32,830 nucleotides of DNA from a virus: positions 1 to 32,830 of the IMG/VR virus record IMGVR_UViG_3300034061_002830; one strand, 5' to 3'. Under the pieces are notes generated by a model. It was not told where the DNA came from and ran no database searches. It worked only from the letters and a program-made list of their open reading frames with translations. Numbering within the stretch: the stretch's first letter is position 1; each line of letters begins with the position of its first letter. Shown piece by piece: positions 1 to 32,830 of the stretch. A program made the position numbers and the translations under genes.

Positions 1-126
1 GATTGATGTTAAAGCACGACCAACGCCTGTATCAGACAAGCCGCGAGTGACCGAACCTAATATTCCTGAACCTTGCGTTGGGCCAGCTGCGTTTGCTAAT
101 GGCGTGCCTGCCGCCGTTCCTAATGC
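1..126. repeat. Terminal direct repeat, left copy
   Basis: This stretch is identical to 32696-32821. Such a repeat at both ends of a contig means the assembly closes into a circle of about 32,695 bp. That fits a circularly permuted, headful-packaged phage genome, as is usual for P22-like phages, or a circular form. The repeat lies inside one coding gene, so it is more likely an assembly overlap than a biological terminus. Confidence 0.9.
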
Positions 127-327
127 CCCAGATAAAGCACCGCCAAGGCCGCCTGTAAGCGCACCCTGAAGGGGCTTCCCGCCTGTAAGGGCAGACCCAA
201 GGCCACCTGCGATAGCCCCGCCAGCCACACTTCCCAACGTGCCAGAAAGGCCAAGGGCTGTTCCGATACCAGGGGCCAGGAAACTTGCTGCTGCGGGGAT
301 GATGATCCGACCGATACTCCTACTCAT
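1..327 (-). CDS. Putative ejection/internal virion protein, N-terminal part (gene crosses the contig junction)
   Basis: An open frame starts at the ATG at 327 and runs without a stop to base 1; it continues in frame at 32695 to the stop at 32087. The joined protein is 311 residues. The N-terminus (MSRSIGRIIIPAAASF...) is hydrophobic, and the first 100 residues are a Gly/Ala/Leu-rich run of small residues, as seen in P22 gp7/gp20-type DNA-ejection proteins that enter the host membrane. The ATG overlaps the stop of the upstream GNAT gene (ATGAGTAG), indicating translational coupling. Position after the tail accessory genes and before two other large virion genes supports an ejection role. Function is inferred from composition and order; I recognise no specific domain. 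Confidence 0.7.
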   Translation of the reverse strand, partial: MSRSIGRIIIPAAASFLAPGIGTALGLSGTLGSVAGGAIAGGLGSALTGGKPLQGALTGGLGGALSGALGTAAGTPLANAAGPTQGSGILGSVTRGLSDTGVGRALTSI

Positions 328-760
328 AGCTCACACTCCAAATTTTCATTTGCGAAGAACAACCAGCCTTTTCTAAAATTTTAGCCAGCCTATCATTTGA
401 CCAGGCGTAAAGTATTTCGCTTACGCCCAGATTCTTTAGATATTTATGGACATCAGCAATAAAACGAATGCCGTTCCCCCGATGCTCCTTGTCTATGTAA
501 ATCGCCTCATTGGATGCTTGGGTCTTGTGTTTGTACCGTGGGTTTTTCCCGATGCAGTAAACTGAATACGCAACTATCCTGCCGTTATCCCTAATAATCG
601 CAGCCAACATGTGACCCGCTAGGCTGGCTGTGATATAATAATCCCAATCAATATTGGGCTCGCCATAATTATCTTTATCCAGCACCTCACTGTAATGTTC
701 GGCAACATTGGGCGCTATTTCATCCGCAATAGTATGCAAAGGGACATAATCAATTTTCAT
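320..760 (-). CDS. GNAT-like N-acetyltransferase
   Basis: The 146-residue protein has the GNAT layout: an N-terminal helix region, a central strand pair (HMLAAIIRDNGRIVAYSVYC), then an acetyl-CoA-loop-like segment EAIYIDKEHRGNGI (motif A, R-G-N-G-I), and a C-terminal strand and helix (LGVSEILYAWSNDRLAKILEKAGC). The start at 760 is chosen because its ATGA overlaps the preceding stop and GAGGG sits 4-8 bases upstream; a longer frame would begin inside the upstream gene. It lies between a tail accessory gene and an ejection gene, where P22-like phages of alphaproteobacteria often carry a GNAT gene. The substrate is unknown; it may modify a virion or host protein. Confidence 0.7.
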   Translation of the reverse strand: MKIDYVPLHTIADEIAPNVAEHYSEVLDKDNYGEPNIDWDYYITASLAGHMLAAIIRDNGRIVAYSVYCIGKNPRYKHKTQASNEAIYIDKEHRGNGIRFIADVHKYLKNLGVSEILYAWSNDRLAKILEKAGCSSQMKIWSVSYE

Positions 761-1182
761 GATGCCCTCACCAAGCCAGAGATTGTTACAGGAACAGTTA
801 AAGTAGTCCAAGTGGGCGGATAAATTCTGTTGTTTGTCTCAGCTGTGCCGGATGCTGAAAACCCAGGGCCGGAACAGGCAGCAATTAGCCCCTGTCCTTG
901 TATGTCTAATGGGAAATCAAAGTAGGTTGTGCCTGCAACGCTAGAAGTGCTTGTCGCAGGCGAAATAACTACCTCAAAATAAACAAATTGGCCGTTAATG
1001 ACCCAATAAGTCCCGGCCTTAGTGGCAGCCCCAACCTCAGTCAGCCCGGTAAAAACAGGCGTGAACAATTCACCAGCCTGCCCAATTGACAAATCCTCAA
1101 AAAAGCGCAGCCATGACGTGCGCGGCTTGAGGCTTTCGGCCTCAACCATCTGGTCATATGTTGGCAACTGAACGCTAGGCAT
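757..1182 (-). CDS. Conserved virion-region protein, unknown function
   Basis: A 141-residue protein. The first 45 residues are charged or helical with a PTYDQMVEAE segment; the remainder is rich in Thr, Ser, Gly and aromatic residues in short alternating stretches, which suggests a beta-rich fold. It has a good ribosome site (GGGAG about 8 bases before the ATG), overlaps the gp10-like gene by 8 bases and ends in the ATGA of the GNAT gene, so it sits inside the structural operon. A tail or tail-tip accessory role is plausible from position only. I do not recognise the family. Confidence 0.6.
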   Translation of the reverse strand: MPSVQLPTYDQMVEAESLKPRTSWLRFFEDLSIGQAGELFTPVFTGLTEVGAATKAGTYWVINGQFVYFEVVISPATSTSSVAGTTYFDFPLDIQGQGLIAACSGPGFSASGTAETNNRIYPPTWTTLTVPVTISGLVRAS

Positions 1183-2587
1183 TTAAATAACTCCCTATAA
1201 TCGCAATCTTGACAGGCTCGGAAATGCGAATACGAAAAGTCATCTGCTCGGCAATGCCAAGCCTGCGGAAAGTCACTTGTTTCTGATACTGACCCACCGC
1301 ACCAATGCTTGTCGTGTACTCATCCGACCATGTGCGTGCGCCATCTTTAGAGAGGCTCAAGGATACTAAGGGATTAGAACCTTGACCAGATTGAAGGCCA
1401 ACACCTGTTTCAAAACCTAAAACAAGGCTATTGTATCTTATGCGGCGTTGTTCGTCAACAAGATGCGTGTATGTTCTTTCGCGCAGTATTGATTCGCCGT
1501 TGTCCGAATAAAAGTTTAAGCTCATTTGGTAAATCTTGCCATTGCGCCTATCACCCACCAAAAATTTATTAAACGCAGTTGCCCCGCAATACCCAAGGTG
1601 TTGCTGGAATTGGCCATCTTCCCCAAGATACGCTCGCTCATGCCATAGCTGCGTAGTCAAATCATAAACTAGCGTGGTGTCTAGCCCGCCACCCGTTAAG
1701 ACATAAAAAACATGCCCATCTTCTTGATAAGAATACGCTGTCATTCCCTCTGGGTTATTGATAGATTGAATCTTGCGAATAATCGGCGGCGTAGCGATAG
1801 AAACTGCATCAAAGCCCCTTGCCCGATACACAATTCCTAATCCCTCTTTATCACGCCCAACCCAAAAAATACTGTTATCCAACGGAATAGCAGTATTGGG
1901 GGCAAGAATGCCAACGTCGATTTTGCCGCCTGAAATTCTGCGGAACGGGCTTGCGGCGTTTCCAGTGTTTCCCCATATCTCGGTGGTGCGCTCACCAAAC
2001 AACCAAAGACTGCCAACCGCGTTTAACACCCTAACCAGTTTATCAGGGCTAGATTCTGCGTTAGCAAAGTTTAGGGCGTTCCAAGAACTTGCATTGTTCA
2101 AATCTGACCATTGAAACCGCCCAGAATTAACCCGACTCACAACGGAATATCCATCAATAGTCGTAATGGAGCTTGCCGGAAGCAAATCTGCATCCGTCAC
2201 CTTAGCAAAAGTGTTGCTAGTATAATTTAACGTATAAACAAAAGATTCATCACAAATTGTCAGCTCAATAACATTTTCATCAACCGTAATATTTCCAACG
2301 GATGTATCAAGCGTTCCGCGTGCTGTTCCATTCCCGGCGGAATCAATTTCAAACAATTGCGAACCAGAAATAGCAAAAAATCTGCCGTTCACCGATGTGA
2401 ACACTTGCCGGATAGGGCCAGAGCCGACTTCAGAGAATTGCGTAAGCCCTGGTGTCCCATACATAGCAGCCGTTTCTTTTCCCTGCGGGTCAGCGACGGC
2501 AAATAAATTAACGCTTCTTTGCGCGTCAAACGGCAAGGAGCGTTCTTGATAAGAAGGGCCAACTAAGCCAATCTTCACGATGTCCAT
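1175..2587 (-). CDS. P22 gp10-like tail accessory (packaged-DNA stabilisation) protein
   Basis: At 470 residues it matches the length of P22 gp10 (about 472), which with gp4 and gp26 closes the portal channel and anchors the tail spike. The N-terminus (VGPSYQERSLPFDAQRSVNL) and repeated beta-blade-like segments such as NGRFFAISGSQLFEID and GSLWLFGERTTEIWGNTG are typical of the phage stabilisation family. The ATG at 2587 overlaps the end of the gp4-like gene by 13 bases, a tight pairing also seen in P22. I am confident of the family; binding partners are inferred from P22. Confidence 0.85.
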   Translation of the reverse strand: MDIVKIGLVGPSYQERSLPFDAQRSVNLFAVADPQGKETAAMYGTPGLTQFSEVGSGPIRQVFTSVNGRFFAISGSQLFEIDSAGNGTARGTLDTSVGNITVDENVIELTICDESFVYTLNYTSNTFAKVTDADLLPASSITTIDGYSVVSRVNSGRFQWSDLNNASSWNALNFANAESSPDKLVRVLNAVGSLWLFGERTTEIWGNTGNAASPFRRISGGKIDVGILAPNTAIPLDNSIFWVGRDKEGLGIVYRARGFDAVSIATPPIIRKIQSINNPEGMTAYSYQEDGHVFYVLTGGGLDTTLVYDLTTQLWHERAYLGEDGQFQQHLGYCGATAFNKFLVGDRRNGKIYQMSLNFYSDNGESILRERTYTHLVDEQRRIRYNSLVLGFETGVGLQSGQGSNPLVSLSLSKDGARTWSDEYTTSIGAVGQYQKQVTFRRLGIAEQMTFRIRISEPVKIAIIGSYLNA

Positions 2588-3270
2588 CCAGTATAAATAT
2601 TATTTGTGCCCAATATATTCATAGGCGGTTTGTCCATGCTTTTATTTCTAGCGACTGATTGCTTAATTGCACGAAGCGAGTCATCGGCAATTTTAAAGAC
2701 ACTTTGGTCGGCTGGCTGGCCATATTCTGGAGCAATCTCATTGGCCAGATTGTACACTAACGCACGTTCCCAGCCCGGGGGCAACGAAATAACCGTGTCA
2801 ATATCAAAGGCAGTTAATGCCTTTTCAGAAAGCAAAAAGATGCTGTAACTCGCAGACGGAACAGGCCACAACCGAATAGTGACTAACGGCATTGCGTTGT
2901 CATTGGTATAAAACTGTGGGATTCCGCCCGTGGCTTTTTGCTGTATATAATTTACATATGTTTGATCATCTATCGGCTCAAGGGCATAATCAGTCGTGCC
3001 GATTCGAACATAAGCAGAAATAATAGAAACCGGACGGGATGTGTTAAATACCCCGCCCGTTCCCATTGTATAGCTTGCCTGATTACCGGTAAGGCTAAAT
3101 GTTTCCCATGCACGGGCATAAACTAATAGGCTGTCATTTGCCCATGATGAAACCATCATGTTTAATGCGTCAAGGCCGTCACTAATCTCGTCCGCCGATG
3201 GCGACTCTGATTTAGTTAAAGCCCCAATTTTTTGCAATGCCTTAGTAATAATACCGCGTGCAGTTGTCAT
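2575..3270 (-). CDS. P22 gp4-like head-completion/tail accessory protein
   Basis: The 231-residue protein begins MTTARGIITKALQKIGALTKSE, followed by SADEISDGLDALNMMVSSW, a helical arrangement characteristic of P22 tail accessory factor gp4. That protein binds the portal as the first head-closure factor. The C-terminal half contains PPGWERALVYNLANEIAPEYG, another typical segment. P22 gp4 is about 166 residues, so this version is longer in the middle. It follows a 50-residue gene with no gap (stop at 3271) and overlaps the gp10-like gene. No peptidoglycan-hydrolase motif is obvious, although P22 gp4 has been reported to have such activity. Confidence 0.8.
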   Translation of the reverse strand: MTTARGIITKALQKIGALTKSESPSADEISDGLDALNMMVSSWANDSLLVYARAWETFSLTGNQASYTMGTGGVFNTSRPVSIISAYVRIGTTDYALEPIDDQTYVNYIQQKATGGIPQFYTNDNAMPLVTIRLWPVPSASYSIFLLSEKALTAFDIDTVISLPPGWERALVYNLANEIAPEYGQPADQSVFKIADDSLRAIKQSVARNKSMDKPPMNILGTNNIYTGWTS

Positions 3271-3423
3271 TTAATCCACCTTGGCAACACGGCCACGGCG
3301 TTTGGGCGCTTCATCTTCAACAGAATCCTCACCTTCAACAACCCAGCCCGTTTCTTTTAGTTGCTCAATTTGCCAATCTTCACTGACAAACTTAACCGCC
3401 TCGCCTTTTGTCATCGTGATCAT
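3271..3423 (-). CDS. Small acidic/basic head-region protein
   Basis: A 50-residue ORF beginning MITMTKGEAVKFVSEDWQIE and ending in an acidic stretch (EGEDSVEDEA) followed by a basic tail (PKRRGRVAKVD). It fits exactly between the stop of the upstream 107-residue gene (TAATATG, one-base gap) and the ATG of the gp4-like gene, so the operon would have an unexplained gap without it. An internal ATG three codons in is an alternative start. Small proteins of this kind sit between coat and head-completion genes in many phages; function unknown. Confidence 0.65.
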   Translation of the reverse strand: MITMTKGEAVKFVSEDWQIEQLKETGWVVEGEDSVEDEAPKRRGRVAKVD

Positions 3424-3424
3424 A

Positions 3425-3748
3425 TTAATCACCAATCGCAACAGCAGGGCGCTGGCTTTCAGGGCGCAGAACCGTAATCACGTATGTTTCAGCAGCAGGG
3501 TTAATTGCTGATGCAGTTGCATTAACGAACGTCAAAGCAAGCGTATTAGCTGCGCTTACACGGGCATTCACAACACCAAGACCAGCAGATACGGACGGCT
3601 TATTAACCATCACGACATCATTTAGGCGCAAATTTGGAACAGTAAATGTTTGTTCAGCGGTTGTATTGGCAGCAACAGAAACAACATCAAGCGACTGGCT
3701 AATGATGTATACCCCGTATGCGTTGCCGTTTAAAATTCCAACAGTCAT
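3425..3748 (-). CDS. Putative head decoration or coat-associated protein
   Basis: A 107-residue protein of mostly small, hydrophobic and Thr/Ser/Asn residues, with alternating beta-like segments (YGVYIISQSLDVVSVA, QTFTVPNLRLNDVVMV, AETYVITVLRP). It follows the major coat gene, separated only by a strong hairpin, and its ATG has an upstream AAAGGA ribosome site. Genes here often encode capsid decoration or stabilising proteins. No family is recognised, so the role rests on position and composition. Confidence 0.55.
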   Translation of the reverse strand: MTVGILNGNAYGVYIISQSLDVVSVAANTTAEQTFTVPNLRLNDVVMVNKPSVSAGLGVVNARVSAANTLALTFVNATASAINPAAETYVITVLRPESQRPAVAIGD

Positions 3749-3771
3749 ATTTTTGTCCTTTCAAAGAAAGT

Positions 3772-3795
3772 GATAGGGGGCGGATGCCCCCTATC
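3772..3795 (-). terminator. Hairpin downstream of the coat gene (partial terminator or mRNA stabiliser)
   Basis: A perfect 10-bp stem (GATAGGGGGC / GCCCCCTATC) with a 4-base loop lies 8 bases after the coat stop codon. On the minus strand it is followed by ACTTTCTTT, a modest U-rich tail. Because the structural operon continues, it probably attenuates transcription or protects the coat mRNA, setting coat above the downstream genes. Confidence 0.75.
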
Positions 3796-3802
3796 AGGTT
3801 AG

Positions 3803-5050
3803 TTATGCAGTTAAGCGAACAGCCCATTCAGGACGAACCGCAGCCAAGCCCCACAAGCAGTCAAGACGCATGATCATCTGGTCTGTCTTAATATCAAAAC
3901 CACGCAGTAAGCGGATGTTGATACCGTCAACAGATTTAGATGCCACCATGTCGAGGCCTTCAGGTTTAACCATCGGCAATGAAGCAAAGCGGAATGCAGA
4001 CTTGTGGAATGCAAGGTTTTGCGACAAGGCAGAGGATTCAGCACCGACAAAGACCAACGCAGCCGTATTAGCAGGCAGCGCAGATACGTTTTGCAACGAA
4101 CCAGACGCAGAGCTGTAGATAGTTGGGCTGATTGACAATGTGGCCGTACCAGTACCCGACGCAGTAGCGTTTGCCGTAACAACAAATTGCTGCAATACGC
4201 CAAGGTCAGCTTTTGTAATGGGGTGAACTTGGTTAACACCAGCGATGGTGAACACTTGTCCAGCCGTTACCGTACCAGTCGTGTTGGTCAAGCCGTTTAC
4301 GCCCAGCTGTGTTGCACCCGTTGCAGGGGTTAATACAGCAGAAGCAACTGCTACGCCAGTCACGTCGTTACCGTTTGTCTGAATAGGCAATAAGTTATTA
4401 CGCAGGAACGTAAAGCCGTCTGCTTCACCCATGTAGCCATTGCGGTATTGTTCAGCAATCGCCGTGCTAGATTGGAACAAGCCCTTGCGTGCGTTTACCG
4501 CGCTGCGGTTAGCAGCAGGGTTTAGCAATACAAAGCGATTATCCATATCTGGGCACGCATATTCATCAATTTTCTGACCAGCAGCAAGGATTGTGTCTGT
4601 ATCAAACACAGTTGCACCAGCAGTACCCACACTGTTGTAAACAGCGTTTTTAGCAAGAACCATTGCGCGGGATTCAACGTCTTGTGCCAAGCGAGAAACC
4701 GCAGGCTCAAGGAATGTTTTAGCCCAGTCTTTCAAATCACGCTCTGTTGCGATTTCAAAAGATGTCAGGTTGAATGAAACAATGCTGCGGTTGTTAACAG
4801 TCAATGGAACTGATAATTCATCAACGTCTGACATTGTAGATGTAATATCAGGTGTAGATGTTGCATTGAATCGTGTAGGCAGGCCAATGTTGGCAGTCAC
4901 ACCAGCTTTGAAGCCATTGTAAGAACCGAACGTGCGCTCTGGCTCTTTATCAATTGCTTTCACAAACTGGATTTTGTCTTCAAACATTTCGCCCATCAGG
5001 CCAGAGATAATCTTACCCTGTTCTGATACGTTTAAGATTGTATTAGGCAT
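3803..5050 (-). CDS. Major capsid protein, P22 gp5-like
   Basis: This 415-residue protein (P22 gp5 has 430) has the features of the P22 coat family: N-terminus MPNTILNVSEQG, an N-arm, then FNATSTPDITSTMSDVDELSVPLTV and SFNLTSFEIATERDLKDWAK, the segment forming the HK97-fold spine region. A Gly/Thr-rich stretch around residues 220-320 is the likely insertion domain. The C-terminus has LRGFDIKTDQMIMRLDCLWG. It follows the scaffold gene by 9 bases and precedes a strong hairpin. Assembly into procapsids with the scaffold is inferred from P22. Confidence 0.88.
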   Translation of the reverse strand: MPNTILNVSEQGKIISGLMGEMFEDKIQFVKAIDKEPERTFGSYNGFKAGVTANIGLPTRFNATSTPDITSTMSDVDELSVPLTVNNRSIVSFNLTSFEIATERDLKDWAKTFLEPAVSRLAQDVESRAMVLAKNAVYNSVGTAGATVFDTDTILAAGQKIDEYACPDMDNRFVLLNPAANRSAVNARKGLFQSSTAIAEQYRNGYMGEADGFTFLRNNLLPIQTNGNDVTGVAVASAVLTPATGATQLGVNGLTNTTGTVTAGQVFTIAGVNQVHPITKADLGVLQQFVVTANATASGTGTATLSISPTIYSSASGSLQNVSALPANTAALVFVGAESSALSQNLAFHKSAFRFASLPMVKPEGLDMVASKSVDGINIRLLRGFDIKTDQMIMRLDCLWGLAAVRPEWAVRLTA

Positions 5051-5059
5051 CGTCTTTTC

Positions 5060-5863
5060 CTATCGTTGTCTGTACCATTCCATCAGCTTCTTTGGATCAT
5101 CCGCGAGCCGTGAAAGGGTCTGGTTGGGTGAGCCACTGCCCTTGACCGCACGTAAAGGCGCGGGAGCCGCAGTAACAGGTTTTTTTGCCGTAAAGCCTTT
5201 AGCCTCTGCCTTACCCAGCAAAACAGCAGCTTGCGGGATTGACATATCAAGCAAATCTAAAAGCCTATCTTCTTTTTGAAGATTGTAGATTGCGACAACA
5301 GGGTCTTCTAAAGACATAACCAGACGCTCAAGGTCTGGCGGGAACTGTGAAACAATTGGAGTCACTTCTTGAAGAACTACATCGTAATCTGAGGCTTGCG
5401 CCCTAAATTCTTTTGCTCGCTCGGCGATTTCTACCTCTCGCTTTACAACCCAATTTGCCTCAACATTTTCTTGTTGTTGTTGTAATCTGGCTTTTTCGCC
5501 TTCGTTTAGCTTTTGGCTAATTTTATAATCAGTCAGTGCGTCCACATATTCATCATAAGTGTCGAACTGAACAATTTCTGGCGCTTGTTGCGGCTTAATG
5601 GCCTGCTGCGCCTGCTGCAACTGCGATAACTGGTCGCGCAATTGCTTATTTTCCATCTTTAACCGGATAGCGCGGCGTTTTTGCTCGGCGTGGGCTTTAA
5701 CAGCCTTGTCTGGCCAAACTTCTTGGGTTTCTTCACCCGCTGCCTCTTGGGTCTTTTCTTCAGTGGTTGTTTCAGTTTCAGAAACATCCTCTTGAATTTG
5801 GCTTGATGCGTTGTCTAATTCGGCTTGCTCAGGGGATGCCGTATCAATCGCTTCGGTTGTCAT
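5060..5863 (-). CDS. Scaffolding protein
   Basis: The 267-residue product is highly charged, Gln/Glu-rich and mostly helical. It has an acidic N-terminal 50 residues, a Gln-rich coiled-coil segment (residues about 60-95, MENKQLRDQLSQLQQAQQA), a central conserved-looking part (QFDTYDEYVDALTDYKISQKL), and a basic C-terminal helix (LADDPKKLMEWYRQR) like the coat-binding helix-turn-helix of P22 gp8. Length is close to gp8 (303). It lies between portal and coat genes as in P22 and overlaps the portal stop by 4 bases. Confidence 0.85.
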   Translation of the reverse strand: MTTEAIDTASPEQAELDNASSQIQEDVSETETTTEEKTQEAAGEETQEVWPDKAVKAHAEQKRRAIRLKMENKQLRDQLSQLQQAQQAIKPQQAPEIVQFDTYDEYVDALTDYKISQKLNEGEKARLQQQQENVEANWVVKREVEIAERAKEFRAQASDYDVVLQEVTPIVSQFPPDLERLVMSLEDPVVAIYNLQKEDRLLDLLDMSIPQAAVLLGKAEAKGFTAKKPVTAAPAPLRAVKGSGSPNQTLSRLADDPKKLMEWYRQR

Positions 5864-7890
5864 TGTATCATGCTTTCGTTGCTTGTTGCAATCCCTTCAA
5901 ATGGGATGATTGCCCGGGCGGCAATTTCATTGGCAACAGCAATTTCTTGTTGCTGCCTTAATTTGTTGTCCTCATTGATTAGCCGTGCGGCCTCAATGTC
6001 CAGCTTGTATCGCTCAATCGCTATCTTTTCTTGTTCAAGCACAAGGCGCGCGCGCTCAATTTCTTGATCATTCGCCTCTGATTGCGCCTTTAGAGCAAGG
6101 TCTGCCTGTTTCAATTCTAGGCTATCCTGCATGTTTTTTAACTCTGCTTCCATAGCCGCAATTGTTGCTTGGCTTTGCTGTAATGCTTGCACCATTTGCG
6201 CCTTTTCGGGGTCTTGTGCATCTTCATCTTCGCCCAATATTTCTTTTGGAATAGTGCGCTTCAGGCGCTCGGCGATTGCATCAGCACCCGGGAAGTCGGA
6301 ATATTTGAAATATAAATCACCAGCGACCTGCATTAGTGCCGGATTGCCCTTGAATGCCTCTGTCAAATAAGCGAGTGCCTCTTGGCGGCGTGTGGTAAAA
6401 GAAGGGCCAGTGATAACCTTAACCGTGTACTTACCAGTCCGAAGGTCAACGGGCTTTTGTTGATCCTCAACCATTGCGCCGTTAATACCAACCAACACCG
6501 ACTCATCTTCGGGCGTAATAACTCGGACAGTGCGCGGTGTATCATAAACATCAGGCGTAGCAAAAACTAATACCTTGCCTGCATGTGCGATAGCTTTGGT
6601 CAAATTATCGCTAAAGTGATAAGTCGCAATATCGCCCTCTAATTTGCGGGCATTAATTGCAACGCCGGATGTTTCATTACTGCGTGCGCCGATAGATGCA
6701 TTATAAAGCCCCATCGTGGCCTTAATGTCGTCCACAGCGCCACGTGCTGCACCAATAATGCCAACAGGTGGTTGGGGTGGTGGAGTAATCACTAATGCCG
6801 GATAAGGCTGCCCAGATTCGTCTTTGTGCTTGTAGCGAAGCACGGCAGCCTTGTCAGGATACAAATAATCTTCAGCAAAATCTTCCGTTTGTCCGGCTGC
6901 GGCTGTATAGGTTGCCTTAGGCGCGCGCAAAAGCAATTCTGTTTCTAGCGACTTCCAAAGGTTAAATTGCTGCTGTGCGCCTTTGGATTTGCGAATAAGG
7001 CTAAATAATTTGCGCTCACCCTCTTGCCACGCCTCTTGGCCGTAAACGGGAATAATCGGGATATATCGCCCCGGAAAGTCACCCTGTTCTAAAACATCTT
7101 GGCCAGAAAGAATGTATCGCTTTACCTTACGCTTAGTAACCCGCCGGGTTGCGACATACGCGATGCCTTCTTGTGCTTCTTCCTTGCTGCCATCTTCCAA
7201 TTGCCCCATGACAACGGATTCTTCATGTATTTTAAAAAACTCACAAATTGTGATTGTATCGTCATCCTTTAATGGCTTATTACGGCCTTGCTGGTCTGTG
7301 TTAAACGAAACTGGATTAAATTTTGGATAATCCTTTTTAAATTTAGCAACACTAATCTTTTCTAACACAAAAGCGTGCATAGCGTCGCTGCCGTCAGCTT
7401 CCACAGATTCGCTGTCAAGTATAATGGCCAGGGGATTAATAACGCGCTTAAAGCAAAGCCGCTGGTTAAACGATTCCTCATCTTCGTATTCATGATCAAT
7501 GCGGATAAAGCCAATAGATGATTTAACCGCAAATTCAGCCGCCATGTCATAGGCGCTGTCTGCGTTTGATTGATATTCAATATTTCGAATTAAGCCCTGA
7601 AAGACTTCCGCAGTTTCAGTGTTTGCGTCATCACCATCAGGAATAATTTTAATAGTTGGCGTATTAATTCTAATATCATTTACAGTTTGATTGATAAATT
7701 GCTGAAGCTGGTCAATTTGCAAAGCAATCCGGCCATTTTGAATTGACTGATTATAAGCATCTTGCTGCCATTGACAGCCCTGTTCATCGGACATAAACCG
7801 CAAATCTTCGCGGGCGGCTTCATAAATATCATTCCAAGCTTGCGAATCAAGCTTATAAAGGTCTAGCGCGTCTTTAACGATTTGTTCCAT
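5860..7890 (-). CDS. Portal protein, P22 gp1-like
   Basis: At 676 residues this is close to P22 gp1 (725). The N-terminal part (WNDIYEAAREDLRFMSDEQGCQW, then QFINQTVNDIRINTPTIKI) and core (SIGFIRIDHEYEDEESFNQRL) are typical of P22-like portals, which form the dodecameric DNA channel and packaging-motor dock. Residues about 570-665 are a long Gln/Glu/Ala-rich helix matching the portal barrel that projects into the P22 capsid. The ribosome site is weak (GAG 5 bases before the ATG). It precedes the scaffold gene with an ATGA-type overlap. Confidence 0.9.
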   Translation of the reverse strand: MEQIVKDALDLYKLDSQAWNDIYEAAREDLRFMSDEQGCQWQQDAYNQSIQNGRIALQIDQLQQFINQTVNDIRINTPTIKIIPDGDDANTETAEVFQGLIRNIEYQSNADSAYDMAAEFAVKSSIGFIRIDHEYEDEESFNQRLCFKRVINPLAIILDSESVEADGSDAMHAFVLEKISVAKFKKDYPKFNPVSFNTDQQGRNKPLKDDDTITICEFFKIHEESVVMGQLEDGSKEEAQEGIAYVATRRVTKRKVKRYILSGQDVLEQGDFPGRYIPIIPVYGQEAWQEGERKLFSLIRKSKGAQQQFNLWKSLETELLLRAPKATYTAAAGQTEDFAEDYLYPDKAAVLRYKHKDESGQPYPALVITPPPQPPVGIIGAARGAVDDIKATMGLYNASIGARSNETSGVAINARKLEGDIATYHFSDNLTKAIAHAGKVLVFATPDVYDTPRTVRVITPEDESVLVGINGAMVEDQQKPVDLRTGKYTVKVITGPSFTTRRQEALAYLTEAFKGNPALMQVAGDLYFKYSDFPGADAIAERLKRTIPKEILGEDEDAQDPEKAQMVQALQQSQATIAAMEAELKNMQDSLELKQADLALKAQSEANDQEIERARLVLEQEKIAIERYKLDIEAARLINEDNKLRQQQEIAVANEIAARAIIPFEGIATSNESMIQ

Positions 7891-7982
7891 TCGGGCTCAA
7901 AATGTCTAGCATCGTTCCCCATATAAGCGGGTGCTTTTAAGCAGGGTGATACGCGCATCAGAATTATAATTGATTTGCTGTT
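7891..7982. other. Short intergenic gap between TerL and portal
   Basis: A 92-base non-coding stretch in the late operon. I see no convincing promoter, terminator or ribosome-bound ORF; a 31-codon frame running into the portal gene has no Shine-Dalgarno sequence and is not annotated. Confidence 0.5.
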
Positions 7983-9263
7983 TTAACGCAATACCCAAGG
8001 ATTTGAATTTTTATACTTGTACGGGTCTGATTTTGGTTTAACTGGGGCAGAGCCTGCACCCATAAAGTCACGCGCTGCGATTGCGGCATAGCGTGCGGCG
8101 GACGCACCGTGCGATGTCCAGTCATGAATGGGGGAATCAGAGAAGCGCCCACGATCTTCATTCCATTTGTAAGAATGATTTTCCAGTGCGTGAATACCGT
8201 CTACGCATTTTTCTGCGTCAAAGGCCGACATTGCTATTGTCTGGCGCAATAAATCAATGCCAGGATTTATATCTTGTTCGCGCTCTAATACGATATTTTG
8301 AATTCCCAGCTTAGATAGCTGTAACGACACGCTATCGCCCCTAATATTGCCATGCCCACCATCATGAGGCAGAAAGTGCTTTGAGTATGTATATTGCTTA
8401 TTTAAAACGATGTTAGCGTAAAAACCTATCTGCTCGCCTGTATTTTCGTAATACTCCAGCCAACGCAATTCACGGCCAACCCATTGCAACCACCAAATGG
8501 CAGTAGCGTCGCCATATCCTAAATCCCAGGCTGTAAAGACGGGGGTTGCGGGGTTATATGGCACTGCGGTTATTCGCCCTTCTTCACGCGCCTTGGCTAG
8601 TTGTTTGGCATAGACTGCGCCACTACGTCGGGTGTCTGGCTCACCTTCCCAGATGTGCAAGAATGATTCGTAATCTTCGGCTTTAAGCTTTAGCATTTCC
8701 TTTCGAAGCACCTCTGGAAAAAATGGATTATCACGCCAGCTAACCTTCTTAGCAACAATGTCCGGCGACTGGGTGACAACAAAACGTTGATAGGTTGGAT
8801 CAGTAATGTTCTTAACGTTGAAGATAACCCAGATTTCGGAACCTTCCTTACGAATGGTTGGGATGAGGGTTTCCCATGAATGATTAGATACGTTTTCGGC
8901 CTCCTCCACAATAACCACATCAATGCCCTCAAAAGATTTAATTTGGCTGACGTTGTGTTTTAGGCCGCAGAATAAAAATTCCGTTCCGTTTATACCGATA
9001 ATGCTTTCTTTCTGGATTTTATAGAACGATTCTAGCCCGTGGCTAACGATCAAATCGGATAGAAGGCGGTGGATAGAGTCCCTTATAGATTTCTGTATCT
9101 CACGGGCGCACAAAAACCGCATTTTGTTCTTCATGCCGAGGACAAGCGCCGCCCGTGCTGCCGCATGGGATTTTGAACCACCCCTGCCACCAAATAAAAC
9201 CTTATAGCGTTTGGGCTCGAATAAGAATTTAAAAGCTTCAGGAATTTGAATATTAACTTGCAC
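7983..9263 (-). CDS. terL: Terminase large subunit
   Basis: The 426-residue packaging motor has an ATPase domain with Walker A GGRGGSKS (residues 25-32) and Walker B VVIVEEAE (about 116-122). Its C-terminal RNase-H-like nuclease has the acidic centres AWDLGYGD (Asp247), HDGG (Asp301) and a late Asp in DSPIHDWTSHGASAARY. This is the Terminase_3/PBSX-type arrangement. It translocates DNA through the portal and cuts concatemers. The start is a GTG at 9263, overlapping the preceding RHH gene by 11 bases with no separate Shine-Dalgarno, so translation is probably coupled. Confidence 0.93.
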   Translation of the reverse strand: MQVNIQIPEAFKFLFEPKRYKVLFGGRGGSKSHAAARAALVLGMKNKMRFLCAREIQKSIRDSIHRLLSDLIVSHGLESFYKIQKESIIGINGTEFLFCGLKHNVSQIKSFEGIDVVIVEEAENVSNHSWETLIPTIRKEGSEIWVIFNVKNITDPTYQRFVVTQSPDIVAKKVSWRDNPFFPEVLRKEMLKLKAEDYESFLHIWEGEPDTRRSGAVYAKQLAKAREEGRITAVPYNPATPVFTAWDLGYGDATAIWWLQWVGRELRWLEYYENTGEQIGFYANIVLNKQYTYSKHFLPHDGGHGNIRGDSVSLQLSKLGIQNIVLEREQDINPGIDLLRQTIAMSAFDAEKCVDGIHALENHSYKWNEDRGRFSDSPIHDWTSHGASAARYAAIAARDFMGAGSAPVKPKSDPYKYKNSNPWVLR

Positions 9264-9444
9264 GTTTAGCCATATATTCGCGCAATGCTGCGTTCATGTG
9301 TGATTGATAGCCTTTGCCCTGGGCTTTAAACCAATCAATTAAATCTTTATCAAAGCGAATAGTTATCTGCTTTTTGCAAAAATCGCGGCGCAAGCTGCCA
9401 GTGGAGTTACGGGTTTTTAACCCGCTGGCCGGATTTGCTTGCAT
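9253..9444 (-). CDS. BrnA-like ribbon-helix-helix protein
   Basis: The 63-residue protein carries an RHH-type segment: KKQITIRFDKDLIDWFKAQG (strand and first helix), then GYQSHMNAALREYM (second helix), the pattern of BrnA/CopG antitoxins. The start at 9444 has GAGGAG 9 bases upstream. No BrnT-like toxin gene is adjacent. It lies directly upstream of and overlaps TerL, so it may be an orphan antitoxin reused as a regulator, or a DNA-binding packaging accessory. Fold call good; role unknown. Confidence 0.75.
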   Translation of the reverse strand: MQANPASGLKTRNSTGSLRRDFCKKQITIRFDKDLIDWFKAQGKGYQSHMNAALREYMAKRAS

Positions 9445-9489
9445 TACTTCTAACTCCTCTAAGAACCGCAAATAGAACTTTTAATTCAA

Positions 9490-9696
9490 TCATACACCAT
9501 TTTTTGCCTCTTTGGCCGCTGCACGAATAGTGGCAATAACTCCGGGCAACTTAGAAAAGGCGTGTTGTCTATCAGCCTGCCAGTTTTCCTTTGTTTGGAC
9601 GCACGCAAGATTTTTAACGTGGGCCAACCCATACTCGATTTCTAACCTTCTGGCAATGTCTTCTAATTTAGCACTCAAGTCTTTTTTCTTAACCAT
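9490..9696 (-). CDS. Small protein of the packaging region, unknown function
   Basis: A 68-residue, mostly helical and basic protein (MVKKKDLSAKLEDIARRLEI at the start, IRAAAKEAKNGV at the end). The start at 9696 is chosen over 9702 because GAGG lies 6 bases upstream of it. It overlaps the small-terminase candidate by 8 bases. Position between terS-like and terL-like genes suggests a packaging or DNA-binding accessory, but no family is recognised. Confidence 0.6.
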   Translation of the reverse strand: MVKKKDLSAKLEDIARRLEIEYGLAHVKNLACVQTKENWQADRQHAFSKLPGVIATIRAAAKEAKNGV

Positions 9697-10015
9697 TTGC
9701 ATCCTCGCTTGGCTTAGCCGCTACAAAATTCACGTTTACGTCATGTTTAATGGGCTTATCAGGGTCGCCGCCCTCAATCTGGGAACGTTGCAGCTTAGGA
9801 ACGTGATATTCAATCACCGATTGAAATAACTCAAAAGCCTTTTGCGGCTCTGGCTTACCGCTTGAAACGCCTCTCGCAATATCATCAAGCCATTCTTGGA
9901 GCCTGTAAGCGTTGTTATCCACAAACAGCGCAATGGCCTCTCTCGCCTGTTGCGTGGCCTTGTTTGGTAGCCCTTTAGGTCTCCCCGGGCCAGCTGGCAT
10001 TTGTTTACGCGGCAT
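9689..10015 (-). CDS. Putative terminase small subunit
   Basis: The 108-residue product starts MPRKQMPAGPGRPKGLPNKA, the basic GRPKG-x-x-NK motif of DNA-binding phage proteins encoded just before terminase large subunits. It then has a helical part (AREAIALFVDNNAYRLQEWLDDIA) and EYHVPKLQR. This layout recurs in small-terminase candidates of alphaproteobacterial phages. Recognition of the packaging site is inferred from position and the basic motif; it is shorter than P22 gp3 (162), so a different regulator is possible. Confidence 0.6.
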   Translation of the reverse strand: MPRKQMPAGPGRPKGLPNKATQQAREAIALFVDNNAYRLQEWLDDIARGVSSGKPEPQKAFELFQSVIEYHVPKLQRSQIEGGDPDKPIKHDVNVNFVAAKPSEDANG

Positions 10016-10036
10016 GTTTTCCTAGGTTTTTAAAAC

Positions 10037-10087
10037 TTAGCAACCGACTTTTCCGCCCTTGCCTGTTTTCTTTTTCTTGCCCTTCAT
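10037..10087 (-). CDS. Lys/Gly-rich 16-residue micropeptide
   Basis: A mini-ORF encodes MKGKKKKTGKGGKVGC. Its ATG overlaps the stop of the HTH gene (ATGA) and GCGAGG lies 4 bases upstream, so translation initiation looks genuine. The product is almost entirely Lys and Gly with a terminal Cys. Such a peptide could bind nucleic acid, or translation of the frame may simply couple the HTH gene to what follows. Function unknown. Confidence 0.5.
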   Translation of the reverse strand: MKGKKKKTGKGGKVGC

Positions 10088-10281
10088 GGTGCCTCGCTTT
10101 CGTTTGAAAGTATGCCGTAGAAAGAGATATAGCGCAAGAGGATTTGCACTGGCTTGCCGATTTCTCTGTCGCCTGATTCGTATCGCCTGATTGTGCGCTC
10201 CTCTACCCCTATGGTGTTAGCCATTTGGGATATAGAGAGGCCTAGCTTGTGGCGGATGGTTTTGAATTGAGCGGGTGTCAA
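10084..10281 (-). CDS. HTH (Xre/Cro-type) transcriptional regulator
   Basis: The 65-residue protein has a single helix-turn-helix unit: FKTIRHKLGLSISQMANTIG, then VEERTIRRYESGDREIGKPV, the Cro/CI-like pattern with the ERTIRRYESG recognition region, and a short C-terminal helix. It starts at a TTG (10281) overlapping the upstream stop (TTGA); a stop lies in frame just before, and the N-terminus MTPAQFKTIRHKLG matches the family length. It is the only Xre-type regulator seen and is a candidate for the protein that binds the TTGTCAA dyads at three promoter regions. No peptidase domain is present, so it is not a LexA/CI-type self-cleaving repressor. Confidence 0.85.
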   Translation of the reverse strand: MTPAQFKTIRHKLGLSISQMANTIGVEERTIRRYESGDREIGKPVQILLRYISFYGILSNESEAP

Positions 10282-10415
10282 TTGATGTTACCCATTGCAT
10301 CGGTTGTTTGCATAACCATGCGCTCAAGGACTTGGGCTTTGCCGTGAAAGTGACCAGCAAGTGCACCAATGGCAAGGCCAAGGATTAATGCTAGTGTTGT
10401 TGTAATGGTTTTCAT
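10278..10415 (-). CDS. Small single-span membrane protein
   Basis: A 45-residue ORF, first in its transcript: a hydrophobic N-terminus (TTTLALILGLAIGALAG, residues about 5-21) followed by a soluble tail rich in Met and Gln (AQVLERMVMQTTDAMGNIN). GGAG lies 6 bases before the ATG at 10415. It overlaps the TTG start of the HTH gene. It may be a membrane anchor, host-function modulator or superinfection factor; no family is recognised. Confidence 0.65.
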   Translation of the reverse strand: MKTITTTLALILGLAIGALAGHFHGKAQVLERMVMQTTDAMGNIN

Positions 10416-10457
10416 TTTCATCTCCTGTTGTTGGCGGGCTGTTTGCCCTATGTCCCC

Positions 10458-10486
10458 AATATGCCATGCATAATCGGTATTGTCAA
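10458..10486 (-). promoter_or_regulatory. Sigma70-like promoter for the leftward packaging/structural operon
   Basis: On the minus strand TTGACA (10486-10481), a 17-base spacer and CATATT (10463-10458). The predicted start near 10451 leaves a leader of about 35 bases before the ATG at 10415. The -35 lies in the dyad TATTGTCAATA (10478-10488), shared with the 17.4 kb promoter region. Confidence 0.7.
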
Positions 10487-10499
10487 TAACTTTTTTAAA

Positions 10500-11045
10500 T
10501 TATTTTAGCCCCTGTTTTGCTATGGATTTTGCCTCGTCCAGGCTATACGAAACCGAGATCATGCCTAAAGCCCGGGCGTACTTGTCCGCCTTCTGCCGCC
10601 AATATTCGGCGCTATCCATGCCTTGCGCTGATTTTGGAACCCAATTTGCATGAGCATCCACTATGCCCGATTTTTTGGGTTGTGGTGCGGTTGTTTTTTG
10701 GCTGGTTCTGTCTATGCAGCCGCCACCATTGAACGCTTCCAGACCCCCTAATTTTTGATTTCTGTGCCCATCTATGCCCCACACCACAACCGACTTGCCG
10801 CTTCGGCTGCAATTTGACCGCCTTCCGGTATCCGTAACCAGCCCTTGCGTCGTTAGTTGGCTTCGGCGTGGCTGTACTGATTCGTAGGCGTAACCCATCT
10901 CTTTGCAAAGTTGCCAGTCTGTCCCTTCCCAGCCTGATTTAAAAATCTCCAAGGCTTCGGCAAGCAGGCTTTCCGCATCGACGGTTTCGGCTGCTGCCTG
11001 TGAGGTTTCTCGCCCGGGGGCGTATCCTGCTGTGTGTGGGTACAT
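10500..11045 (-). CDS. Winged-helix-like phage protein, replication operon
   Basis: A 181-residue protein starting MYPHTAGYAPGRETSQ at 11045, directly after the DnaB stop (TAAGATG). Residues about 35-90 look like a winged helix: WQLCKEMGYAYESVQPRRSQ then LTTQGLVTDTGRRSNCSRSG and KSVVVWGI, a pattern common in phage proteins next to replicative helicases. The C-terminal part (SAEYWRQKADKYARALGM) is helical. It could be a helicase loader or regulator. A longer frame exists upstream but lies wholly inside dnaB and is not used. It ends at 10500, just outside the leftward promoter at 10486. Confidence 0.65.
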   Translation of the reverse strand: MYPHTAGYAPGRETSQAAAETVDAESLLAEALEIFKSGWEGTDWQLCKEMGYAYESVQPRRSQLTTQGLVTDTGRRSNCSRSGKSVVVWGIDGHRNQKLGGLEAFNGGGCIDRTSQKTTAPQPKKSGIVDAHANWVPKSAQGMDSAEYWRQKADKYARALGMISVSYSLDEAKSIAKQGLK

Positions 11046-11046
11046 C

Positions 11047-12444
11047 TTAGACTCCGTAAATTTGTTGTTGAAGGTTGTAGAAACTTGTGAACTTGCCATC
11101 AAAGCCAGTTTGAATATCCGCCATCGGTCCGTGACGGTTTTTGGCCAAGATGATTTCTGCTGTCCCTCTGGACGCGCTGATTTTATCTTCCCACTCCGAA
11201 ACTCTCCTGCGGTATCTTTCGTCTGTTTCCTCTGCGCCAATGCTAGGCTTGTTCCCCTGCAGGTAATATTCCTCGCGAAAAACAAACATCACCACGTCCG
11301 CGTCCTGCTCAATAGAACCTGATTCGCGCAAATCACCAAGAAGTGGGCGTTTATTTACCCGTGTCTCCGTCTGGCGTGAAAGCTGTGAAAGAGCCAAAAC
11401 AGGGACGTTTAATTCCTTCGCCAAGCATTTGAGCCCCCTAGTAATCTCCGAAACTTCATTGACGCGATTTTCTGATCTTTTATCCCCGGACATAAGCTGT
11501 AAATAATCAATCACTATCAAATCAAGACCACGCTGCCGCTTTAACTTTTTGGCCTGCGCCCTAACAGCCGAAACGCTTTGAGCTGGCGTGTCGTTAACAT
11601 ACATTCTAAGCTTTTTCATATTTCCAGACGTTTCAACAATGCTAGCCATCTGAGCAGAACTAATCATCCCCCTACGCATATCCTCAGCAGGAACCTTGCA
11701 CTCTGCCGCAACAATTCTCCCCCATAGCTGTGATTTTGACATTTCCAAAGAAAAGAACCCGACCGAATATCCATCCTTCACGGCATTGACGGCAAAGTTT
11801 GTAGCAAGGGCAGTCTTGCCCATTCCGGGACGACCAGCCAAAATAACCAAGTCGGATGGATGTAGGCCGCCAAGATTTTCGTCAAGATTTATTATCCCAG
11901 TTGGAACACCGATAATTTTCTTTTCTGACTTGTAAGCAGATTCGGTTGCTTGCAAAAATTCATCAATTGCATCTTCAACTGGCGCAAACCCATTCAATGC
12001 GCCTGCACTCTCCGAAATTCTGTAAAGCGTGTCTTGAAGTGATTCGGATATTGCATCGGAGGATAGCTCGTAACTCGAAGCACCGGGAATAATTTCTTTT
12101 ACAGCTGTCTCACAAGCAAACAGTATTTTCCTGCGTTTGAAAAAATCAATGATTATCTCGGCAGTGTCGCGAACCCCTATCGAAGTCGCGCAAGAACCAG
12201 CCAAGCTTTGCAAGTAATCAGGCGGAAGCTCTGACGGGTCAGAAAAAAATGGGCTAAGAGACATAGCACTAGCATTTTGCCGATTTACAACCCTAGATCT
12301 GATTGCGTCATAAATCTTCTGGTGTATCGGGATATAAAAATGCTCTGATTTTAGTATATCCGCAACGCTGTCTATCGAATCGTTGTCGGACAACAAAACC
12401 CCCAAAACCAATTTTTCAGCATCTTCGTTAAATAGATTTTGCAT
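11047..12444 (-). CDS. dnaB: Replicative DNA helicase, DnaB family
   Basis: The 465-residue protein has the full DnaB layout: an N-terminal helical domain (NLFNEDAEKLVLGVLLSDND), a linker, and a RecA-like domain with Walker A GRPGMGKT (204-211), FFSLEMSKSQL, Walker B LIVIDYLQL (Asp313), and the late motif LLGDLRESGSIEQDADVVMF. It unwinds DNA at the phage fork. Its start overlaps the DUF1376 initiator gene by 17 bases, so initiator and helicase are probably made together, as with lambda O/P or P22 18/12. Length is normal. Confidence 0.95.
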   Translation of the reverse strand: MQNLFNEDAEKLVLGVLLSDNDSIDSVADILKSEHFYIPIHQKIYDAIRSRVVNRQNASAMSLSPFFSDPSELPPDYLQSLAGSCATSIGVRDTAEIIIDFFKRRKILFACETAVKEIIPGASSYELSSDAISESLQDTLYRISESAGALNGFAPVEDAIDEFLQATESAYKSEKKIIGVPTGIINLDENLGGLHPSDLVILAGRPGMGKTALATNFAVNAVKDGYSVGFFSLEMSKSQLWGRIVAAECKVPAEDMRRGMISSAQMASIVETSGNMKKLRMYVNDTPAQSVSAVRAQAKKLKRQRGLDLIVIDYLQLMSGDKRSENRVNEVSEITRGLKCLAKELNVPVLALSQLSRQTETRVNKRPLLGDLRESGSIEQDADVVMFVFREEYYLQGNKPSIGAEETDERYRRRVSEWEDKISASRGTAEIILAKNRHGPMADIQTGFDGKFTSFYNLQQQIYGV

Positions 12445-13108
12445 GACCAGCCCCCTTGTAGCTTACGATGTTGACCCAGTGTTCCCTCGATAATGGCTTC
12501 GGATTCCTGTCCCGCATATACCGAAACTTTCCAAGAATAGCCTTATCGTCTAGCCCAACCTCATAGGCAAAATCATACCAGCCGTCAGGGAGAATATCGC
12601 AGTCTATCAAAAGCGGGTCATATCCCGCCTCCCCCTTCTTTGCTGTCCTAACCTCTTCGGCTGTGAATGGCCTAGCTAGTTTTATATAACTCTGGTTATT
12701 GGTTATTGGTTTATGGTTTATGGTTACTGGTTCTTGGTTACTGGTTGCTTGTAGGGTATTTGTAGGGGGGGTAGTAGGGTGGGTTACTAAGCTATTGTTT
12801 TTCTTAGAACGCCCCCCACGTGCTCCAGCCTCTTTCTGTGCAATGTATGTTCTAATCTGGTTATCGGCGTAGCTGTGATGCCAGTTCTTGTCGTCACCCA
12901 GATAGAAAAATTCAGACAAAACAGATGCAACAATTTCTGTTTTATCGCCCATTCGAATCAGTCGTGCAACTGCCTTTGGGTCGTTTTGTATTGGAAGTTC
13001 GTTGTCGTAGTAATAATCAAGAAGCCGCCTATAAGCCAAATCCTCTGATTCTGTAAGGTGACCTGTTTTCTTTGCGTAGTCGCCAATGTGAAAACTATAG
13101 TATTTCAT
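12428..13108 (-). CDS. DUF1376 (YdaU-like) replication initiator
   Basis: A 226-residue protein with the DUF1376 N-terminal domain: YYSFHIGDYAKKTGHLTESE, then DLAYRRLLDYYYDNELPI and ADNQIRTYIAQKEAGARGG. A low-complexity Asn/Gln/Pro/Thr linker (residues about 120-138) is encoded by eight tandem 7-bp repeats. The C-terminal domain (LIDCDILPDGWYDFAYEVGL) is helical and basic. Together with the following dnaB this resembles lambda O or P22 gp18: an initiator whose gene contains the origin. The start at 13108 overlaps the previous stop (ATGA) and has GGGGTG upstream. Confidence 0.8.
   Translation of the reverse strand: MKYYSFHIGDYAKKTGHLTESEDLAYRRLLDYYYDNELPIQNDPKAVARLIRMGDKTEIVASVLSEFFYLGDDKNWHHSYADNQIRTYIAQKEAGARGGRSKKNNSLVTHPTTPPTNTLQATSNQEPVTINHKPITNNQSYIKLARPFTAEEVRTAKKGEAGYDPLLIDCDILPDGWYDFAYEVGLDDKAILGKFRYMRDRNPKPLSREHWVNIVSYKGAGHAKSI
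12694..12749. repeat. Eight tandem 7-bp iterons, candidate replication origin
   Basis: Eight contiguous heptamers beginning GGTT (plus strand GGTTATT twice, GGTTTAT twice, then GGTTACT, GGTTCTT, GGTTACT, GGTTGCT). They fall in the linker-coding part of the initiator gene. An AT-rich stretch (TTTTATATAAC, 12680-12690) lies on one side and a G-rich TAGGG-containing stretch (about 12750-12783) on the other. Origin iterons inside the initiator gene are the arrangement known from lambda O. The origin role is inferred. Confidence 0.65.
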
Positions 13109-13323
13109 TGCGCACCCCCAAATGAATAAAGGGTGCAAGACTCTGTTTTTTCCTTTACGACCAATCCCAAAAGAAGAAGCTCATAAAGTGCTTTTTTCAC
13201 GCAATTCTTGTGAAATCCGGTTGCGGACTTTATAACACTCTTTGGGTGGAATCCTGGGTTTTTTGAGAGCCATGCCAGAATAACTGCTCGTGTGTATCGT
13301 AGTTTTTTCACCTGTGCCTCCAT
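13105..13323 (-). CDS. Small winged-helix-like DNA-binding protein
   Basis: First gene of the leftward early operon. From the ATG at 13323 it has 72 residues: KKLRYTRAVILAWLSKNPGF, then HPKSVIKSATGFHKNCVKKA and LYELLLLGLVVKEKTES, the helix-helix-wing pattern of MarR/GntR-like winged helices. An alternative ATG at 13365 would add 14 residues; I prefer 13323 because GGAAG lies just upstream, but this is not decisive. Its stop overlaps the initiator ATG. It may control the early operon or assist initiation. Confidence 0.65.
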   Translation of the reverse strand: MEAQVKKLRYTRAVILAWLSKNPGFHPKSVIKSATGFHKNCVKKALYELLLLGLVVKEKTESCTLYSFGGAQ

Positions 13324-13461
13324 GCGCTTCCAAACGCATCCTGTGATAATTGTAGGGGTCACCATAACTCACAGGAAATTATGGCGAGGCAATTTGGAAG
13401 TCCAGAATCACCCCAACAGCTAATTTATATGATTCTGTTAAAAAGTAAATAGGGGAAAGGC

Positions 13462-13509
13462 GCTAGGCTCTGTGGTGCAGATCACGGAGAATGAAAAAGC
13501 GAGCCTAGC
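13462..13509. repeat. 9-bp inverted repeat in the leftward leader
   Basis: GCTAGGCTC (13462-13470) and GAGCCTAGC (13501-13509) are perfect inverted copies 30 bases apart. The right arm coincides with the predicted start of the leftward early transcript, so the repeat would fold at its 5' end. It may be an operator, an RNA stabiliser or part of an antitermination or attenuation signal; no U-run follows it. Confidence 0.55.
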
Positions 13510-13515
13510 CATTAC

Positions 13516-13543
13516 AAAATAACATTTACCAAGATTCTGTCAA
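13516..13543 (-). promoter_or_regulatory. Leftward early promoter (replication genes)
   Basis: On the minus strand TTGACA (13543-13538), a 16-base spacer and TATTTT (13521-13516). The predicted start is near 13509. Its -35 overlaps a GATTC (GANTC) methylation-type site and faces the rightward promoter 17 bases away. Confidence 0.55.
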
Positions 13544-13560
13544 TAATTAAAATTATTGTG

Positions 13561-13588
13561 TTGACAATACTGGCTAGATTGTTATTAT
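13561..13588 (+). promoter_or_regulatory. Rightward early promoter (recombination genes)
   Basis: TTGACA (13561-13566), a 16-base spacer and TATTAT (13583-13588). The predicted start lies about 24 bases before the ATG at 13619, with GGAG as the ribosome site. The -35 sits in TTGACAATAC, which is shared with the leftward promoter at 10.48 kb. Confidence 0.75.
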
Positions 13589-13618
13589 CAATACAGCCAA
13601 CAACACGGAGAATCAGGC

Positions 13619-14260
13619 ATGACAGATCAAAAAACAGAAGAAAAAGAACAGCAAAAAATAACTGGAAATGTGTATCAATTAATCGCAGCCATCACCGGTG
13701 AGCTAGCAAAAGAAGGAATATCTAAAGACAAAAAAAACCTGCAACAAGGTTATAACTTTCGTGGAATTGACGATGTTTATTCTGCCCTGTCTAACAAATT
13801 GGCCAAATACGGCCTTTGTATTTTGCCCAAAGTCACGGCAAGGGACGTAAGCGAAAAAACCACGGCCAAGGGTGGGACGTTGTTTTATACCATTTTAACT
13901 ATGGATTATACATTTGTTTCGTCGCACGATGGCACGACGCACACCATTACAGTTATTGGTGAAGCAATGGATTCTGGTGACAAATCCACAAACAAGGCCA
14001 TGTCTGCCGCTTATAAATATGCTTGCCTTCAAACATTTTGCATTCCAACGGAAGGGGATAACGACGCAGATTCAACAACACACGAAGTCGCGGCGCGCCT
14101 GACTAAAGAGCAAGAAGCCAGTCTGGTTGAATGGCTTGAAGCGGCAAAAATGGACAAGTCTAAACTTCTTCAAGCCTATAATGTATCAAAACTAACAGAC
14201 CTGTCCCCTGCACAATACCAAAATGCTGTTGCAAGGCTAAAAGAAAGATCGGGGCAGTAA
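13619..14260 (+). CDS. ERF-family single-strand annealing protein
   Basis: The 213-residue protein carries the ERF superfamily signature: a helical N-terminus, QGYNFRGIDDVYSALSNKLAKYG (residues about 42-64), then a strand-rich core and KATNKAMS-like motif GDKSTNKAMSAAYKYACLQTF near residues 122-142. It anneals complementary single strands during recombination and repair of phage DNA, like P22 Erf. The C-terminal third (residues about 160-213) is a separate helical tail. First gene of the rightward operon, stop overlapping the next ATG (TAATG). Confidence 0.9.
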   Translation: MTDQKTEEKEQQKITGNVYQLIAAITGELAKEGISKDKKNLQQGYNFRGIDDVYSALSNKLAKYGLCILPKVTARDVSEKTTAKGGTLFYTILTMDYTFVSSHDGTTHTITVIGEAMDSGDKSTNKAMSAAYKYACLQTFCIPTEGDNDADSTTHEVAARLTKEQEASLVEWLEAAKMDKSKLLQAYNVSKLTDLSPAQYQNAVARLKERSGQ

Positions 14261-14880
14261 TGACACCCGAAGAACGCGAGGCATGGCTTCAGGCCAGATG
14301 TGGCAAAGTTGGCGCTTCTATGATTCACGCAATTATGGCGCGCACAAAGTCAGGCTATTCTGCCAGCCGTGATAACTACATGAGCGATTTACTTATAGAG
14401 CGACTTACTGGCAGACCGACTGAAACTTATCAAAGTGAGGCAATGTTGCATGGAATCAATACGGAACCACAAGCCAAGGCCTTCTATGAATTAGAAACAG
14501 GAAATCAGGTTGTGAATGTTGGGTTTATGCTTCACCCTGAAATCACCGAGGCCGGTGCCTCGCCTGATGGTTTAATCGGTGATGATGGTCTGATAGAGGT
14601 GAAGTGCAAGAACACAGCGAATCACATTGATTTTCTGTTAAATGAAAAAATTGAACAAAAGCACATTTATCAAATGCAATGGCAAATGGAAGTCACCGGG
14701 CGTAAATGGTGTGACTTTGTAAGCTTCGACAATCGTTTGCCAGAACGCCTGCAAATGAAAATTGTTAGGGTTGAACGCAATGATTCCCTAATTGCCGAGA
14801 TTAAGGATGAAGTGATAAAGTTTCTTGGCGAACTTGATGAAAAACTAATTAAACTGGAAGGACTAACCAATGACAACTAA
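14260..14880 (+). CDS. YqaJ/lambda-type 5'-3' exonuclease
   Basis: A 206-residue nuclease. The N-terminus EEREAWLQARCGKVGASMI matches the YqaJ/lambda-Exo domain. The catalytic PD-(D/E)xK elements are visible as GASPDGLIGDDGLIEVKCKN (Asp, Glu and Lys in the SPDG...EVKC pattern, residues about 94-113) followed by HIYQMQWQMEVTGRKWCDFV. It resects double-stranded ends to give single strands for the ERF partner. Adjacency to the annealing protein is the classic Red-like pairing. Confidence 0.92.
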   Translation: MTPEEREAWLQARCGKVGASMIHAIMARTKSGYSASRDNYMSDLLIERLTGRPTETYQSEAMLHGINTEPQAKAFYELETGNQVVNVGFMLHPEITEAGASPDGLIGDDGLIEVKCKNTANHIDFLLNEKIEQKHIYQMQWQMEVTGRKWCDFVSFDNRLPERLQMKIVRVERNDSLIAEIKDEVIKFLGELDEKLIKLEGLTNDN

Positions 14881-15112
14881 ATACGACTTACTAATCACCG
14901 AAGAATATGAAAAGAACGGTGAGAAAAAGACAGCCTTTAACAAAGTGGGGGTGGCTTTCCCTACCAGAAACGGTGACGGGTTCGTCCTGAAGCTTTGGTC
15001 ACCACCGATGACTTTGCTTTTAAAGGAAGCGAAAGAATGGGACAAGAAAGACGTAAAGCAAAATTCGGCCAAATCGTTGCCTGATGATTTTGATTCTGAT
15101 TTGCCTTTTTAG
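14870..15112 (+). CDS. Small SSB-like protein with acidic DLPF tip
   Basis: An 80-residue protein overlapping the exonuclease by 11 bases. The N-terminal part is strand-rich and charged (KYDLLITEEYEKNGEKKTAF, then NKVGVAFPTRNGDGFVLKLW); the end is DDFDSDLPF, an acidic stretch capped by a hydrophobic Pro-Phe as in the C-terminal tip by which bacterial SSB recruits partners. No full OB-fold call is possible by eye. Genes of this kind occur beside exonuclease genes in phages. SSB or SSB-mimic function is inferred. Confidence 0.55.
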   Translation: MTTKYDLLITEEYEKNGEKKTAFNKVGVAFPTRNGDGFVLKLWSPPMTLLLKEAKEWDKKDVKQNSAKSLPDDFDSDLPF

Positions 15113-15121
15113 GGGGATGCC

Positions 15122-15310
15122 ATGATAGAGGCAAAAATAACATGCACTTGGGATACATCAAGGGGCGAAGAAACAAGGGTGACGCTTAGCAAATCCTTTG
15201 ATGACTTGTCGCAAATTGCAAAACTTGATTTTTTAAAGGATTGTATTGGAGATTTGACCGATCTTTACAACAAAACCCCTCTTTTCTTTGAGAATCAATC
15301 AGGTGCTTAA
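15122..15310 (+). CDS. Hypothetical small acidic protein
   Basis: 62 residues with AGGGGG upstream of the ATG. It begins MIEAKITCTWDTSRGEETRV (strand-like) and continues with a helical SFDDLSQIAKLDFLKDCIGD. It lies inside the recombination operon, 9 bases after the SSB-like gene and overlapping the next gene. I recognise no family; a recombination accessory role is suggested only by location. Confidence 0.55.
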   Translation: MIEAKITCTWDTSRGEETRVTLSKSFDDLSQIAKLDFLKDCIGDLTDLYNKTPLFFENQSGA

Positions 15311-15635
15311 AGTCCCAAAGATACGCAGCGAGAAGCACCGCCGATGGATTGCGGGGCTTCCGTGTGTGTATTGCAGAAAATCCCCATGTCAGGCCGCACA
15401 TATCCGCCACGGCTTGGCTGGGGGCATGGGATTAAAGCCATGCGATTCGCTGTGTGTGCCTCTTTGTCCGCCCTGTCACGAAATCCAAGGAAGAAGCGAA
15501 AGAAAGTTTTGGGGTCAATTTGGTCTCGGAATAGAAGGTGCAAAATTACTAGCAAAAGATTTGTATAAAAATACAATGGACACAAACATGGCAATTATGC
15601 TAATAATTTCCTATTCACAACATAGGGAGGCATAA
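15303..15635 (+). CDS. HNH-like/Ref-type zinc-finger nuclease
   Basis: Using the GTG at 15303 it has 110 residues; a TTG at 15288 is an alternative. It shows KHRRWIAGLPCVYCRKSPCQ, then AAHIRHGLAGGMGLKPCDSL and VPLCPPCHEIQGRSE: paired Cys motifs (CVYC, CPPC) and His residues in an arrangement typical of phage HNH/DUF968-type proteins related to Ref, a RecA-dependent nuclease. It sits among recombination genes, consistent with DNA processing. The start is uncertain because neither codon has a strong ribosome site. Confidence 0.65.
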   Translation: MLKVPKIRSEKHRRWIAGLPCVYCRKSPCQAAHIRHGLAGGMGLKPCDSLCVPLCPPCHEIQGRSERKFWGQFGLGIEGAKLLAKDLYKNTMDTNMAIMLIISYSQHREA

Positions 15636-16243
15636 TGCTTAATTTGTCGGGACAAAGGTTTGAGAGCTGGGAAGTTTTATCGTTGGGCAAAAAGCCCAGC
15701 GGCATAAAAACAATGGGAACTTTCTGGGAGTGCAAATGCACAATATGCGGAGAGAATAGCATTATTAACGGCTCTAGGCTTGTTGCTAAAAGAAAAGTCA
15801 GGTGCCGAAATTGCCACTCAAAAGTTGAAAAAGGCATTATCAATGGCAGGCAAACCCATGAATACTATTCTTGGAGAGGAATGAAGGAAAGATGTTTTAA
15901 TCCGAATCATGCATCATTTGGTAACTATGGCGGGAAGGGAGTTACAGTCTGCAAAGAGTGGAAAGATTCATTTCCAGCATTTTTAAGAGATATGGGAAAA
16001 AGGCCAGCCAAATGCTCGCTTGACAGGATAGACCCAGAAGGAAACTACGAACCAGGAAATTGTAGATGGGTAAATCAAAAAACTCAAGCCAACAATAAAT
16101 CACAGCCGACCTTAACAGATGACCAAATATCCGCCATCATAGAAATGGCATCTATGGGTGTTGAGCATAGCCTTATAGCTAGACTGTGCTTCTCATCCAG
16201 AAGCCATATTGCCATCATAGCGAACAAAGCAAACAAAAAATGA
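15635..16243 (+). CDS. HNH homing-type endonuclease
   Basis: The 202-residue protein has an N-terminal zinc-ribbon-like region (ECKCTICGENS...RCRNCHSK, four Cys pairs about residues 32-61), then the phage HNH block YYSWRGMKERCFNPNHASFG, NYGGKGVTVCKEWKDSFPAF, SLDRIDPEGNYEPGNCRWVN, and a C-terminal helix-turn-helix-like tail (SLIARLCFSSRSHIAIIANK). This is the free-standing homing endonuclease type that spreads between phages. GGGAGG precedes the ATG; it overlaps both neighbours by 1-4 bases, so it is unusually well fitted into the operon. Confidence 0.82.
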   Translation: MLNLSGQRFESWEVLSLGKKPSGIKTMGTFWECKCTICGENSIINGSRLVAKRKVRCRNCHSKVEKGIINGRQTHEYYSWRGMKERCFNPNHASFGNYGGKGVTVCKEWKDSFPAFLRDMGKRPAKCSLDRIDPEGNYEPGNCRWVNQKTQANNKSQPTLTDDQISAIIEMASMGVEHSLIARLCFSSRSHIAIIANKANKK

Positions 16244-16629
16244 ACTTTATTATCAAGACAGAACCAGACAAACAGGCCGCCATTGCCCATATCAGGGACA
16301 TGGAGTTAGCTTATCCGATGCGAGTAGAGGTGAAGCGATATTACAAAAAGCGAACCCTGAATCAAAATGATTTGTATTTTTCTTGGATAGAAATACTTGC
16401 TAATGAGTTTGGGAACACCAAAGAGGAAATGCACGACGCGCTAAAGATTAAAATTATGGGCGCGGCCACCGCTAATCTGGCGGGGGAGATTATCCACCTT
16501 CCACCCAATTCTAGACACTTAGAAACTAAAACGTTTTCGGAATATATGGACAAGGTTTATGCCCTAGCCTTAGAATATGGGATTATTTTACCGCAGCCAA
16601 ATGAAAAAGCCTATGAAAAAGAAACTTAA
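16240..16629 (+). CDS. NinB-like recombination-region protein
   Basis: 129 residues from the ATG overlapping the previous stop (ATGA). The segment VEVKRYYKKRTLNQNDLYFSWIEILA recalls the KRSLxQN-x-LxW pattern of NinB and similar phage proteins linked to single-strand-DNA recombination; FGNTKEEMHDALKIKIMG and HLETKTFSEYMDKVYALALE follow. Its position between exonuclease and RusA agrees with a recombination mediator role, which remains an inference from a short pattern. Confidence 0.55.
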   Translation: MNFIIKTEPDKQAAIAHIRDMELAYPMRVEVKRYYKKRTLNQNDLYFSWIEILANEFGNTKEEMHDALKIKIMGAATANLAGEIIHLPPNSRHLETKTFSEYMDKVYALALEYGIILPQPNEKAYEKET

Positions 16630-16804
16630 AAACCCACGCGCCGAAATTGTCGCCAATGAAATTCTAAGCTGGATTTACAAAGACGACAAAATCACAAAGC
16701 GCCAAATGAAACCATTTGCCATGGAACTTGCCGGTATTATTTTAACACGGCTTGAATCTTACGACATGACAAAACAAGAAATTCAAGATAATTATATTTC
16801 ATGA
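16601..16804 (+). CDS. Hypothetical small basic protein
   Basis: 67 residues beginning MKKPMKKKLKNPRAEIVANE, helical throughout (ILSWIYKDDKITKRQMKPFA, MELAGIILTRLESYDMT). The start at 16601 is the first ATG after the usable upstream context; an ATG at 16613 is also possible and no strong ribosome site decides. It overlaps its upstream neighbour by 29 bases and the rusA start by 4, so it belongs to the operon. No family recognised. Confidence 0.5.
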   Translation: MKKPMKKKLKNPRAEIVANEILSWIYKDDKITKRQMKPFAMELAGIILTRLESYDMTKQEIQDNYIS

Positions 16805-17181
16805 AAGTAACATTATCTTTTCCTAGCTCGCTTCTATCGCCAAACAACAGGAAACATTGGGCAGAAAAAATGCCTGTTAAAAACGCCGCCAAGTTGGAAG
16901 CCAAACTAGCCGGTGCAAAACTGGATTATAAACATAACGGCCAAAACATTCATATTCTGATTAAATTTTACCCGCCTAAAAACAACCGCGACGAGGATAA
17001 TTGCATAGCATCCGCAAAAGCATATCTTGATGGATTTGCCAGCGGCATAAGAGTAAATGATAAATTTTTCAGGGTAAAACCTAGGCTTTGTAAAGCAGAC
17101 CCTCAAAACCCTAGAATGGAATTTATAATTCTTAATGAAGATTCAGTAAAAAGCTTAGAAGCTATTTTTGATTCGCTTTAA
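16801..17181 (+). CDS. rusA: RusA-like Holliday junction resolvase
   Basis: The 126-residue protein (RusA has 120) shows the family pattern: an N-terminal strand (VTLSFPSSLLSPNNRKHW), then LIKFYPPKNNRDEDNCIASA, where the D-x-D-N acidic residues form the catalytic site, and KAYLDGFASGIRVNDKFF with two more conserved Asp residues. It cleaves four-way junctions, clearing recombination intermediates before packaging. Last gene of the rightward recombination operon; its 3' end overlaps the convergent RHH gene by 20 bases. Confidence 0.88.
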   Translation: MKVTLSFPSSLLSPNNRKHWAEKMPVKNAAKLEAKLAGAKLDYKHNGQNIHILIKFYPPKNNRDEDNCIASAKAYLDGFASGIRVNDKFFRVKPRLCKADPQNPRMEFIILNEDSVKSLEAIFDSL

Positions 17182-17329
17182 GAAATTCCGTCATAATATC
17201 ACCACGCGATTTATTCATGCTTGCACACAATCCGGCCAAAGTTTCAATTTCCGGCCAGCGCAAATAAAGCGTAATAGTCTTGCCGTTTTTGCTGATTTTC
17301 AAGGGTTTTTTGACTTTTTTCTTCTTCAT
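17162..17329 (-). CDS. Ribbon-helix-helix regulator, predicted leaderless mRNA
   Basis: A 55-residue ORF opposite the rightward genes. A basic start (MKKKKVKKPLKISKNG) is followed by the RHH unit: strand KTITLYLRW, helix PEIETLAGLCASMN, turn KSRGD, helix IMTEFLKAN, as in Arc/MetJ/CopG dimers. Its own promoter (TTGACA-17-TATTAT) ends 6 bases before the ATG and there is no Shine-Dalgarno, so the mRNA probably starts at or next to the ATG. It is the only gene in this transcript and is convergent with rusA. It probably regulates the overlapping divergent promoter. Confidence 0.75.
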   Translation of the reverse strand: MKKKKVKKPLKISKNGKTITLYLRWPEIETLAGLCASMNKSRGDIMTEFLKANQK

Positions 17330-17335
17330 GCTTTT

Positions 17336-17364
17336 ATAATATATTTATTTAAAATTGTTGTCAA
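17336..17364 (-). promoter_or_regulatory. Promoter for the RHH gene
   Basis: On the minus strand TTGACA (17364-17359), exactly 17 bases, TATTAT (17341-17336). Near-consensus sigma70. Its -35 is separated by 6 bases from the -35 of the divergent promoter (TGTCAA-CAGTTA-TTGACA), forming an inverted repeat where one repressor could block both. Confidence 0.8.
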
Positions 17365-17370
17365 CAGTTA

Positions 17371-17399
17371 TTGACAGGCCGGCTACATAGTGGTATTGT
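17371..17399 (+). promoter_or_regulatory. Promoter for the accessory operon
   Basis: TTGACA (17371-17376), 17-base spacer, TATTGT (17394-17399). The -10 and start region overlap the dyad TATTGTCAATA (17394-17404), identical to that at 10478-10488, a good place for a repressor. GGAGG precedes the first ATG at 17429. Confidence 0.75.
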
Positions 17400-17428
17400 C
17401 AATACATAGCAACACGGAGGCTATTATT

Positions 17429-17563
17429 ATGATTAACTACCTAAACCAACTAGAAGAACGTATTCGAATCAATCACCCTGTGGCCTATTACTTGGGCGGC
17501 ACTATCATTATGGCGGCTGCAATCGCTGTTTTTATGTTTCTTGTTTATGTAGTAGGGGCGTAA
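17429..17563 (+). CDS. Small single-span membrane protein
   Basis: First gene of the accessory operon, 44 residues: a charged N-terminal helix (NYLNQLEERIRINHPV) and a long hydrophobic segment ending the protein (GTIIMAAAIAVFMFLVYVVG). GGAGG lies about 9 bases before the ATG. The topology suggests a cytoplasmic N-terminus with a C-terminal membrane anchor. It could be an early host-takeover or superinfection-exclusion peptide; no family recognised. Confidence 0.65.
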   Translation: MINYLNQLEERIRINHPVAYYLGGTIIMAAAIAVFMFLVYVVGA

Positions 17564-17564
17564 C

Positions 17565-17942
17565 ATGAATTATTTTAACATAGCTAAATCAATTGTTACC
17601 GATGACTTGAAGCGTAAGGGCATCCATTCGTTTTCGATTGAAGATATTGTGTGGCAAGCAAGCGCCGTTGTGCAGGCCTACGACCTGCTGGAGGCACAAG
17701 ACAAAGAAAAGGCTGAAAGTATGTGGGAATTGGTTGCGCCGCTAGTATCGGACTTCTTAGACCGCCACAACTTGCCGGAGCTGGACAGCTTTTTTCCCGA
17801 TCCTAACAAGCAGATTGCCGCAAGGGCGGTGCTGGTTAAGCGTGGCCATGGGACTGACTTTGACTATATCCCTATCTTCGAAACCTACCGTGACAGGGCT
17901 GATGCGATTCTGCGGGAGGTATTGAATGATCCCAACGCATAA
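17565..17942 (+). CDS. Hypothetical helical protein
   Basis: 125 residues, largely helical and acidic: SIVTDDLKRKGIHSFSIEDI, VVQAYDLLEAQDKEKAESMW, then FETYRDRADAILREVLNDPN. Starts one base after the previous stop, with GGGG upstream. It overlaps the next gene by 17 bases. I do not recognise the family. Being second in an early accessory operon, a host-interaction role is likely but not shown. Confidence 0.6.
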   Translation: MNYFNIAKSIVTDDLKRKGIHSFSIEDIVWQASAVVQAYDLLEAQDKEKAESMWELVAPLVSDFLDRHNLPELDSFFPDPNKQIAARAVLVKRGHGTDFDYIPIFETYRDRADAILREVLNDPNA

Positions 17943-18165
17943 AATTGTCAATGTTTGGCCTTACGTGCAGTTTGACCCTACACCGTTTGCCAATTTCAAT
18001 CATCCTGACGCACACTTAATCAGGGAATTTAAGGAAGATGCAGAGATTGACGAGCTGCTAAAGGAATTCAGGGAGCAGCGCGGCTTGCAAGCGTTTCTTG
18101 ATAGAATTGAAAAGCACCTTCTTGAGATAAAGCGAATCATGTTAGAAACAAAGTATGAGAGATGA
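17926..18165 (+). CDS. Hypothetical small protein
   Basis: 79 residues. The N-terminal half is aromatic and Pro-rich (IVNVWPYVQFDPTPFANFNH); the C-terminal half is a charged, probably coiled-coil helix (EIDELLKEFREQRGLQAFLD). GGGAGG lies 6 bases before the ATG, a strong signal inside the preceding gene. Stop overlaps the next ATG (ATGA). Family unknown. Confidence 0.6.
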   Translation: MIPTHKIVNVWPYVQFDPTPFANFNHPDAHLIREFKEDAEIDELLKEFREQRGLQAFLDRIEKHLLEIKRIMLETKYER

Positions 18166-18338
18166 AAGCACTAATTTTCCTGTCATTCGTGGCCGTTGCG
18201 GTGGGTACATCCGGCCTATACTGGGACTTGTGGGAGCGCCACAGGGCAAACGAACTGGACATAAAAAGGTATCAGGCAAGCGAGTGCTATCAAGCGTTAA
18301 ACGATCCACTATTAAAGGAGCTAAAAAACCATGACTAA
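18162..18338 (+). CDS. Small membrane-anchored or secreted protein
   Basis: 58 residues: hydrophobic N-terminus (MKALIFLSFVAVAVGTSGLY), then a charged segment (WDLWERHRANELDIKRYQAS) and ECYQALNDPLLKELKNHD. It overlaps the previous stop (ATGA). The pattern of one N-terminal span followed by S-x-x-C-(Y/F)-x-A-L is also present in the small ORF at 21891, suggesting related proteins. The single Cys could form intermolecular disulfides in the periplasm. Function unknown. Confidence 0.6.
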   Translation: MKALIFLSFVAVAVGTSGLYWDLWERHRANELDIKRYQASECYQALNDPLLKELKNHD

Positions 18339-18363
18339 CCCCTACACGCACAAAGGAGAATGA
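18331..18363 (+). CDS. Leader mini-ORF 1, MTNPYTHKGE
   Basis: A ten-codon frame with AAAGGAG upstream. Its own last codons (AAA GGA GAA TGA) form the ribosome-binding site of the next gene, so its translation probably couples to that gene. The first seven codons repeat at 18531, and NPYTH recurs at the start of the gene at 18775. Likely a duplicated gene start left at a cassette boundary. Confidence 0.4.
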   Translation: MTNPYTHKGE

Positions 18364-18366
18364 ACG

Positions 18367-18534
18367 ATGAAACCAATTAAGCAACGAGATGATCTGCGTG
18401 ACGCATTGAAAGCAATGCCACCAGCCCTTTCCACTTTTCCTGATCATATGGCGGAATGGGCTTTTAATTATTATGCAGCGATTAAACACGCATTAACTAT
18501 TGCTGCTCAATTACAAGAAGGAAAATTAAAATGA
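18367..18534 (+). CDS. Hypothetical small protein
   Basis: 55 residues: basic start (MKPIKQRDDLRDALKAMPPA), then an aromatic, helical middle (FPDHMAEWAFNYYAAIKHAL) and a short tail (TIAAQLQEGKLK). AGGAG precedes the ATG and lies within leader mini-ORF 1. Stop overlaps leader mini-ORF 2. The gene and its leader form a 200-bp cassette bounded by the repeated leader sequence. No family recognised. Confidence 0.55.
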   Translation: MKPIKQRDDLRDALKAMPPALSTFPDHMAEWAFNYYAAIKHALTIAAQLQEGKLK

Positions 18535-18572
18535 CTAACCCATACACCCACCTAACCACCAAAGGAGAATGA
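18531..18572 (+). CDS. Leader mini-ORF 2, MTNPYTHLTTKGE
   Basis: Thirteen codons, overlapping the previous stop (ATGA) and ending in AAAGGAGAATGA, which supplies the ribosome site for the gene at 18575. It shares MTNPYTHL with the N-terminus of the 18775 gene and MTNPYTH...KGE with mini-ORF 1. Probably a recombination scar with retained translational function. Confidence 0.4.
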   Translation: MTNPYTHLTTKGE

Positions 18573-18574
18573 CG

Positions 18575-18778
18575 ATGCGACAAGCAGAAGTTAGGCCAAT
18601 TGGCCATGAGAATGTCATTGGAAGCTTTGAGAGAGCCAAACTGCTTGGAGGAGGTTTATTTCAAGATAATGACGGACGAATTAGGATGTATATAGAATGT
18701 GGGATTAAAACTGGAATTTATGACGACCCATCAGGACACCAATTTTTATACTTTCCACTATGGAAGGAATCAAAATGA
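18575..18778 (+). CDS. Hypothetical small protein
   Basis: 67 residues: RQAEVRPIGHENVIGSFERA, KLLGGGLFQDNDGRIRMYIE, then CGIKTGIYDDPSGHQFLYFP, probably a small beta-rich domain. The start at 18575 is preferred over the ATG at 18569 because AGGAG is 8 bases before it but only 2 before the other. Stop overlaps the next start. The leader and gene form a 244-bp cassette. Family unknown. Confidence 0.55.
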   Translation: MRQAEVRPIGHENVIGSFERAKLLGGGLFQDNDGRIRMYIECGIKTGIYDDPSGHQFLYFPLWKESK

Positions 18779-19230
18779 ACCCCTACACCCACCTACGCAC
18801 ACTACTGGATGATAAGAGTAAGCATGCTGAATTATGCGCTCGCCTATGGTGCGCTGTTAGCGGCAATGAATTTTCATGTGACCAAGTATGCGGTGATACA
18901 ATATACACCACCAACCTAGACGCGCTGCTGCCGCTGTGGCCGGAGGGGTGGCGTTTTATTTTAGATTCAGGAATATATACAAATGTGTGCAGAGCATTGA
19001 TTTATGGTGGACAGGAACTTGGTAGCACGACGCAAACAACCCCAGCCCTAGCCATGCTGGATTGCCTGTTGCAAGTGCTGGAATATGAATGGGATAATCG
19101 AAGCGTGGAATTGAGTGGTGCGGACATAGACAAATGCCCACAATGCGGTGGCCATGCCGATAATGGCCATGATCGTGAGCTACCGCCTAACCCCTACGTC
19201 TGCACGAAATGCGAGGAACGCGATGAGTAA
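18775..19230 (+). CDS. Protein with C-terminal zinc ribbon, unknown function
   Basis: 151 residues from the ATG at 18775, which has AAGGA 7 bases upstream; an ATG at 18760 would add five residues. It begins NPYTHLRTLLDDKSKHAELC, continues with a mixed region rich in Trp and Leu (LDALLPLWPEGWRFILDSGI), and ends with a four-Cys zinc-ribbon pattern CPQC(G)...CTKC (residues about 123-147). Phage proteins of this shape are often annotated only as hypothetical. The zinc site suggests nucleic-acid or protein binding. Confidence 0.6.
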   Translation: MNPYTHLRTLLDDKSKHAELCARLWCAVSGNEFSCDQVCGDTIYTTNLDALLPLWPEGWRFILDSGIYTNVCRALIYGGQELGSTTQTTPALAMLDCLLQVLEYEWDNRSVELSGADIDKCPQCGGHADNGHDRELPPNPYVCTKCEERDE

Positions 19231-19582
19231 ATATCAAGAAGCATTAAGCGTATTAGACAATGCATGGCATGGGTATCCCCATGCTAGGGAAGTTGTCTTT
19301 GAGTTATTAGAGGACGCGCACAATGAAACTAGAAGGCCAGAACTCACAAAGACGTTTCTTGATATTTATGTCAACCATTATAGTCGCTGCGGTACTTTTT
19401 GGCCTTGCACTGAGCATGGACTGAAACAAATGGCCAAAGATGCGGACATCACAACTCTTGAGGTTTGGATCAAGCCTGAATTTTACAACGGAAACACATC
19501 AGAAAGACTTTGTATGCTCGCTCAATCAGGGAGAAACAAGTTATTTGATTCGATTAATCAAACTAAGGGAAAAACCCAATGA
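19223..19582 (+). CDS. Hypothetical protein
   Basis: 119 residues from the ATG overlapping the previous stop by 8 bases (ATGAGTAA), with GAGG upstream. It is helical (KYQEALSVLDNAWHGYPHAR, EVVFELLEDAHNETRRPELT) with a Cys/Trp/His-containing middle (HYSRCGTFWPCTEHGLKQMA). I do not recognise the family. It belongs to the accessory operon and ends in an ATGA overlap. Confidence 0.55.
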   Translation: MSKYQEALSVLDNAWHGYPHAREVVFELLEDAHNETRRPELTKTFLDIYVNHYSRCGTFWPCTEHGLKQMAKDADITTLEVWIKPEFYNGNTSERLCMLAQSGRNKLFDSINQTKGKTQ

Positions 19583-19800
19583 CCAATGAAGATGACTTCT
19601 TCAACAGGCACGACGCCCACCCGCAAGGGGTGTATCTGGCTATCTCTTATCCTGCCGACAATGATAGTGATGAGAGATACGCCATATTCTCTACCAAAAA
19701 AGAGGTCGAGAAATACACGGACGAACTAGGCACAGATTACGTCAATGCCATTGCGCCGTATATTATTGACGAACCAAGCCATTGCGCCGTATATTATTGA
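19579..19800 (+). pseudogene. Small protein truncated by a 31-bp tandem duplication
   Basis: The current frame encodes 73 residues (MTNEDDFFNRHDAHPQGVYL..., ending DEPSHCAVYY). The last codons lie in the second copy of a perfect 31-bp tandem repeat (19747-19808), read in a shifted frame. Removing one copy restores a 77-residue protein ending DEPNFGNIPREELQ, whose TGA at 19841-19843 (present numbering) would overlap the next ATG as elsewhere in the operon. The gene is therefore recently broken, or the C-terminus has been changed. Function unknown; the domain looks like a small beta/alpha fold (VYLAISYPADNDSDERYAIF). Confidence 0.65.
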
Positions 19801-19808
19801 CGAACCAA
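19747..19808. repeat. Perfect 31-bp tandem duplication
   Basis: Bases 19747-19777 are repeated exactly at 19778-19808, starting GCCATTGCGCC. Because 31 is not a multiple of three, the copy shifts the reading frame of the gene at 19579. The exact identity points to a recent slippage or duplication event, or an assembly error. Confidence 0.9.
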
Positions 19809-19839
19809 ACTTTGGAAACATCCCACGGGAGGAGCTGCA

Positions 19840-19899
19840 ATGACCAGTAAGAACGCAATCATGCCGCGTGATGCAACGATAAGCAGAGTACGAATTTAA
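19840..19899 (+). CDS. Mini-ORF, MTSKNAIMPRDATISRVRI
   Basis: A 19-residue frame with an excellent ribosome site (GGGAGGAG, 5 bases before the ATG). Its start resembles that of the mini-ORF at 20261 (M-x-SKN-x-I-x-P). The TGA of the restored upstream gene would overlap this ATG. It may be a real peptide, a truncated gene or a coupling leader. Confidence 0.4.
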   Translation: MTSKNAIMPRDATISRVRI

Positions 19900-19928
19900 C
19901 CAACCAACCGTCCAAGGAGGACAAAACC

Positions 19929-20150
19929 ATGAATAAACTGTTTCAAGTACACAAACTGAATGCCGCTGGATTAGATGCAGCAAAGTGCATAGCGCAACAA
20001 TTCAATAATGTGGCTGAGTATATCGAAAACCTACCAGACGGGCGCGAGAAATCAATCGCTCTAACAAAGCTCGAAGAGGCATGTTTCTTTGCTAAAAAGG
20101 CAATCGCCGTGCTTCCTGAAAATCAGGAGAAACCCAATGACCAGAATTAG
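19929..20150 (+). CDS. acb2: Acb2-like cyclic-nucleotide sponge (anti-CBASS)
   Basis: The 73-residue protein matches the helical-hairpin domain shared by Acb2 and Tad1: VHKLNAAGLDAAKCIAQQFN, then the hallmark PDGREKSIALTKLEEACFFA (residues 36-55) and KKAIA. The short length fits Acb2 (under about 100 residues) rather than Tad1. Acb2 proteins assemble into oligomers that sequester cyclic di- and trinucleotides, so CBASS effectors are not activated; some members also bind other signals. A strong AAGGAGG ribosome site precedes the ATG. Family call rests on the hallmark motif; ligand range cannot be told from sequence. Confidence 0.8.
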   Translation: MNKLFQVHKLNAAGLDAAKCIAQQFNNVAEYIENLPDGREKSIALTKLEEACFFAKKAIAVLPENQEKPNDQN

Positions 20151-20271
20151 GAGGATATTAGCATGGCCATTTATGGTGCTGGGGGCAACGCTGATTGTAA
20201 TAGGTTCCATCATTAATGCCGACACAATCAATTTTAACGGCATAAATCTTGGGGGAAAAAATGAACAGTAA
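20137..20271 (+). CDS. Small membrane protein
   Basis: 44 residues: basic N-terminus (MTRIRRILAW), one hydrophobic span (PFMVLGATLIVIGSIINADT), and a short Asn/Gly-rich tail. The start at 20137 has AGGAG 8 bases upstream and overlaps the acb2-like gene by 14 bases. Could act at the membrane against host defence or be a lysis-timing factor; no family recognised. Confidence 0.6.
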   Translation: MTRIRRILAWPFMVLGATLIVIGSIINADTINFNGINLGGKNEQ

Positions 20272-20317
20272 AAACGTAATCGTGCCGCATGAGCCAAGTG
20301 ATGTTATTTCCAAGTGA
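20261..20317 (+). CDS. Mini-ORF overlapping the Mom-like start
   Basis: Eighteen residues, MNSKNVIVPHEPSDVISK, with GGGGG upstream of the ATG. It overlaps the previous stop and runs 29 bases into the Mom-like frame, whose ATG has no ribosome site of its own. Translation of the mini-ORF could therefore control that gene. Its first codons resemble the mini-ORF at 19840. Confidence 0.45.
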   Translation: MNSKNVIVPHEPSDVISK

Positions 20318-20984
20318 AACCATTACAGACTACTCTGGCGCTTCATTTTCTGATATGCGTGTAGTAGCATGTGGTGTGGCGGGGATTCGTGAATTTATCG
20401 AAACAAATCATTATAGCGGCAATATAAATGGCGTAATATCTGATTACTGCTTCAGGTTGTGTTATGAGAATGAAATAATTGGCGGTGCTATTTATGGGCG
20501 CATGGCTATGGCGAATCAGTGGAAAAGGTTTTCAGATCATGAGGAGGATGTTATAGAATTACGACGACTATGCTGTATTGACGCAACCCCAAAGAATACC
20601 GAGAGTTTTTTTATCGCACGCACTTTGAAATGGTTGGCAAAAAACACAAAACATAAAATGGTTGTTTCTTATGCAGATGCCGAATACGGCCACGACGGCA
20701 CGATATACAAAGCAAGCAATTTCAAATATCTTGGCAAGGGTGTTGGCGCAAAAGTCATAGTGATGGACGGCAAACGTTACCATGACAAATCTGTCAGAAC
20801 AAAACACAACGGTAAACTAAAACCATTTGCGGTTGAGCTGTCTAATGCAATTGAAAACGGGCAGGCGGAATACAAAGAAACCGCAGGGAAGCATTGTTAT
20901 ATTTATTATTTAAGAACACCTAGGGCAAAAACAGGTCGAGGTGCTGATATGAAAACCGTACTAACAAGGAGGAAAAATGACTAA
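20289..20984 (+). CDS. Mom-like DNA-modification enzyme (GNAT fold)
   Basis: A 231-residue protein with the Mom-type pattern: NHYSG (residues 40-44), a strand pair (FRLCYENEIIGGAIYGRMAM), ELRRLCCIDATPKNTESFFI (90-109), and SYADAEYGHDGTIYKASNFK (127-146). In phage Mu, Mom converts adenines in DNA to an N6-acetamido form that blocks restriction. The same motifs (ELxRL, NSES-like, SYAD-xx-GH-x-GTIY) are seen in phage relatives. The start at 20289 has no Shine-Dalgarno and overlaps a mini-ORF; 20301 is an alternative ATG. No com-like regulator is recognisable. Activity is inferred from family. Confidence 0.7.
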   Translation: MSQVMLFPSETITDYSGASFSDMRVVACGVAGIREFIETNHYSGNINGVISDYCFRLCYENEIIGGAIYGRMAMANQWKRFSDHEEDVIELRRLCCIDATPKNTESFFIARTLKWLAKNTKHKMVVSYADAEYGHDGTIYKASNFKYLGKGVGAKVIVMDGKRYHDKSVRTKHNGKLKPFAVELSNAIENGQAEYKETAGKHCYIYYLRTPRAKTGRGADMKTVLTRRKND

Positions 20985-21039
20985 CGAACCTGCCAACGAC
21001 AACAACAAACAACCTTTATTCAGAGGATGGTTAAAATGA
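20977..21039 (+). CDS. Mini-ORF, MTNEPANDNNKQPLFRGWLK
   Basis: A 20-residue frame with AGGAGG upstream, overlapping the Mom-like stop and ending in the ATGA of the gcrA-like gene. It shares the MTN start used by several genes of this operon. Its end carries AGAGGA, the ribosome site of the next gene, so it may serve as a coupling leader or encode a short peptide. Confidence 0.45.
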   Translation: MTNEPANDNNKQPLFRGWLK

Positions 21040-21443
21040 CAAACATCGTATGGACTAAGGCAGAGGAACGGCTTCTTGTGGAATTACGTAAGGAGAAAAT
21101 GCTATGGATGCACGTAGCCGCTAGGCTGCGGCGTTCGCTTAGCTCTTGTAAGGCTAAATACGCCAGCATGGGTATGCATCCGCCAAAGCAACCTAAGGCT
21201 AAGAAGGAACCTAAAAAGGCAAAGGTCATCCGGTTTAAATTGCCTGTCTTGCCAAAGCCAGACCTGAAGGCAAACAATCACCCTGAATTTCTAGAATCAG
21301 CAGCCGGCGCGAACGCTGTGACATTTTTAGGCCTTAATGATAAAACCTGCCGGTGGCCGCATGGCACATTGTTTTGCGGAGACCTACCAACACACGGTGC
21401 TTATTGCGAAAAGCACCATAAGATTGCGACAAGGAAAAGCTAA
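21036..21443 (+). CDS. GcrA-like cell-cycle regulator
   Basis: The 135-residue protein has both ends of GcrA: an N-terminal HTH-like unit (IVWTKAEERLLVELRKEKML, HVAARLRRSLSSCKAKYASM), a Lys-rich linker (residues about 50-70), and the C-terminal CRWPHGTLFCG...YCEKHHKIA (about 105-131) with conserved Cys and His. In alphaproteobacteria GcrA binds RNA polymerase sigma70 and activates promoters with GANTC sites methylated by CcrM. A phage copy could redirect host cell-cycle transcription or activate phage promoters. The start at 21036 is chosen for AGAGGA 8 bases upstream. Confidence 0.78.
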   Translation: MTNIVWTKAEERLLVELRKEKMLWMHVAARLRRSLSSCKAKYASMGMHPPKQPKAKKEPKKAKVIRFKLPVLPKPDLKANNHPEFLESAAGANAVTFLGLNDKTCRWPHGTLFCGDLPTHGAYCEKHHKIATRKS

Positions 21444-21446
21444 ATC

Positions 21447-21686
21447 ATGAAATACACCGTCGGTAACTATTCTGTTCACGTTGAAAAAGACGTGGTTTAT
21501 ATCGGTGTGGGGGATGAACGCTCAATGTTTCATAAGCCTAATGGGTTTGACGAGCGCTTGCAGGATATATTCGCCCGCCCTGCTGATTCTCGTGGGACAA
21601 CAAAGGAAATATTTATGGAGCTATTTGGCGTCACGAAGCCAGAACCAAAGGCACTAGATATTGACACAGATGTCTATGACGGGTAA
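21447..21686 (+). CDS. Hypothetical small protein
   Basis: 79 residues, last gene of the operon: strand-rich start (KYTVGNYSVHVEKDVVYIGV), a middle with FDERLQDIFARPADSRGTTK, and an acidic end (ALDIDTDVYDG). AAGGA lies upstream of the ATG. It ends 21 bases before the structured region. No family recognised. Confidence 0.6.
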   Translation: MKYTVGNYSVHVEKDVVYIGVGDERSMFHKPNGFDERLQDIFARPADSRGTTKEIFMELFGVTKPEPKALDIDTDVYDG

Positions 21687-21706
21687 ATATATATTTAAAG
21701 GTTCCA

Positions 21707-21759
21707 CCGTGATGACAAAAGCCCAAGGGGCTTTCTTTGGGAAACCAAAGTAGTCACGG
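21707..21759. terminator. Three-stem structure with likely bidirectional terminator
   Basis: An outer stem CCGTGA (21707-21712) / TCACGG (21754-21759) encloses two perfect hairpins: AAAGCCC-AAG-GGGCTTT (21718-21734) and CTTTGG-GAAA-CCAAAG (21735-21750) with a GNRA tetraloop. The first hairpin is followed by U-rich sequence on both strands, as expected of a terminator between convergent operons. The outer stem and tetraloop suggest a folded three-way junction beyond a plain terminator. Confidence 0.65.
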
Positions 21760-21773
21760 GGGTCATTTTAATG

Positions 21774-21848
21774 GTAACATATATGTAACCCGTGGCTGGA
21801 CTGGACTATTCCGGTCGAATACCTAGGGACGGGTTACTTATATGTCAC
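21774..21848. repeat. Long imperfect inverted repeat with inner hairpin
   Basis: GTAACATATATGTAACCCGT (21774-21793) and ACGGGTTACTTATATGTCAC (21829-21848) are inverted copies matching at 18 of 20 positions. The 35-base loop holds a second short stem (GACTGG / CCGGTC with one G-U pair). The structure could be an RNA element, an antiterminator or a site for recombination or ParB-like spreading barriers; no attachment-site signature or integrase is present. Confidence 0.65.
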
Positions 21849-21890
21849 TTAAAAGATGGCATGACACAAAATTTATGATATTATGTATGT

Positions 21891-22058
21891 GTGTTTGTCC
21901 TTGTTGTAACATTCTTGCTTAATGTTTCTGGCAATTACCAGACCCTAGAAATTCGCAAACACTACAACACCAGCGCAGACTGTTTTAAGGCACTACAAGC
22001 CGTGCCGTCTAATCGGGTTGAGGCTTATTGTATGCGGGAGACATCCCGCCGTAGTTAA
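21891..22058 (+). CDS. Putative small membrane-anchored protein
   Basis: A 55-residue frame from a GTG: hydrophobic N-terminus (MFVLVVTFLLNVSGNYQTLE), then IRKHYNTSADCFKALQAVPS and NRVEAYCMRETSRRS. It resembles the protein at 18162 (N-terminal span, then S-x-x-C-(Y/F)-x-A-L). No ribosome site is visible; TATGAT lies just upstream and could give a leaderless mRNA. It converges with and overlaps the lysozyme stop by 4 bases. Tentative. Confidence 0.4.
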   Translation: MFVLVVTFLLNVSGNYQTLEIRKHYNTSADCFKALQAVPSNRVEAYCMRETSRRS

Positions 22059-22483
22059 ATGTAATCCTTGCCAGTCATCATCATGGTTGAAAGCCGGACG
22101 GCTCGCTTGCCAACTTGCTTTGCCCATTTGCTCTTCAACATATTTTCCGAGGCACTTTTCCATTCACCCTTACGGACAAACTCAAGGGTATTTTTAAATG
22201 ACAGCAACCCCTTAATACCAAGGTTAAACGCCATGTCCAAGAGAACCCGCTGCCGTATGGCATCAAGGCTATCGAACCACGGTAGGCGGTTTCGCAGATC
22301 GCGCGCACAACGGGCAACATCTGACCGTAGTAGATACATTGCCTCGTCTTGAGTAATGCCAACGTCATCAAGGTTGCGCCCAACGCCAATGGTCAATTTG
22401 CCAGCAGTGCAGCGGTATGGCTTTAGCCGCAGGCCTTCGTGTAAAATTAACTGCTCTTCAATGCCAGAAAATTCTTCATTCAT
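22055..22483 (-). CDS. Endolysin, GH24 (T4-type) lysozyme
   Basis: The 142-residue enzyme starts at 22483, with AAGGAG 10 bases upstream and an 8-base overlap with the previous gene. The active site is visible: HEGLRLKPYRCTAGKLTIGV gives Glu16, Cys25 and Thr31, with the same spacing (8 and 5 residues) as Glu11-Asp20-Thr26 of T4 lysozyme. Cys replaces Asp; such E-C-T triads occur in phage lysozymes, and a T4 D20C mutant is known to keep activity. Later segments (QRVLLDMAFNLGIKGLLSFK) are typical. It cuts peptidoglycan after holin opens the membrane; no signal-anchor is seen. Confidence 0.92.
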   Translation of the reverse strand: MNEEFSGIEEQLILHEGLRLKPYRCTAGKLTIGVGRNLDDVGITQDEAMYLLRSDVARCARDLRNRLPWFDSLDAIRQRVLLDMAFNLGIKGLLSFKNTLEFVRKGEWKSASENMLKSKWAKQVGKRAVRLSTMMMTGKDYI

Positions 22484-22811
22484 CTGACTTGGCTCCTTGT
22501 TGCGCGGTAAACCTATCGTCTGTTCCTGCCTTACGGGCAACGTAGGTTGAAAGAAAGACAATGCAGCAGTGAGCATGCCATAAATGCGAGAAGCCAGTTT
22601 CTGGGTCATTGTCTTCCCCTCGCCACCATGCCCACATATGACGCATCAATGCGCCGAAAACTCTTCCCCATGGCATCCCCTTTTCCCAGTTGCGGGGAGC
22701 ATATTTTGCTGCCCCATATGTTAAAACAGTGGCAAGTCCATCCAACGCCTCTGCGGGTATTAAATCATATCTTGCCTTATCTTGGTCAAATTTTACAGCC
22801 TCATTTACCAT
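22476..22811 (-). CDS. dATP/dGTP diphosphohydrolase-family protein (DUF5664-like)
   Basis: 111 residues: EAVKFDQDKARYDLIPAEAL, then TVLTYGAAKYAPRNWEKGMP and MRHMWAWWRGEDNDPETGFS followed by HLWHAHCCIVFL. This is the phage family annotated as dATP/dGTP diphosphohydrolase N-terminal domain, with the acidic E-x-x-x-D and His residues of a MazG-like fold. Relatives (MazZ) remove dGTP/dATP in phages with 2-aminoadenine DNA, but no purZ is present here, so a general dNTP-pool or nucleotide-signal role is more likely. AGGA is 6 bases before the ATG. Confidence 0.75.
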   Translation of the reverse strand: MVNEAVKFDQDKARYDLIPAEALDGLATVLTYGAAKYAPRNWEKGMPWGRVFGALMRHMWAWWRGEDNDPETGFSHLWHAHCCIVFLSTYVARKAGTDDRFTAQQGAKSDE

Positions 22812-23730
22812 ATTTTTCCTTTATCTCCCGCATAGAATTCCATTGTACCGACTCAATGTTACCGCCATAAATATTGATCATCGCCGCCCCATACCACCAA
22901 CCTGTTAATGAATGCTTGGCGTATTCTTCAATATAACCATCAGGCAGGGCGCAGCCCAAATTTACCACAGTCACAACGCTATTTGCTTTAACATAACGAT
23001 GCTCTGCTTTTTTATGGGTGTGCCCAAATACCAAATCACAGTCCTGCGTTTGTTTAATTTGGGCATCTGATATTGGCTTACTAACAGTATTAAATGGAAT
23101 ATGCGTAAAACACACCTTCTCAATAAAATGATACGCCCCATAAGGCGAGTGTGCCCAGCCCCTATCCTTGAGCGCAACCTCCATACGGTTGTAAAACATA
23201 CCGTGGCTTTCGGGGTTTTGATTCTCGTATCTCAATAACCTGAATTCATGGTTGCCCATGCATACATGCTTAATCGGGTTATAATTAAGCTCTGCCTCGA
23301 ACCTGTCCAGCGATTCACAAACCGCTGGCATGTCGTCATTCAGAAAACTTGGGCGCTTGGCATAGCCTATTGTGCCCGGTGCCTCATGGCCGGATACACT
23401 ATCAAACGTACCCCAATCCCCTATCTGAACGATATAATCAGGGCGCAAATCATTGGCCATTTTACCCAGCCATTCCAATCTATCTGTTCCGGTTTGACGT
23501 GAAACATGCAAATCGCCAATAGCCAAAACCCTACAGCCAGACTTGGAAGGCTTGCCCGGCTTTTTCGACGCAGCCAGACCGCGCTTAATCTGTTCCTTTT
23601 CGAAGTTTTGAGAGATTGGATGCGTCACGGGATTTTCAAGCCGTTCCCGTAACGTCGTGCGGGCGATACCCAATGCCCTACAAGCAGCCCTGATGCTGCC
23701 GTATTCCTTAATAAGCGAATCTTTATTCAT
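22801..23730 (-). CDS. Calcineurin-like metallophosphoesterase with N-terminal HTH
   Basis: 309 residues from the ATG at 23730 (AGGGG 6 bases upstream). An N-terminal HTH (SLIKEYGSIRAACRALGIAR, residues 5-24) precedes the metallophosphoesterase domain with all metal-binding motifs: GDLH (72-75), GDW (104-106), GNHE (159-162), a His in CFTHIPF, and GHTH (about residue 240). Phage enzymes of this class act on nucleotides, DNA ends or RNA; the HTH implies DNA contact. The parS-like site at 23491 lies within the codons for residues 75-80. It overlaps the diphosphohydrolase start by 11 bases. Confidence 0.85.
   Translation of the reverse strand: MNKDSLIKEYGSIRAACRALGIARTTLRERLENPVTHPISQNFEKEQIKRGLAASKKPGKPSKSGCRVLAIGDLHVSRQTGTDRLEWLGKMANDLRPDYIVQIGDWGTFDSVSGHEAPGTIGYAKRPSFLNDDMPAVCESLDRFEAELNYNPIKHVCMGNHEFRLLRYENQNPESHGMFYNRMEVALKDRGWAHSPYGAYHFIEKVCFTHIPFNTVSKPISDAQIKQTQDCDLVFGHTHKKAEHRYVKANSVVTVVNLGCALPDGYIEEYAKHSLTGWWYGAAMINIYGGNIESVQWNSMREIKEKYGK
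23491..23506. promoter_or_regulatory. parS-like site, 14/16 match
   Basis: GGTTTGACGTGAAACA matches the chromosomal parS consensus TGTTTCACGTGAAACA at 14 of 16 positions; one mismatch breaks the central CACGTG. It lies in the phosphoesterase gene over codons for HVSRQT. Probably a weak or decayed partner of the perfect site 790 bp away. Confidence 0.5.
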
Positions 23731-23959
23731 CATATTCCCCTGCCAAATCAAGTGAAGCCATAGCCAGAATAGAAGCCAATTCAGTTTTAAAGGATTTTTT
23801 GCTGTTATCAAAATTATGAAACTGATATGCCCTATTATCTTCATCATAGCAGACGACAAAAATACCCCTGCCCGTGCTGGCGTAATTTTGGCAATAATGC
23901 AGCATGGCCTGTGTTGTACTGACCAAAGACTCTACGTTTTTAGGCTTACGCTTTGCCAT
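23723..23959 (-). CDS. Hypothetical small protein
   Basis: 78 residues from the ATG at 23959 (AAGGA 8 bases upstream): MAKRKPKNVESLVSTTQAML, then HYCQNYASTGRGIFVVCYDE and LASILAMASLDLAGEYDE. It overlaps its upstream neighbour by 14 bases and the phosphoesterase by 8. I recognise no family. Location in the lysis/nucleotide block does not define a role. Confidence 0.55.
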   Translation of the reverse strand: MAKRKPKNVESLVSTTQAMLHYCQNYASTGRGIFVVCYDEDNRAYQFHNFDNSKKSFKTELASILAMASLDLAGEYDE

Positions 23960-24122
23960 ACCGAAGATCCTTGGCAATCTCAAAGGCAACGCGGATAAGG
24001 TCAGCAAATTCACCGTAATACGTCGATGCCATAGTTCCTGTGGATTTGTCCCATATTACCTGAATAATAACCAAGCTATCGTCAGGCTGTTCTTTGGTAG
24101 GAAACGGGATAATGTTAGTCAC
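23946..24122 (-). CDS. Hypothetical small protein
   Basis: 58 residues from a GTG at 24122 (AAGG upstream): MTNIIPFPTKEQPDDSLVII, then QVIWDKSTGTMASTYYGEFA and DLIRVAFEIAKDLRYGKA. An earlier TTG at 24143 is possible. It overlaps the o-spanin frame end by 8 bases. Family unknown. Confidence 0.55.
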   Translation of the reverse strand: MTNIIPFPTKEQPDDSLVIIQVIWDKSTGTMASTYYGEFADLIRVAFEIAKDLRYGKA

Positions 24123-24321
24123 AGTACAACACCTTTTCTTCAAACAAGCCTAAAAGCTGGGATGCCGTGTCACGGGTTAGCCTGTCCTGTGGGTGTAAAC
24201 ACAATGGGTGCTTTACCGCCACGGGTATATGGACGCAACCGCTCAGAAAGGTCAGCATCGGGCAAAGACATAGCTTTGATTGTTTCACGTGAAACATTTT
24301 CTCTTTGTTTAACCGCAACAT
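24115..24321 (-). CDS. Rz1: Outer-membrane spanin (Rz1-like lipoprotein)
   Basis: A 68-residue frame lying mostly inside the i-spanin gene in another reading frame, the usual Rz/Rz1 arrangement. It has a lipoprotein signal: basic start (MLRLNKEKMFHVKQSK), hydrophobic core (LCLCPMLTF) and lipobox LSGC with Cys29. AGAGG lies 5-6 bases before the ATG at 24321; an internal ATG at 24297 is also possible. The mature part is about 40 residues. With the i-spanin it fuses inner and outer membranes at lysis. The call depends on lipobox plus context. Confidence 0.7.
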   Translation of the reverse strand: MLRLNKEKMFHVKQSKLCLCPMLTFLSGCVHIPVAVKHPLCLHPQDRLTRDTASQLLGLFEEKVLYCD

Positions 24322-24427
24322 CCTTCACCTCTTGCTGGCATTGATTCTTGCCGATTCGCTTTCCAATGAAAAAAGCCCCCGAGAAAAGGAGGCTGATAAT
24401 TGTAATTGTTATGGCCGCCCATTGCAT
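24170..24427 (-). CDS. Rz: Inner-membrane spanin (Rz-like)
   Basis: 85 residues with an N-terminal anchor (residues about 3-22, WAAITITIISLLFSGAFFIG) and a charged periplasmic helix (RIGKNQCQQEVKDVAVKQRE), then NVSRETIKAMSLPDADLSER. It is short for Rz (about 150) but the embedded lipoprotein frame and position after the holin support it. The codons for NVSRET (44-49) form the perfect parS site. The ATG overlaps the previous stop (TAATG). Confidence 0.7.
   Translation of the reverse strand: MQWAAITITIISLLFSGAFFIGKRIGKNQCQQEVKDVAVKQRENVSRETIKAMSLPDADLSERLRPYTRGGKAPIVFTPTGQANP
24281..24296. promoter_or_regulatory. Perfect chromosomal parS site
   Basis: The 16-bp palindrome TGTTTCACGTGAAACA is identical to the ParB-binding parS sequence of bacterial chromosomes, including Caulobacter and Bacillus. 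It lies where the i-spanin and o-spanin frames overlap, so these bases are read in two protein frames as well. A chance exact match in a genome of this size is about one in 100,000. No parA or parB is encoded in the window. Confidence 0.9.
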
Positions 24428-24654
24428 TAGAGCCGCAATTGTGAATCAATGTTGGGATTGTCGCGGCCAGCACTAAGGCAACGAGCCTCAGGGACATTGA
24501 CATATAACTGCTGGACTAGCCACCGCTTACCATGCTGCGCCCTGATTAAATACGCCCCGTGACCGTCAGTGTGAACTTTAACAGGCTCAACATCAGCCAC
24601 AAACCCCTTATTGAGGGTGGTAAATCGGCGGCTAATACGGCGCGCCAAATCCAT
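24427..24654 (-). CDS. Hypothetical small protein of the lysis block
   Basis: 75 residues, basic: MDLARRISRRFTTLNKGFVA, then VEPVKVHTDGHGAYLIRAQH and GKRWLVQQLYVNVPEARCLS. It appears to form a small beta-sheet domain. It lies 2 bases after the holin stop and overlaps the i-spanin start (TAATG). No membrane span is present. Function unknown. Confidence 0.55.
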   Translation of the reverse strand: MDLARRISRRFTTLNKGFVADVEPVKVHTDGHGAYLIRAQHGKRWLVQQLYVNVPEARCLSAGRDNPNIDSQLRL

Positions 24655-24656
24655 CC

Positions 24657-24878
24657 TTATGCCTGCTTATCTTTCAGGCCAACCAGAACAGCAGACAGGA
24701 CATAAAAGAAGAATTCAGCGCCCTGCAAAGCCAAAGTATTGGCATATTCAACAGGAATAACACCAGACTTTGTAAAGACAAATGTCAGGCCAGCAATTAA
24801 AACGCCCGTAATCGTTGTCTTGAATGAAAGGATGCGGGCACTAAGCTCGCTTAACAATAGTTTAAAGAAGCTTTTCAT
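24657..24878 (-). CDS. Putative holin
   Basis: 73 residues with two hydrophobic spans: TTITGVLIAGLTFVFTKSGV (about 21-40) and GAEFFFYVLSAVLVGL (about 53-68), plus a charged N-terminus and a short charged end (KDKQA). Two spans and small size fit class II holins, which form membrane lesions for endolysin release. GGGGGA precedes the ATG. Context: between an XhlA-like gene and spanin genes. Family not identified beyond topology. Confidence 0.7.
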   Translation of the reverse strand: MKSFFKLLLSELSARILSFKTTITGVLIAGLTFVFTKSGVIPVEYANTLALQGAEFFFYVLSAVLVGLKDKQA

Positions 24879-24909
24879 GATGTCCCCCAGTTGTCAGGCC
24901 TTGATAAAT

Positions 24910-25194
24910 TTACCATAAAGAAACCCACTTTGCAACAGCGCCCGTAATAAATGCCCCAACACACCAGCTTGCAACATTGCGGTATTTTTCTAAAATAGTA
25001 ATTCGCTTTTCATTGTCGTTAATAATCTTGACCAAATTTCGCATCGGGCTTTCAATTGCTTCGTGCAATTCAGATCTAAGCGCATATTGGCTTTTTAAAA
25101 TGTCATCATGTTTCTGATTAGCCACTTTGGTTGCTTCAGTTAGAAACACCACCTTCGCCTCAAGGCTAGACAATCTTTCTTTAATTGTCGTCAT
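24910..25194 (-). CDS. XhlA-like lysis accessory protein
   Basis: 94 residues: an N-terminal coiled coil (MTTIKERLSSLEAKVVFLTE), a linker with HDDILKSQYALRSELHEAIE, a second coil (NDNEKRITILEKY), and one C-terminal span (ASWCVGAFITGAVAKWVSLW). This is the layout of XhlA/hemolysin-XhlA-type proteins that work with holins. The start at 25194 has AGAGGA upstream and overlaps the previous gene by 14 bases. Confidence 0.65.
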   Translation of the reverse strand: MTTIKERLSSLEAKVVFLTEATKVANQKHDDILKSQYALRSELHEAIESPMRNLVKIINDNEKRITILEKYRNVASWCVGAFITGAVAKWVSLW

Positions 25195-25510
25195 GAGCAA
25201 ATATCCTCTTAGGGTGTCTTGGCCGTATATCATCCATAACCGGGACAGTTGTATCATCCATCCATCGCACATTGACCAAATATCCATTAGGCGGCAAAGC
25301 TGGCTCAACAATGACTTCTTCGCCAGTCAAAGGGTCAAACTCAACCACAGGTGCCTTGCCCATTTCACCAACCATCTCAACGGCGTAATTTTCTGTCTGC
25401 CAAAAATTTGTCGGCTTTTTATCAGCGTCAAATTGCTCACGGATTCCCATTGCCGATAATGCACTAACAGCCTCAACACGGTTTGTATATTTTAAGAAAA
25501 AGTCCATCAT
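25181..25510 (-). CDS. Tail-fibre-associated protein of unknown function
   Basis: 109 residues: MMDFFLKYTNRVEAVSALSA, then YAVEMVGEMGKAPVVEFDPL and NGYLVNVRWMDDTTVPVMDD. Small proteins starting in this way (DFFLKY/...EA..AL..MG) are commonly encoded after phage tail fibres, possibly as chaperones or virion parts. Starts with ATGATG overlapping the stop of the lectin-like gene. Family name unknown. Confidence 0.55.
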   Translation of the reverse strand: MMDFFLKYTNRVEAVSALSAMGIREQFDADKKPTNFWQTENYAVEMVGEMGKAPVVEFDPLTGEEVIVEPALPPNGYLVNVRWMDDTTVPVMDDIRPRHPKRIFAHDDN

Positions 25511-26784
25511 GATGTTAATCCATCCAAATCGCTGTTTGATAATCTGGTTGGGTAAATCACAACGCGCTCTATAATCGAAGATTGCATGGGCGTTGCCCCA
25601 TTCATGCGCGTGCCAATGTCCAGTCGGTTAATACCCGTATTTAACGTACCGCCCACAGCACCATCAGATCCAGATCCAGCCACAGAAATGCGTGAAGCCG
25701 TAGAGTTTGAAAATGCATAGGCCGCCCGTTGCGATGTGCCCACAGTCCAACCGGATTGCGTAGCATCGCCCAAGCCCGATCCAAAGCCCGTTCCGGCTGG
25801 CAGGTTAGCCAAATAAACCTCCCCCGTGGTGCCGCCATTACTAATCGCAGCCATCGCTGTCCCCGTGGTCGTGGCACCTACTGCGGTATTACCCTTTACA
25901 AAGATTGTGCCAGCTGTAGTGCCAAAACCAGTTAAAGAAGAAAGAAACAAACTATCCGCTGCGCGGGTGATTGTACTCGCAGTTGTTGGAATATAGGACG
26001 TTGCCAGGCTTCCCTCCTCAATCTGCCGGCCCCATACATGAAATGACAGGCCGTCTGCGTTAAAAGCCGGAAGCCTGCCGCCCGTCGCATCCGTAAAAGC
26101 AACCAGCGCCGTGCCAGAGTTTGTTGAGGTCGCGTTCAAAGTCATAGAAATGCGATACCAACCATTGGACAAGGCAAGCACGCGTGCCGTCACGCCAGCG
26201 CCAACGTTATAAAATGCGTTGGTGTCCAGGTTAAAACTTGCATAGGCGTTAAAATTAAAAGCAGCGCTCGGCATCACCATTTGCATATATTGCGCCGTGC
26301 CTTTTTTAACATAAACGCTCATAGTGTAGGTCAAACCAGATGTAAAAGAAATAGAATTGGTTGAGTTACTGTGAGAGTTAACGTTAGCATTGCCTGTTAG
26401 CGTATCTGCCGTTGTTGCACCATCTGGTGCAACCATGGTGTTAACAGTCGTTGTCACCTGGAAATTGCCTGTGGTAAAATCCTCACTATTCAAAGCCAGG
26501 TTGGTGGCAGCAGCCTCCGCAAGATAACCCTGGATTTGTCCTGCTGGGCTATATTGAATTCTTGCAGCGTTGATTGCCGCTGTTTGAACCAGGCCATCAC
26601 TTCCAATGAATGTCCCAGTGGTAGAGCGCGTAAAAGAAAAATTAGATAATGTGCGTTTTTCGCCGTTCCAAAAATATTGACCTAATGAAAAATCAGAATA
26701 AAACACTGATCCAGCAGGAGGATTCCAGCCAGAACTTACTCTCAAGGCCAATGGCCCCCTGCGTGTGTTGCCAGACTTAATCAT
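25507..26784 (-). CDS. Lectin-like (LamG/concanavalin-type) virion protein
   Basis: 425 residues. After a short N-terminal part (SGWNPPAGSVFYSDFSLGQY), there is a carbohydrate-binding-like domain (SFTRSTTGTFIGSDGLVQTA, then GLTYTMSVYVKKGTAQYMQM, GWYRISMTLNATSTNSGTAL), and a C-terminal LamG-like part ending IIERVVIYPTRLSNSDLDGL. This combination is typical of phage proteins that bind surface glycans. It follows the tail fibre, so a host-recognition role is likely. Rich in Thr, Ser, Asn and Gly. Confidence 0.7.
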   Translation of the reverse strand: MIKSGNTRRGPLALRVSSGWNPPAGSVFYSDFSLGQYFWNGEKRTLSNFSFTRSTTGTFIGSDGLVQTAAINAARIQYSPAGQIQGYLAEAAATNLALNSEDFTTGNFQVTTTVNTMVAPDGATTADTLTGNANVNSHSNSTNSISFTSGLTYTMSVYVKKGTAQYMQMVMPSAAFNFNAYASFNLDTNAFYNVGAGVTARVLALSNGWYRISMTLNATSTNSGTALVAFTDATGGRLPAFNADGLSFHVWGRQIEEGSLATSYIPTTASTITRAADSLFLSSLTGFGTTAGTIFVKGNTAVGATTTGTAMAAISNGGTTGEVYLANLPAGTGFGSGLGDATQSGWTVGTSQRAAYAFSNSTASRISVAGSGSDGAVGGTLNTGINRLDIGTRMNGATPMQSSIIERVVIYPTRLSNSDLDGLTS

Positions 26785-26797
26785 TTAATACAAACCC

Positions 26798-26842
26798 CTA
26801 AAATTGCGCCCGCAATGCTGCGGCTTCGGTTTTGAGTTGCAT
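26798..26842 (-). CDS. Mini-ORF, MQLKTEAAALRAQF
   Basis: Fourteen residues with a strong GGAGG 5 bases before the ATG, starting 2 bases after the tail-fibre stop. The next gene begins 13 bases beyond its TAG. The good ribosome site suggests translation; function may be coupling between the tail-fibre and lectin-like genes, or a small peptide. Confidence 0.4.
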   Translation of the reverse strand: MQLKTEAAALRAQF

Positions 26843-26844
26843 AA

Positions 26845-28779
26845 TTACCTCCAAGCATAGACAACAAATGACCAGTTGGACGAATTAGGTGTAGAAATAG
26901 ACCCACTTGTGTTCCATATTTGCAACCCGTTTGCGCCACGAATAATAACAACATTGGTTGCATTGGCATAAAACTGGTATCCCCAATTATCACCCCTATC
27001 GGCAGTGCACCATATTTCGTCACCAACTGAATATCCCAAATCGGCAGATGTGCACCTCATAACAACTCGGACAATCCTTGGAATCCCCGAAAAGCCATGG
27101 GCAACACTATGGCCAGATGTAATCGCAAGCGTTGTGCTTTCAAAAAAAGAAGATATTGCGCCCACGCCAAACGGCCCGACAGTGGCACCATTTACGCGAC
27201 CAAAAAAACCAGACGTTGTCGACCATAAATCACCATTTGTCGGGCTGGTTGGTGCAGTGCCATGCGGAATATTAAACCCAGCCGCGCTTGTTGTCGTTGC
27301 CGCTGTATTTACTTTTCCGGCAAAAGTTGTGTTTAGTGTTCCAGCAGATCCAAACGTAGCAACCGCCGTGCCTGCGCTATTCTTAATCGCAACACCAGAC
27401 GAACCTGTAGTACGAACACTATTTGTCAAAAAATCAGTTGCGCTTGAACCATCAACAGTAATAACCGTCCCGCTGCCAGATACGGTAACATCGCCGTAAT
27501 CGCCGTCCACTAAGGGGCCACCTGCGGCACCCGTCGCGCCCCTTGTTCCTGAAACGTAAATATTCCAGTCATTTAACGTGCCAGCACCACCAGTATTCGT
27601 GATATTCATATCTAGCGCACCAGTGCCGCTATCATAGCTAGTCACCTGGCCGTGCATGTAATTTGCCCCATCAGCCTGGGAGCTAATTAATAAGAAACCG
27701 CCAACCTGAAAATTCTTTCCGGTCTGCGTTGTAAAAGATTTGGCACCTGTTCCGATGGTGACGCTGGTGGTTGACGTGCCAAAATAAGCAGCGGCCGTTG
27801 CGGTCGCAGCCGCAGATGTTGCAATTCCCGCCTGTGTTGTAGCTGTTGCCGCGCTATTCGCCGCGCTAGTGGCGGACGCATCAGCTGCCGCTGCGGCAGC
27901 CTGTGCAACCCCAACCGATAGAGAGGGCGCAAACACCATAATGTTGTTTGTCCCGGTGGCCGGGGCAGTCGTAAAAGATAAATTTGTGCCACTTAGGGTG
28001 TATTGGTTTACGTTTTGAATTTGGAAGCCTGAACCATCGGCAACCGTAATTTGAATATCGTCCAACGTCCCGGTAAAAGCATTACCTGTAAAAGCAACCG
28101 CTTGCGTTGAGCCAGCAATAATAATTTCACGGTAAGTGCCACTAGCTGTACGCTCCGTGCCATTCTGGCCACCCAGAGAGGGTATTAAGCCGCCAGCACT
28201 TCTGGTGATCGTATAGGTTACAGAATAGGCCCGGCCAGCAACCAAAGTTACCGGGGCCGTCTGCGATATAGCAGTAGAGATGGCACCAGTGGCGGTGGCC
28301 ACCCCAGCGCCAATTGTCCACCCCGCCCCCTTTGTCCAGTCGGTATCGGTCGCAAAAGAACCGTTTGTGACAAATGGCCTTGCGTCGTTGTTGACATAAA
28401 CTAAAATGGTTTTTTCATCTGTGCCAAGGTCATCGGTTAGCGTAAAGCTTGTTTGCGAACCATTTCCAGAAAAAGATTGAAAAAATGGGTTCGCGCTGCC
28501 CGAAGAAGTGCTGTATGTTGCAACATTGTCAGTAGTCCGTATAACCACGTCATTTGCATCCGTAACAACAAACTTGTAGGAACCAAGGCCAAACATCAAG
28601 GTACGCCCAGCGGAATCAAGAATAACGGGGTTGGTAAGAGGAGTTAAGCCATCCTCCGCGCTATAAACCGCCTTAGGGTTGGTGGTCCCCGCCTGATAAG
28701 TATAAACTTTGCCCCCAGATAACGGATTGCCATCATCATCTGTAAAGTATTGATAGGGCGGGACTAATAAAACAGCCAT
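26845..28779 (-). CDS. Tail fibre / tail spike protein
   Basis: 644 residues. Residues 1-90 (YFTDDDGNPLSGGKVYTYQA, then GTTNPKAVYSAEDGLTPLTN, ILDSAGRTLMFGLGSYKFVV) form the phage-binding domain found at the N-terminus of many tail fibres. A beta-rich middle follows, then an Ala-rich helical stretch (about 295-330), a collagen-like GTRGATGAAGG (about 410), repeats of Gly/Ser/Thr, and a C-terminal receptor region with HGTAPTSPTNGDLWSTTSGF and GYQFYANATNVVIIRGANGL. Receptor binding is inferred. The upstream 106-residue gene ends at its ATG. Confidence 0.8.
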   Translation of the reverse strand: MAVLLVPPYQYFTDDDGNPLSGGKVYTYQAGTTNPKAVYSAEDGLTPLTNPVILDSAGRTLMFGLGSYKFVVTDANDVVIRTTDNVATYSTSSGSANPFFQSFSGNGSQTSFTLTDDLGTDEKTILVYVNNDARPFVTNGSFATDTDWTKGAGWTIGAGVATATGAISTAISQTAPVTLVAGRAYSVTYTITRSAGGLIPSLGGQNGTERTASGTYREIIIAGSTQAVAFTGNAFTGTLDDIQITVADGSGFQIQNVNQYTLSGTNLSFTTAPATGTNNIMVFAPSLSVGVAQAAAAAADASATSAANSAATATTQAGIATSAAATATAAAYFGTSTTSVTIGTGAKSFTTQTGKNFQVGGFLLISSQADGANYMHGQVTSYDSGTGALDMNITNTGGAGTLNDWNIYVSGTRGATGAAGGPLVDGDYGDVTVSGSGTVITVDGSSATDFLTNSVRTTGSSGVAIKNSAGTAVATFGSAGTLNTTFAGKVNTAATTTSAAGFNIPHGTAPTSPTNGDLWSTTSGFFGRVNGATVGPFGVGAISSFFESTTLAITSGHSVAHGFSGIPRIVRVVMRCTSADLGYSVGDEIWCTADRGDNWGYQFYANATNVVIIRGANGLQIWNTSGSISTPNSSNWSFVVYAWR

Positions 28780-29099
28780 TATTCACCTGAGCCAATTTGA
28801 ACGTAAACTGTCGCCGTGCCGGATGCTACAATGCAGGATAAGAAGGCATCACCGATATTTTTGGTGTAGGTTGCCATCACGCCGGGCGCAAGAACCACGC
28901 CATTCTGCGTCGTGCCAGCGACGGGGAAAACCGCAGTAGCGGCGGTAGCCTTGCCCGATGTTACAAATACAGGCACGGAACCAGCGTTAAAGAAGATTAC
29001 GCTTGACTGATTGGCCTGCTCTGGTGTCAGGGCAATATTGGAAGAAGATGTGGTTGCGGATAGAACGCGCGTTGGGCAATTCATATTCATTACAGACAT
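28779..29099 (-). CDS. Putative virion decoration protein
   Basis: 106 residues, beta-rich: SATTSSSNIALTPEQANQSS, VIFFNAGSVPVFVTSGKATA, GVVLAPGVMATYTKNIGDAF, then VASGTATVYVQIGSGE. Proteins of this sort appear beside tail-fibre genes in phages of alphaproteobacteria. First gene after the promoter at 29.16 kb, with AGGAG 11 bases before the ATG. Exact role unknown. Confidence 0.6.
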   Translation of the reverse strand: MSVMNMNCPTRVLSATTSSSNIALTPEQANQSSVIFFNAGSVPVFVTSGKATAATAVFPVAGTTQNGVVLAPGVMATYTKNIGDAFLSCIVASGTATVYVQIGSGE

Positions 29100-29158
29100 A
29101 TTAGGTAGCTCCTAGTTAGGGTTTTTATCACCCCGCGCCTGCTGTATGCCGCACGGGT

Positions 29159-29187
29159 ATTGTAACAGAATGATGAGGTCATTTCAA
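29159..29187 (-). promoter_or_regulatory. Promoter for the tail-fibre and lysis genes
   Basis: On the minus strand TTGAAA (29187-29182), 17 bases, TACAAT (29164-29159). Near-consensus, in one of the few real gaps of the late operon (29100-29187). A 7-bp GC-rich stem with one G-U pair (29133-29158 area) lies at the start of the transcript. It would allow separate expression of tail fibre and lysis genes. Confidence 0.65.
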
Positions 29188-31089
29188 TCATCGTTTTTTG
29201 ATGCTTTCATTTAAATCGGTTAAATATTTATAGATGGGAATAACGTCATATTTTTTAGTGTTAACCTTAGATGCAACCTTTAAATCAAAAGTCTCCATAA
29301 CAGCTTCGCCAGTTTCTTTATTTACGATAACCCAGCTTGAGCTTTTGGGGCCTTTGGCAACTTCATTTCTAGGCGACGCAACAACTTGGCTTGCAACCGT
29401 ATTTTTAATTGGTGCTGTCTTTTCTACTGAGTTAATAGGTGCCAAATCTGGCTTTAATTCAATTGAACCACCCGAACGCTGTGGCAGTTTCGGGCGAACA
29501 AATTTGCCATCTTTAGCAATTTCCTTTGCCACTTTCCCAGCACGCAGCATTTGTGCTTGCCCAGCTAGGCCACGCGAAGCGGCAGAACCTGCGGCAGTTG
29601 CCAATGATGCCACTGGCCCAGATGCACCGAATGTAACAATCGGCATGAGCCTACTACCGAATGTTTCCAAAAGGTTCCCAAATGCGCCAGATTTAGCAGC
29701 CTTCCTGATTAGAAATTGCTCCTCTGGGGAAAATCTTCCAAAGGCTTTTTTGTTGTTAATCAAAGTATTAAACCCTGTGCGCAAGGCTTGTGCAGGATTA
29801 TTTGCGCGATTTGCTCTGTCAAAAATATCTTCAATTCGGGAAAGTTTGATTGATTTTGTGTAAAGCCGATTGGCATCCTTTAGTGCAGCAACCGTTTGCG
29901 CACCACCCCTAGCTCCGGTAGCAGCATTTTGAATGGCATCCGAAACATCTTCTTGAAAGATTGCCAGCAACCGCCCCTCGCCCGTAAACTCACCACGTAT
30001 AGGGTCGTAATACGCAGGTTTTTGTAATTCTCTTTTGATTTCTTTTTCAAGCAAGTTTAACTCATTAAACGTAGCACCGCCTTGTGTTGCAGCGTTCTTA
30101 AAATTTTGTATTTTTTCAGATGCAAATTGAACCGCCGGGCTTCTCTCCATTGAACCGAGACGGTCTAGTTTGGGGAATAACTCGGCATTAGATGAAAGTT
30201 TATTAGCTATAAAATTAACTTCTTCTGGTCGCACTTGATAACCGAGAGACCTTGCAAAATCATAGCCTTTCACCGCTTCTTCTTCGAGCATAGAAGATGT
30301 GATTTTATTTGCCTGACCACTAACGGCATCATCAACCAACCCAGATTGCGCGGCTTTCTCTAATTGCTCTTGAGGAATGTTTGACCAGCCAGAAACTTGA
30401 CTACCACCACTCCCACCAACAGCAGGAGGCCCACCAGCAGGCGGAACATTTGCACGTTTCGCGGCTGCACTCTTTGCCAGCCCCTGAATGCCACCAACAA
30501 GAGGAAGAATGTTTAGAAGGTTATCAGCGTCTCTAGCCGTGCCCTCTATTACACGTGCAACACCGGGCGCAGCCTCTTTGAACTGCCCATAGCCTTGCGC
30601 GGCCATGTTAGCAATTTGCGGTGCTGTTTTTATAATGCCCTGCAATGCACCAAGTGGGCCAGCTTGCGGTGTATTCATAAATTGTTGTGCTGCACCGGAA
30701 ACTTGACCCCTAACACCCTTTGGAATTGCATCAAGCGCAAGACCGCCTGCGCCAGCTAAAACATTACCCACGGCAGAGGTCGCAGCCCTAACAGGAATAG
30801 CAGCTATTTCCATAGCATTTTGAGGGCGCAGCAATGAAACGGCAGGTGGTGAGCCAAATGCTTGCTGGTACTGCATATCATTTTGGGCGACTTGTTGGCC
30901 TGCTTTTTCAGCAACGCCCATTAGGTCAGAACCAACCTTTTGAAGCCATGTTTTTTCCTGCTCCGGCATTGCTGGCGTGGTTTGGAACTGGCTTTCTGCG
31001 TATGACAAAACATCCTGCTCACTTGCACCTTCGGGTGCAGTCACCTCATAGCGAGAGCCATCAGGGGCTGTAATTTCATAACGCGGCAT
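29188..31089 (-). CDS. Large internal virion / ejection protein
   Basis: 633 residues. The N-terminus (RYEITAPDGSRYEVTAPEGA, EQDVLSYAESQF) is a short domain found at the start of many large phage virion proteins. Residues about 90-210 are Ala/Gly-rich with amphipathic or hydrophobic stretches (AAIPVRAATSAVGNVLAGAG), the middle is helical (KLDRLGSMERSPAVQFASEK), and the end is basic (KYDVIPIYKYLTDLNESIKK). Length matches P22 gp16 (609). Third of three consecutive genes placed like the gp7-gp20-gp16 ejection set. No transglycosylase motif is obvious. Confidence 0.65.
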   Translation of the reverse strand: MPRYEITAPDGSRYEVTAPEGASEQDVLSYAESQFQTTPAMPEQEKTWLQKVGSDLMGVAEKAGQQVAQNDMQYQQAFGSPPAVSLLRPQNAMEIAAIPVRAATSAVGNVLAGAGGLALDAIPKGVRGQVSGAAQQFMNTPQAGPLGALQGIIKTAPQIANMAAQGYGQFKEAAPGVARVIEGTARDADNLLNILPLVGGIQGLAKSAAAKRANVPPAGGPPAVGGSGGSQVSGWSNIPQEQLEKAAQSGLVDDAVSGQANKITSSMLEEEAVKGYDFARSLGYQVRPEEVNFIANKLSSNAELFPKLDRLGSMERSPAVQFASEKIQNFKNAATQGGATFNELNLLEKEIKRELQKPAYYDPIRGEFTGEGRLLAIFQEDVSDAIQNAATGARGGAQTVAALKDANRLYTKSIKLSRIEDIFDRANRANNPAQALRTGFNTLINNKKAFGRFSPEEQFLIRKAAKSGAFGNLLETFGSRLMPIVTFGASGPVASLATAAGSAASRGLAGQAQMLRAGKVAKEIAKDGKFVRPKLPQRSGGSIELKPDLAPINSVEKTAPIKNTVASQVVASPRNEVAKGPKSSSWVIVNKETGEAVMETFDLKVASKVNTKKYDVIPIYKYLTDLNESIKKR

Positions 31090-32087
31090 TAGTCTAATCT
31101 CCGTATAGAAAAGCCACCACCCTGCGGTGCAGTATTTTGCATTTTTCCAGTGTATCTTTCGTTAATACGTTTTATTTCATTAACAGCAGCAATCCGTGCG
31201 CTTCTTGGCTTATTAATATTTGCAATATCACCCGCTGCTCTTTCATATGCAATTCTATCAGCATCAGATTGAGGGCCTTCCATGCGTGGAACATTCTGTA
31301 AAAGATTTGCGGCAAGAACTTCTAAAGAAGATTGTGTTTCTGCAAGCTCTGTATCTTTTCCAGCTGCGGCGGCGGCCCCCATATAAGCCCTATCAAATAA
31401 GCCAGCAGGCGCATTTTTTAATAAAGCTTCTGCACTTAATAGAATTGGTGACATATTGGATGCGTTTTTGGCTTTTTTAGCTGTATCTGCTTGCGCATTT
31501 GCTTTATTTTCAGCGTCCTTTTTAGCACCAGCGATTGCAGGCTCCATATTTAATTGTTGTTCAAGCTTGCCGAGTTCTTTTGCACCAGCCTCTGTTTTAT
31601 AAACAATATCAGAACCAGGGCGAGGTCGCAAAGCACCAGTCGGCGTTGAGCTAATAGGAGCTGGAATTTCGATACGGGGTGCGACATCGTTGTATTCTGG
31701 CATCGTCGGAAGTTTGCCAAATTGTTCAATGTTGCCAGCAATAGAATCGGCCAGAATTCCAGTCGTTTTTGGTTTATTTGTTGGCGGCGTTGGGAGGGTT
31801 GGCTGCATCATTGGCTGTTGCATACCATCATCTAAACCAAACTCACGAATAGTTCCCTTGGGGTCAAGCTTTCCTGAATCAATCAATAGCTGTGCATATT
31901 GCGTATCCCCACGAGCAATTGCGCTTTGAATTTCTCTAGCAACACGAATAGTAGCAGGAAGATTTGCACCCATTGAGGTGCTTCTTGCCCTTGCATATGC
32001 ATCCACCATTTGCAAATCATCTGCACGCTGCTGGCGACCATAATCAGCAAAGGTCTTTGCTTTTTGAAAAACTTCTAAGTCAGCCAT
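31089..32087 (-). CDS. Putative ejection protein
   Basis: 332 residues, Ala/Gln/Lys-rich and helical: LEVFQKAKTFADYGRQQRAD, REIQSAIARGDTQYAQLLID, a Pro-rich linker (MMQPTLPTPPTNKPKTTG), a coil (AKKDAENKANAQADTAKKAK), and a C-terminal RSARIAAVNEIKRINERYTG. Start and stop abut the neighbours with 1-base overlaps. Composition and order suggest a P22 gp20-like DNA-ejection protein; sequence family not recognised. Confidence 0.6.
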   Translation of the reverse strand: MADLEVFQKAKTFADYGRQQRADDLQMVDAYARARSTSMGANLPATIRVAREIQSAIARGDTQYAQLLIDSGKLDPKGTIREFGLDDGMQQPMMQPTLPTPPTNKPKTTGILADSIAGNIEQFGKLPTMPEYNDVAPRIEIPAPISSTPTGALRPRPGSDIVYKTEAGAKELGKLEQQLNMEPAIAGAKKDAENKANAQADTAKKAKNASNMSPILLSAEALLKNAPAGLFDRAYMGAAAAAGKDTELAETQSSLEVLAANLLQNVPRMEGPQSDADRIAYERAAGDIANINKPRSARIAAVNEIKRINERYTGKMQNTAPQGGGFSIRRLD

Positions 32088-32821
32088 TAGGCATACCCCA
32101 TTTGTTTTAAGATGTCTTGAATACTAGGAACGTTTCCGCCCGTCAGACCTGAAATTGCTTGATTAAGCACATTGGATTGACCAGCAATCCGATTAGCGCG
32201 AATATCACCACGACCTGATAGCAATCCTGCCAGACCAGTAGAGGCATCACGGCCAAAACCTGCGGCATTAGATAGATTGCCAATGCGGTCTTGATAAGCC
32301 TGACTTGCCAAACCTTGCCCGTACTCTTGCGCCGCCTTCATAGCAGCCCCAGAATCAAGTTGCCCCGTGGCTGCAAGATTGGCGTTCAACGCATTCTGCC
32401 CCTGTCCAAATCTGAACTGATAGTCAGGGCTAGACGTAATTGCGCTTAATGCTGCTTGCGGGTCGCCCTGCAACCCTAACAACTCTTGATAAGCACGATT
32501 AGCTGCCGTCCCCGTCTGGGCATATGGTGCAAGCTGTGCCTGCGCCTGCTCATTGGCACGCAATAGCTGCTTTTCCATATCGGATTGCGCCATGTAATCA
32601 CGCGCACCGCCAAGTGCCTTTAATAAATTTCCACCGCTAAACATAGAAGAACCTCCCGATGAACCAAACATGGATGAACCACCACCCACGTTTCCGATTG
32701 ATGTTAAAGCACGACCAACGCCTGTATCAGACAAGCCGCGAGTGACCGAACCTAATATTCCTGAACCTTGCGTTGGGCCAGCTGCGTTTGCTAATGGCGT
32801 GCCTGCCGCCGTTCCTAATGC
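32087..32821 (-). CDS. Putative ejection/internal virion protein, C-terminal part
   Basis: The frame continues from 1-327 after circularisation; the sequence beyond 32821 does not belong to it. The visible C-terminal part is helical, Gln/Ala-rich (MEKQLLRANEQAQAQLAPYA), with YQELLGLQGDPQAALSAITS and SPDYQFRFGQGQNALNANLA, a pattern common in phage DNA-transfer proteins. A Gly/Ser linker (GGGSSMFGSSGGSSMFSGG) separates it from the membrane-active N-terminus. Read together, 311 residues. Confidence 0.7.
   Translation of the reverse strand, partial: ALGTAAGTPLANAAGPTQGSGILGSVTRGLSDTGVGRALTSIGNVGGGSSMFGSSGGSSMFSGGNLLKALGGARDYMAQSDMEKQLLRANEQAQAQLAPYAQTGTAANRAYQELLGLQGDPQAALSAITSSPDYQFRFGQGQNALNANLAATGQLDSGAAMKAAQEYGQGLASQAYQDRIGNLSNAAGFGRDASTGLAGLLSGRGDIRANRIAGQSNVLNQAISGLTGGNVPSIQDILKQMGYA
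32696..32821. repeat. Terminal direct repeat, right copy
   Basis: Identical to bases 1-126; marks the circular closure of the sequence. After 32821 the two copies diverge. Confidence 0.9.
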
Positions 32822-32830
32822 AGCTGGCCC
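32820..32830. other. Short inverted foldback at the right end
   Basis: GCAGCTGGCCC at 32820-32830 is the exact reverse complement of 32775-32785. The last nine bases disagree with the other copy of the terminal repeat and look like a foldback artefact of amplification or assembly rather than phage sequence. Confidence 0.65.

Follow-up and report, generated by a model that had tools for sequence, protein, structure and literature searches.

The locus raises the question of why a phage genome should carry an exact copy of the bacterial chromosomal parS site inside its overlapping spanin genes, when neither ParA nor ParB is recognised among the products of that genome. The window considered here is the whole stretch of DNA analysed, an IMG/VR record of 32,830 bases, and the features at the centre of the question are the following.

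24281..24296, no strand assigned: perfect chromosomal-type parS, TGTTTCACGTGAAACA
24170..24427, minus strand: i-spanin (Rz-like) of 85 aa, matching PHROG 1026 (phrog_1026) with E=0.001 and having one N-terminal hydrophobic helix
24115..24321, minus strand: o-spanin candidate of 68 aa from the ATG at 24321, with an alternative ATG at 24297 and a lipobox-like LSGC recognised by inspection

The preliminary description had reported an exact chromosomal parS palindrome at 24281-24296, and the sequence bears this out: the site is a perfect palindrome, identical at 16/16 positions to the 16-mer common to chromosomal Par systems and first found in B. subtilis (PMC5450999). No second exact copy occurs anywhere in the 32,830 bases. 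The flanking bases are T/T on the plus strand and A/A on the minus strand, and the T/T class is among the two commonest flank classes of viral parS sites. Under a first-order Markov model, 1.2e-5 exact sites are expected in the window. When up to 3 mismatches are allowed, the window contains 3 parS-like sites as compared to a mean of 0.16 in 100 dinucleotide shuffles.

One of the weaker parS-like sites has a half-site intact and is described as follows.

23491..23506, plus strand: degenerate parS-like site GGTTTGACGTGAAACA, with 2 mismatches (positions 1 and 6)

This site lies 790 bp from the perfect parS and is unchanged in a near-identical phage fragment (L122); the chance of one 2-mismatch parS site in the window is about 1.3%. 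Since a position-6 change made symmetrically in parSc1 abolishes binding (PMC5450999), the position-6 mismatch should weaken binding here. The site is thus predicted to be a poor binder and was set aside as a functional parS. A further parS-like site with 3 mismatches lies at 30547. An arrangement of several sites per genome is not seen in the window, which carries one exact and one degenerate 2-mismatch site.

The i-spanin codons across the perfect site are AAT GTT TCA CGT GAA ACA (NVSRET), and those of the nested gene, which uses a different frame, are ATG TTT CAC GTG AAA CAA (MFHVKQ). Both translations given earlier, NVSRET in the i-spanin and FHVKQ in the overlapping gene, are thereby confirmed. 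The i-spanin with its N-terminal transmembrane segment and the nested, lipoprotein-like o-spanin candidate have the organisation of a Gram-negative two-gene spanin cassette; the o-spanin candidate gave no family match in profile searches. The ATG at 24297 of the o-spanin candidate shares two bases with parS. The earlier in-frame ATG at 24321 is preceded by a better ribosome-binding sequence, GAGGTGAAGG, so that the parS-overlapping ATG may not be the true start.

The same bases had also been described as carrying three layers of information. Frame 0 of parS holds a TGA, and the only open readings are xVSRET and xFHVK(H/Q); any overlapping gene pair across the site must therefore read xVSRET and xFHVK. 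These are also the only two readings found at 66 coding parS sites in other viral records, NVSRET (15) and MFHVKH/Q (15) being the commonest. Enumeration revealed that NVSRET and MFHVKQ together correspond to exactly one DNA sequence, whereas alone the i-spanin peptide can be written in 2,304 ways and the nested-gene peptide in 64. The triple use of the parS bases is forced by any such overlap and adds no evidence for function, so that the two frames over parS stand and the specialness attached to them does not. As the two peptides fix the DNA, a synonymous-codon test is unusable inside the overlap.

The site lies within a late minus-strand lysis block made up of endolysin, holin-like, i-spanin and nested lipobox-like genes, of which two have not been listed above.

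22055..22609, minus strand: endolysin (phage lysozyme), PF00959
24657..24878, minus strand: holin candidate of 73 aa with two hydrophobic stretches, recognised by inspection, upstream in the same late/lysis block

The recognisable genes of the record constitute a small P22-like podovirus set, comprising terminase (PF04466), portal, coat, DnaB helicase, primosomal protein, Erf, RusA and a Mom-like protein. The Mom-like DNA modification protein (20289-20984, plus strand; phrog_1384, 2.5e-59) is a possible guard against host restriction, and an Arc-type/antitoxin-like protein (9253-9471, minus strand; phrog_4692) adjoins the terminase large subunit. The earlier statement that no ParA or ParB is encoded agrees with the profile searches, in which ParB_N (PF02195) and ParA-type AAA_31 (PF13614) had no match in the record, possibly incomplete at its ends. 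No integrase was found among the proteins scanned, and a separate search confined to tyrosine integrases (PF00589) was negative. Nor was a lysogeny module recognised among the genes present, although the ends of the record may be incomplete.

A scan of the IMG/VR viral contigs (viral_contigs) found exact parS in at least 120 stretches. The control palindromes TTTGTCACGTGACAAA and TTGTTCACGTGAACAA, which have a dinucleotide content identical to that of parS and the same CACGTG centre, were found in 11 and 5 stretches of the whole collection. T-flanked parS, as in the window, occurs in at least 120 stretches, among them every one of the 33 T-flanked stretches in the first sample; the total of at least ~436 parS stretches is an extrapolation that holds if the two scans went through the collection in the same order. 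The excess of parS over the controls is ~40- to 90-fold when extrapolated and at least 11- to 24-fold without extrapolation. The Pseudomonas parS variant TGTTCCACGTGGAACA (PMC5450999) is present in more than 120 stretches of the viral contigs (L320-L433 among the matches listed). The first 120 parS loci form 63 blastn groups and 39 tblastx groups; one large lineage contributes much to the parS excess, yet the excess exceeds one lineage.

The parS-bearing records are largely devoid of ParB, as evident from the finding of ParB_N (PF02195) in only 4 of the 120 parS records among the matches listed, with 3 above the cut-off. When the largest ORF of 56 parS loci was assigned, 14 belonged to the portal family phrog_1216 and 9 to the terminase family phrog_38, while the others included members of head, tail and polymerase families, together with a single ORF of a ParB-like family. 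Contamination by host oriC as the source of viral parS is unsupported, given the 4/120 listed records with ParB_N and the many largest ORFs of portal and terminase type.

Individual loci display further arrangements of the site. Three to five exact parS sites lie within ~1 kb, without ParB_N, in L044 (10535-11462), L017 (2657-3444) and L053 (240-961), and in L017 and L044 five nearby sites stand beside the terminase large-subunit gene. L010 is a parS locus with a phi29-like head gene. The parS at 4945 of L094 is read as NVSRET in an endolysin (4415-5287), near the junction of its catalytic and LysM-like parts, and resembles that of phi29-family gp15. L029, L097, L238, L261, L263, L281, L283 and L304, together with their relatives, form a marine-type podovirus group (the portal of L029 is phrog_1216). 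Most of this group carries a canonical and a Pseudomonas-type parS with starts ~24 bp apart, retained as a pair.

Conservation of viral parS was assessed at homologous places by masking the sites and then aligning the loci to one another. In these environmental pairs, both members of which were preselected for carrying parS so that losses are under-counted, 12 of 31 mapped sites were still of parS type at a flank identity of 55-70%, against a same-sequence expectation of 0.05. At a flank identity of 70-80% the same site was found in 37 of 71 mapped cases across 13 clusters, against an expected 0.76, and in part of the remaining cases parS is intact and the alignment is off by a single base. 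In six locus pairs both arms switch jointly from TTTC..GAAA to TTCC..GGAA, the TGTTCCACGTGGAACA type, and the palindrome is kept.

The phi29 family was sampled differently, its members, which are Bacillus phages, having been picked by similarity to another region with no preselection for parS. The details of phi29 are taken from PMC9437464 together with counts made in this analysis. In phi29, PZA, Goe15, B103, Goe1 and Chedec11, a parS carrying no more than one tolerated change is present in the endolysin gene gp15 and the connector gene gp10, at homologous places and read as NVSR(E/G)T. All six phages share the codons AAT GTT TCA CGT .. ACA and the E/G residue varies, and B103, Goe1 and Chedec11 retain the phi29 codon at just 43-53% of identical residues; site conservation beyond protein constraint is found in the phi29 family itself. 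PumA2 and SRT01hs, relatives from B. pumilus and B. safensis, carry no parS. An exact parS is present at position 4741 of L441, the phi29-like Enterococcus phage CUB-FM of E. faecium. The Enterococcus host of this phage is non-sporulating, so that capture into a spore cannot be the benefit there.

For the phage of the window, searches of the viral collection with neighbouring genes found no spanin homologues, and the one near-identical fragment in that collection ends short of parS. Since no relative covers the spanins, the evidence for function is drawn from the class of viral parS sites. The terminase relatives G002-G004 (47-63% identity) have no parS within 2 mismatches, and in G002, which is whole, the lysis region is of another kind and parS is absent. 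The same absence within 2 mismatches was recorded for the stretches read of three Manatee Spring phages and for 80 genome loci with related terminases, and several distant relatives of the parS-bearing marine phages are without parS in the parts read. Given these absences, parS was either acquired recently in this lineage or belongs to the small fortuitous fraction of viral sites. As regards the host, a narrow terminase profile gave no match in the genome scan, and a broad profile found relatives at 45-47% identity in beta- and alphaproteobacterial genomes. These terminase relatives point to a beta- or alphaproteobacterium, at a distance too great to name the host. Neisseriaceae uptake sequences are absent.

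The best explanation, to which we assign a probability of roughly 55%, is that the site is a functional orphan parS on which host ParB loads, so that the unintegrated phage genome is handled by the host ParABS/SMC machinery. Host chromosomal ParB would nucleate on the 16-mer, close into a clamp and spread across the neighbouring phage DNA, and host ParABS along with ParB-loaded SMC would treat the unintegrated genome as origin-proximal host DNA. By analogy with phi29 and SGI1, binding by the ParB of this phage's host is likely. The likeliest benefit would be the positioning and inheritance of unintegrated phage DNA during slow or stalled infection (carrier state), a Gram-negative counterpart of the drawing of phi29 DNA into the B. 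subtilis prespore by Spo0J. Recruitment of host ParB, as proposed in the preliminary description, is supported at the class level by the enrichment in ParB-less records, the conservation at homologous places, the two-arm changes and phi29; for this phage in particular, the terminase relatives without the site argue against it, as does the presence of one good site as compared to four in phi29. The benefits suggested in that description, namely extrachromosomal maintenance, polar positioning, packaging and late-gene silencing, fit the present data alike.

The position of the site bears on an unlikely alternative, in which ParB loads and the benefit is local, its spreading from the spanin genes dampening or timing late (lysis) transcription. 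The location of parS in the lysis block, where it overlaps a possible o-spanin start codon, is consistent with such control, as is its presence in the lysis genes of the phi29 family and in the endolysin linker of L094. The title of PMC5521831 further describes ParB as repressing promoters beside parS3 and parS4 in P. aeruginosa. However, viral sites occur in many gene contexts, 56 of the 122 classifiable ones being intergenic, and many parS loci have their sites near terminase or portal genes instead of lysis genes.

The number of sites per genome is relevant to the quite improbable proposal of a decoy, in which the parS copies of a replicating phage titrate ParB and SMC and uncouple segregation of the host chromosome from division. 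Phage copies in replication would outnumber chromosomal parS, and the parS mimics of SGI1 destabilise the helper plasmid through competition of this kind (PMC10954446). Against this, a single site is present in 103 of the 120 loci listed (2-5 sites in the other 17, and two in none of the 16 control loci), and the gain is not obvious when the phage is soon to lyse its host.

A regulator of phage or host origin which recognises a CACGTG-type site, in place of ParB, also has a low probability. The phage encodes HTH- and Arc-like regulators, and a palindrome by itself names no binder; but all 16 bases match parS, and other CACGTG-centred palindromes, the controls described above, are rare. Furthermore, TGTTCCACGTGGAACA, which is also abundant and is swapped with canonical parS at homologous places, differs from it only at the symmetric pair 5/12, a change tolerated by canonical ParB (PMC5450999). 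Chance encoding of parS by the two spanin peptides is very improbable, for although NVSRET and MFHVKQ fix the DNA and relatives lack the site, the low expectation per window is joined by a collection-wide expectation from the controls of ~5-11 sites as compared to at least 120, and probably more than 430, so that fortuitous sites should make up only a few per cent of viral parS.

The functional orphan parS can be placed in a wider reading, which we hold tentatively and at slightly less than even odds. Orphan parS, in one or a few copies, may be a general strategy of virulent and unintegrated phages in many unrelated lineages, some with non-sporulating hosts; host ParB and SMC would be loaded on the phage genome for positioning or inheritance by the host, and the two-arm changes may track the host variant (TTTC/TTCC). 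How widely orphan parS occurs in viral records without ParB is a more interesting result than the single site. The capture of phi29 by Spo0J has mostly been viewed as a sporulation story. If the site is widespread and conserved in ParB-less phages, a spanin-bearing Gram-negative type among them, hijacking of the chromosome-segregation machinery would be a general phage feature, and parS could serve, through the specificities of ParB, as a sequence-level clue to the hosts of uncultured phages.

Among known systems, the nearest is the virulent phage phi29, whose DNA is taken into the spore of the infected cell by Spo0J, the host ParB (Meijer 2005, cited in PMC9437464). Both phages lack ParA and ParB and have chromosomal-type parS within coding genes, a lysis gene among them, with the same NVSR(E/G)T reading. 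They differ in that phi29 carries four sites, with one tolerated change, that its relatives conserve, whereas the phage of the window has one perfect site for which conservation in known relatives is not seen. The host of phi29 is a sporulating Gram-positive bacterium, whereas the present phage bears spanins of the Gram-negative type.

SGI1 is likewise a mobile element without partition genes, whose parS copies are bound by the ParB of another replicon; these mimics bind the ParB of the plasmid and stabilise SGI1 (PMC10954446). However, SGI1 mimics the parS of an IncC plasmid and expels that plasmid, whereas the window phage carries a chromosomal centromere. P1-type phage-plasmids resemble the proposed situation in that phage DNA is segregated extrachromosomally by a ParB-parS complex, but in them ParA and ParB are products of the element itself and work with a private parS, and the window phage encodes neither protein. 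Bacterial chromosomes carry the same 16 bp (PMC5450999), clustered near the chromosomal oriC and not on a phage. The literature searched contained no mention of 'phage parS', 'orphan parS' or similar expressions. The type of mechanism is already known from phi29, and what is new is its variation here, with one perfect parS placed where spanin genes of the Gram-negative type overlap.
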